Positions 1 to 42,456 of a stretch of DNA of 42,456 nucleotides are shown here, in pieces; positions within the stretch are counted from its first letter, which is position 1; each line of letters begins with the position of its first letter. The DNA lies in NCBI GenBank assembly GCA_011170325.1, contig DUEX01000003.1, positions 16,661 through 59,116 on the forward strand. The letters run 5' to 3'. Source of the stretch: Dehalococcoidia bacterium (lineage in GTDB: Bacteria > Chloroflexota > Dehalococcoidia > GIF9 > UBA5629). Made by a program: the position numbers and the translations under genes. The notes under the pieces were generated by a model. The model had not been told where the DNA came from. It searched no databases and worked only from the letters and a program-made list of their open reading frames with translations.

Positions 1-337
1 TACCTATTGGGTCGACTACGCGTCCTATGAGCTCATCACCTACAGGTACCTCAACTACTCTTCCAGTGCAGCGGACTTCATCTCCTTCTTTAATATGGCT
101 ACAGTCACCGAGAATAACAGCAGCGACATTATCCTCCTCTAAGTTGAGAGCTAACCCCATAATGCCATTGGGAAATTCCACTAGTTCATTGTACCTGGCA
201 CTGCGGAGTCCGTGAATTCGGGCAACGCCATCGCCTACCTCGACTACTGTTCCCACGTCTATCATGGTGACAGTGGCACCGAAATGTTCTATTTGCTCTT
301 TAATTACTGAAACTATATCTCGTTTCTCAGTTGTCAC
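1..337 (-). CDS. atpA: ATP synthase F1 subunit alpha, N-terminal part
   Basis: This is the 5' part of the catalytic-core alpha subunit of F1Fo ATP synthase, cut by the window edge; the ORF track missed it. I translated the minus strand from GTG at 337. The product begins [20 protein letters not shown] and continues through [16 protein letters not shown] and ends in GRVVDPIG, the standard alpha beta-barrel domain. An upstream AAAGGGGGTG supports this GTG; another in-frame GTG lies three codons earlier, at 346, inside that Shine-Dalgarno sequence. The gene follows atpH by 24 bases, in the usual F1 gene order. The nucleotide-binding domain lies outside the window. Confidence 0.95.
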
Positions 338-361
338 GCTGCTCACCCCCTTTGTGAGTAG

Positions 362-901
362 TTATCTTCTGGTTTCAACCAGGCTTTTCTTCATTATCTC
401 TAATTTGTTATGAATGCTGCCATCAATAAGGCTATCGTTAATTCTAGCGACAACGCCACCTAGAATATTAGGGTCGACTTGAAGGCTAACGCTGACTTTC
501 TTTCCGACTATTGCTTCAAGATGGTGGCTGAGCCTTTCCTTATCCGCGTCATCAAGCGGAATGGCAGTAATTACTTCGGCATGTCTAATTCCGTAGTAAT
601 CGTCTAGTAAATGTTCATATTCATCAGCAATCTGGCCAGCGCTTTTTAGCCTACCTTTGGCGATGAGAAGGTAAGCAAGATTCAAAGCCAACGGATTTAT
701 TTTACCTAATCTTTCTTGCGCAAGCTTTGCTTTCAGTTCAAATGGTAATTTAGGATTTTCCACCAAGGCTGCAAATTCGAGGTCTTGCATTAACTCAGCA
801 ATTTCTCTCAGGTCAGGCCGCCATTCTTGTAGCTCATTCTTTTCTTGAGCTATCCTGAAAGCAGCCTGAGCATAACGCTTAGCAAAAGTTGTTGTTGGCA
901 T
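362..901 (-). CDS. atpH: ATP synthase F1 subunit delta
   Basis: The delta subunit (OSCP type) links the peripheral stalk to the top of the alpha/beta hexamer. The 179-residue length is normal. The N-terminus PTTTFAKRYAQAAFRIA is the typical helical start, and the C-terminal segment VDPNILGGVVARINDSLIDGS matches the conserved family signature. It lies 14 bases after atpF and 24 bases before atpA, so the three are surely cotranscribed. Nothing looks unusual. Confidence 0.96.
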   Translation of the reverse strand: MPTTTFAKRYAQAAFRIAQEKNELQEWRPDLREIAELMQDLEFAALVENPKLPFELKAKLAQERLGKINPLALNLAYLLIAKGRLKSAGQIADEYEHLLDDYYGIRHAEVITAIPLDDADKERLSHHLEAIVGKKVSVSLQVDPNILGGVVARINDSLIDGSIHNKLEIMKKSLVETRR

Positions 902-915
902 TGACCGTTAACCTT

Positions 916-1416
916 CTAACTTTGCTTAAATGTGGTGTTCTCTTCTAGCACTTCACCAATAAGCTTGCGATGTTTTTCTCTGTCTAACGTTTCGTTAATC
1001 ACCTTTTCTGCAGCCAAAATGGCTATATCTACGAATTCTTGGCGTAGCTCCTCAATGGTTTTGTCCCGGTCTCGCTGTATTTCGGTGCGTGCCTTGGCCA
1101 TCAAGGACTCAGCTTCTTGGCGTGCTCCTTCCTTGGCTTCTTCTTTTAGCCTTTCTCCTATTTGAGTTGCCTGAGCTATTATGGCTTGCCCCTCTTTGCG
1201 GGCCGTTTCCAAATGGGCTTTAATTTGCTCCTCGCTGTGTGCCGCCTGTTCTTTGATCTGTTCGGCTTGTTCCATACTGTCTTTTATCTTAGCCTGCCTC
1301 TCATCGAGCATCTTAAGCACCGGTTTATATAGGAATATGCCCAGTAAAGTAAATAGAATGACGAAGTTTATGACAAATGCCAATAACAACGGTAGATTGA
1401 TTCCAATACCTTCCAT
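916..1416 (-). CDS. atpF: ATP synthase Fo subunit b
   Basis: Subunit b forms the membrane-anchored peripheral stalk. It has one N-terminal membrane helix (about residues 8-30, LLLAFVINFVILFTLLGIFL) followed by a long charged coiled coil rich in Glu, Gln, Lys and Ala, as expected for a dimerising stator. The length of 166 residues is normal. There is one b gene and no b' gene in the visible operon. A one-helix 43-codon ORF lies directly upstream between atpE and atpF, so this gene is separated from atpE by about 190 bases. Confidence 0.96.
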   Translation of the reverse strand: MEGIGINLPLLLAFVINFVILFTLLGIFLYKPVLKMLDERQAKIKDSMEQAEQIKEQAAHSEEQIKAHLETARKEGQAIIAQATQIGERLKEEAKEGARQEAESLMAKARTEIQRDRDKTIEELRQEFVDIAILAAEKVINETLDREKHRKLIGEVLEENTTFKQS

Positions 1417-1448
1417 ATCACCTCGTTAGTTTTATTGTAGTGTTAACT

Positions 1449-1580
1449 TCAGGCTGCTGTCGATAATATAAATAGACCAATAATAAAGGCGGTGACAATA
1501 AGCCCGGCGAATACAATACCGCCAATTATAATTGCCCCGACAATGAAGCTTAGTGAAGTTGGTAGGTTACCATTTTCCAT
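1449..1580 (-). CDS. Small single-helix membrane protein inside the ATP synthase operon
   Basis: This 43-codon ORF is below the ORF-track cutoff. It starts at ATG 1580 and stops at TGA 1449. The start is preceded by ATAGGAAGGAATGATCG, a strong Shine-Dalgarno with normal spacing. The product begins MENGNLPTSLSFIVG and then is almost wholly hydrophobic with Gly and Ala (IIIGGIVFAGLIVTAFIIGL), which would form one membrane helix with a short N-terminal tail. It sits between atpE and atpF in the same orientation. I do not recognise a family. It could be an accessory Fo peptide or a remnant of a second c- or b-type subunit; the clean frame and Shine-Dalgarno favour a real gene. Confidence 0.72.
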   Translation of the reverse strand: MENGNLPTSLSFIVGAIIIGGIVFAGLIVTAFIIGLFILSTAA

Positions 1581-1605
1581 CGATCATTCCTTCCTATAAT
1601 GCTAT

Positions 1606-1836
<231 letters not shown>

Positions 1837-1850
1837 TTACCTTCCTCCTT

Positions 1851-2813
1851 TCAAGTCGTTTGTTCTTCTTCAGCATGAGGAGCTAAAGCGATAATGCCAA
1901 ATACTAGTGTTAATCCAGCAAAGATGAGAGCCTGGATAAAACCGATGAGCAGTTCTAACCCGTAGAAGGGGATGGTGGCTATTAGTGGAACTAAGAAGCA
2001 GACAACCAGTAGCAGTATTTCACCAGCAGTCATGTTGCCAAAGAGACGGAAAGTGAAGCTAACAATTCGTATAAGGTGGCTGAATACCTCTAGCGTGCCT
2101 ACAAACAGGTTGATGAATCCGAGCATGAGCCCGCTGATAGCAGGGCGAATCTTTCCTTTAGCCAAGCTTGTGATGCCATCACGCAATTGACCAAAGTTAA
2201 AAAAGGTATTGAGGTAACGGAGAAAGCCTAATGAGCGTAGCCCCCAATATTCAACGAAGATGAAGGACATTAAGGCAATAGAGAGTGGTAGATTGATATC
2301 AGTATTTGCTGCTCGGAATAGCGGTACAAAAGTACCATCATTCTCGGCAATGCCTATGGTGCCATAAAAAGGCAAAAGAGCTAGGTAAGCATTGATTAAA
2401 ACATAAAGAAAGATAGTGGCCACTACTGGGAAAAGGGTGCGAGCCTGTTTCTTGCCGGCTGCACCTTCAACAAAGTTTAGCAGCATCTCTACGACCATCT
2501 CAGCTAAACCTTGGAGACGTCCTGGGATAAGCTTCATCTTGCGAGTACAGGCGTAAAACAAGGTGACTAATACAATTATAGTAAGCCAGGAAGCAATAAG
2601 GGTATTGGTGATGGTAAAGCCAGCAATATGGAATATACCTTCGGGAGGGAGTTCGACGTGAGGTTTGGGAAGCTGAAGGATGCTAGGCGCTTCAATGTTT
2701 AGCAGAGCTGAGCCCAATGGTCCGCTGATTAAGCCGATAACGAGGAGAGTGAGAAGGAAAATAGAAGATAAGATTAGAATTTTGGTGGAGCAACCACAGC
2801 CCATTCTTTGCAT
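1851..2813 (-). CDS. atpB: ATP synthase Fo subunit a
   Basis: Subunit a provides the proton half-channels against the c-ring. It is a 320-residue polytopic protein. The conserved segment FTFRLFGNMTAGEILL contains the essential arginine, and the C-terminal helices (FIQALIFAGLTLVFGIIAL) are typical. The N-terminus (MQRMGCGCSTKILIL) is longer than in compact a subunits and adds a first hydrophobic helix. The start lies 5 bases after the stop of the AtpI-like ORF, which supports translational coupling. A second Met at residue 4 is an alternative start. Confidence 0.96.
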   Translation of the reverse strand: MQRMGCGCSTKILILSSIFLLTLLVIGLISGPLGSALLNIEAPSILQLPKPHVELPPEGIFHIAGFTITNTLIASWLTIIVLVTLFYACTRKMKLIPGRLQGLAEMVVEMLLNFVEGAAGKKQARTLFPVVATIFLYVLINAYLALLPFYGTIGIAENDGTFVPLFRAANTDINLPLSIALMSFIFVEYWGLRSLGFLRYLNTFFNFGQLRDGITSLAKGKIRPAISGLMLGFINLFVGTLEVFSHLIRIVSFTFRLFGNMTAGEILLLVVCFLVPLIATIPFYGLELLIGFIQALIFAGLTLVFGIIALAPHAEEEQTT

Positions 2814-2818
2814 GGAGT

Positions 2819-3271
2819 TTATTTTTTATCCTTTTGTGTCTCTTTTTGCTCAGTGTAGAATCGGTGAAGCATACGATAAAGACCATAAAAGGCAGCCACT
2901 GTTCCCACGCCGAATCCAACAAGGGTAAATAGGGGGTGGCTATCAAATTTATCTGGGCGGTCAAGCCAATAGCCAATCCCAGTTGGTATTACTATGCTTA
3001 AAGCTACATACCAACCAACATTAAAGAGAAACCAGAGAGGCTTTACCCATTCTCTTGATGTTGGTTTTTTGGTCTTAATCTGTTGTACCGTGTCGTGTGT
3101 TTTCTTTTGACTCAAGGTTGTGTACCAATTCGGTAATCCGTCTTCTTTAAGAATTACGGCTTTCGGAGCGAGACCATTTTTAAAACCGATAAACAGGTAC
3201 TTTCTGTCTTCCCACTCACTTCTGACTGAAAAGCTTAGCGAAATCTCCATCGAAGTCATTAAGGAAACCAT
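2819..3271 (-). CDS. AtpI/AtpZ-like F1Fo ATP synthase accessory membrane protein
   Basis: The C-terminal 75 residues form two membrane helices (WFLFNVGWYVALSIVIPTGIG and LFTLVGFGVGTVAAFYGLY) joined by a short loop with YWLDR. This is the architecture of the AtpI/AtpZ family encoded at the head of atp operons and linked to c-ring assembly or divalent-cation transport. The start is uncertain. The ATG at 3271 overlaps the preceding zinc-ribbon gene by 56 bases and has no clear Shine-Dalgarno. A TTG at 3115 would give a 98-residue protein, closer to the family length. The long N-terminal segment looks non-conserved. Confidence 0.72.
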   Translation of the reverse strand: MVSLMTSMEISLSFSVRSEWEDRKYLFIGFKNGLAPKAVILKEDGLPNWYTTLSQKKTHDTVQQIKTKKPTSREWVKPLWFLFNVGWYVALSIVIPTGIGYWLDRPDKFDSHPLFTLVGFGVGTVAAFYGLYRMLHRFYTEQKETQKDKK

Positions 3272-3542
3272 GCAAATCTAGTATGTCGTCAGCGCTGATT
3301 ATGCTGGCTTGAGCAAATTTAACTAACTCTGCTTTGGTAAGGTCAGTGACGATCTCTGGTGGTTTACCTTCCTTGATAACAGCAGCAACTAAAGCTTGGC
3401 TGTGGCAAGCTGGGCAGGAGACATTTAGAAACCACATATCATCGCGGTGCCCCAGAACCTTAATGTTATTTATATCGTAATGTTCTCCGCAAACGCCGCA
3501 CTTCATTGTGGACATTAACTTCTTGATAAAACGCTCATTCAT
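3216..3542 (-). CDS. Small zinc-ribbon protein of unknown function
   Basis: A 108-residue protein with two CxxC pairs (CGVCGEHYD and CPACHSQ) about 28 residues apart near the N-terminus, consistent with a single zinc ribbon. The C-terminal half is helical and acidic (LTKAELVKFAQASIISADDILDLHGF). It lies 17 bases after the DUF151 nuclease gene and leads into the AtpI-like gene, so it is probably in the ATP synthase transcription unit. The start may be ATG 3542 or an internal Met at codon 10 or 13; none has a convincing Shine-Dalgarno. I do not recognise a specific family. Confidence 0.75.
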   Translation of the reverse strand: MNERFIKKLMSTMKCGVCGEHYDINNIKVLGHRDDMWFLNVSCPACHSQALVAAVIKEGKPPEIVTDLTKAELVKFAQASIISADDILDLHGFLNDFDGDFAKLFSQK

Positions 3543-3559
3543 AGTATTAGCATGCTTAT

Positions 3560-4111
3560 TTAAGATTTGTGCTTACCAAGGTCATCCAAGTCAAGGGTAT
3601 TAATAAAATCATAGAAAGCTGACAGTTTTTTCAATTCTTGTTCATCAACCTTGCCCTTGGCTCCTGGTTTATCAGCATCTTTATCTTGAGGGACAGGTTT
3701 TCCTGTTTCTCGGTCAAGTATAATGCCAGCTTTATCCAAAACTGATTCCTCAACATATATTGGTGCTGTTACTCTTACTGCTAAGGCAATCGCATCACTG
3801 GGACGGGAGTCAATCTCTACTTGCTTGCTATCAACATTAAGGATGATTTTAGCGTAGAAGGTATCATTGTGAAGCTCGTTGACTACAATACGATTAACTG
3901 AAGCCCCCAAAGTGATAATTACAGAATCTAGCAAGTCATGAGTCAAAGGGCGGGCTATAGCCACATTTTGCAGCTTTACTGATATAGCATCTGCCTCTGC
4001 TGGACCGATCCAGATAGGTAAGTAACGGTCTGACTCTTTCTCTTTTAAGATCACCACATGCTGATAATTCATCAGGCTTACTCGAATGCTGTCAATCGTC
4101 ATCTCTATCAT
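3560..4111 (-). CDS. Bifunctional nuclease family protein (DUF151)
   Basis: The N-terminal 130 residues match the DUF151/BFN fold. Diagnostic stretches are YLPIWIGPAEADAI near residue 30 and VEIDSRPSDAIALAVR near residue 100, both hallmark motifs. Plant and bacterial members have been reported to cleave RNA and DNA or to act in stress response; the exact role here is unknown. The C-terminal 50 residues are a charged, low-complexity tail (DKDADKPGAKGKVDEQ). GGGGAGGGACAATC precedes the ATG. This is the first gene of the unit that continues into the ATP synthase genes. Confidence 0.88.
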   Translation of the reverse strand: MIEMTIDSIRVSLMNYQHVVILKEKESDRYLPIWIGPAEADAISVKLQNVAIARPLTHDLLDSVIITLGASVNRIVVNELHNDTFYAKIILNVDSKQVEIDSRPSDAIALAVRVTAPIYVEESVLDKAGIILDRETGKPVPQDKDADKPGAKGKVDEQELKKLSAFYDFINTLDLDDLGKHKS

Positions 4112-4144
4112 GATTGTCCCTCCCCATTTGTTGCCACAAAAATC

Positions 4145-4173
4145 ATTGTACTCTATCAGATTTTAGCTGTCAA
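4145..4173 (-). promoter_or_regulatory. Sigma70-type promoter for the DUF151-atp unit
   Basis: On the minus strand TTGACA is followed after exactly 17 bases by TACAAT, a near-consensus pair. The predicted transcription start is about 30 bases upstream of the DUF151 ATG. No other comparable promoter was noticed before atpB, so it probably drives the whole minus-strand operon. Confidence 0.75.
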
Positions 4174-4174
4174 T

Positions 4175-4203
4175 TTGTTTTAATGAGGCTCTTTTCATAA
4201 AAT
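4175..4203 (+). promoter_or_regulatory. Candidate promoter for dtd
   Basis: TTGTTT and TAAAAT are separated by 17 bases on the plus strand, about 45 bases before the dtd start. It lies directly beside the divergent promoter of the DUF151-atp unit, so the two -35 regions are back to back. Confidence 0.5.
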
Positions 4204-4246
4204 ATCGGGAGGGCTTGCTTAAGCACGGTGAAAGATTGGAGATGTT

Positions 4247-4699
4247 TTGAAAGCGTTATTGCAGCGGGTCACTGAAGCTTCGGTAAGCGTAGGTAACGAG
4301 GTAGTTGGGAGAATTGGCCAGGGGCTGGTTGTCTTTGTTGGCATAGCTCAGGAAGATACGGAGAGGGATGCTAATTATTTAGCTGATAAAATAGTTAATC
4401 TTCGTATCTTTGCTGATGAAGCCAGTAAATTTAATCTTTCAGCGCTAGAAACCGGGGGCGAGATTCTAATTGTCAGCCAGTTTACTCTTCTAGCTGATGC
4501 ACGGAAGGGGCGACGGCCTAGTTTTGCTGAGGCAGCATCACCGGAGCAGGCTGAAGTTTTGTTCACCCTTTTTGTTGACCGCGTGCGTGATACTGGGCTC
4601 AAGGTGGAGACGGGACGCTTTCAACAGCATATGTCGGTGGAAATCCACAATGATGGGCCGGTTACTATAGCATTGGATAGTAAGGAAAAGCTTGCTTGA
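4247..4699 (+). CDS. dtd: D-aminoacyl-tRNA deacylase
   Basis: Dtd hydrolyses D-amino acids (and glycine mischarged on tRNA-Ala) from tRNA as a proofreading enzyme. The 150-residue length is standard. The motif ILIVSQFTLLADARKGRRPSF carries the SQFT signature near residue 80, and NDGPVTIALDS near the C-terminus carries the Gly-Pro motif of the active site. The start is TTG, preceded by GGAG with five bases of spacing; an ATG five bases upstream runs into a stop after two codons. The Fur-family gene follows. Confidence 0.95.
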   Translation: MKALLQRVTEASVSVGNEVVGRIGQGLVVFVGIAQEDTERDANYLADKIVNLRIFADEASKFNLSALETGGEILIVSQFTLLADARKGRRPSFAEAASPEQAEVLFTLFVDRVRDTGLKVETGRFQQHMSVEIHNDGPVTIALDSKEKLA

Positions 4700-4726
4700 T
4701 TTTCAATCAATTGCGTTCGCAACCTA

Positions 4727-4756
4727 TTGCAACTTTTACCTAATTTGTGTTATATT
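4727..4756 (+). promoter_or_regulatory. Promoter of the Fur-family gene
   Basis: TTGCAA and TATATT are separated by 18 bases. The expected transcription start is near 4763, only a few bases before ATG 4766, so the mRNA would be almost leaderless. This rules against the ORF-track TTG start at 4727, which is the -35 box itself. A small inverted repeat TTGCG-TT-CGCAA lies just upstream at 4711-4722 and could be an operator. Confidence 0.55.
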
Positions 4757-4765
4757 TTGTTTGGA

Positions 4766-5176
4766 ATGAGTTGTGGTCAGGCACTTCAGGAAAAGGGGTA
4801 TCGGTTAACACCACAGCGGATGATGGTGGTTGAGGCTCTGCATGGTGCTGATAAGCATGTTAGCGCTGAGGAGATTTATGCTCAGGTTCGGGCTAAGTAT
4901 CCTTATGCTAATATTTCCACGATTTATCGAACGCTGGAATTATTAAAGGATCTTGGTCTAGTTAGCGAGATTGCTTTAGGAGATGGGCGTGTCCGTTATC
5001 ATCCGGCAGAAAAGGGGCATCACCATCATCTTGTGTGTCAGAAGTGCGGCAAGATAACTGATTTGCCTGAGTCTATGTTGTCTCCTTTAGAAGAAAGGTT
5101 ACTTCATGATTACCAGTTCAAGGCTGATTTGAGACATCTGGCTATTTTTGGTCTATGTGCTGAGTGTCACAAGTAG
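4766..5176 (+). CDS. Fur-family metal-responsive transcriptional regulator
   Basis: A 136-residue repressor of the Fur superfamily. The N-terminal winged helix begins GYRLTPQRMMVVEAL and includes HVSAEEIYAQVR and ISTIYRTLELL, the recognition helix. The histidine-rich segment GHHHHLVCQKCGK and the C-terminal CAECHK provide the regulatory metal ligands and the two CxxC pairs of the structural zinc site. I cannot assign it to Fur, Zur, PerR or Nur from sequence alone. Its position before a cobalt/nickel-type ECF transporter suggests that it controls metal uptake. I place the start at ATG 4766, because the longer track ORF begins inside the promoter. Confidence 0.88.
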   Translation: MSCGQALQEKGYRLTPQRMMVVEALHGADKHVSAEEIYAQVRAKYPYANISTIYRTLELLKDLGLVSEIALGDGRVRYHPAEKGHHHHLVCQKCGKITDLPESMLSPLEERLLHDYQFKADLRHLAIFGLCAECHK

Positions 5177-5250
5177 GTTAGAGGAGCTATGCATGATGGT
5201 TTAGTAAAGAAATATTCTAGCAGCTTTTATTTTTAGTCAGTAATGCAGTT

Positions 5251-5262
5251 AGTTGCAGTTGC
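5251..5262 (+). promoter_or_regulatory. Tandem AGTTGC half-sites upstream of cbiM
   Basis: Two adjacent copies of AGTTGC lie about 40 bases before cbiM, extended by a partial CAGTTAG just upstream. The reverse complement, GCAACT, also occurs at 4729-4734 inside the fur promoter, next to a CGCAAC at 4718. They may be binding sites for the neighbouring Fur-family protein. The sequence does not resemble the AT-rich Fur, Per or Zur boxes I know, so this is only a suggestion. Confidence 0.25.
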
Positions 5263-5299
5263 GCTTTGTTGATGAAAATTTGGTTTAAAGGAGGGTTTG

Positions 5300-5938
5300 A
5301 TGCATATTCCTGATGGTTTTGTTAGTACACCGGTAGCAGCGGTTGGTTGTGTTGTCGCTGCTGGTTGTATAGCCTATGCTGTCAAGGCAACGAATAAAAA
5401 GATGGGGGAGAGACAAATCCCGCTAATGGGAGTATTGGCTGCCTTTATTTTTGCTGCTCAGATGCTTAATTTCCCTATAGCTGGCGGCACATCGGGGCAT
5501 CTTATTGGGGCTACTTTGGCTGCTATCTTGCTAGGCCCCTGGGCGGGAGTGCTGATAATGACCTGTGTGCTGGGCGTGCAGTGCCTAGTTTTTCAGGATG
5601 GAGGGCTTTTCGCCTTAGGGGCTAATATCTTTAATATGGGTATTGTCGCTAGCTTTATCGGTTATTATGTTTATCGAGGTGGTGCTTCGCTTTTCGGTGG
5701 CCGGAGGCCAGGAAAACTGGTCGGCGGGGGTTTAGCTGCTTGGTCCTCAGTGTTGATAGCGTCTATTGCCTGTGCCTTTGAGCTAGGAGTCTCAGGCACT
5801 GTGCCACTGGGCGTCGCTTTGCCAGCGATGGTAGGTGTTCATGCCCTAATTGGTATCGGTGAGGGTTTGATAACTGCAGCAGTGCTCGGCTTAGTGCTGG
5901 CTACTAGAGCTGACCTGCTGGAATTGCAAAAGGCTTAA
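5300..5938 (+). CDS. cbiM: Cobalt/nickel ECF transporter substrate-binding subunit CbiM/NikM
   Basis: This is the S-component that binds Co2+ or Ni2+ and carries it across the membrane. The mature start MHIPDG puts a His at position 2, and GGTSGHLIG places another at residue 67. In characterised NikM proteins the metal is held by the N-terminal amine, His2 and His67. This decides the start: ATG 5300, not the ORF-track TTG at 5297, which would add a residue and destroy the site. AAAGGAGGG precedes it. About six to seven membrane helices follow. The sequence does not tell cobalt from nickel. Confidence 0.93.
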   Translation: MHIPDGFVSTPVAAVGCVVAAGCIAYAVKATNKKMGERQIPLMGVLAAFIFAAQMLNFPIAGGTSGHLIGATLAAILLGPWAGVLIMTCVLGVQCLVFQDGGLFALGANIFNMGIVASFIGYYVYRGGASLFGGRRPGKLVGGGLAAWSSVLIASIACAFELGVSGTVPLGVALPAMVGVHALIGIGEGLITAAVLGLVLATRADLLELQKA

Positions 5939-5949
5939 AGGAGGTCAGA

Positions 5950-6240
5950 TTGGAAATGAAGTTTAAATGGTGGCATGGCGCTTTGACCTTAGCCTTATTT
6001 TTGGCTATATTATCTCCTTTGGCATCCTCATCTCCCGATGGCCTGGAGAGGGTGGCTGAGGATAAAGGGTTTATTGAGACAGCCCTTGATGCTCCCTATG
6101 AAATTATTCCCGACTATGTGATGCCAGGGGTAGTGAGTGAGGCTGTGGCAACAATTCTGGCGGGGATAGTAGGTGCTCTTATACTTTTTGGTATTGGTTA
6201 TGGATTAGCGCGGCTATTGAAGGCAAAAGGTGAAGCATAG
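5950..6240 (+). CDS. PDGLE-domain CbiN-like component of the metal ECF transporter
   Basis: A 96-residue protein with an N-terminal membrane helix (GALTLALFLAILSPLAS), the extracytoplasmic motif SSPDGLERVAEDKGF and a C-terminal helix (ATILAGIVGALILFGIGYGL). PDGLE proteins replace or extend CbiN in many cobalt/nickel transporters and are needed with CbiM for uptake. AAAGGAGGTCAGA lies just upstream. The Shine-Dalgarno spacing favours TTG 5950, though ATG 5956 is in frame. Its stop overlaps the cbiQ start by 11 bases, so expression is coupled. Confidence 0.88.
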   Translation: MEMKFKWWHGALTLALFLAILSPLASSSPDGLERVAEDKGFIETALDAPYEIIPDYVMPGVVSEAVATILAGIVGALILFGIGYGLARLLKAKGEA

Positions 6241-7000
6241 CTTTATTGACCAATATAGTGGCTTAGACAGCCTTATCCATAGGCTTGACCCGCGAACCAA
6301 GTTTATTACTAGCCTGGCTTTCATCGTGGCTGTGGTGCTGACGCCGGCCAGCAATTGGCGAGTTTTTGCCTTTTACTTCTGTCTTATTGCTGTCTTACTC
6401 GTCATTTCCAAGTTGCCACCTCTTTATGTTTTGAAGAGGTCTTTAGTAATTTTTCCCTTTGTTTTGATGATTGCCATTTTCATTCCCTTTTTCAAGCAGG
6501 GTGAGGTAGCTGGTAGCTATAACATCTGGTTATGGCAGGTCTCGGTAACTTACAGTGGCTTGCTCATTCTGGCAAACGTAGTGGTGAAAGCCTGGCTTTG
6601 TATTTTAAGTCTGATTTTGCTGTCATCGGCAACGAAGCTTGCTGACCTGTTAAAAGGCTTGAAGCAATTGGGTGTACCACGGGTGATAATATTGATTCTT
6701 TCTTTTATGTACCGCTATGTTTTTGTTCTGGTAGACGAGGTGATGCGAATGCGGCAGGCACGGGATAGCCGCAACTTTGGTGGTAATCGGTTATATCAGT
6801 TAAGAACCATCGGCAATATGGTTGGCACTTTGTTTATTCGGAGTTATGAGCGGGGTGAAAGGGTTTATGTTGCCATGTTATCGCGGGGTTTTGATGGTGA
6901 GGTTCGCACATTGCACAAATTGAGTTTTAGACAAGTTGACGCCTATTTCAGCACAACTTTTTGTCTTATACTCATTTTACCTGGTATTGTTTGGTGGTAG
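6230..7000 (+). CDS. cbiQ: Cobalt/nickel ECF transporter membrane subunit CbiQ
   Basis: CbiQ is the T-component that couples the ATPase to CbiM. The 256-residue protein opens with the family signature SGLDSLIHRLDPRTKF, has about five hydrophobic segments, and contains RMRQARDSRNFGG and a second ARG-like helix (AMLSRGFDG) in the cytoplasmic coupling region. The GTG start at 6230 lies inside the 3' end of the PDGLE gene. cbiO follows 12 bases later. Confidence 0.94.
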   Translation: MKHSFIDQYSGLDSLIHRLDPRTKFITSLAFIVAVVLTPASNWRVFAFYFCLIAVLLVISKLPPLYVLKRSLVIFPFVLMIAIFIPFFKQGEVAGSYNIWLWQVSVTYSGLLILANVVVKAWLCILSLILLSSATKLADLLKGLKQLGVPRVIILILSFMYRYVFVLVDEVMRMRQARDSRNFGGNRLYQLRTIGNMVGTLFIRSYERGERVYVAMLSRGFDGEVRTLHKLSFRQVDAYFSTTFCLILILPGIVWW

Positions 7001-7011
7001 CTCAAGAGATT

Positions 7012-7728
7012 ATGGATAAAGCTGTAGATATTGAAGGTCTTTCCTTTACCTATCCAGATGGACATCAGGGACTCAAGAATATCGATTTGGTTGTCTATCG
7101 TGGTGAGGCGGTAGCGGTGATTGGTCCCAATGGTGCTGGTAAGTCAACGCTTTTACTTCATCTTAATGGAATCCTCCGTGGTAATAGTGTAGTGAAAGTT
7201 TTCGGGTTGCCTGTTGAAGAAAAAAACTTGAAGGAAATAAGAAGAAAAGTCGGTCTGATATTTCAGGATCCAGAAGACCAGCTTTTCTCCCTGACTGTAT
7301 TTGATGATGTTGCCTTTGGTCCTATAAATATGGGCTATTCTGAGCCAGAAGTGAAGCAGCGTGTGACTCAAGCTCTGGAGTGGGTGGGGATGAATGGCTA
7401 TGAGCAGCGCTCGCCCCACCATCTCAGTATTGGTGAGAAGAAACGGATTGCCATCGCTACTGTCCTGTCCCTAAATCCGGAGCTTTTGGTTCTTGATGAA
7501 CCTACCAGTAATCTTGACCCGAGGAGCAAGTGGTCTTTATTCGAACTGTTAAGGCAACTTCCGGTGACTAAAATCGTTGCTGCTCATGACTTGGAGTTGG
7601 TAAGGGCTCTATGCCAGCGAACTGTGGTGATGGATGAAGGAAAGATAGTGGCTGGCGGTAGCACTGAAAGCATTTTGAGTGATGTTCCCTTACTCAGGGC
7701 TCACGGTCTGGCACCATGCCTAGATTGA
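7012..7728 (+). CDS. cbiO: Cobalt/nickel ECF transporter ATP-binding subunit CbiO
   Basis: An ABC ATPase that powers the transporter. It has Walker [10 protein letters not shown] near residue 37, the Q-loop [11 protein letters not shown] typical of ECF ATPases, signature LSIGEKKR, Walker [14 protein letters not shown] and the switch histidine in VAAHDLEL. The start is placed at ATG 7012; the ORF-track TTG start at 6961 would overlap cbiQ by 40 bases with non-conserved residues. The 3' end ([13 protein letters not shown]) is repeated in decayed form at 8105-8170. With 238 residues it is slightly short for the family but complete. Confidence 0.94.
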
Positions 7729-7782
7729 GCTTCGTTGGGTTCCTTCACTTTGTTTGGGCCAGGTCTCGCAAAGGTGGTTCTT

Positions 7783-7810
7783 GTCATCGCAAGCGAAGCG
7801 GAGCAATCTG
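7783..7810 (+). repeat. Degenerate dispersed-repeat motif
   Basis: The string GTCATCGCAAGCGAAGCGGAG followed by CAATCTG resembles the short intergenic repeat with core TCATTGCGAGCGAAGCGAAGCAATCT that I recall from many bacterial genomes. It lies in the 160-base spacer between cbiO and the next small gene. Only one clear copy is in the window; a fragmentary CTTCGCTCCGCTCAGG occurs near 36585. The identification is from memory. Confidence 0.4.
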
Positions 7811-7888
7811 ATTGAAAATCTGGAGTTTATGTGGTTAACTGTAGAATCCTTGGATTGAGGTTGAAAGTCATGTGAGGGAGTATATGCG

Positions 7889-8098
7889 ATGGACGAAGCT
7901 GAGAAGGAGAAACTTAGAATATTATTAGGCTATTGGATTGAACATAATAGAGAGCACGGTGAGGAATTCAAGGAGTGGGCGGAGAAATCCAGGGACCTTG
8001 GGGAGGCTATGGTTTGCGAAGATTTGTTGGATGCAGTTCAACATATGGACAAAGCTAATGAATTCCTGCTGAGAGCCTTGAGGAGACTAAGAGGATAG
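7889..8098 (+). CDS. Small helical protein linked to the metal transporter
   Basis: A 69-residue charged, helical protein (LRILLGYWIEHNREHGEEF, then EWAEKSRDLGEAM and a C-terminal LLRALRRL). It has three histidines and many acidic residues but no membrane helix. GAGGGAGTATATGCG precedes the ATG, a fair ribosome-binding site. I recall similar WIEHNxEHxxxF domains near metal or cofactor genes in archaea and Chloroflexota, but not a proven function. A role in handling the imported metal is an inference from position. It is bracketed by cbiO and a decayed copy of the cbiO end. Confidence 0.72.
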   Translation: MDEAEKEKLRILLGYWIEHNREHGEEFKEWAEKSRDLGEAMVCEDLLDAVQHMDKANEFLLRALRRLRG

Positions 8099-8104
8099 AA
8101 ACTT

Positions 8105-8280
8105 TAAAGTCGTTGTGATAGCACCGAAAGCATTTTGAGTGATGTCCTTTGCTTGGGGCCCATGCCGACGTATGGATAGCCCCGGAGGTTTCACCATTTC
8201 TGATCCTTGGTGCTATTGTTTCGGGAAGCATTGGGACACTGATAGCACATGGGGCTACCCAAATAATAAAAGCAGACTAG
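8105..8280 (+). pseudogene. Decayed second copy of the cbiO 3' end plus a membrane-helix tail
   Basis: Bases 8121-8145 match cbiO bases 7661-7685 at 24 of 25 positions. The encoded STESILSDV is the same. One base is then lost (GTTCCC becomes GTCC), shifting the frame, after which PLLGAH again parallels cbiO PLLRAH. The shifted frame continues to a stop at 8278 with a hydrophobic stretch (FLILGAIVSGSIGTLIAHG) that cbiO lacks. No start codon or ribosome-binding site is evident. I read it as the remnant of a duplicated, once longer ATPase gene. Confidence 0.65.
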
Positions 8281-8292
8281 TCTAGTTAGAAT

Positions 8293-9144
8293 TCAAGCAG
8301 TAAGCTCCAAGCTGATATCTAGGGCTTTTGAGGAATGGGTAAGAGCTCCTATTGAGATAAGGTCAACGCCAGTTTCAGCGATGGCTCGAACTTTACCTAA
8401 AGTGATACCGCCAGAAGCTTCGATTAGAGCTCGACCTTTGATTAACTGGACAGCCTGACGCATGTTATCAAGGTCCATATTATCCAGCATGATGATATCA
8501 GCTTCGGCTTCAGCAGCTTCAACAGCTTCCTGTGGAGTTTTAACCTCCACCTCGATTTTTAGCTTAGGGGAGGCTTTGTGGCGGGCTCTAACTATAATTT
8601 CCTTTAGATTTAGTCCTTGGCTACGAAGTGCTGCTAGGTGGTTATCCTTAATCAGAACAGCTTCTCCTAGGTGCATGCGGTGATTTTTGCCTCCACCAAC
8701 TCGAACAGCATATTTTTCTAATGCTCTTGAGCCTGGTATAGTCTTTCTAGTATCAGTGATTTGGGTAGGTAGTCCTTTGACAGCTCTTACATAGCAGGCT
8801 GTCTCTGATGCGATACCACTAAGGTGCTGTAAGAAATTCAAGGCTACTCGCTCGGCTTTTAGTATGCTGGCAACCTTCCCTTCTGCTTTAGCTATTATAT
8901 CCCCAGGCTTGATATTAGCTCCATCCTCGATAAGTATGTCTATCTTTAATTCGGGGTCGACTTTGAGGAAAACTTGCTTGGCGGCTTCGGTTCCAGCTAT
9001 GATTCCTTTTGCCTTAGCTAGGATCGAGGCCTTCCCTCTCTGATCGTCAGGTATCAGTGCCTCAGTAGTAACATCTCCCTGGCCGAGGTCTTCAGCTAGA
9101 GCTTGGTCGATAAGCTGTTCAGTTTGCCTGTTCGATAGTTTCAT
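8293..9144 (-). CDS. nadC: Nicotinate-nucleotide pyrophosphorylase (quinolinate phosphoribosyltransferase)
   Basis: NadC converts quinolinate and PRPP to nicotinate mononucleotide in de novo NAD synthesis. The 283-residue protein carries AEDLGQGDVTTEAL near the N-terminus, RVALNFLQHLSGIA, TDTRKTIPGSRALEKYAVRVGGG with the substrate-binding Arg/Lys residues, HRMHLGEAVLIKDNHL, and EASGGITLGKVRAIAETGVD. TAAGGAG precedes ATG 9144. It stands alone, without nadA or nadB in the window. Confidence 0.96.
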   Translation of the reverse strand: MKLSNRQTEQLIDQALAEDLGQGDVTTEALIPDDQRGKASILAKAKGIIAGTEAAKQVFLKVDPELKIDILIEDGANIKPGDIIAKAEGKVASILKAERVALNFLQHLSGIASETACYVRAVKGLPTQITDTRKTIPGSRALEKYAVRVGGGKNHRMHLGEAVLIKDNHLAALRSQGLNLKEIIVRARHKASPKLKIEVEVKTPQEAVEAAEAEADIIMLDNMDLDNMRQAVQLIKGRALIEASGGITLGKVRAIAETGVDLISIGALTHSSKALDISLELTA

Positions 9145-9156
9145 CTCCTTACCCTG

Positions 9157-9184
9157 ATTCTACCAGACATTAGGCAAATTACAA
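9157..9184 (-). promoter_or_regulatory. Candidate nadC promoter
   Basis: TTGTAA and TAGAAT are separated by 16 bases on the minus strand, immediately upstream of the nadC ribosome-binding site. The mRNA leader would be very short. No NAD-responsive operator was recognised. The remaining 280 bases up to the cupin gene contain only a weak minus-strand ORF (9179-9385) that I do not support. Confidence 0.45.
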
Positions 9185-9379
9185 ATAATTTCCCAGCGTT
9201 TCTGTATCTAGTATGAGCCTTTGAGACAAGGCTTCACGGGAACTTATTGGAATAGCCGGGCTCACTTCCAGTGAGTAACATATATAAACGATCAGTATTG
9301 TCAGTTGCCTGAATAAGTACCAATGATGTGCCAAACCCTCTCGGAACTCATTTAAGAGTCTGCCATATTCTATGTGGCA

Positions 9380-9408
9380 TTCCATCTCATTTTAGCTAGA
9401 TGTATAAT
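9380..9408 (+). promoter_or_regulatory. Candidate promoter for the cupin gene
   Basis: A perfect TATAAT at 9403-9408 lies 17 bases after a poor -35 (TTCCAT). It is 55 bases before the cupin ATG, so it would give a leader of about 45 bases. Confidence 0.4.
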
Positions 9409-9463
9409 TTTCCTACAGTTTATCTTATACTACGGAGGTATAGCGAAATCTGGAGGTTTCGAT

Positions 9464-9814
9464 ATGAAAATATCCAGTCTAGATAGAGTCAAAAAGGTGG
9501 ATCCGAGTATGGAAGGTGCGGAAGGCATCTATAAGCAGGTTCCTATATCAAAAAATGATGGCTCTCCATCATTTTGCTTTCGTGTATTTACTTTTGAGCC
9601 CGGCGGCCATACCCCCTTTCACCGACATCCAAGTGAACATCTGAATTATATAATTGAAGGTAATGGTACCATAGTTACGGAAAGTGGTGAAGAGCGTGCA
9701 ATCAAAAAAGGCGATTTCGCTCTTATCTTCCCTGACGAAAAACACCAGTTTAAGAACAAATCGACAAGCGAGCCCATGATCATGATTTGCGCAGTTCCCA
9801 AGGAGTACGAATGA
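9464..9814 (+). CDS. Small single-domain cupin protein
   Basis: A 116-residue cupin. Motif 1 is GGHTPFHRHPSEHLNYIIEG (about residues 47-66), with the closely spaced histidines that normally bind a divalent metal, and motif 2 is the segment FPDEKHQFKNKS near residue 90. The start is ATG 9464 because GGAGG lies seven bases upstream and the track's N-terminal 30 residues do not look conserved. The substrate cannot be predicted; small cupins include isomerases, dioxygenases and sugar-binding proteins. It has no functional link to its neighbours. Confidence 0.85.
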   Translation: MKISSLDRVKKVDPSMEGAEGIYKQVPISKNDGSPSFCFRVFTFEPGGHTPFHRHPSEHLNYIIEGNGTIVTESGEERAIKKGDFALIFPDEKHQFKNKSTSEPMIMICAVPKEYE

Positions 9815-9889
9815 ACCTGGACTTGATTGACAACCCCCTCTCTAAAGCCGTAGTTAAATTCTGCAACCACAAGGGTTTAGCTGCTGTGA

Positions 9890-10195
9890 CTATTTAAACT
9901 CATTCTTAGATAGCATTGTAAGCATGACAGCTGCTATCCCCATGACCTGCCCTCCCAAATTAAGGACTGCAAAAAGAGACCCAGCGAGTGCTAACCCCCA
10001 CTTTTTCCTCTGCGCTGCATAGGCGCCGCCCACTATAGCCAATATCCCGGCAATAACTAATAGGACTACAACTGATGGCCCAAATAGTGACCACCAACTT
10101 GGCTCCAACCTGATTATTAAACCTTGAATCAAACCGGAAGCGCCAGAAACTATGTCCAGAATTGCAGCAGCTGTCGGCTTCCACGTTCTTTCCAC
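9890..10195 (-). CDS. Small membrane protein of unknown function
   Basis: A 101-residue protein with three hydrophobic segments: ILDIVSGASGLIQGLII, VVVLLVIAGILAIVGGAYA and LALAGSLFAVLNLGGQVMGIAAVML. The N-terminus (WKPTAAAILDIVSGA) is of a kind I recall in DUF4064-like small membrane proteins of Dehalococcoidia, which I cannot confirm here. The start is GTG 10195, preceded by AAGGAGGTAACAA, an excellent ribosome-binding site. It is isolated, converging on the cupin gene. Confidence 0.78.
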   Translation of the reverse strand: MERTWKPTAAAILDIVSGASGLIQGLIIRLEPSWWSLFGPSVVVLLVIAGILAIVGGAYAAQRKKWGLALAGSLFAVLNLGGQVMGIAAVMLTMLSKNEFK

Positions 10196-10358
10196 TTGTT
10201 ACCTCCTTACTCTAATTCTTCTAGGTTTAGCCAATTATGTGTGGTCAAGTATCTCCCAGTTTTTCCCATGGTAAACGTATGAAGCATTGTTTGTCTAGTG
10301 AGCTAGTTCCTAGCCAAGTTAGTTTATAGTTCTTAAACCATGTTGTACACTTGGAGAA

Positions 10359-10493
10359 GTGCTTCAAATGCATTTCTACTGCATCTTAGTGTTTCACTAG
10401 CCTAGAATTGCAAACCTCTTAACAAGCTTAGCCTGTTCCTACGAAATTTATTATTAACTTCGCTGTCAGTTGTGCACTTCAACAACGCATGCG
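10359..10493. repeat. Diverged repeat, copy 1, in the plsY downstream spacer
   Basis: The 445-base spacer 10196-10640 has no supported gene. This part aligns by eye with 11558-11699: CAAATGCATTT near one end, GTTGTGCACTTC near the other (ATTGTGCACTTC in copy 2), with similar spacing and scattered identities between. Copy 2 keeps a minus-strand reading frame that here is broken after ATGCGTTGTTGA. The two copies flank plsY in the same orientation. An eight-G run at 10615-10622 is the only other notable feature of this spacer. Confidence 0.45.
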
Positions 10494-10640
10494 AAAAAAT
10501 CAGACCTGTGTTTCATACTATCGCCAATTATCGTTGACCATCGCCTAAACAGGCAATGCAATCAAACCCAGTCATAAGCAACAAGTCTAATAGCCTCAAT
10601 ATAGTCACACTGTCGGGGGGGGCAGCGGTTGGCAATGTCA

Positions 10641-11225
10641 CTACTCTTTGCTCTTACCAGTAGTTACCTGGAGCTCTTTCAGCCTGTACCGGTTTCTAAA
10701 CCCTACAAATACAATAATAGCTAGTGAGTAGAAGATTAGCATTGCTGACCCCTCGAATAGCCAGATAAGCAGGGGCAGGAAAGGAGCGACAATGCAGATC
10801 ATTGAGAAGATACGGCGGGTAAAGAACAAAGCAATACCCATTAGCCCTAAGATGATAGCCATTGCCTCAGGTGCTAGAACAAAAAAAATACCCATGATGG
10901 TGGCTACGCCTTGACCGCCTCTGAAGCCAATGTAGATGGGAAAGCAATGGCCAAGTATAGCGGCAAAGCCAGCTCCCAACAACCAGGGTTGGGAAACGCC
11001 CAGAGTCTGGGCAATAAGTATAGCGGCGACTCCTTTTGCCATATCCGCTAGCGAGACAACAGTGCCTTCCAAAAGGCCAATTTGCCGAAAGACACTGCCA
11101 GCCCCCATGTTGCCTGTGTCAACCTCACGGATGTCTATGCCTCTTCTGAGCTTGGCTACAATGTAAGCTGAGGGGATGGAACCCAGCAGGTAGCCGATGA
11201 GTATGACTGACAGCTCTAATAGCAT
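10641..11225 (-). CDS. plsY: Acyl-phosphate:glycerol-3-phosphate acyltransferase
   Basis: PlsY makes lysophosphatidate from acyl phosphate supplied by PlsX, the first membrane step of phospholipid synthesis. The 194-residue protein has the three family motifs in order: GSIPSAYIVAKL, then TGNMGAGSVFRQIG, then GHCFPIYIGFRGGQGVAT. Motif 2 reads TGN-G-GS rather than the more common SGN-GATN, a divergence I noted but which keeps the key Gly/Asn positions. It has about five membrane helices. The partner plsX lies 15 kb away in this window. Confidence 0.94.
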   Translation of the reverse strand: MLLELSVILIGYLLGSIPSAYIVAKLRRGIDIREVDTGNMGAGSVFRQIGLLEGTVVSLADMAKGVAAILIAQTLGVSQPWLLGAGFAAILGHCFPIYIGFRGGQGVATIMGIFFVLAPEAMAIILGLMGIALFFTRRIFSMICIVAPFLPLLIWLFEGSAMLIFYSLAIIVFVGFRNRYRLKELQVTTGKSKE

Positions 11226-11402
11226 GTCTTCATTCTTTTAGCTATTATATCAAAATTATATAAGGACTAGGTCTACATCCCCCTTTTAGCAGAATATGGG
11301 GTGCTTAGGGTCTAGTTAGGGCTTCATCAGCTTCTAATTAGGGTTGGCTAAAGGTGGGCGAGATTCTTTTACAGTGTCTGACCAGGGCCTGTGGCTACAG
11401 GT

Positions 11403-11513
11403 ATGGTGGAGGTTGACAGAATAAATTTTGCCTGCCAAAAATGTGGAGACAAATATTCGGGCTATGAGCATGATGAGCTACTGCTGCTTCAACCTGCCAA
11501 CTCATTTTGGTAA
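11403..11513 (+). other. Short CxxC ORF, doubtful
   Basis: A 36-codon frame on the plus strand (MVEVDRINFACQKCGDKYSG) with one CxxC pair lies in the 600-base spacer between plsY and mfd. It has no convincing ribosome-binding site and would be half a zinc ribbon. It may be a fragment of a lost gene. Confidence 0.2.
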
Positions 11514-11539
11514 ACAAGCCCGCCTTAATCTAAGAGCCA

Positions 11540-11698
11540 TTAATAACAACTTATGAGGCACTGCAAATGCATTTCCGTTTTATCTAGCGTTTTGTTAGAT
11601 TGCGCTGTGTCCTTTACATTGGTGGCTAAACCTAATTTGTTGCATATTCCATTACCAATCTTGCTACCAATTGTGCACTTCTGTAAATCATTTCGCAT
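11540..11698 (-). CDS. 52-codon ORF in repeat copy 2, unknown function
   Basis: An untracked minus-strand ORF starting at ATG 11698 (MRNDLQKCTIGSK...) and stopping at 11540. GGGAGGTCAAGGAAGGAAAC precedes the ATG, giving a strong Shine-Dalgarno at good spacing. The middle (KIGNGICNKLGLATNVKDTA) faintly resembles a TFIIB cyclin-repeat helix pair, but this is an impression only. The homologous stretch at 10359-10493 is frameshifted. It could be a real small protein or a well-preserved part of a decayed element. Confidence 0.35.
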   Translation of the reverse strand: MRNDLQKCTIGSKIGNGICNKLGLATNVKDTAQSNKTLDKTEMHLQCLISCY

Positions 11699-11699
11699 G
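11558..11699. repeat. Diverged repeat, copy 2, in the plsY-mfd spacer
   Basis: Second copy of the repeat described at 10359-10493. Both run CAAATGCATTT to TTGTGCACTTC over similar distances. The rest of the 11226-11825 spacer holds a doubtful CxxC ORF and the mfd promoter. Confidence 0.45.
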
Positions 11700-11742
11700 T
11701 TTCCTTCCTTGACCTCCCAAGGTATTAGATGAATAAACTCCG

Positions 11743-11772
11743 TTGTTTTAACAAATCTGGCTGTGCTACAAT
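11743..11772 (+). promoter_or_regulatory. Candidate mfd promoter
   Basis: TTGTTT and TACAAT are separated by 18 bases, with a TG two bases before the -10. The predicted start is about 50 bases before the mfd ATG. Confidence 0.4.
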
Positions 11773-11831
11773 TCGGCCAGGGCTAGTCTGCAATCCCCTT
11801 GATTTACGGCTAGCCCTTTAGGTATTTGGGG

Positions 11832-14800
11832 ATGAATCTGTCCTGTCTTCTTTCCTTAATCAAACAAGTTCCTGATTACCAGCAGTTGAAAGGCGAACTG
11901 GTTGAGCCGCAAAAGACTGAAAATAAACTGGTGGTGCCTGATGCCGCCAAGCCTTATCTTATGGCCGCTCTCTACCAGGAACTAGACTTGCCTATATTAG
12001 TAGTAACTGCCCAACCTGAGAATGCGAAGAGACTCTACGATGAGCTTCAAGCTTGGTGTTCTAGCTCAGCCTCATTACATTTTTTCCCTGAAATCGATTT
12101 TTTGGCTGGTGAATATTCTACAGTCGACCCCATTACCACAATCGAAAGGTTACAAACACTGTCCACTCTTATTCTTTACCGGAGTGCATCACCGGATAGA
12201 CGGAATCTTCCTTTGATAGTGAGTCCTGCCTTGGCCGTGGCCAGTAAGACTATGCCCCAGACTGACTTCACCGCAGCTTGTCACACCTTGGAGGTAGGAA
12301 TACACATCGACCCACTCCAGCTTATAGAAAGATGGCAAGCTATAGGTTATGAGTTAGAAAGCATCGTAGAAGTGCCGGGAACAATAAGCCGGCGAGGTGG
12401 TATCGTTGATATTTTTCCCCCAAATAATGAGCTACCTGCCCGAATAGAGTTCCTTGGCAACCAGATAGACAGCATCAGGCTCTTCGACCCGAAAACACAG
12501 CGTTCGTCAAAGTTAGTAACCTCAGTAATGATAACTCCAGCTGAAGAAGGCCAACTGTGCCTTGATACTGACACTATTCTAGATTATCTCCCTGAAAAGA
12601 CATTTTTGATTACGGATGACCTTGGTGAAATTGAAGCTGTCATTGACAAAGTAAGCAGCCAAGCTGAAGAGTTCCGACAGGTAAAGATAGAACGTGGCGA
12701 ACTAGCACCAGATTCGCCTCCTCCTTATTTACCTTGGGCAGAATTTGAGACGAAGATTAAGAAAGTTAAGCAACACTTAACATTATGCTCCTGGAATATC
12801 GATAACACTGGTGGATCCTGTCTTCAGTCTTTACCTTTGACTTCAGTGCCAAGCTACGGAGGCAGGCTTGAAGCCTTCTCTAAAGGATTGAAACAAATGC
12901 TTGAAGAAAATCGTCGCATCGTTATAGTTAGCCAGCAAACAAATCGTCTCTCCGAGCTCCTTCAGGAACAAGATATCCTGGCTCATCCAGCTTTGCAGAT
13001 AGAGCAGGTGCCTCTTCCAAGGTCAGTTACCTTGGTTCAAGGGTCAATGGCTGAAGGCTGGGCGATGAAAGATATTATCACTCTGGTTACCGATAATGAG
13101 GTATTTGGCTTCGTTAAGCAGCGGCGCTTATTCAAGAAGAGATCAATGCACCACCGCTGGTTCATCTCCGAATTAACACCAGGTGATTACATAGTCCACA
13201 TTGAACATGGTATTGCCAAATTTGCTGGGCTAACTAGAATGCTTGCCGAGGGTATCGAACGGGAATATCTTATTCTAGAATATGCCGCCGGTGACACACT
13301 TTATGTGCCTAGTGACCAGATTGACCGTGTCAGCCGCCATATTGGTGCCAGCGACCAACCGCCAATGCTAAGTCGGTTGGGTACTCAGGAATGGGCACGA
13401 ACCAAGCAACGTATTAGAGAATCTGTATCTGATATCGCCCAGGAGCTTCTAAATCTCTATGCTGCCAGAGAGATAGTCTCTGGCTTTACCTTTTCCCCGG
13501 ATAGCTTATGGCAACAGGAATTAGAGTCCTCCTTCCCTTATGTGGAAACCCCTGACCAGTTGGAAGCTGTTCATGATGTCAAGAGTGACATGGAAAAACC
13601 AAGGCCAATGGACCGACTTGTTTGCGGAGATGTCGGTTACGGTAAGACCGAAGTTGCCCTCCGGGCTGTCTTCAAGACAGTGATGGACAACAAGCAGGCA
13701 GCCTTGCTAGTTCCGACTACGGTGCTAGCCCAGCAACACTTCGCTACTTTTCGTGAAAGGCTACAAGCTTTCCCAGTGAGGGTCGAAATGTTGAGCCGCT
13801 TTTGCTCAGAAAGAGAACAAGCCAATATAATCGAAGGTATAGCTAGAGGTACAGTGGATATCTGTATCGGCACTCACCGCTTGTTGCAAAGGGATGTCAT
13901 GTTTAAAGACTTAGGGCTGATAATCATCGATGAAGAACAACGCTTTGGGGTAGCGCACAAAGAACACTTTAAGAAACTGAGGCAAGGGATAGATGTTCTC
14001 ACTCTAAGTGCCACTCCTATTCCACGTACTCTTCACATGTCGCTGGCTGGAATAAGAGATATTAGCACTATGGAAACACCACCGGAGGAGCGTTTACCAA
14101 TTAAAACTTATGTTGGTACTTATGATGATAGGCTGGTTCGTGAGTCAATACTGCGTGAGTTAGAGCGGAACGGCCAAGTCTTTTTCGTTCATAACCGAGT
14201 TCAGAGCATTGCCTCAGTTGCTAGCAGACTAGGTAGTTTAGTTCCGGAAGCTAGAATATCCATCGCCCATGGGCAAATGCCCGAAGGGGAACTGGAAAAA
14301 ATAATGGCAGAGTTTACTAGCCGCAAGAGTGATGTTTTGGTTACCACTACTATTATCGAGTCTGGCTTGGATATGCCTAATGTCAATACCTTAATTGTTG
14401 ACCAAGCAGACAAGCTGGGCTTAACCCAACTTTATCAATTGCGGGGTCGCGTTGGGCGTGGCAGCAACCATGCCTATGCTTATTTTTTCCTTGACACGGG
14501 GAAACAACTAACTCCTCAAGCTCGGAAACGGCTCAGAACTATCTCTGAGGCCACAGAACTAGGTGCTGGATTTGCCATTGCCATGAAAGACTTGGAGATT
14601 CGAGGGGCTGGTAACCTCTTAGGAGTAGAGCAGAGTGGCTATATAGCTGCTGTGGGCTTTAACCTTTATTGCCGCTTGCTAGCTGAGGCAGTGGAGGAGC
14701 TAAAGCAAAAACGGATGGGGGATGGCAGGAGAAAGACACCCCAACTGCCAGCTCCCACTATAGCTTTACCTGTGACCGCTTATATTCCTGAGGAATATGT

Positions 14801-15176
14801 CTCTGCTCCAAGCACTAGGCTAACCTTCTATCAACGATTAGCTACTATAAAGCGAGATGAAGAAATAAAAGACATAGCTCGGGAACTGCGTGATAGATTC
14901 GGAGCAGCGCCACAGCCAGTGAAGAACCTCCTTTATATAGTAGAAATAAAACAGCTTGCTGCTGAAGCAGAGGTAGAATCTATTTTCACAGAAGATAAGC
15001 AGATTGTGTTGCGCTTTGATAGTGCAAAGGAATTGGGCAGACTACCTTTATTAGAAGATTATAAAGATGTAGTAAAAATAGGTACCAGACAAATAAAATT
15101 AGACATAAAGCGCCTTAGAAATAGCTGGCAAGAAGTATTAAAGAAGGTACTCCAAAGAATAGCTACAAATACTTAG
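11832..15176 (+). CDS. mfd: Transcription-repair coupling factor
   Basis: Mfd displaces stalled RNA polymerase at DNA lesions and recruits UvrA. The protein is about 1114 residues, the normal size. The N-terminal UvrB-like module contains [22 protein letters not shown] near residue 185. The polymerase-interacting domain holds [18 protein letters not shown] near residue 455. The translocase has Walker [14 protein letters not shown] near 600 and [11 protein letters not shown] near 700, followed by [30 protein letters not shown] and [17 protein letters not shown]. The TRCF C-terminal domain is present. I choose ATG 11832 over the in-frame TTG two codons upstream; neither has a strong Shine-Dalgarno. 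Confidence 0.97.
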
Positions 15177-15209
15177 CTACTTAGGTAAACTCGTAGCCGC
15201 GGGCAATCC

Positions 15210-15467
15210 CTAGTCCTCTATGCCATAATCGCGAAGATAATCAATAACATCTTGGACTGCAACAATTTTCTCCGTATCTTCGTCTGATATTTCTAACTTT
15301 TGTTCTGGGGTGCTGAACTCCTCCTCTATTGCTGTAATAAGCTCTGCCAGATCAGAAGGACCAACGTTAAGGTCATCAATAAAGGATGCTGAGGGTACTA
15401 CTGATTCCTCATCAGCACCAAGTTGTTCCACAATTACCTTCTTAAGCCGCTCTAAAATGGTTGCCAC
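15210..15467 (-). CDS. Acyl-carrier-protein-like protein lacking the usual DSL serine
   Basis: The 85-residue protein has the ACP fold pattern: [44 protein letters not shown] and VQDVIDYL. In canonical ACPs the phosphopantetheine is attached to Ser in DSL. Here the aligned residues are G36-P37-S38, while the two other ACPs in this window read D-S-L. Pro therefore replaces the acceptor Ser, with a Ser one place later. It may be a non-carrier or regulatory ACP-like protein, or it may use Ser38. It follows nusB by 18 bases in the same operon, away from the fatty-acid genes. Confidence 0.85.
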
Positions 15468-15485
15468 TCTTCATTCCTCTAGGTG

Positions 15486-15950
15486 TCAGACTCGTTTGGT
15501 CCTCTCAATCAGTTCCTGACCTCTTCCTTGCTGTACACAATCAGCGACTACTGAGCCTAAAACTCCGTTAACAAATTTTTGGGAGGTATCACTGCCGAAA
15601 CTCTTAGCTAACTCGACAGCTTCATTAATAGCTGCTTTAACTGGGGTTCTATTATCTAACAAAATCTCAAATATGGCAAGGCGGAGAATATTTCTGTCGA
15701 TAGTAGCTATTTGTTCCACAGGAAAAGCAGGAGCGAATCTTCGAATCGTATCATCAATATCCTCCTTATTCTGAAGAATCCCGGTAACTAGTTCCCGAGT
15801 AAAGTCAGCCGCCTCCTCCGGCAAAGCTTTCTCTTGTAGCAAGCGAGCTAAAACCTCCTCCGGTCCATGAGCGGAACAGTCAATCTCATAAAGTGTCTGT
15901 AAAGCAGCAATTCTGGCTTTGCGTCTGAATCCAGTCACTCTAATACTCAT
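15486..15950 (-). CDS. nusB: Transcription antitermination factor NusB
   Basis: NusB, with ribosomal protein S10, forms the boxA-binding antitermination complex on rRNA operons. The 154-residue helical protein has the family hallmarks: RRKARIAALQTLYEID near the N-terminus, IATIDRNILRLAIFEIL near residue 85, and TPVKAAINEAVELAKSFGSDTSQKFVNGVLG. Its start overlaps the end of the upstream radical SAM gene by 11 bases, implying coupling. Confidence 0.96.
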   Translation of the reverse strand: MSIRVTGFRRKARIAALQTLYEIDCSAHGPEEVLARLLQEKALPEEAADFTRELVTGILQNKEDIDDTIRRFAPAFPVEQIATIDRNILRLAIFEILLDNRTPVKAAINEAVELAKSFGSDTSQKFVNGVLGSVVADCVQQGRGQELIERTKRV

Positions 15951-17076
15951 CCCCGAACAAGTGAATATTTCCTAGCCGCATACGGTATAATCCAGCCTCT
16001 TTAGCTACTTTTAGGCACCGCTCAGCGTGCTGGAGCGAAGTAGTTGGCAAATCTGTCATCAAGAAATCAGGATGGAAGCCAAGGAGAACATAAGGTATAT
16101 TTGGGTCTAAAGAGGCGATGAATGTAGCAATATTAAAAATTTCCTCTTCGTCTATGTAGCCAGGAATAAGCAAAGTACTAGCTACGAGGAAAGGCGGCGA
16201 AGGTCTCCTCTTAATATAATCAGCCAGAAGGTGGAAATTCTCGAGGGTTCTTTTGTTACTTACTCCGCAAAGGGCAATATGTAACTCCTCACTCCAAGCT
16301 TTAAGGTCGAACTTGATACAACCACCAGAGTTGAGAGAAAGCTCAGCAACTTGCTTAAGTAAAGCTGGATGCATCGAACCATTAGTCTCCCAGCAGATGC
16401 GGAGGATACGCCCTTTACTTTTATCTATAGCTAAGCGGGAGGCACGCAAGGCATGAGGCAATTGCGGTGTTGGGTCACCACCAAAATAACAAATGCAGGA
16501 AGTGTGATCATCAACGGCGTCAGCTAGTTCCGTGGGACTGGCCCAATTCTGTTGCCCTGCTGCCAATCGGTAGTGCCAATTTTGACAGAAGAGGCAGTCA
16601 AAAGAGCAGGCTTGATAAAAAACAGCTAGATTTTTATAACCATGCTCAGGTCCTGGACGGTAAGCAAAGTCGGGATAGCCTGAACCTATGCCACCAGGAC
16701 AAACCCAATCAGCAACGCAGTTCGTAGGTAGCGGGTCATAATACCAGCTTACATTACCTTTCTTAGTAGTAGCACCAGTGAGTTTGCCTGCTATGGATAG
16801 GCGTAAGCCGCAATAACTTCTCTCGCCATCCGAAAGTTGGCATTCATTAAAGCACAGGTGGCAAGCTATACTGCCTTCTGCCTTCGGCGGTTGTGGTGGC
16901 AAGTTGAAAGACTGTCTCGATTCTCGATGAGCTTTTTGGATGAGAGGCGCAACTTTTTCAAAATTCTGGCGGATACAATCAAGACATAAACCCAGGATTT
17001 GAGAAATAAGGACGGATCCCTTGTTGCAATGCATACACCTGGTAGCAGTTTTAAGAGGTAAGTTATGTTTTAGCAT
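15940..17076 (-). CDS. AmrS/PflA-like radical SAM protein
   Basis: A 378-residue radical SAM enzyme of the AmmeMemoRadiSam/PflX-type group. The [4Fe-4S] motif is CSFDCLFCQNW (CxxxCxxC) near residue 155, preceded by an N-terminal cysteine-rich region with CMHC, CLDC and CHLCFNECQLSDGERSYCGLR. The SAM-binding region continues YFGGDPTPQ and ICWETNGSM. The exact substrate is unknown; relatives act as glycyl-radical activases or are of unknown role. It lacks visible Memo or AMMECR1 partners. It heads the nusB/ACP-like group, about 120 bases after fabD. Confidence 0.85.
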   Translation of the reverse strand: MLKHNLPLKTATRCMHCNKGSVLISQILGLCLDCIRQNFEKVAPLIQKAHRESRQSFNLPPQPPKAEGSIACHLCFNECQLSDGERSYCGLRLSIAGKLTGATTKKGNVSWYYDPLPTNCVADWVCPGGIGSGYPDFAYRPGPEHGYKNLAVFYQACSFDCLFCQNWHYRLAAGQQNWASPTELADAVDDHTSCICYFGGDPTPQLPHALRASRLAIDKSKGRILRICWETNGSMHPALLKQVAELSLNSGGCIKFDLKAWSEELHIALCGVSNKRTLENFHLLADYIKRRPSPPFLVASTLLIPGYIDEEEIFNIATFIASLDPNIPYVLLGFHPDFLMTDLPTTSLQHAERCLKVAKEAGLYRMRLGNIHLFGDEY

Positions 17077-17196
17077 TTTTGACTATGGCTCTAGCTTGAA
17101 ATTTAGCCAGTCTGGTGAAGCACAGCTATTACTTGTAGACTGACAAATCTGTTTGCAATTTCGGCAGGCTTTGCCTATGGTCTAAGCAGTGGGCAA

Positions 17197-18141
17197 TCAT
17201 CCCTTACGCCAGCTTGTTACTTCGCTAACAGTTTGAGCATTGCTGACGTTGAAAGTCTGCACTCCTGGACTGATTCGCTTAATCAACCCGGTGAGCACCT
17301 CCCCAGGACCTATCTCAAAGAAAGTAGTTACACCCCTGGCTATCATGTTCTCGACGGATTGCTGCCACTGGACGCAGTGAGCGAGCTGGTTAACGAGTTC
17401 CCCCCTTATTGCTTCAACATCTGTCAGCGGTTGGGCGGTAACATTAGCCACAACCGGAACTGATGGTTTTTGGAAAGTGAATCCTGAGATAGCGTTCTTA
17501 AAACCATCCAAGATTGGTTCCATCAGCACGGAGTGGAAAGCACCGCTTACCTTTAAGGGAATAACTCGGCGGGCACCCTTTATCTGCGCTAGCCTCCTGG
17601 CTTTAACCAGGCTGTCTTGAGCGCCACTGATGACGATTTGACCTGGAGAATTGATATTAGAAATTTCAGTGCCTACAGAGAGACAGATGTCCTTAATGGC
17701 TTCTTCGTCTAGACCAATTATGGCCAGCATCCCACCAGGCTCCCTGCGCCCCGCTTCGTTCATTAATCGTCCTCTCTCGCGAACCAGACGCACCGCGTCA
17801 GGTAGGCTAAGCGCGCCGGCAACCACCAACGCTGTATATTCACCTAAGCTATGCCCAGCAACGAAGGTAGGAGGTGGCAAGTTATCGCCGCTAACCTCTT
17901 GAGCCGCTTTCAGACAAGCAATGCTTGTAGTTAATACTGCTGGCTGAACAGCGATAGTCTGTGTAAGGTCCTCCTCAGGGCCTTCAAAACATAAACGAGA
18001 CAGAGAAAAGCCTAAAGTTTTATCCACTTCATCAAAAACTTCCCTGGCTGAAGAATAGTGAACATAAAGGTCTAAACCCATGCCTACTGCTTGAGACCCT
18101 TGCCCAGGAAAGACATAAGCGACTTTTATCTCTTCGACCAT
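17197..18141 (-). CDS. fabD: Malonyl-CoA:ACP transacylase
   Basis: FabD loads malonyl groups from CoA onto ACP for fatty-acid elongation. The 314-residue protein has FPGQGSQAVGMG near the N-terminus, the nucleophile motif VAGHSLGEYTAL (Ser98), the malonyl-binding arginine in VRERGRLM, and the catalytic histidine in VSGAFHSVLM. Its start overlaps fabK by 16 bases. It is the last gene of the DUF177-rpmF-acpP-fabF-acpS-fabK-fabD unit. Confidence 0.96.
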   Translation of the reverse strand: MVEEIKVAYVFPGQGSQAVGMGLDLYVHYSSAREVFDEVDKTLGFSLSRLCFEGPEEDLTQTIAVQPAVLTTSIACLKAAQEVSGDNLPPPTFVAGHSLGEYTALVVAGALSLPDAVRLVRERGRLMNEAGRREPGGMLAIIGLDEEAIKDICLSVGTEISNINSPGQIVISGAQDSLVKARRLAQIKGARRVIPLKVSGAFHSVLMEPILDGFKNAISGFTFQKPSVPVVANVTAQPLTDVEAIRGELVNQLAHCVQWQQSVENMIARGVTTFFEIGPGEVLTGLIKRISPGVQTFNVSNAQTVSEVTSWRKG

Positions 18142-19106
18142 GTTTCCTCCTCCTTTAATTTGAGTTTACCCAGAGTGCCAATCGTTTTCTCAGCTTCAGA
18201 CATAATATCCTCAATAATTATCTTGACAGGTTTTATTTCTTTTATTAGACCAGCTATCTGACCTGCCATAAGCGAACCATCTTCTATATTACCCTGAATA
18301 ACTCCAGAAAACAACCTTCCACTACCAAATTCCTCCAACTCTGCCTTAGATGCACCAGCTTTCTCCATAGCCATAAATTGGCGTGTCAGCTTATTCTCTA
18401 AACAACGTACTGGGTGTCCTGTCGACTCCCCCGTAACTACTGTAGCTCGATCTTGTGCGGCAAGAATCTGCTCTTTGAATTTTGGATGAGCAATGCACTC
18501 ATCCGAGCAAATAAAGCGCGTCCCCATCTGCACACCTTGAGCTCCAAGAGCTAAAGCTGCTACTAGCCCCTGCCCATTAGCAATCCCACCAGCAGCTATC
18601 ACTGGCACCTTAACACTGTTCACCACTTGAGGCAGCAACGCCATGGTGGCTGTTTCACCAATATGCCCACCTGATTCCATGCCTTCAGCAATAACAGCAT
18701 CTATGCCCAGTCTCTCCAGACGTCGAGCCAAAGCTACACTGGAAATAACTGGCATAACCTTAACCCCGGCTTCTTTCAAGGCAGGAACATGAGCGCCAGG
18801 ATTGCCACCGCCAAAAGTGACAATGTCCACCTTCTCATCCAAAACCACCTTGAGGTTTTCTTTAAGGAAAGGGGACATCAGTAAGATATTAACGGCAAAT
18901 GGTTTATCAGTCCTCTCTCTAGTCAATCTGATTTGGTCTCTTAACCAACTTGAAGGGGCGTCTCCGCTGCCAATTACCCCTAAACCTCCAGCATTGGATA
19001 CCGCTGATACTAACTCAGCTGTCCCAAGCCAGGCCATCCCACCTTGAATAATGGGATATTTAATGTCTAATAACTTACAAAGAGCAAAGTTAGACAGCAT
19101 CACCAA
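18126..19106 (-). CDS. fabK: Enoyl-ACP reductase II (FMN-dependent)
   Basis: FabK reduces trans-2-enoyl-ACP to acyl-ACP with FMN and NAD(P)H. The 326-residue TIM-barrel protein has YPIIQGGMAWLG, SNAGGLGVIG, DIVTFGGGNPG, GMESGGHIGE and VIAAGGIANGQGLVAALALGAQGVQMGTRF, which define the FabK/nitronate monooxygenase superfamily. Placement between acpS and fabD, overlapping both, strongly favours the FabK role over nitronate monooxygenase. It is not the only enoyl reductase here; a FabL-type SDR lies at 25289-26056. Confidence 0.92.
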   Translation of the reverse strand: MVMLSNFALCKLLDIKYPIIQGGMAWLGTAELVSAVSNAGGLGVIGSGDAPSSWLRDQIRLTRERTDKPFAVNILLMSPFLKENLKVVLDEKVDIVTFGGGNPGAHVPALKEAGVKVMPVISSVALARRLERLGIDAVIAEGMESGGHIGETATMALLPQVVNSVKVPVIAAGGIANGQGLVAALALGAQGVQMGTRFICSDECIAHPKFKEQILAAQDRATVVTGESTGHPVRCLENKLTRQFMAMEKAGASKAELEEFGSGRLFSGVIQGNIEDGSLMAGQIAGLIKEIKPVKIIIEDIMSEAEKTIGTLGKLKLKEEETWSKR

Positions 19107-19461
19107 TTACAAAGGCAACAGCATATTGTTTACTGTGAGATATAGTGACAGAGAATTCATTTATCCCAATCTCTTTGGCTTTATTCTGGGCTCGGCCATG
19201 AAGCTGAACCAGAGGGACGCCGTCACTATTTGAAAGAATCTCAATATCTCGCCAATTTAAACCCTTGGTACCAGTGCCAAGAGTTTTCATCACAGCTTCC
19301 TTGGCAGCGAAATGGGCGGCTAAACTTGAGGCTACATTATGGCAGTCTTGCAGCTCAGCCTCAGTATAAATACGTTTGAGGAAAGAATTCTGCCAGCTGG
19401 ATATAGCCTGCTCGATACGATTTATCTCTATAATATCAATGCCGACATGTATTCTAGGCAA
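19090..19461 (-). CDS. acpS: Holo-ACP synthase
   Basis: AcpS transfers 4'-phosphopantetheine from CoA to ACP. The 123-residue length is typical. The Mg2+/CoA site residues are seen in HVGIDIIEINRIE near the N-terminus and HFAAKEAVMKTLGTG near residue 50. ISHSKQYAVAFV near the C-terminus is also characteristic. It lies 18 bases after fabF and overlaps fabK by 17 bases. It would modify the two DSL-type ACPs in the window. Confidence 0.96.
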   Translation of the reverse strand: MPRIHVGIDIIEINRIEQAISSWQNSFLKRIYTEAELQDCHNVASSLAAHFAAKEAVMKTLGTGTKGLNWRDIEILSNSDGVPLVQLHGRAQNKAKEIGINEFSVTISHSKQYAVAFVIGDAV

Positions 19462-19479
19462 CTTCGCTAATAATTCCCC

Positions 19480-20715
19480 CTAGCACTCAGAATATCTACG
19501 AATAACGAGAACCGAGTTGTGACCACCGAAACCAAAAGAATTAGAAACAGCTATACGAACATCACTAGCCCTAGCCACATTTGGCACGTAATCCAAGTCA
19601 CATTCTGGGTCAAAATTTTCAAGATTTATCGTTGGTGGTATGATACTGTCATTTATTACTTTACAGCAGACAATTGCCTCAAGTGCTCCAGCAGCGCCAA
19701 GCATATGACCGACCATTGATTTTATTGAGCTAATCGGAATTTCGTATGCCTTGTTGCCAAAAACCTTCTTAATAGCTCTGGTCTCACTTATGTCATTTAG
19801 CGGTGTTGATGTCCCGTGAGCGTTAATATAGTCGACCTTATCACTGTTTACATCGGCTAAAGCAAACTCAATTGCCTTAACCGCTCCCTCACCGCTTTCC
19901 AGTGGTTGAGTGATGTGGTAAGCATCCGATGTGGCTCCATAACCAACAATCTCAGCTAGAATATCAGCGCCTCTTGACCTAGCATAATCGAGACTCTCTA
20001 CAACTAAAACCGCTGCACCCTCACCAATAACAAAGCCATCACGCTTGGCATCGAAAGGTCTCGATGCCTTTTCAGGGTCAGTGCTTCTTGATAATGCGCC
20101 GGCTTGTGAGAAGCCAGCAATACCGATGGGAGTAACAGCAGCATCAGCACCACCCGCAATCATTAGCTTAATCTCACCATATTTAATCATTTTATAGGCT
20201 ATCCCTAAAGTATCCGTCCCTGTTGAGCAAGATGAAACCAAGCTAAAATTTGGCCCCCTAATTCCTGTTTTTATTGATACTTGGCTTGGGGCATTGTCAG
20301 CTATCATCATTGGAACAATATAAGGGCTAACCCTGACTGGTCCTCTTGTATTCAATACCTCAAGCTGTCGTGATAGAGAACTTAAACCGCCAACGCCACT
20401 GCCTATTAGGATGCCAGCATCATATCTATTAGTGTCATCTATTTTGAGCTTAGCGTCCTCAATAGCTTGCAAACTGGCTGCAACAGAAAATTGTGTAAAT
20501 CTATCTGTGTATCGAGCAGTTGTTGGGTCTAAGTAATCAAGTGGGTTGAAGTTCTTTACTTGGGCAGCTATTTTAACATTGAAATCGGTAGCATCGAATA
20601 GACTGATATAGTCCACGCCGGATACACCAGCTACTAACCTTTGCCAAGTGTCTTCAACATTTAAGCCAAGTGGCGTGATAGCTCCGTAGCCAGTAACCAC
20701 AACCCGATTGAACAT
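19480..20715 (-). CDS. fabF: Beta-ketoacyl-ACP synthase II, first copy
   Basis: KAS II condenses malonyl-ACP with acyl-ACP. The 411-residue protein starts MFNRVVVTGYGAITPLG, carries the nucleophile Cys163 in LVSSCSTGTDTLG, and both catalytic histidines in INAHGTSTPLND and SMVGHMLGAAG. The C-terminus has SNSFGFGGHNSVLV. It begins one base after the upstream acpP stop, so the pair is translationally coupled. A second KAS II gene, at 24019-25251, differs in the region before the active Cys. Confidence 0.95.
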   Translation of the reverse strand: MFNRVVVTGYGAITPLGLNVEDTWQRLVAGVSGVDYISLFDATDFNVKIAAQVKNFNPLDYLDPTTARYTDRFTQFSVAASLQAIEDAKLKIDDTNRYDAGILIGSGVGGLSSLSRQLEVLNTRGPVRVSPYIVPMMIADNAPSQVSIKTGIRGPNFSLVSSCSTGTDTLGIAYKMIKYGEIKLMIAGGADAAVTPIGIAGFSQAGALSRSTDPEKASRPFDAKRDGFVIGEGAAVLVVESLDYARSRGADILAEIVGYGATSDAYHITQPLESGEGAVKAIEFALADVNSDKVDYINAHGTSTPLNDISETRAIKKVFGNKAYEIPISSIKSMVGHMLGAAGALEAIVCCKVINDSIIPPTINLENFDPECDLDYVPNVARASDVRIAVSNSFGFGGHNSVLVIRRYSEC

Positions 20716-20716
20716 C

Positions 20717-20956
20717 TTAGGTTTTTAACTTTGAGTTAATTACAGAGACTATGTCACCAACAGTAGTGATACCCTCTAATTCCTCATCTGGTAGATAGAA
20801 GCCAAAGGCGTCTTCAAGCGCTAATGCAAGCTCTACCATGCCTAGCGAATCTACCTCCAAATCATCATCCAGCAAAGCGCTCAAGACTATTTTACTTTCA
20901 TCAACCCCTGGCTGCACTTTGCAGATAGCCTTCTTGACTTGATCGAATACGTCCAT
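20717..20956 (-). CDS. acpP: Acyl carrier protein
   Basis: A 79-residue ACP with the phosphopantetheine serine in the canonical context DDDLEVDSLGMVELALALE (Ser37) and the helix IV segment TTVGDIVSVIN. AGAGGAGACAAAG precedes ATG 20956. It sits between rpmF and fabF in the fatty-acid unit, so it is the likely main carrier for elongation. Ninety-seven bases with no gene separate it from rpmF. Confidence 0.95.
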   Translation of the reverse strand: MDVFDQVKKAICKVQPGVDESKIVLSALLDDDLEVDSLGMVELALALEDAFGFYLPDEELEGITTVGDIVSVINSKLKT

Positions 20957-21053
20957 CTTTGTCTCCTCTGCTTCTTACATGACGTATATAATAAAATACT
21001 TGCAATCTAATAGATTCGTAATAGAGTAGTTCCAAGTCAGAATTATTATTCCT

Positions 21054-21251
21054 CTAGCCAGGCTTTTTCTTCGGGCTCTTAATCTCAATCACTTCCCTGC
21101 CAGCATAACTACCACAAGTAGGACAAACATGATGAGCTAATTTCGGGCTATGACATTGAGGGCAATCAACTAGTGTAGGAATGCTTAGAGCTAGATGACT
21201 GCGCCTTTTGCCTTGACGCGCTTTAGCATACTTTCTCTTTGGTAATGCCAT
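21054..21251 (-). CDS. rpmF: 50S ribosomal protein L32
   Basis: L32 binds the large subunit. The 65-residue protein starts MALPKRKYAKARQGKRRSHL and has a zinc site from two CxxC pairs (CPQCHSP and CPTCGSY). Its start lies 29 bases inside the 3' end of the DUF177 gene. The DUF177-rpmF-fatty-acid gene order is widely conserved in bacteria. Confidence 0.97.
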   Translation of the reverse strand: MALPKRKYAKARQGKRRSHLALSIPTLVDCPQCHSPKLAHHVCPTCGSYAGREVIEIKSPKKKPG

Positions 21252-21762
21252 TTAGACTGCGCTCTCCTTTCTTAAGAAGGACTAATTTTGACCAACGCTG
21301 ATCATGAACTTGAGGTGGACATTGACAGGGGCCTTGGTTAAGATTATGCCCGCAAGATGGACAAATCCCAGCACAATCTGGACGACAAAGCAGCTTCGTA
21401 GGCATAGCTAATAAAGTATATTGGCGTATCACTTCGCTTAAATCTAGCACATGATTACTATCAATGGCAAAGCTATCAGGCTCTTTAGGCAAAGATAAAC
21501 CCTTGGATGTGTCCATGCTAGGAAGGAATTCATCCTCCAGGTCAAAGTTAACTGAACAATCAGCGGAATTAAGGCATCGACTGCAGACCCCTGTGACATT
21601 GGCAGTCATTGTACCTTTGACCAAAATGCCTCGATTGGTATGAGTTAAGGTCACCTCACCTTTAATGGAATTTGTGCCTTCTTTACCAACGAGCTCATTT
21701 ATTTGATAACTACGAGTTGAGCCTACTGGCTCTTTAAGTAATTGGGCAACATTAATACGCAT
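21223..21762 (-). CDS. DUF177/YceD-family protein
   Basis: A 179-residue member of the DUF177 (YceD) family, linked in other bacteria to 23S rRNA accumulation and almost always next to rpmF. The N-terminus MRINVAQLLKEPVGSTR is family-like, and cysteine pairs occur at CSRCLNSADC and near the C-terminus (CRPDCAGICPSCGHN), with a further CQC. The track starts at TTG 21810, but that codon is the -35 box of a consensus promoter. ATG 21762 is the supported start, a few bases downstream of the predicted transcription start. No clear Shine-Dalgarno is seen, consistent with a near-leaderless message. Confidence 0.88.
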   Translation of the reverse strand: MRINVAQLLKEPVGSTRSYQINELVGKEGTNSIKGEVTLTHTNRGILVKGTMTANVTGVCSRCLNSADCSVNFDLEDEFLPSMDTSKGLSLPKEPDSFAIDSNHVLDLSEVIRQYTLLAMPTKLLCRPDCAGICPSCGHNLNQGPCQCPPQVHDQRWSKLVLLKKGERSLNGITKEKVC

Positions 21763-21781
21763 TTCATTACAAAGTTGGCTT

Positions 21782-21810
21782 ATTATAGGTTGAGTTGCCT
21801 GTGGTGTCAA
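21782..21810 (-). promoter_or_regulatory. Consensus sigma70 promoter of the rpmF-fab unit
   Basis: Minus strand TTGACA, 17 bases, TATAAT: a perfect match to the -35, spacer and -10 consensus. The start would be near 21775, about 12 bases before the DUF177 ATG at 21762. It lies between degV and DUF177 and should strongly transcribe DUF177, rpmF, acpP, fabF, acpS, fabK and fabD. Confidence 0.85.
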
Positions 21811-21871
21811 GTGGCTGTGCTAGCCTAATGGCTATGCAACCGCCTGCTGAAATAGGAGGTGCATCTCAGGC

Positions 21872-22711
21872 TCAGACTTGTTCCACCAGCGCTACACCTA
21901 TAGCATGAGGACCGGTATGGGCACCAACTACTGGCCCGAAGACAAACCGACGTATATTCTCCATCGGGAATATAGAGCTCAGGCGCTGAGCAAACGCCTC
22001 GGCCTTGTCAGGGGTAGTGGCCTGTTCCACTGCTAATGCTCTGATGTTGTCAAATCCTTTGACGAAGTTATACAGCCAGTCAAGTGCTTTCTCACGGCTG
22101 CGTGTCCGGGCAATGCCCTCGACTAAGCCATCGATAATTCCGATGATAGGGTTTATCTTGAGCACTGAGCCCATGAACGCCTGAGCGGTACCGATGCGCC
22201 CACCTTGATGCAGATACTCCAGCGTGTCAAAACAGATACGGGTGTGAGTCTTGGGTATGAATTTCCGTATCACATCCATTATCTGGTCTAGGCTGGCTCC
22301 CAGTTTAGCTTCCTCAGCGGCTATCATAACCAGAAGCGCCTGACCGGCTATTGTGGTCAGGGTATCAATTACCTCCACTCGGCAGTCCTTTCGCTTCCTT
22401 AGTTCCAGGCCCTCGATTGCCGATTCATAAGTGGCGCTTAACTTTGCTGAGATTGTTAGTGCCAACACCTCACTGGTCTCTTCAGCTAGCTTATCGTAAG
22501 CCTCGGCAAAAGCCCCGGCTGGCGGAGCACCGGTAGTGGGAAACACCTTGTCCTTTGCTAGCCTATAGAAGAGTTCTGCTGGCTGTATGTCGAGCCTATC
22601 GCGGTACGACTCGCCTCCAAAATTGACCCACAGAGGTGCCACCGTGACGCCCAGTTCACGGGCCATCTCGGGTGTAATATCGGAAGTGCTGTCTGTTACT
22701 ATCTTGACCAT
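21872..22711 (-). CDS. DegV-family fatty-acid-binding protein
   Basis: DegV/FakB proteins bind a free fatty acid for phosphorylation by FakA, feeding PlsX/PlsY. The 279-residue protein begins MVKIVTDSTSDITPEMARELG, has FPTTGAPPAGAFAEAY and LALTISAKLSATYESA (the SxxLSxTY fatty-acid-binding motif), and ends GPVVGAHTGPHAIGVALV. No fakA kinase is in the window. The location among fatty-acid and plsX/plsY genes fits a lipid role. It starts 19 bases after the thioesterase gene. Confidence 0.93.
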   Translation of the reverse strand: MVKIVTDSTSDITPEMARELGVTVAPLWVNFGGESYRDRLDIQPAELFYRLAKDKVFPTTGAPPAGAFAEAYDKLAEETSEVLALTISAKLSATYESAIEGLELRKRKDCRVEVIDTLTTIAGQALLVMIAAEEAKLGASLDQIMDVIRKFIPKTHTRICFDTLEYLHQGGRIGTAQAFMGSVLKINPIIGIIDGLVEGIARTRSREKALDWLYNFVKGFDNIRALAVEQATTPDKAEAFAQRLSSIFPMENIRRFVFGPVVGAHTGPHAIGVALVEQV

Positions 22712-22730
22712 GATACCTCCGTTTATATTG

Positions 22731-23162
22731 CTAATCCGTAGCTTTTGATCTCCTCACTACGTACCATAGAGATGAACTCTTAGCTATAATTGTGCTGTCT
22801 TTTAGGGAGAGGGTGGCTTCAGTCTCAACCAGCCTTGATGTCTTTTTGGTAATCTGAGCTGAAACTTGAATTGGCTCATCAATAGGTGCTAGGTTGGCAA
22901 ATCTAACCTCACTCTTAACGGTAATGCAATTCAATCCTGCGTAGATAACAGCATAACCGGCTGCCTCATCAAGAAGAGTACATAGAATGCCGCCATGGGT
23001 TATTCCTGGCCAGCCTTGATGAAATTTCCCTGGGGTAAATTCTCCCTTGACTATCCCTCCGTCATCAGTAAATTGCAGCTTTAACCCTATGGGATTATCT
23101 TTGCCGCAGGCAAAGCAGAGACTACCAGTGGCGTCGCCGATTTTCGGCTGCGGAATTTGCAT
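22731..23162 (-). CDS. PaaI-like hotdog-fold thioesterase
   Basis: A 143-residue hotdog protein with the N-terminal motif CFACGKDNPIGLKLQF and the catalytic-helix segment GITHGGILCTLLDEAAGYA, typical of PaaI/YigI-type acyl-CoA thioesterases. The end ALSLK...IAKSSSLW is also family-like. The substrate could be acyl-CoA or acyl-ACP; the fatty-acid neighbourhood makes either plausible. It lies upstream of degV and 99 bases after fabG. Confidence 0.86.
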   Translation of the reverse strand: MQIPQPKIGDATGSLCFACGKDNPIGLKLQFTDDGGIVKGEFTPGKFHQGWPGITHGGILCTLLDEAAGYAVIYAGLNCITVKSEVRFANLAPIDEPIQVSAQITKKTSRLVETEATLSLKDSTIIAKSSSLWYVVRRSKATD

Positions 23163-23261
23163 CTCATCCTCTCTCTAATGTTTTCTCTGACATCGTTATA
23201 CTATGTATTTGTCTAAGTGCAATACTCCCCCATTAGTATTTCTATAGCTCATAGCCTGATT

Positions 23262-24014
23262 CTAGGTTATTACACCACCGTCTACATTAATGACCTGCCC
23301 GGTGATATAATTAGCGCGGTCACTGGCAAGAAAGGCCACTACTTCCGCCACATCTTCAGACGTGCCGAAGCGCTGTAGTGGTATTTGAGATAATATAGAC
23401 TCCTTTAACTCAGAGGACAACTTGGCTGTCATTTCTGTGGTTATGAAGCCCGGGGCTACAGCATTCACGGTTATGTTACGGGAACCTAATTCCCGAGCCA
23501 AGCTTTTAGTGAAAGCGATGAGTCCGCCTTTAGAAGCTGCGTAGTTGCTCTGCCCCACATTACCGGTTAATCCGGCAACAGAAGCGATATTGATAATGCG
23601 CCCCCACTGTTGGTTCATCATGGAGCGTAAGGCAAACTTAGTGCAAAGATAGGCACCACGCAGGTTAGTATCAATCACGCTATCCCAGGCTTCATCGGGC
23701 ATTCTCAGCAGCAGATTGTCCATGGTGATGCCGGCATTATTTACTAAGATGTCGATCTTGCTCCATTTGTCAGTTATTTGATGCACCATGGCCCTGACTA
23801 GATCGCTATCTCGAACATCCGCTGGCGTTAGTATGGCTTCACCGCCTTGGCTTATGATAGATGACATTACATCCTTGGCTTCAGCCTCTCGGTTTAGGTA
23901 ATTAATAGCTACTTTGGAACCCATGCCAGACAACTTTAAAGCAATAACCCTGCCCAAGCCACGGGATGCGCCGGTGACCAGTGATACCTTGGCCGAAAGT
24001 TCCAAAGAAGACAT
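23262..24014 (-). CDS. fabG: 3-oxoacyl-ACP reductase
   Basis: FabG reduces 3-ketoacyl-ACP to (3R)-hydroxyacyl-ACP with NADPH. It is a 250-residue classical SDR with TGASRGLG (cofactor glycines), NNAG, catalytic Ser145 in INIASVAGLTGNVGQ, Tyr158 and Lys162 in SNYAASKGG (YxxxK), and VDGGVIT at the end. It starts four bases after the second fabF stop. Confidence 0.95.
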   Translation of the reverse strand: MSSLELSAKVSLVTGASRGLGRVIALKLSGMGSKVAINYLNREAEAKDVMSSIISQGGEAILTPADVRDSDLVRAMVHQITDKWSKIDILVNNAGITMDNLLLRMPDEAWDSVIDTNLRGAYLCTKFALRSMMNQQWGRIINIASVAGLTGNVGQSNYAASKGGLIAFTKSLARELGSRNITVNAVAPGFITTEMTAKLSSELKESILSQIPLQRFGTSEDVAEVVAFLASDRANYITGQVINVDGGVIT

Positions 24015-24018
24015 TTTA

Positions 24019-25251
24019 TTACCCGGTGAAGCGTTTTAAGACCAGACAGCAGTTTTGGCCACCCATGCCAAATGAGTTGGAGAGACAAACATTTACTTCA
24101 GCCCGGCGCGCCACATTGGGGACATAGTCTAAATCACACTCAGGATCGGGGATCTCGTAATTCACCGTTGGTGGAATAATTGCGGAGTTTATGGTTAAGA
24201 TTGAGGCGATAGCTTCGATAGCGCCAGCCGCAGTTATTATATGTCCAATCATAGATTTATTAGAGCTGACGGGGATTTTGTAGGCATGCTTGCCGAAGAC
24301 GGTTTTAATAGCCTTAGTTTCGCTAGCATCATTGAGCTTAGTGCTGGTGCCATGAGTGTTTATATAATCAACATCCTCAGGTGCTATCCCAGCGCCCTTA
24401 AGAGCGCCACTCATGGCTATAGCTTCTACTTCGGGGTCAGGAGCGGCTTCATTGTAAGCGTCAAAGGAGCGAGAGGCTCCAGCAAGTTCAGCCAAAATGG
24501 GTGCTCCCCGGCTCATAGCATGTTCTAAGGTTTCTAAGATCAATATAGCGGCACCTTCGCCATAAACAAAGCCATTACGGTTAAGGTCAAAGGGGCGAGA
24601 AGCCTTGGCTGGGTCCGCCTCCCGAGATAAAGCGCCAACAAGCCCCATACCGGCTATAGGTAGCTCAGCTATAGCGGCGTCGGTTCCTCCAGCTAACATG
24701 ACATCGGCATAGCCTAACTGAATGTAATCGTTGGCGGTGGCCAAGGCATCGGCGCCGCTGGCACAGGCGGTGTTTACACTCGAATTAGGCCCCTTAGCCC
24801 CGAACAATATACCTACTTGCACCGATGCCATATGAGGTCCTATCCTGGTAATAAATAGAGGGCTTATCCTCTTTGGGCCACGGCTCTTAAGCACTTCATG
24901 CTCCTCAACGATTCCACGGATGTCGATACTGGTAGCAATGGAAACGCCTATGCGCTCGGAACTTTCTGTTGAGAAATCTAGCTTGGCTGACTCAACTGCC
25001 ATCTTGGTTGCGGCGATGGCAAACTGGGTGAACCTAGCGGTTCGGTCGACCATTTTTGTATCCATGTATTTTGCTGGCTCAAAGTTGGGCACTTCAGCAG
25101 CTATCTTCACTGGGAAATTAGTGGCATCAAATTGAGTGATGTAACCAATGCCTGACTTTCCGGCAGTCAACCCAGCCCAGAATTCATCTACGGTCATGCC
25201 TAAAGGCGTGACCGCTCCCATACCGGTGACAACAACTCGACGCTTAGGGAT
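24019..25251 (-). CDS. fabF: Beta-ketoacyl-ACP synthase II, second copy, with AUC start
   Basis: A second KAS II with Cys in NTACASGADALATA and His in NTHGTSTKLND and SMIGHIITAAG. The ORF track begins at an internal Met (MGAVTPLG), which would delete the first beta strand. Upstream in the same open frame are residues PKRRVVVTG, exactly the normal KAS II start. No ATG, GTG or TTG lies in that stretch. Its first codon would be ATC at 25251-25249, five bases after AAAAGGAG. I therefore infer initiation at AUC, giving a 410-residue protein, or a single-base ATG-to-ATC change or sequencing error. It lies between fabL and fabG. Confidence 0.85.
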   Translation of the reverse strand: MPKRRVVVTGMGAVTPLGMTVDEFWAGLTAGKSGIGYITQFDATNFPVKIAAEVPNFEPAKYMDTKMVDRTARFTQFAIAATKMAVESAKLDFSTESSERIGVSIATSIDIRGIVEEHEVLKSRGPKRISPLFITRIGPHMASVQVGILFGAKGPNSSVNTACASGADALATANDYIQLGYADVMLAGGTDAAIAELPIAGMGLVGALSREADPAKASRPFDLNRNGFVYGEGAAILILETLEHAMSRGAPILAELAGASRSFDAYNEAAPDPEVEAIAMSGALKGAGIAPEDVDYINTHGTSTKLNDASETKAIKTVFGKHAYKIPVSSNKSMIGHIITAAGAIEAIASILTINSAIIPPTVNYEIPDPECDLDYVPNVARRAEVNVCLSNSFGMGGQNCCLVLKRFTG

Positions 25252-25288
25252 GATATCTCCTTTTATTTACCGTTTATACTCCTAAGAA

Positions 25289-26056
25289 TCAGTAAGCGGT
25301 TTGAGAAGGTGCCAGAGATAGTCCACCATCGATGATAATAGTCTGTCCTCGTATCATATAAGCCTGGTCACTGCAGAGGAAAGCTACTATATTAGCCACG
25401 TCGGCAGCAGTTACCATTCTACCGGCCGGGGTCATTTGCCATCTGGCGCCTGCTCCTGCCTGCTCATCAGCATAGAGTTTTAGTGCCTCTGTCTGCACTG
25501 CAGCTGCGGCTACTGAATTGACGCTGATGCCTTTTGGAGCTAATTCTATGGCTAAATACCGGGTTAGTGCCTCCAGAGCAGCCTTAGATATGCCAACGGC
25601 AGCATAACTGGGCCAGACGAGGGAAGAGCCTAAGCTTGAGATAGCAACTATTTTGCCGTCTCTACCTTCCATAAGCTTAGCCGCTCGTTGGGCACAAAAT
25701 AGAAAGGCTTTGGCATTGATATCCATTGTCCAATCCCAAGCTTGGCTATCTAGCTCTAAAACGGAGCGGGCGACGCCTGAGGCAGCATTGTTGATAAGTA
25801 TGTCAAGCCGTCCAAAATCGTTGCTTATGGTCTCAAACATGCTATCGATTTTTTCAATTTCACCAACATGAGCTTTAATAATTCGGGCAGTGCCCCCTTT
25901 GCTTGCTGCCTCTGCGGCAGTTTGCTCCGCTGCCTGGCGATGGCGGAAAAAATTGATTATAACATCAGCTCCTTCTTCAGCCAGTCTAAGCACTATTGCC
26001 CGACCAATGCCCCGAGAGCCGCCAGTTACTAGAGCTACTTTGCCCTTAAGAGACAT
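25289..26056 (-). CDS. fabL: FabL-type enoyl-ACP reductase III (SDR)
   Basis: A 255-residue SDR that matches FabL rather than FabG. Shared features I recall from Bacillus FabL are NNAASGVARSVLEL, WDWTMDINAKAFLFCAQRAAKLME, SSLGSS, VGISKAALEALTRYLA and RMV...IRGQTIIIDGG. The catalytic Tyr151 and Lys158 are separated by six residues (YAAVGISK), the enoyl-reductase spacing, not the YxxxK of FabG. It would reduce enoyl-ACP with NADPH. It lies between acpP and the second fabF. With fabK at 18126-19106, the cell has two unrelated enoyl reductases. Confidence 0.88.
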   Translation of the reverse strand: MSLKGKVALVTGGSRGIGRAIVLRLAEEGADVIINFFRHRQAAEQTAAEAASKGGTARIIKAHVGEIEKIDSMFETISNDFGRLDILINNAASGVARSVLELDSQAWDWTMDINAKAFLFCAQRAAKLMEGRDGKIVAISSLGSSLVWPSYAAVGISKAALEALTRYLAIELAPKGISVNSVAAAAVQTEALKLYADEQAGAGARWQMTPAGRMVTAADVANIVAFLCSDQAYMIRGQTIIIDGGLSLAPSQTAY

Positions 26057-26068
26057 CTCTTAGCCACC

Positions 26069-26314
26069 TTAACTAGCTTGACGTCGGTCAATATAATTCA
26101 GCATATCACCAAAATTGGTGAGCGTTTCTGCATCCTCATCCGAGATTTCAATCCCGAAGGCGTCTTCTAGAGCAACCAATATCTGCACTAGGTCAAGCGA
26201 ATCAGCATCTAAATCCTTCCAGGTAGTTTGAGGAGTCAGGTTGTCCTCATTACAATGCACTATTCCGGTAATGATGCCTTTTATAGTTTGCTCGATAGAC
26301 TTAGTCCTTTCCAT
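26069..26314 (-). CDS. acpP: Acyl carrier protein, second DSL-type copy
   Basis: An 81-residue ACP with the phosphopantetheine serine in WKDLDADSLDLVQILVALE (Ser39) and the helix IV region NFGDMLNYI. Its N-terminus (RTKSIEQTIKGIITGIVHCNEDNL) differs clearly from the other DSL-type ACP. The start overlaps the plsX stop by 14 bases. Its operon (plsX, fabL, fabF, fabG) suggests a separate carrier for this module or redundancy. Confidence 0.95.
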   Translation of the reverse strand: MERTKSIEQTIKGIITGIVHCNEDNLTPQTTWKDLDADSLDLVQILVALEDAFGIEISDEDAETLTNFGDMLNYIDRRQAS

Positions 26315-27311
26315 TGTGTAGCTGCCTCCTAATCCTTATTAACTCCGAGTTTAGACTATTTACCAGACCAGATTCGACCATGGTCTTCGCTTGAGCTATA
26401 GCCCTGGTAAACTGTAAAGCTTGGCTACGCCCGTGCATTACCATAGCCACACCATTGACCCCTAGCAAAGGTCCACCACCAAATATATCAGCAGTATTGG
26501 TTAGAGCAAGTAAATCATTGCTCACCCTATCGATTTCAGTATTTGATAACTTCCCACTCAGGCTGGTTTTCAGCCACTTGGCAATAGTGGCTCCTAAACC
26601 CTCGCAGAATTTTACCAAGATATTGCCTACAAAGCCATCACAGACAATCACATTAGCTCGACCGGTGACAATATCATTTCCTTCTACATTGCCAATAAAA
26701 TTTAAGCCACTTCTTTGAAAAAGGGGATAACTTTCCTTAACCAGTTCGTTTCCCTTACCTTCCTCAGCGCCGACACTGAGCAATGCCACAGTGGGGTTTG
26801 GGATATTTAATAATTTCTGGGCATAAACACAACCTACAATAGCAAAGTTTAAAAGGTGATAAGGCTTGCAGTCAACATTACCTCCGTTATCCAACACAAT
26901 TGTATTTGGGCTAAAGCCCAGGAAGTTACCACCAATCACTGGGCGGTCTATACCTTCAGGGGTACCTAAAATCATCAGAGCACTAGCGACTACCGTTCCT
27001 GTGGGACCAGCACTGATTATGGCATCAGCCTCTCCATTTTTCACCAGCTTTGTTGCCACGATTACCGAGGCGTTACGCTTCTGACGCAGTACCAGAGCCG
27101 GTGGTTCACCTTCTTTAACAGACTCATCTGCATTAATACAGTTGATAGCCAGATGAGAAACATCATACTTGACTAGCTCTGCCTGCAATGTGGGCAGTGG
27201 ACCGACCAAAATAACTTCTAATCCTTTCTCTTGAACGGCTGAAACTGCACCCTTGATTACCTCATTAGGTGCATAGTCGCCACCCATGGCGTCTACAGCT
27301 ATCCTGACCAT
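26301..27311 (-). CDS. plsX: Phosphate acyltransferase PlsX
   Basis: PlsX converts acyl-ACP to acyl phosphate, the donor for PlsY. The 336-residue length is normal. It begins MVRIAVDAMGGDYAPNEVIKGAV, has GEPPALVLRQKRNASVIVATKLVK, SAGPTGTVVASALMILG, LLSVGAEEGKGNELVKES and NIVTGRANVIVCDGFVGNI-like segments. In many bacteria plsX sits beside fabD or fabH; here it sits beside acpP and a MaoC-type dehydratase gene. Confidence 0.96.
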   Translation of the reverse strand: MVRIAVDAMGGDYAPNEVIKGAVSAVQEKGLEVILVGPLPTLQAELVKYDVSHLAINCINADESVKEGEPPALVLRQKRNASVIVATKLVKNGEADAIISAGPTGTVVASALMILGTPEGIDRPVIGGNFLGFSPNTIVLDNGGNVDCKPYHLLNFAIVGCVYAQKLLNIPNPTVALLSVGAEEGKGNELVKESYPLFQRSGLNFIGNVEGNDIVTGRANVIVCDGFVGNILVKFCEGLGATIAKWLKTSLSGKLSNTEIDRVSNDLLALTNTADIFGGGPLLGVNGVAMVMHGRSQALQFTRAIAQAKTMVESGLVNSLNSELIRIRRQLHNGKD

Positions 27312-27314
27312 TTT

Positions 27315-27779
27315 TTATCTACTGGCATCTTCTAATGCCACCTCGCTATTTAGCGGTGTTTTAACCATTGCTTCTCCGGTCACTATCGTCTCTTGATTCT
27401 GATTGTGACAGCTTACACTGCAACTAAAATTAAGACTGTTATTCTCTACCGCGACAGAGTTAACCTTCCCAGTGACACTGATGGTATCTTTAGACCGAGC
27501 CGGCGCCTTAAATCGAACTGCCAACTTACCTGCTGAAGACCAGCTTTCCCCAAAGGCTAGCGTCATCATTTCCGATACATAGGCTAAAATGAGCATGCCA
27601 TGGGCAATAGTGCCACCAAAGGCAGTCTGAGCAGCAAATGACTCGTTGACATGGATTGGGTTAAAGTCAGCAGAAGCTTCGGCATAAAGATTTATCTTCT
27701 CCTGGCTAAGATGCTTCACTATTTCAGGTAGGGCATCCCCGGGGTGTAATTTCGGAAGCTTAGAGCCGGATAAAGTCAT
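27315..27779 (-). CDS. MaoC-like (R)-hydroxyacyl dehydratase, HadB-like
   Basis: A 154-residue hotdog protein with the hydratase-2 motif in ASADFNPIHVNESFA: the catalytic Asp38 and His43 of MaoC/HadB proteins. IAHGMLILAYVSEMM follows, also family-like. It probably dehydrates (3R)-hydroxyacyl-ACP. It ends 3 bases before plsX and starts 12 bases after a second hotdog gene lacking the Asp/His pair, which matches the HadA/HadB heterodimer layout of mycobacteria. No FabZ is in the window. Confidence 0.85.
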   Translation of the reverse strand: MTLSGSKLPKLHPGDALPEIVKHLSQEKINLYAEASADFNPIHVNESFAAQTAFGGTIAHGMLILAYVSEMMTLAFGESWSSAGKLAVRFKAPARSKDTISVTGKVNSVAVENNSLNFSCSVSCHNQNQETIVTGEAMVKTPLNSEVALEDASR

Positions 27780-27791
27780 TTTGGATTACCT

Positions 27792-28175
27792 TCAGTTGGG
27801 TAAGATTAAAGTTGTCTTCCCAGAAAGAACTAATTCCTCATCTTGGTCAAAGGTGGTAAGCTCGATTACCAGCATACTTAATTTGGTGCGGCTTAGCTTC
27901 TGTACAACTCGGGACTGACAACATATGCGTGAGCCAACAGTTACTGGCTTGAAGAACTCTAATTCCTGTGAGGCGTGAACTGAGCCAGGCGGCATATTAA
28001 TGGACTGGGAGACCGCTTTCATGGTATAAGCGGCAATCGCAAAGGGTGGGGCGAAGCTGGCAACTGGTGAATGAGCCTCTACCGCTTCTTCATACTTGGA
28101 AATAATCGAAGGGGTGAGCTCATAGTTAACAGGCGGCAACTCATAGCCCACTTTTAATTCTTCATACCTTATCAT
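27792..28175 (-). CDS. Hotdog protein, HadA/MaoC N-terminal-like partner
   Basis: A 127-residue hotdog-like protein (YEELKVGYELPPVNYELT, then APPFAIAAYTMKAV, ELEFFKPVTVGSRI). The Asp/His hydratase motif of the next gene is absent at the matching helix (EEAVEAHSPVASFAPPF). In HadAB one subunit is catalytic and the other shapes the substrate pocket, so this is likely the non-catalytic partner. It is the first gene of the plsX-acpP-fabL-fabF-fabG operon, behind a near-consensus promoter. Confidence 0.78.
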   Translation of the reverse strand: MIRYEELKVGYELPPVNYELTPSIISKYEEAVEAHSPVASFAPPFAIAAYTMKAVSQSINMPPGSVHASQELEFFKPVTVGSRICCQSRVVQKLSRTKLSMLVIELTTFDQDEELVLSGKTTLILPN

Positions 28176-28194
28176 CAGTAAATTTGAGGAATTT

Positions 28195-28223
28195 AGTATA
28201 AGATTACCTCAAGATTAAGTCAA
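28195..28223 (-). promoter_or_regulatory. Promoter of the hadA-plsX-fabL operon
   Basis: Minus strand TTGACT, 17 bases, TATACT. TAATCTT occurs twice around the spacer (TAATCTTGAGGTAATCTTA), a direct repeat that could bind a regulator. I saw no FapR-type TTAGTACCT palindrome. Confidence 0.7.
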
Positions 28224-28339
28224 GAGGAGTGGCTATTAGTATACCTCGAATAACTATGCTCATAGTAGCCTAATGGCTCTACTCTTGTCAAGTTTAGCAA
28301 CACTTTTTGGACTTAGATTAACTCTCATTTGAACACTCC

Positions 28340-28368
28340 TAGAACATCCTCGGCTCTTGGAGTATAAT
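28340..28368 (+). promoter_or_regulatory. Candidate promoter of the M20 amidohydrolase operon
   Basis: A perfect TATAAT at 28363-28368, with a weak -35 (TAGAAC) 17 bases upstream. It lies within the first codons of the ORF-track start (TTG 28357), so that start is unlikely. The expected mRNA start is near 28375. Confidence 0.45.
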
Positions 28369-28395
28369 CACTACTTACAGTGGAGAGTGTCAAAA

Positions 28396-29601
28396 GTGGT
28401 GAAAAAGGCTTTGGCGAAGGATGAATTAAAGGCAGAGGTAAATAAGCAAGTAGAGTTTCACCGCCACGAACTTATTGAATTAAGCCTTAGGATTCATGCC
28501 AATCCTGAGCTAGGATTCAAGGAGGAGAAGGCATCGGCTTGGTTAACCGGTTATCTCGAGAAAAATGGGTTCCAGGTGGAAAAAGGTACAGGAGGTTTGC
28601 CCACATCTTTCAAAGCAGTCTACAGCAAAGGCAAACCGGTTATTGCTTTGCTGGCTGAGTACGATGCCTTGCCTGAAGTCGGACATGCCTGTGGGCACAA
28701 TATAATAGCTGCCTCAGCAGTAGGAGCCGGTGTGGCTAGTAGATGTATTGTTGATAACTATGGTGGGACAGTTGCCGTTTTTGGTACTCCTGCAGAGGAG
28801 CTTTTTGGTGGTAAAGTAACCATGTTGCAAGCTGGAGCTTTTGATGGACTGGATGTAGCCATGATAGTACATCCTGGAGTGCGAAATATGGCAACTACTG
28901 AAGCACTTGCTTGTATTAGCTTGGAGATTGAATTTATTGGTAAAGCAGCTCATGCTGCTGCTCATCCTGAGCAGGGAATCAATGCTCTGGAAGCTGTGGT
29001 TTTAGCTTTTAATGCCGTAAACTCACTTCGCCAACATATTAAAGACAAAGCCCGTATCCATGGTATAATTACCTCTGGTGGTGAAGCCGCTAACATAGTG
29101 CCAGCTTACTCCTCAGCTAAATTACTAGTCCGTGCTTCAGACAACGCCTATCTTGACGAACTAAAGCAAAAGGTTCTAAACTGTTTTAGTGGAGCCTCAC
29201 TAGCTACTGGAGCTCGGTTGGACTACAAATGGGGGGAAATAATCTACGCTCCGATGAACAATAACTTGTTCCTAGCCCAGCTCTTCTCCCAAAATCTCAA
29301 ATCTTTAGGCCGCAAGATAGAACCTTTTGAGCCTCGCTTTGGTTTTGGCAGCACCGATATGGGTAATGTTAGCCAAGTTATACCTGCCATTCACCCTTCA
29401 GTTGCTATTGCCTCTCCCGGCATATCGCTGCACTCAACGGATTTTGCCCTAGCTGCTGCCTCTGAAGCAGGACATAAGGGGCTGCTAGATGCTGCTAAAG
29501 TTCTGGCTATGACAGTCGTCGACCTTCTCAGTGAACCTGAGACGTTGGCTAAGGTCAAGGATGAATTTTCTCACAGCCATGACAAAAGTTGGTATTCCTA
29601 G
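28396..29601 (+). CDS. M20-family amidohydrolase (M20D type)
   Basis: A metal-dependent amidohydrolase of the aminobenzoyl-glutamate/N-acyl-amino-acid group, about 401 residues. Metal-site motifs are LAEYDALPEVGHACGHN near residue 95 and GTPAEELFGGK near residue 135, and the dimerisation domain has IEFIGKAAHAAAHPEQGINALEA. The start is uncertain: the track's TTG overlaps the promoter -10, and GTGs at 28387, 28396 and 28399 follow GGAGA; 28396 has the best spacing. It leads an operon with three dehydratase-activase genes; the substrate is unknown. Confidence 0.88.
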   Translation: MVKKALAKDELKAEVNKQVEFHRHELIELSLRIHANPELGFKEEKASAWLTGYLEKNGFQVEKGTGGLPTSFKAVYSKGKPVIALLAEYDALPEVGHACGHNIIAASAVGAGVASRCIVDNYGGTVAVFGTPAEELFGGKVTMLQAGAFDGLDVAMIVHPGVRNMATTEALACISLEIEFIGKAAHAAAHPEQGINALEAVVLAFNAVNSLRQHIKDKARIHGIITSGGEAANIVPAYSSAKLLVRASDNAYLDELKQKVLNCFSGASLATGARLDYKWGEIIYAPMNNNLFLAQLFSQNLKSLGRKIEPFEPRFGFGSTDMGNVSQVIPAIHPSVAIASPGISLHSTDFALAAASEAGHKGLLDAAKVLAMTVVDLLSEPETLAKVKDEFSHSHDKSWYS

Positions 29602-30577
29602 AGCTTTACTCTACTACCAATATTATCCCATGTGGAGAACCTTCTTCGAGGAGTTGGGAGTTGAGACAGTCTTATCAACTCCAACTACGAAAGCTATGGT
29701 CAATTCAGGGTGCTCAAGGATGGTAGCTGAAACCTGCTTACCAGTGAAAGTTTTCTGCGGGCACGCTCTTTCTTTAGTGGATAAATGTGACTATATGTTT
29801 ATCCCGGCTATCCGTAGTATGGGGAAAAGAGCCTATAATTGTTCTAAATTCTTAGGTTTGCCTGATATGATGAAGGCGGTGATACCAGAATGCCCGCTAA
29901 TTCTTGATATGGATATAGATGTCACCAATGGAAAACGCACCCTGTATCAGAATATTTATAGCTTAGGCCGTCATTTCACCTGGAATCCAGCTAAAGTTAA
30001 AAAGGCGGCAGAGAAAGCCTGGGAGTGTCATTTGGCTTATTACCAGCAAATGTTTAGCCAAGGGCTTACACCAACTCAGGCGATAGATGAAATATTCAGT
30101 GAAAAGGGGGTAGGGGTAGACCAAGAAACAGCTAATTCGTCTTTAACACTGACCGTTGCTGTTGTCGGACATCCTTATCTCATATATGACGATTATATCA
30201 ATCACCGCCTCATCCACCGGCTACAAACCATGGGTGCCAGAGTCCTAACCCCAGAGATGGTAGACGAGGAAGTGCTTGATGTGGCCATGACTAAATTGGT
30301 AGGCAACCCTCGCTGGACTTATGAAGTTGATGTAATCGGTGCCGGTGGTTATTACCTTGAGGTGAAAGTCGATGGTGTAATCGGTGTGATCGCCTTCGGC
30401 TGCGGTCCTGACTCAGTAATGATGGACATGGTGTATCGTAAAGCTAAGCGACTTAAGGCGATTCCCTTTATGTGTCTTACACTTGATGAGCATACTGCTG
30501 ATGCTGGATTAGTTACTCGTCTTGAGGCTTTTCTCGATATGGTTAAAAGGCGGAGGAGAGAGCAGACATGCGTGTAG
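29579..30577 (+). CDS. DUF2229-like acyl-CoA dehydratase activase-related protein
   Basis: A 332-residue protein with the DUF2229 opening VGIPRALLYYQYYPMWRTFF and several conserved cysteines (NSGCSRMVAETCLPVKVFCGH, NCSKFLG, FGCGPDSVMM). In many bacteria this domain is part of one large protein with 2-hydroxyacyl-CoA dehydratase activase domains; here it is a separate gene. The track start (29531) overlaps the M20 gene by 71 bases. ATG 29579 opens at the conserved motif; ATG 29561, with AAGG six bases upstream, is also possible. It overlaps the next gene by 10 bases. Confidence 0.8.
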   Translation: MTKVGIPRALLYYQYYPMWRTFFEELGVETVLSTPTTKAMVNSGCSRMVAETCLPVKVFCGHALSLVDKCDYMFIPAIRSMGKRAYNCSKFLGLPDMMKAVIPECPLILDMDIDVTNGKRTLYQNIYSLGRHFTWNPAKVKKAAEKAWECHLAYYQQMFSQGLTPTQAIDEIFSEKGVGVDQETANSSLTLTVAVVGHPYLIYDDYINHRLIHRLQTMGARVLTPEMVDEEVLDVAMTKLVGNPRWTYEVDVIGAGGYYLEVKVDGVIGVIAFGCGPDSVMMDMVYRKAKRLKAIPFMCLTLDEHTADAGLVTRLEAFLDMVKRRRREQTCV

Positions 30578-31668
30578 GCATACCTCATGCTGGTAACATT
30601 TATATCCCTTTCAGGACGCTATTTAGAGAATTAGGCACTGAGCTTGTGGTACCACCACCCAATAACCAGCGGGCACTGGACTTAGGGGTCAAGTATGCTC
30701 CTGAGGGAGTCTGTATCCCTTTCAAGCTAACTTTGGGCAATTTAATCGAGGCTTGTGAGCTAGGCGCTGATACTGTTCTTCAAGCTGGCGGTTTTGGTAT
30801 CTGCCGATTAAGCTACTATGCTAAGACGCAGAAGGAAATTCTTCATGACCTAGGCTATGATGCCGAAATGCTTACCTTCGATGTATCACAGAACAAACTT
30901 CGAGGGATCCTTCAGCTCATTAAACATGTATCCGATAATGCACCTTGGTCTAAGGTTATCCCAGCTTTCCGCTTTGGCTTAGCTAAGGTAGCTGCCGTGG
31001 ATGATATAGAGAAAATAGTACACAAGATGCGAGCCGTAGAGTTAGAAAAAGGAACAGCTAACAGAATCTATCGAGAGGCTATAACAGCTATCGATGAGGT
31101 TGCTGACCATGGCACTTTGAAACGGGTGGTTAAAGACTATAGTGAAAAGCTATACCAGATATCCAGAAACCCTGATGCCGACTCGCTCAAAGTTGGCATA
31201 GTCGGTGAAATTTTTGTAGTCTTGGACCCCTTTTCCAATTTAGACCTGGAAGTAGAACTAGGTAAATTAGGAGTGGAAGTAAAGCGCGCTATTTTCTTCT
31301 CCCGCTGGACCAAATTCAGCCTTTTTCTTAACCCTTTGGGTGTGGATGAGTGGAAAAAGGTGCATGAGGCAGCTATGCCTTATCTTAAGCGCGATGTCGG
31401 TGGCGATGGCTGGGAATCAGTAGGTGAGAAAGTATTTCATGCTCACCAGTACGATGGCATAGTTCATGTAGCACCTTTCACCTGCATGCCAGAGGTAGTG
31501 GCTCAAAATATTATGCCTTCAACTAAGGAGGACATCCCGGTACTCACTCTCCTTTGTGATGAGCAAACAGCCAAACCAGGAATGCTAACCAGACTCGAAG
31601 CTTTCGTCGACATGCTGAATTTCAGACGAAAGAGGATTGGGAATCTAAAACCGGGAGTTATAAAATAG
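30568..31668 (+). CDS. 2-hydroxyacyl-CoA dehydratase-like CoA-activase protein
   Basis: A 366-residue protein related to the upstream gene in fold and opening (MRVGIPHAGNIYIPFRTLF). It has conserved cysteines in EGVCIPFKLTLGN, GGFGICRLSYYA and FTCMPEVVAQNIM, which may bind an iron-sulfur cluster. Homologs form the HgdB-like half of the large activase-related proteins. It sits between the DUF2229 gene and the ASKHA activase gene. The reaction and substrate are unknown. Confidence 0.8.
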   Translation: MRVGIPHAGNIYIPFRTLFRELGTELVVPPPNNQRALDLGVKYAPEGVCIPFKLTLGNLIEACELGADTVLQAGGFGICRLSYYAKTQKEILHDLGYDAEMLTFDVSQNKLRGILQLIKHVSDNAPWSKVIPAFRFGLAKVAAVDDIEKIVHKMRAVELEKGTANRIYREAITAIDEVADHGTLKRVVKDYSEKLYQISRNPDADSLKVGIVGEIFVVLDPFSNLDLEVELGKLGVEVKRAIFFSRWTKFSLFLNPLGVDEWKKVHEAAMPYLKRDVGGDGWESVGEKVFHAHQYDGIVHVAPFTCMPEVVAQNIMPSTKEDIPVLTLLCDEQTAKPGMLTRLEAFVDMLNFRRKRIGNLKPGVIK

Positions 31669-31672
31669 GGCT

Positions 31673-32638
31673 ATGAAAACCTATCTTGGTATCGATGTTG
31701 GTTCACTAACTACTAAGTTAGCTCTGCTTGACCAAGACAACCGGCTTCTTACAGCAGTTTATTTACGTACTCAAGGTAAACCAGTTGCCATGATTCAAGA
31801 AGGGTTAGAACAAATTAGAGACCAGATGCCCTATGGAGCTGACATCTGTGGGGTGGCTACCACAGGTAGTGCTCGTTACTTAGCTGGTGTGGTAACTGAT
31901 GCTGACCTGGTAAAGAATGAGATTACCAGCCAAGCCTTTGGCGCCATACATTATGTTCCTGATGCCCAGACTGTAATCGAAATTGGCGGTCAAGATAGCA
32001 AAATTATAATTATTCGCGATGGCGTAGTCATCGACTTTGGCATGAACACAGTATGTGCTGCTGGCACTGGCAGCTTTCTTGACCACCAAGCCTCACGGTT
32101 AAATATTAATATTGAGGACTTCGGACAGCAGGCCTTGCAAAGCAAAACACCAGTGCGCATTGCTGGGCGATGCACTGTCTTCGCTGAGTCAGATATGATT
32201 CATAAGCAGCAGATGGGGCACAAAACTGATGATATCCTCTACGGTTTGTGTCAAGCCCTGGTACGTAATTTTATCAATAATGTTGCTTTGGGTAAGGAAA
32301 TCCTGCCTCCAGTAGTCTTTCAGGGTGGGGTGGCATTCAATGCGGGGATTGTCAAAGCATTTGAGGAAAGCTTAAGTACTCAGGTTATTGTGCCTCCTCA
32401 TCACGAGGTTCTAGGAGCTATCGGCGTTGCCCTTGTAGCACGTGAGGAAATAGAAGCCAGTGGTAACATGACCAAATTTAGAGGTTTCAGCATCAGTCAG
32501 GCAAATTACCATACTTCATCTTTTGAGTGCAAAGCTTGCCCCAACGTGTGCGAAATTGCCCAGCTTTCCCTTGATGGTAAAGTTCTGGCTAGGTGGGGAG
32601 GTCGCTGTGACCTATGGGAAAGAGCGTCGACTGGTTGA
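31673..32638 (+). CDS. BadF/BadG/BcrA/BcrD-type dehydratase activase ATPase
   Basis: An ASKHA ATPase of the HgdC/BcrAD group that in known systems transfers an electron to its partner, driven by ATP. The 321-residue protein has the phosphate motif YLGIDVGSLTTKLAL, the cluster-ligand cysteines in NTVCAAGTGSFLDHQ and RCTVFAESDM, and the adenosine motif PPVVFQGGVAFN. The C-terminus adds an extra CKACPNVCE motif and GGRCDLWE, which the short HgdC proteins usually lack. It is the third gene of the set and ends 12 bases before rplI. Confidence 0.9.
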   Translation: MKTYLGIDVGSLTTKLALLDQDNRLLTAVYLRTQGKPVAMIQEGLEQIRDQMPYGADICGVATTGSARYLAGVVTDADLVKNEITSQAFGAIHYVPDAQTVIEIGGQDSKIIIIRDGVVIDFGMNTVCAAGTGSFLDHQASRLNINIEDFGQQALQSKTPVRIAGRCTVFAESDMIHKQQMGHKTDDILYGLCQALVRNFINNVALGKEILPPVVFQGGVAFNAGIVKAFEESLSTQVIVPPHHEVLGAIGVALVAREEIEASGNMTKFRGFSISQANYHTSSFECKACPNVCEIAQLSLDGKVLARWGGRCDLWERASTG

Positions 32639-32650
32639 GGCAGATGTGAA

Positions 32651-33112
32651 ATGAAGGTTATTTTTCTAAAGGACGTATCAGCTAAAGGGGGAAAAGGGGA
32701 TATAAAAGAAGTAGCTGATGGCTATGCAAGGAACTTCCTTTTCCCCCAAGGTTTAGCTTTGCTAGCAACACCAGCAGCCATTAAAGCAGCTAAAGCCCAG
32801 TCCGAAGAGAGAGTACAACGCCGAACTCGTCAGCAAGAAGAATTAGCTGAGCTAATTCAGCGTCTGGAGGGGAAAGAGCTGCATTTCAAGGCTCGAGTGG
32901 GTGCTAGAGGTCGCCTTCATGGTGCCGTTACTAGTGCTGACATAGCTGGTGAGCTTTCTCAGCTTATCAGCTTTGAGATTGACAAGAAAAAGGTTGAGCT
33001 AGATGAACCATTGCGTCATCTAGGTAGCTACGAAGTAGCCATCAGCTTAGCTAAAGGTTCAGAAGCTAAGATCAAAGTAGTTGTTGAGGAAGAGAAGATC
33101 CAAAGTGATTAG
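32651..33112 (+). CDS. rplI: 50S ribosomal protein L9
   Basis: L9 is a two-domain protein at the base of the L1 stalk. The 153-residue protein starts [34 protein letters not shown], the conserved N-domain, followed by a long connecting helix ([22 protein letters not shown]) and the C-domain. The rplI-dnaB order is common in bacteria. Its 3' end overlaps the dnaB start by 8 bases. Confidence 0.97.
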
Positions 33113-34475
33113 TGAGAACTTGCCTCCACACGATGTTGAAGCTGAAGAAGCAGTAATTGGCTCCCTTCTTGTTGACAGCGAAGCCATATTCAAAGTTGCC
33201 ACCTTTCTTAGACCTGAGGACTTCTTCACACAGCAAAATCAATGGATTTATGATGCTTGCCTCTGTCTTTACCAGCGTAATGAGGGTATAAATCAGATAA
33301 CTGTAGCTCATGAATTAGCTCAGCAAGGTAAACTGGAAGAGGTTGGTGGGGCTGCTTATTTAAGCCACCTGGTCTCCATTGTCCCTACGTCTCTCCATAT
33401 TGAATATTATGCACAGATTGTGTCTAGGCTATCTGTGATGCGCCGATTGATCAGCGCTGCTAACCAGATTGCTGCTATCGGCTATCAAGCTGATGCGGAT
33501 GTTGATGCTGCTCTCAGTAAGGCAGAGGACACTCTTTTTAGAGTAAGACAGCGGCAGAGTCACAGGGATTTCGTTCTTATCCGTCATGTTCTCGGTCAGT
33601 ATTTTGAGGAAACTGGACCAGCTCAACCTCGGGAAGAAGAGATCCCGCATATTCTCACCAACTTTACCGCCTTGGATAGTTTCTTAGGCGGGTTGCAGCG
33701 TTCTGACTTGATTGTTTTAGCTGCCAGGCCAAGCTTAGGCAAAACTAGCTTAGCCCTTAATATTGCTAGAAACACAGCTATCAACCAAAAGGCCTGCGTT
33801 GCTCTATTCAGCTTAGAAATGTCTCAGCAAGCAGTTGTCCAACGCCTGCTAGCTAACGAGGCTAATGTAGATTCTAGGCATGTTCGCCTGGGAATCTATA
33901 CTGAAGAAGAAGAGAGAAAGATTATGGAAGCTAGCGGCGTTCTTTCGGAAGCCTCCATCTATATTGATGACTCGCCTCAACTGCGGATAGTAGAGGTGCG
34001 AAGCAAGGCACGACGCCTTCACTTCGAGCGCACTATTGACCTAGTCATTGTTGATTATCTGCAACTAATACAGGGAGAGGCTAGAGGCGACAGTCGGGTG
34101 CAGGAGGTCAGTGAGATAACACGCTCGCTAAAGGCACTTGCTCGGGAGATAGATACACCGGTATTAGCTGTATCACAACTTAGCCGAGCTGTAGAGTGGC
34201 GGGCATCTCACAGACCCCAGCTTGCTGATCTTAGGGAGAGCGGTAGTATTGAACAAGATGCTGATGTAGTTCTCTTTATCTATCGGGATGAAATGTATTA
34301 TAACGAAGATGAATGGAGAAAACTCCATGATATTGAGGGCGAGCCATATCCTAAAGGCATCGCCGATATCATTATAGCTAAACATCGCAACGGTCCCACA
34401 GGTGAGGTCAAATTACGCTTTCTCCCTAGAACTGCCAGATTCAAAGATTTAGAGACTGAGCTAAGCCCAGCTTGA
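33105..34475 (+). CDS. dnaB: Replicative DNA helicase DnaB
   Basis: DnaB unwinds the fork ahead of the polymerase. The protein starts [22 protein letters not shown] (N-terminal primase-interacting domain) and has Walker [15 protein letters not shown] near residue 210, [18 protein letters not shown], Walker [27 protein letters not shown] and [25 protein letters not shown] 33105 is preferred over the track's TTG at 33081, which would overlap rplI by 32 bases. It is followed by DnaD- and DnaC-like genes. Confidence 0.96.
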
Positions 34476-34497
34476 GGAATATTGAGGCTAAAGAGGC

Positions 34498-35220
34498 ATG
34501 ACTAAGAAACCCTTCCTTGGTTTCCCAGCAAGAACGGAGGTTACCCCGATACCTAATCTGTTCTTCACTGCGTTAGTGCCACAGATTGAAGATATCGCTG
34601 AGCTCAAGACGGCATTGCATATTTTCTGGCTACTCAGCCGCCGACAAGGCTATCCTCAGTTCGTAACTTATAGCGAGCTCCTGTCTGACCCTGTCCTCAT
34701 GAGTGGCATAAAGGAAGGAACCAAGCCTGTAGATGAGATACTTCGTCACACGCTACATTTAGTTGTCCAACATGGCATTATGCTTCACCTAAGGCTTGAC
34801 AGAGACGGAGAGTTCGAAGATGCTTATTTTATCAACACCGAAATTGGGAAGAGAATAATCGATGAAATTCAACAAGGTAAACTCATGTTACCAGATCTGA
34901 TGCCTAATAAATATGAGGAATTGGGAGCCGCACTGCCATCGGGCATTTTTAGTCTCTATGAACAAAACATAGGTATGCTTACACCAATAATCGCGGAAGA
35001 ACTTCAGGAGGCTGAGAAACTTTACCCGGCAGATTGGATTGAGAGTGCTTTTAAAGAGGCAGTTGCTTTAAATAAGCGTAGCTGGAAGTATATCGCGCGT
35101 ATCTTAGAGCGGTGGGCTATTGAGGGTAAAGATAATGGAAAGCCTGGGAGAGATTTTAAAAAAGAAAGCGATTCCGGCAAATACATCAGGGGCAAATACG
35201 GACATATGGTTAAGCGCTGA
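34498..35220 (+). CDS. DnaD-domain primosome protein
   Basis: A 240-residue protein. The N-terminal half is winged-helix-like (LKTALHIFWLLSRRQGY). The C-terminal part is the DnaD/DnaB2 domain, LYEQNIGMLTPIIAEELQEAEKLYP, ending with the signature helix WKYIARILERWAIEGK. In Firmicutes, DnaD acts with DnaB and DnaI to load helicase. Here it is next to dnaB and a DnaC-like protein, which it overlaps by 86 bases. The charged tail (KESDSGKYIRGKYGHMVKR) is encoded mostly by the overlap. Confidence 0.85.
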   Translation: MTKKPFLGFPARTEVTPIPNLFFTALVPQIEDIAELKTALHIFWLLSRRQGYPQFVTYSELLSDPVLMSGIKEGTKPVDEILRHTLHLVVQHGIMLHLRLDRDGEFEDAYFINTEIGKRIIDEIQQGKLMLPDLMPNKYEELGAALPSGIFSLYEQNIGMLTPIIAEELQEAEKLYPADWIESAFKEAVALNKRSWKYIARILERWAIEGKDNGKPGRDFKKESDSGKYIRGKYGHMVKR

Positions 35221-36556
35221 GGCAGGGGAAGAAAGCTCGCCTGATTCCACTTGTCCCCTGTGTAAAGGAGCTGGCTTCGTATATCCTCTATTAGCTTCGG
35301 GGCGTCCTGATTTCAGTCGAGTTGTCCCCTGCAAATGCACCCATGGAGGGCTGCAAAAAGAGAAACTAGCTCAGCTTCAGCAATACAGTAATCTGGGCGC
35401 TTTATCTCGACTGACTTTTGACAACCTTCTACAGGCTGGAAGACATAGCGAAGCTACATCGCAGCAGTATTTCACACAGGCTTATGAAGCAGCCAAAGCT
35501 TTTGCTGCTGATCCCAAAGGATGGTTGGTCTTAATCGGCCCCGGTGGCTGTGGCAAAACACACTTGGCTTGCGCCATTGCTAATCATCGTCTAAGCCTAG
35601 CTCAGCCTGCCTTTTACATAGGAGTCGCTGATTTACTAGACCATCTTCGCTCTACCTTCAGCCCTAGCAGCGACATCGCCTACGATGAGCTGTTTGAACG
35701 AGTGAAAAATACCCCGCTTTTAGTCTTGGATGACTTAACCATGGCGGTTACTACCGCTTGGGCAAAGGGAAAGCTAAAACAGTTGCTTGACCACCGTTTC
35801 AATACTCAGTTACCTACAGTAATCACTAGCGATGTGCCAATTGAAGAGTTTGAGGAGGATTTACGAGGCCGCCTAACTGCCCCTGAGTTCTGTCAGATAT
35901 GTGTGATTCAAGGAAAATCCTCACCGTCTTTAGAGCACCTCGGAGGCCTAGAATTAGAGTTATTACGAAAAATGTCCTTCAAAAATTTTGATTGTAAGCG
36001 ATTGAACCTCCCAGCCGAACATCGTCAGAACTTGGAGCAGGCGTTCCGTATCGCCTTCAATTTTGCTCAATCTCCCCAAGGCTGGCTAGTCTTCCAGGGG
36101 GTTAATGGCTGTGGCAAAACACATTTGGCAGCCGCCATTGCCAATCATCTGCATCAAGAAGGCAAATCAGTCTTGTTTATCGTGGTTCCTGACCTCCTTG
36201 ACTATTTGCGTTCTACTTTTAGTCCAGAAAGCAGAGTCTCCTATGATGAGCTCTTTGAGAAAGTTAAAAAGGCTCCAGTACTTATTCTTGATGATTTTGG
36301 TGAACAGTCAGCTACACCATGGGCTCAAGAAAAGCTCTATCAGCTGATTAACTACCGCTATAATGCCAGGTTAGCCACAGTAATTACTACCTGTTTTTCC
36401 TTAGACGAGATTGAAAGTCGCATCAGCTCTCGAATGGTAGACCCTAGCCTTAGCCTAGTCTTTAACATCATGGCTCCTGATTATCGGGGCGATATACAGG
36501 CAGCTCGGGAGGCTAGGTTACAGCAGCGATATTCTCGGCGAGGTCGCCAGTCTTAG
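35135..36556 (+). CDS. DnaC/DnaI-like helicase loader with two tandem AAA+ modules
   Basis: A 473-residue protein. The N-terminus has a CPLCKGAG...PCKC cysteine cluster (residues 40, 43, 66, 68), resembling the zinc domain of DnaI. Two DnaC-type AAA+ modules follow. Module 1 has GPGGCGKTHLA at 135-145 and LLVLDDLTMA; module 2 has GVNGCGKTHLA at 322-332 and VLILDDFGEQ. The parallel stretches DLLDHLRSTFSPSSDIAYDEL and DLLDYLRSTFSPESRVSYDEL show internal duplication. Module 1 lacks the Glu after the Walker B DD and the SR..SR element of module 2, so it may be the weaker ATPase. ATG 35135 is preferred (GAGGG eight bases upstream). Confidence 0.87.
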   Translation: MESLGEILKKKAIPANTSGANTDIWLSAEAGEESSPDSTCPLCKGAGFVYPLLASGRPDFSRVVPCKCTHGGLQKEKLAQLQQYSNLGALSRLTFDNLLQAGRHSEATSQQYFTQAYEAAKAFAADPKGWLVLIGPGGCGKTHLACAIANHRLSLAQPAFYIGVADLLDHLRSTFSPSSDIAYDELFERVKNTPLLVLDDLTMAVTTAWAKGKLKQLLDHRFNTQLPTVITSDVPIEEFEEDLRGRLTAPEFCQICVIQGKSSPSLEHLGGLELELLRKMSFKNFDCKRLNLPAEHRQNLEQAFRIAFNFAQSPQGWLVFQGVNGCGKTHLAAAIANHLHQEGKSVLFIVVPDLLDYLRSTFSPESRVSYDELFEKVKKAPVLILDDFGEQSATPWAQEKLYQLINYRYNARLATVITTCFSLDEIESRISSRMVDPSLSLVFNIMAPDYRGDIQAAREARLQQRYSRRGRQS

Positions 36557-36685
36557 AGAGCGTTTAGCAATCCTGCCTATCATTCTTCGCTCCGCTCAGG
36601 TGGCAACTAAACGGTCGTTAGGCTGATGGTGTTGCAGGCCGAAAGCTTTCCTGCTAAAATGGTCTAGATTACAAAGGATAAAATT

Positions 36686-37189
36686 GTGGTAAACGCGCCA
36701 GTTTTGGTACTCAATCAGAGCTACGAGCCGCTCAATATCTGCCAAGTGCGCCGAGCTATAGTCTTGCTTCTTCGTGGCAGAGCTGAGGTTCTAGAGAATG
36801 GGCGAGGTAATCTCCATTCCGTTGACAATGTCTTCGATGTCCCTTTGGTGATTCGCCTTGTTTACTTCATTAGGCGACCCCGCCGGCAGCGAAGAATGAC
36901 CAAGCTCGAGATTTTCAACCGTGACCGGTATATCTGTCAATATTGTGGTCGGGAAAACAAGGAGCTCACTCTGGATCATGTCATACCTAGACGGCGTGGT
37001 GGGGAGCATAGCTGGGAAAATGTAGTCAGTGCTTGCATACCCTGCAATCGTCGAAAGGCTGGACGCACACCAGCCGAAGCTGGGATGCACCTTCTCCGCC
37101 AGCCCCGACCACCAAGCAACGATGGTTTCTATGTGCCTTACCACTACCTTCGTATGTATACTGAGTGGCAAAAATATCTCCCTCAATAG
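36686..37189 (+). CDS. HNH endonuclease-domain protein
   Basis: A 167-residue chromosomal HNH protein. The N-terminus is VLVLNQSYEPLNICQVRRAIVLLLRGRAEVL, followed by the HNH core ICQYCGRENKELTLDHVIPRRRGGEHSWENVVSACIPCNRRKAG with two CxxC zinc pairs and the catalytic His in DHV. This is the widespread small HNH protein of chromosomes rather than a phage enzyme; its role is unknown. AAAGGA lies before GTG 36686. It converges on the PSP1 gene. Confidence 0.9.
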   Translation: MVNAPVLVLNQSYEPLNICQVRRAIVLLLRGRAEVLENGRGNLHSVDNVFDVPLVIRLVYFIRRPRRQRRMTKLEIFNRDRYICQYCGRENKELTLDHVIPRRRGGEHSWENVVSACIPCNRRKAGRTPAEAGMHLLRQPRPPSNDGFYVPYHYLRMYTEWQKYLPQ

Positions 37190-37226
37190 CTGCCTTTCTC
37201 CCGTTGCTCATCAATTATTACAATTA

Positions 37227-38030
37227 TTATCCTTTACGCCAAGTTATCTGGTTAAGAGGCATTTCTACAGTGGCTCCGGTCTCTAATTCCACCGATACTG
37301 CTTCTTTCAGTGGGTTGTTGCCGACTACTTTAGCTCTGCCTAGAGATGTGGATACTTCCTGACCTAACTCAGGCAACCTTTCCTTCATAGCTTGGTATTG
37401 GTCATATTCATACCCCAAACAGCAAAGGAGACGACCACAAATACCCGATGTTTTCATTGGGTTGAGCGCAATATCTTGCTCCTTCGCCATCTTGATAGAA
37501 ACTGGGGCAAATTCACCGAGAAAGGTGATACAGCATAAAGGAAAACCACATTTACCTAAGCCACCGACTAATTTGGCCTCGTCTCTGGCTCCGACTTGCC
37601 TTAACTCAACACGAGTTCTTAGGCTGCGACTTAATTCCCGAACTAGCTCACGAAAATCAACTCTCTTCTCAGAGCTGAAAAAGATGGTAAGATGACTTCC
37701 GTCAAGATTATATTGAGCCGAAAGCAGTTTCATACGAAGGTTGAGCTTTTCATTCAACTCTCGGCACTTAGCCAGGGCTTTCACCGCCTTTTCCTGCTGT
37801 TGTTGAGCTTGCTCTATATCCTCAGCCTGTGCCTTGCGAACTACTGACTTTAACGGCTCAGTGATGTCACTGGATAAAACTTGTTTTGGGGAAATGACTA
37901 CTTTGCCTAATTCTTGGCCATGACTGGTCTCAACTACCACATAGTCATTTACTTCTACAGTGATACCCGCCGCATCGAAATAGTAGATCTTACCAACTTG
38001 TTGAAAACGAACCCCAACTATCTCAGACAT
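37227..38030 (-). CDS. PSP1/RicT-family protein
   Basis: A 267-residue PSP1 C-terminal domain protein, like Bacillus YaaT/RicT. It has VVVETSHGQELGKVV near the N-terminus, a helical linker, LTIFFSSEKRVDFRELVREL, and the cysteine-rich signature GGLGKCGFPLCCITFLGEF and TSGICGRLLCCLGYEYDQY, which in RicT helps bind Fe-S clusters with partner proteins. RicT acts in RNA processing and developmental control in Bacillus; the role here is inferred only by homology. It follows holB with a 27-base gap, a common order. Confidence 0.92.
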   Translation of the reverse strand: MSEIVGVRFQQVGKIYYFDAAGITVEVNDYVVVETSHGQELGKVVISPKQVLSSDITEPLKSVVRKAQAEDIEQAQQQQEKAVKALAKCRELNEKLNLRMKLLSAQYNLDGSHLTIFFSSEKRVDFRELVRELSRSLRTRVELRQVGARDEAKLVGGLGKCGFPLCCITFLGEFAPVSIKMAKEQDIALNPMKTSGICGRLLCCLGYEYDQYQAMKERLPELGQEVSTSLGRAKVVGNNPLKEAVSVELETGATVEMPLNQITWRKG

Positions 38031-38057
38031 TATAAGGTGACGAGCATAGATAATATT

Positions 38058-39074
38058 TTATGCCCTGATTTTCCCCTCCTTTCTAGGCATATCGAGCATC
38101 AAAATCTCAAACACTAAGCGTAGATTAGCGTTTCTGGAAATCTGGCCTAACGATTTCTGTAAACTGTGGATGAAATACTTGACCTCCGGCAAAGTTAGTG
38201 TCTGTCCCCACTCCTCAAGAGCTAAGGCATAATCAACATTAGTAATAGCTTGTCTACAGCCGCATTTAGTTAACATCACATCACGCCACCAAGCAAGCCA
38301 AAGCTTTATCACCTCTTCAGCTGGTTTCCGGTCACTTCCAAACTGGGCAGCATAGACGAAGCGTTCCTCCCAGCCAGCGTTGGGCAAAGAGGACAATTCG
38401 GACAACCTTCGAGTCCGCTGCTGAAGATAACTATCATCAACTGAAGCCGCTATTGCCCAGCCAAGACAACCCTGAGACAGTCGAGCCAAAAGCCTAGCTT
38501 TATCACCATCAATCCCATGAGACTTAACAAGCACACTCTCTACTTCTCCACTAGGCATAGGCTTTAATTCCACCCGCTGGCAGCGAGAAATCACTGTGGG
38601 TAAAAGCCATGTCTCCTCAGCAGTCAGGAGAAGCACAATCGCTCTAGGTGGTGGCTCTTCTAGGGTCTTGAGCAAGCAGTTAGCCGCTTCGCTGGATAAG
38701 TATTCGGCGCCATCGATAATAAATACTTTATACTTGCCCTCGTAAGGGGGCAAACTGGCACTTCTCTGAAGCCCCCTGATGTCCTCAATGCTGATTTCAA
38801 CCTGTGGTTTCACCTCCTTCAAACCTTTGGCTGAGTTTAGACCTATAACTATAACATCAGCATGCTTGCCATCGAGGATTCTACGACAAGCCTGACATTC
38901 ACCACAGGGTGGCTCAGCCCCTTGACAATTTAGCACTTGAGCCAAGTCGGTAGCCAGGGTGGTCTTACCCACATGGGGTGGTCCTACAAGGAGGTAAGCA
39001 TGAGCCAAATTGCCTACTTTGAGGCTATGTTCAAGCAAAGCTAAAACTTTAGATTGACCAATCGTTTGCCACAT
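38058..39074 (-). CDS. holB: DNA polymerase III subunit delta'
   Basis: Delta' is part of the clamp loader. The 338-residue protein has a P-loop-like segment LLVGPPHVGKTTLATDLA, a zinc-binding set (NCQGAEPPCGECQACRRI), a DNAEYLS-like Walker B (IIDGAEYLSSEAANCLLKTLEEPP) and the SRC sensor motif in VISRCQRVELKPM. The Walker A Lys is present, as in the gamma subunit; delta' proper often lacks a working site. It lies between lysA and the PSP1 gene, all minus strand. Confidence 0.93.
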   Translation of the reverse strand: MWQTIGQSKVLALLEHSLKVGNLAHAYLLVGPPHVGKTTLATDLAQVLNCQGAEPPCGECQACRRILDGKHADVIVIGLNSAKGLKEVKPQVEISIEDIRGLQRSASLPPYEGKYKVFIIDGAEYLSSEAANCLLKTLEEPPPRAIVLLLTAEETWLLPTVISRCQRVELKPMPSGEVESVLVKSHGIDGDKARLLARLSQGCLGWAIAASVDDSYLQQRTRRLSELSSLPNAGWEERFVYAAQFGSDRKPAEEVIKLWLAWWRDVMLTKCGCRQAITNVDYALALEEWGQTLTLPEVKYFIHSLQKSLGQISRNANLRLVFEILMLDMPRKEGKIRA

Positions 39075-39081
39075 ATCACCT

Positions 39082-40407
39082 CTAAATTACATCTAAGCTC
39101 ATCAAATCCTGATAGCTCTCTCGCCTTCGGATGGGGTGAGCTTTGCCATCTCTAACCATCACAATAGCTGGTTTGGGGACCATGTTGTAATTATTTGCCA
39201 TAGGGATAGAATAAGCGCCGCTGACTGGTATAGCAATAATATCTCCAGGTAAAACCGGTGACAGAGCCACATCTCTGACTAAAATATCACCTGACTCACA
39301 ATATCTACCAGCGATGGTGACTTTTGTTGACTCCTTCTCGCTAACCTTGTTAGCTACCAAAGCCTCATATCTTGCTTCATAAAAAGCCGGTCTGACATTA
39401 TCGCCTATACCACCATCAACACAAACATAGTTCCTTATTCTAGGTATCTCCTTTATAGTACCAGCGGTGTATAAAGCTACTCCTGCCTGACCTACAATTG
39501 CTCTCCCCGGCTCGACGATAAGCTGAGGATAGGCTAACCTCAGCTCATCAGCTGTGCTTATCAGCTTGGAGACTATGGCTTCAGCATAATTAGCTATACT
39601 TGGCGTTGAAGAATCTAGCGTATATTTGACAGCAAAGCCGCCACCAGGGCTAAGTTCCTCAAGATGAAAGTCACGCTTGCCTTTCATTTCCTTGGCAAAA
39701 CGGAGGGCGAGGTCTATAGCTAGCTGATAAGGAGACACCTCAGGAATCGGGGAGCCAAGGTGAAAGTGAAACCCCAAAAGGTTAAGGTTAGAAGCTGACA
39801 TAGCTTGAGCTACCGCTATATCAGCCTGCCCGGTAGTTAACGGGAAACCAAATTTGCTATCCAGTATCCCAGTGGTAGTATGGCGGTGAGTATGGGGGTC
39901 AACCCCCGGAGTAAGACGAAGCAAAATATTCTGGACGATTTCCATCTCTTCAGCCAGCCTGTTAACCAAGTCAAGCTCATAAAAGTTGTCAACCACAATC
40001 CGGCTGACCCTCCAGTTTAAAGCCAGCTTTAGCTCATCCGTTGTCTTATTATTGCCGTGAAAGTAAACCTTATTTGGAGGAAAACCCACTGATTGAGCCA
40101 CGCTCAACTCTCCACCAGAGACAACATCTAGCCCCAGCCCTTCTTCTTTGAAGATAAGGGCTAAAGCTCGATTCAGGAAAGCCTTTGATGCGTAGATAAT
40201 CAATGTCTCCGGATAGCGCTTGGTGAACTCAGCCTGGAACTCTCGGCATTTAGAGCGAAGAGTAAACTCGTCAAAAACATAAAGGGGTGTGCCATATTCC
40301 CTAACCAGCTCAACGCTATCGTAGCCACCGATGTAAAGGTGGCCGCGGTTATCTACTTCTGTTGTCAACGGAAACAGGGAAAGCTTGGGCAAACTATTCT
40401 GGCTCAT
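39082..40407 (-). CDS. lysA: Diaminopimelate decarboxylase
   Basis: LysA converts meso-diaminopimelate to lysine. The 441-residue PLP enzyme has the Schiff-base lysine (Lys75) in IIYASKAFLNRAL, YFHGNNKT, LGFHFHLGSPI, LSPGGGFAVKY, VEPGRAIVG, CVDGGIGDNVRPAFYEARYEA and RYCESGDILVRD. These include both substrate-binding and cofactor-binding motifs. It begins the lysA-holB-PSP1 group behind a good promoter. Confidence 0.97.
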   Translation of the reverse strand: MSQNSLPKLSLFPLTTEVDNRGHLYIGGYDSVELVREYGTPLYVFDEFTLRSKCREFQAEFTKRYPETLIIYASKAFLNRALALIFKEEGLGLDVVSGGELSVAQSVGFPPNKVYFHGNNKTTDELKLALNWRVSRIVVDNFYELDLVNRLAEEMEIVQNILLRLTPGVDPHTHRHTTTGILDSKFGFPLTTGQADIAVAQAMSASNLNLLGFHFHLGSPIPEVSPYQLAIDLALRFAKEMKGKRDFHLEELSPGGGFAVKYTLDSSTPSIANYAEAIVSKLISTADELRLAYPQLIVEPGRAIVGQAGVALYTAGTIKEIPRIRNYVCVDGGIGDNVRPAFYEARYEALVANKVSEKESTKVTIAGRYCESGDILVRDVALSPVLPGDIIAIPVSGAYSIPMANNYNMVPKPAIVMVRDGKAHPIRRRESYQDLMSLDVI

Positions 40408-40443
40408 TTAGACAAATACCACTGATATCGGCAGACTGCAGTC

Positions 40444-40473
40444 ATTATACTACCCTCACATCCAATCTGTCAC
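40444..40473 (-). promoter_or_regulatory. lysA promoter
   Basis: Minus strand GTGACA, 18 bases, TATAAT. The start is about 30 bases upstream of the lysA ATG at 40407. Confidence 0.6.
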
Positions 40474-40658
40474 CCCAGTGGTAGGAGCTGTTTGAGGCAT
40501 TCACAAAACGAGGGGATAGCATAGGTAGCAAGACTTCTTCTTGATTGGGGTGGGGCTATCAAGGCAACTATCTTAGAGGCTTGTGGAAAGCTGCTAGCGC
40601 TTTTATCCAGAAGCAGATGGCACCTAATGAATGCCTCTCTTTCATTGCCATAATCACA
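40474..40658. other. Intergenic region without a supported gene
   Basis: Between the lysA and M16 promoters there is no supported gene. The minus-strand ORF 40470-40757 overlaps both promoters and the start of the M16 gene. Its C-terminal part (IVALIAPPQSRRSLATYAIP) looks somewhat protein-like, so a fossil gene cannot be excluded. Confidence 0.3.
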
Positions 40659-40688
40659 TTGACGCCAGACCTCAACGGCGAGTAAAAT
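40659..40688 (+). promoter_or_regulatory. Candidate promoter of the M16 peptidase gene
   Basis: TTGACG and TAAAAT are separated by 18 bases. The predicted transcription start is next to the GTG start at 40698, so the message would be nearly leaderless; no ribosome-binding site is visible there. Confidence 0.45.
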
Positions 40689-40697
40689 TCTGATATC

Positions 40698-41960
40698 GTG
40701 TACCATAAAGTGACCCTCGGTAACGGATTGCGTCTTATTACCAGCAGCATGCCTCATATTCCTTCAGTCTCTGTGGTTTTCTTCATAGGTGTCGGAGCGT
40801 GCTATGAGATTGAGGCTGAAGTTGGCATTTCCCATTTTATCGAGCATCTCTGCTTTAAGGGCACCCAAAGGTACCGGACTTCTAGGGAAATCAGTGAAGC
40901 TATTGAAGGCGTTGGTGGCATAATCAATGGTAGTACTGATAAGGAAATAAGCAGCTTCTGGTGTAAGGTAGCTAGCCAGCATTCTCTTTTAGCTGTGGAT
41001 GTGCTTGTTGACCTGTTACGTAATTCTCGCTTCGATGCCAAAGATATCGACCGAGAACGCCAGATAATCATTGAGGAAATAAATATGAACCTTGATTTCC
41101 CACAGCAGCGAGTGGGCATGCTAATCGATGAGCTTCTATGGCCAGGGCAGCCATTGGGGCGTGACGTAGCTGGGAATAAAGAAACGGTAGCTGCTTTAAC
41201 TCGCCAACAAATGCTCAACTTCTTTTCCCACCATTATTTACCAAACAATACTGTGGTTAGCATTGCTGGTGATATTGAACAGGAACAAGTGCAAGACATC
41301 ATCAACCAAGCTCTCGGTGACTGGATCCCTAACAAGGTATCGGCCCGTTTTTCAAACGGCGGTAAACAAGAAGCACCTAGGTTACATATCGAGTTTCGAG
41401 ATACTGAACAAGCTCACCTTTGTCTTGGTGTTCCTGGGCTATCTCTTCTTCATCCTGACCGTTTTACTATTGACCTACTTAGCGTAGTATTGGGCGAGGG
41501 GATGAGCAGTCGTCTATTCACTGAGGTCAGAGAACGACAGGGGCTTGCCTATGATATTCACAGCTATGTTGATCATTTTACGGATTCAGGAGCAGCCATT
41601 ATTTATGCTGGAGTTGACCCTGAGCGAGTTGACAGTGCACTAAAGGCTATCCTTAGCCAGCTTTATCAGCTCAAGGAAGGCATCTCTGAAATCGAACTCA
41701 ATAAGGCCAAAGAATTAGCCAAAGGGCGGCTGCTATTGAGCCTAGAAAATAGTCGAAATGTTGCCGTTTGGTTAGGGGCTCAGGAGATGCTTACTAACCG
41801 CATCCTCACTGTAGATGAAATCATATCCTTGGTCGAAGCTGTTACCACTGATGACTTAAGGCGAGTCGCTCAGCAACTTCTGACTAGTGAAAAGCTGAAT
41901 TTGGCTATCGTCGGACCTGTTAAGGAAGAGGAAGCGTTAGCAGACCTGCTCAAGCTCTAA
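40698..41960 (+). CDS. M16-family zinc peptidase
   Basis: A 420-residue M16B-type processing peptidase (PqqL/MPP-like). The zinc motif is HFIEH at residues 46-50 (HxxEH, the inverted zincin motif), and the third ligand region is IIIEEINMNLDFPQQ. The C-terminal half has RQGLAYDIHSYVDHFTDSGAAIIYAGV, the family's substrate-binding RxxxGLxY element. No partner half-peptidase is encoded beside it. It ends at 41960, converging on groEL. Confidence 0.93.
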   Translation: MYHKVTLGNGLRLITSSMPHIPSVSVVFFIGVGACYEIEAEVGISHFIEHLCFKGTQRYRTSREISEAIEGVGGIINGSTDKEISSFWCKVASQHSLLAVDVLVDLLRNSRFDAKDIDRERQIIIEEINMNLDFPQQRVGMLIDELLWPGQPLGRDVAGNKETVAALTRQQMLNFFSHHYLPNNTVVSIAGDIEQEQVQDIINQALGDWIPNKVSARFSNGGKQEAPRLHIEFRDTEQAHLCLGVPGLSLLHPDRFTIDLLSVVLGEGMSSRLFTEVRERQGLAYDIHSYVDHFTDSGAAIIYAGVDPERVDSALKAILSQLYQLKEGISEIELNKAKELAKGRLLLSLENSRNVAVWLGAQEMLTNRILTVDEIISLVEAVTTDDLRRVAQQLLTSEKLNLAIVGPVKEEEALADLLKL

Positions 41961-41974
41961 AGCCCTGCCAGTAA

Positions 41975-42008
41975 AGGATAGAGCTACCCATTTGGTCGGC
42001 TCTATCCT
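41975..42008. terminator. Hairpin between the M16 gene and groEL
   Basis: A perfect 10-base inverted repeat, AGGATAGAGC and GCTCTATCCT, with a 14-base loop lies between two convergent genes. Flanking T runs are weak (CTTTTG on plus, TTTAC on minus), so a bidirectional terminator is likely but not certain. Confidence 0.6.
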
Positions 42009-42027
42009 ACAAGGCTTTTGTGTCCCT

Positions 42028-42456
42028 CTAATACTCCGGCATAGGTGGCATTGGTGCCTTCTCTTTCTCTGGAATGTCGGTCACCAGAGATTCGGTGGTC
42101 AGAATCATATTGGCAATGCTGGAAGCATTCTCCAAGCCGGTCCTAGTAACCTTAAGCGGGTCGATAATGCCCTTGGCCACCATATCGCCGAAATCACCTT
42201 TCACCGCATCATAGCCAGTACCTTTCTTGCTGCGCTTAACTTTATCCACAACCACCGAGCCCTCCTGCCCAGCGTTTATAACAATCCAGCGAAGTGGCTC
42301 CTCTAAAGCCCGCTTAAGGATAGCAACGCCGGTAGCTTCATCACCTTCCACCTTAACCTTATCTAGAACCGGGCTGGTATTAAGTAAGGCAACACCACCA
42401 CCAGGCAGAATCCCTTCCTCAACTGCAGACCTGGTCGCCGATAGGGCATCCTCAAC
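42028..42456 (-). CDS. groL: Chaperonin GroEL, C-terminal part
   Basis: The C-terminal portion of the 60-kDa chaperonin, cut by the window end. I translated it to the edge: [21 protein letters not shown], then [62 protein letters not shown]. The tail ends in [10 protein letters not shown] instead of the Gly-Gly-Met repeats common in other bacteria. It converges on the M16 gene. Confidence 0.97.

Follow-up and report, generated by a model that had tools for sequence, protein, structure and literature searches.

In the Dehalococcoidia bacterium sequence analysed here (the window, 42,456 nt of contig DUEX01000003.1, assembly GCA_011170325.1), our computational analysis showed that a short ORF located directly after the subunit c gene of the ATP synthase operon encodes a conserved single-helix membrane protein under purifying selection. 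Based on sequence comparisons, we consider the chances about evenly balanced that this is truly an accessory peptide of the F-type ATP synthase, specific to certain lineages and with subunit c as its most likely partner. The features of the window on which the analysis is based are the following:

1449..1580 (-), 43-aa single-helix membrane peptide, identified from its ORF, homologues in the same slot, selection and a predicted helix
1589..1594 (-), purine-rich Shine-Dalgarno-like box GGAAGG, 8 nt before the peptide ATG, read from the sequence
1606..1836 (-), atpE, subunit c, 76 aa (PF00137, 4e-14)
916..1416 (-), atpF, subunit b, 166 aa (PF00430, 3e-29; TIGR01144 above cut-off)
1851..2813 (-), atpB, subunit a, 320 aa (PF00119, 7e-36)
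2819..3271 (-), AtpZ-like protein with two transmembrane helices at the operon head, longest ORF reading (PF09527, 3e-12, above cut-off)
362..901 (-), atpH, subunit delta, 179 aa (PF00213, 1e-45)

The initial annotation had described a 43-codon ORF with a Shine-Dalgarno sequence between atpE and atpF, and we confirmed this description: the ORF starts with ATG and ends with TGA, the GGAAGG box is readable upstream, and both neighbours are identified by their Pfam models. The translated peptide is MENGNLPTSLSFIVGAIIIGGIVFAGLIVTAFIIGLFILSTAA, and the window's genome contains one copy of it. The ORF begins 25 nt after the atpE stop codon, and purine-rich boxes are located upstream of the ATG in nearly all the homologues. 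First-order Markov sequences with the length and composition of the gap contain an ATG-initiated ORF of 43 aa or more in 3.4% of cases; thus, the ORF alone is only mildly surprising, and its significance comes from homology and selection. Promoter- and terminator-like matches within the atpE-atpF gap were no commoner than in shuffled sequences. Elsewhere in the window, we observed a bifunctional nuclease (3560-4111) and, at 4727-7728, a Fur-family regulator with a cobalt or nickel uptake cluster (CbiM-CbiN-like-CbiQ-ABC ATPase) after it.

The homologues are 34-46 aa long and begin with a shared M-x-x-x-G-[LI]-P motif, after which comes a single helix. Among 54 homologues, all share Met1, 95% have Pro7, and 87% have a small residue at position 5, while the remaining positions are hydrophobic with frequent Gly and Ala; the first eight residues contain on average ~1.4 acidic and 0.06 basic residues. 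AlphaFold, supplied with the family alignment, predicted a single helix spanning residues 8-42 and reaching the C-terminus, with a mean pLDDT of 92. In a helix-face analysis, the small residues showed no significant moment at 90-110 degrees; a stronger periodicity of these residues near 80 degrees was spotted post hoc and carries no weight in our argument. In close pairs of homologues, the pooled pS was 0.51 and the pooled pN 0.11, and dN/dS ranged from 0.02 to 0.42 in 18 of 19 pairs, the remaining pair being dS-saturated. Codon conservation in relatives, which the initial annotation had proposed as a check, was therefore borne out, with neither frameshifts nor neutral drift among the homologues. 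A Pfam and NCBIfam scan of 38 family members gave no family match, and the family profile matched no PDB chain at E<=10. Together with the confidently predicted helix, the conserved position and the purifying selection, these results uphold the earlier view of an untracked one-helix membrane protein of the atp operon.

Selection at the amino-acid level bears on two readings of the ORF. If it were a translated spacer or leader that sets the c : b expression ratio, the peptide itself being functionless, its location after the high-copy c gene and ahead of b would be accounted for, as would the 97-110 nt spacer that the peptide-less clades of the window's family retain; nevertheless, conservation goes beyond an open frame to the amino-acid sequence, the G-[LI]-P motif and the helix, and gaps of 20-50 nt suffice in many operons. 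Alternatively, the ORF could be a decayed atpF fragment, i.e., a duplicated b membrane helix, given its similar start motif and a size near that of this helix. Homology to the b membrane helix was rejected, however, since the hhalign score of 11.7 did not rise above those of shuffled sequences (mean 10.8, maximum 17), and the ORF is complete and under purifying selection. In view of the amino-acid selection and the failed b profile comparison, the spacer reading is very improbable, and the decayed-b reading is scarcely credible.

To describe the distribution of the family, we used a position-blind profile search of 393 Dehalococcoidia genomes, in which the wider profile identified 46 credible carriers. 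A 47th match (G212) was attributed to chance, as it sits within a 428-residue frame; the weak matches in G064 and G048, which lack a start codon and are not near any atp genes, were likewise discarded, and the only match outside the class, in a phylum-wide sample, lies within a 322-residue frame and also looks like chance. Of the 30 top-ranking loci in the first position-blind search, all but one were located between c and b, the sole exception (L069) being at a contig end and adjoining formate dehydrogenase genes. The additional matches of the wider profile fell inside the surveyed atpE-atpF gaps, and nearly every peptide copy that could be placed sits exactly between atpE and atpF.

The initial annotation had suggested looking for the same ORF in related genomes. 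In a direct survey of 141 atpE-atpF gaps, a sample biased to relatives with a similar subunit c, the peptide was present in 52 gaps (152-310 nt long) and absent from 89. For several of the peptide-less gaps, an N-terminal extension of subunit b accounts for their great length; in L099 and L172, this extension is signal- or lipobox-like. On the tree of c and b, peptide presence requires 10 changes versus ~42 with shuffled labels, carriers fall in one 109-row part, and genera g3, g8, g12, g15 and g16 of the window's family represent one nested loss. The expectation of a same-slot ORF thus held for the 52 loci, while in some relatives the whole ORF has been lost clade by clade, so that the claim can extend only to a factor that is lineage-specific and non-core. 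These losses are real and repeated, and the ATP synthase operon works without the peptide; because the operon is kept entire, the peptide is dispensable over evolution and is not a core subunit, which also counts against the accessory role that we favour, as any such role must be dispensable. Co-occurrence with AtpZ was rejected as the cause of peptide presence, since AtpZ occurs both at loci that have the peptide and at most of those that lack it.

Other observations concern the same slot in non-carriers. In the non-carrier genera of the window's family (L012, L017-L030), the atpE-atpF gap measures 97-110 nt, and most of these gaps contain a shared motif, TTTGAGGTAAAT, before atpF, with possible hairpins. 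In another family of the order (G030), a different single-helix ORF of 36 aa, MIEILQLIWLIVGVLIIVAIGASLGLALFFWLTKER, occupies the slot (L027, 1753-1860, plus strand) and has no family match. Additionally, in the nearly complete genomes G035, G036 and G037 of genus g21, no F-type c or b gene was detected, while G034, of the same genus, carries a peptide-bearing atp operon; horizontal transfer or a different ATPase perhaps explains this contrast.

The peptide was compared with known small proteins of the ATP synthase. AtpI/UncI is, like the peptide, a small membrane protein of the atp operon and has been proposed as a c-ring assembly helper, but the peptide is about one third of its size. AtpI/UncI is located at the operon head before atpB, whereas the peptide follows atpE, has one helix and coexists with a separate AtpZ-like gene. 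Models for AtpI/AtpZ (PF09527, TIGR02230-type) gave no match at E<=1 in the 38 family members scanned with Pfam and NCBIfam, and in the surveyed carriers the peptide lies between atpE and atpF, not at the head of the operon, where AtpI/AtpZ is found. AtpZ-like proteins (PF09527) are also accessory membrane proteins of the atp operon, and one adjoins a peptide homologue in genome G008; unlike the peptide, they have two transmembrane helices and their own Pfam model and occur in carriers and non-carriers. The second b gene of photosynthetic bacteria, b', occupies the same slot between c and b, but b' has a long soluble stalk, which the peptide (34-46 aa in all) does not. Mitochondrial small subunits such as ATP8 are, like the peptide, single helices of tens of residues in the membrane sector; nevertheless, the family profile retrieved no such chain from the PDB at the threshold given above. 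As the peptide differs from AtpI/UncI in sequence and position and is neither b nor b', we assign it to a new family of atp-operon accessory membrane proteins. In Acetobacterium woodii, the unusual c-ring depends on AtpI (PMC8904574). The cyanobacterial AtpTheta (atpT), which prevents ATP hydrolysis (PMC9241938), is likewise small, lineage-specific and active on ATP synthase, a likeness by description only. We found no description of the ORF in the open-access literature; one survey marks unnamed 'hypothetical intervening ORFs' at some atp loci, without identification in its text (PMC4154653).

Apart from its position, the peptide is linked to subunit c by a second locus found in two genomes of one family, G223 and G243:

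L174, 10985-11419 (+), orphan second c gene (c2) followed by its own peptide homologue (pep2); counterpart at L175

This cassette has neither a nor b beside it, and c2 lies ~4.5 kb from the c gene of the main operon. Between the two genomes, c2 shows 23 synonymous versus 1 nonsynonymous differences and pep2 17.5 versus 1.5; both genes are constrained. Their co-duplication may be passive linkage. L174 also encodes an AtpB (subunit a) of 456 aa (6594-7964, minus strand) with an in-frame insert between membrane helices, which matches Biotin_lipoyl (PF00364, 1.7e-10).

Covariation between peptide presence and columns of c and b was evaluated against presence/absence traits simulated on the tree. 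The c column that differed most was c11 in TM1, which is Ala in 93% of the loci without the peptide and in 25% of those with it; a difference of this size was equalled in 3.5% of the simulations. In contrast, the largest difference in b was equalled in 75% and is unremarkable. At a column-wise p<=0.005, 13 columns were recovered, namely 7 in c and 6 in b, of which 3 fall in the membrane helix and 3 in the stalk; c11, c14, c24, b15, b28 and b31 are among the covarying columns. An independent-pairs test on well-supported branches comprised only 6 pairs, with no significant column, and with so few pairs the covariation support is modest. Taken together, the position, the c2-pep2 cassette and the covariation suggest a tie of the peptide to the Fo membrane sector, closest to subunit c.

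The three columns in the b membrane helix are relevant to the possibility that the peptide is a permanent, stator-side subunit of Fo, which would pack onto a and b and stabilise the stator or the a-c interface, as mitochondrial single-helix subunits do. This proposal would also agree with the slot just before atpF, the place of the second b gene in photosynthetic bacteria, and with the resemblance of the N-terminal G-[LI]-P to the INLP start of b. We nevertheless judge it unlikely, since the hhalign comparison with the b N-terminus stays inside the shuffled range and the c2-pep2 cassette lacks b and a nearby. A plug of the c-ring, one of the roles raised in the initial annotation, would place one peptide in the ring lumen in substitution of some lipid; a small, purely hydrophobic and c-linked peptide would suit this role, and the top covarying column lies in TM1 of c, the inner helix of c-rings. 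Some of the covarying c columns lie in TM2, however, the peptide has been lost repeatedly with no obvious change in c length, and the lumens of known rings contain phospholipids (PMC6896225), so that we regard a plug as decidedly improbable. A c-linked peptide involved in assembly or ring stabilisation is favoured over both the plug and an a/b-side subunit.

The family also extends beyond the atp locus. In three genomes (G105, G264 and G008), homologues adjoin genes of a NuoE/NuoF/FdhA-type NAD-formate dehydrogenase:

L178 (G105), same strand as nuoE, homologue upstream of nuoE (E ~1e-9)
L179, 6-113 (G264), homologue divergent from nuoE (E ~6e-13)
L176, 4145-4258 (G008), homologue directly following an AtpZ-like gene and upstream of nuoE/fdhA (E 0.002)

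By these E-values, assignment to the family is strong for G105 and G264 and weak for G008. In G008, the AtpZ-like gene and the peptide form a pair outside the atp operon, and a transposase-like ORF may lie between the peptide and nuoE/fdhA. The peptide is absent from the atp locus of G264; in G105 and G008, its status at the atp locus is unreadable owing to a contig end and a run of N. These copies may indicate that the family serves more than one membrane complex, or that the gene has moved; either way, they weaken exclusivity to ATP synthase and speak against the explanation that we prefer. They would be expected, together with the position of the G008 copy after an AtpZ-like gene, if the peptide were a small modulator or anchor of general use in the membrane, serving other complexes too and found mostly in the atp operon by chance. 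This is improbable, as the other matches in the 393 genomes, with few exceptions, map to the atp locus or accompany c2 in the two cassettes.

We propose that the peptide, made immediately after subunit c, would insert into the membrane with its short N-terminus outside, an orientation based on its acidic residues and lack of positive charge, and with almost no C-terminal tail. The small residues of its helix would pack against Fo helices, most likely those of subunit c, and the peptide would aid c insertion and ring formation or remain bound and stabilise Fo. Since no charged or polar residue is conserved within the helix, the peptide itself is not expected to carry protons. The initial annotation had also suggested an Fo accessory peptide or an assembly factor, and this is the class of explanation best supported by the sequence evidence. 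A more specific version, in which a single-helix subunit dedicated to the c-ring was acquired once in one class, lost repeatedly and travels with a second c as a two-gene rotor cassette, is conceivable but doubtful.

The usual picture of the bacterial ATP synthase comprises eight subunits and one or two optional assembly proteins. If the proposed role is true, an additional conserved part would be present in the Fo sector of a large, uncultured class of anaerobes, and the natural gains and losses of the peptide would provide ready comparisons for the requirements of c-ring assembly or stability. Additionally, genes of ~40 codons in textbook operons can escape any family model.
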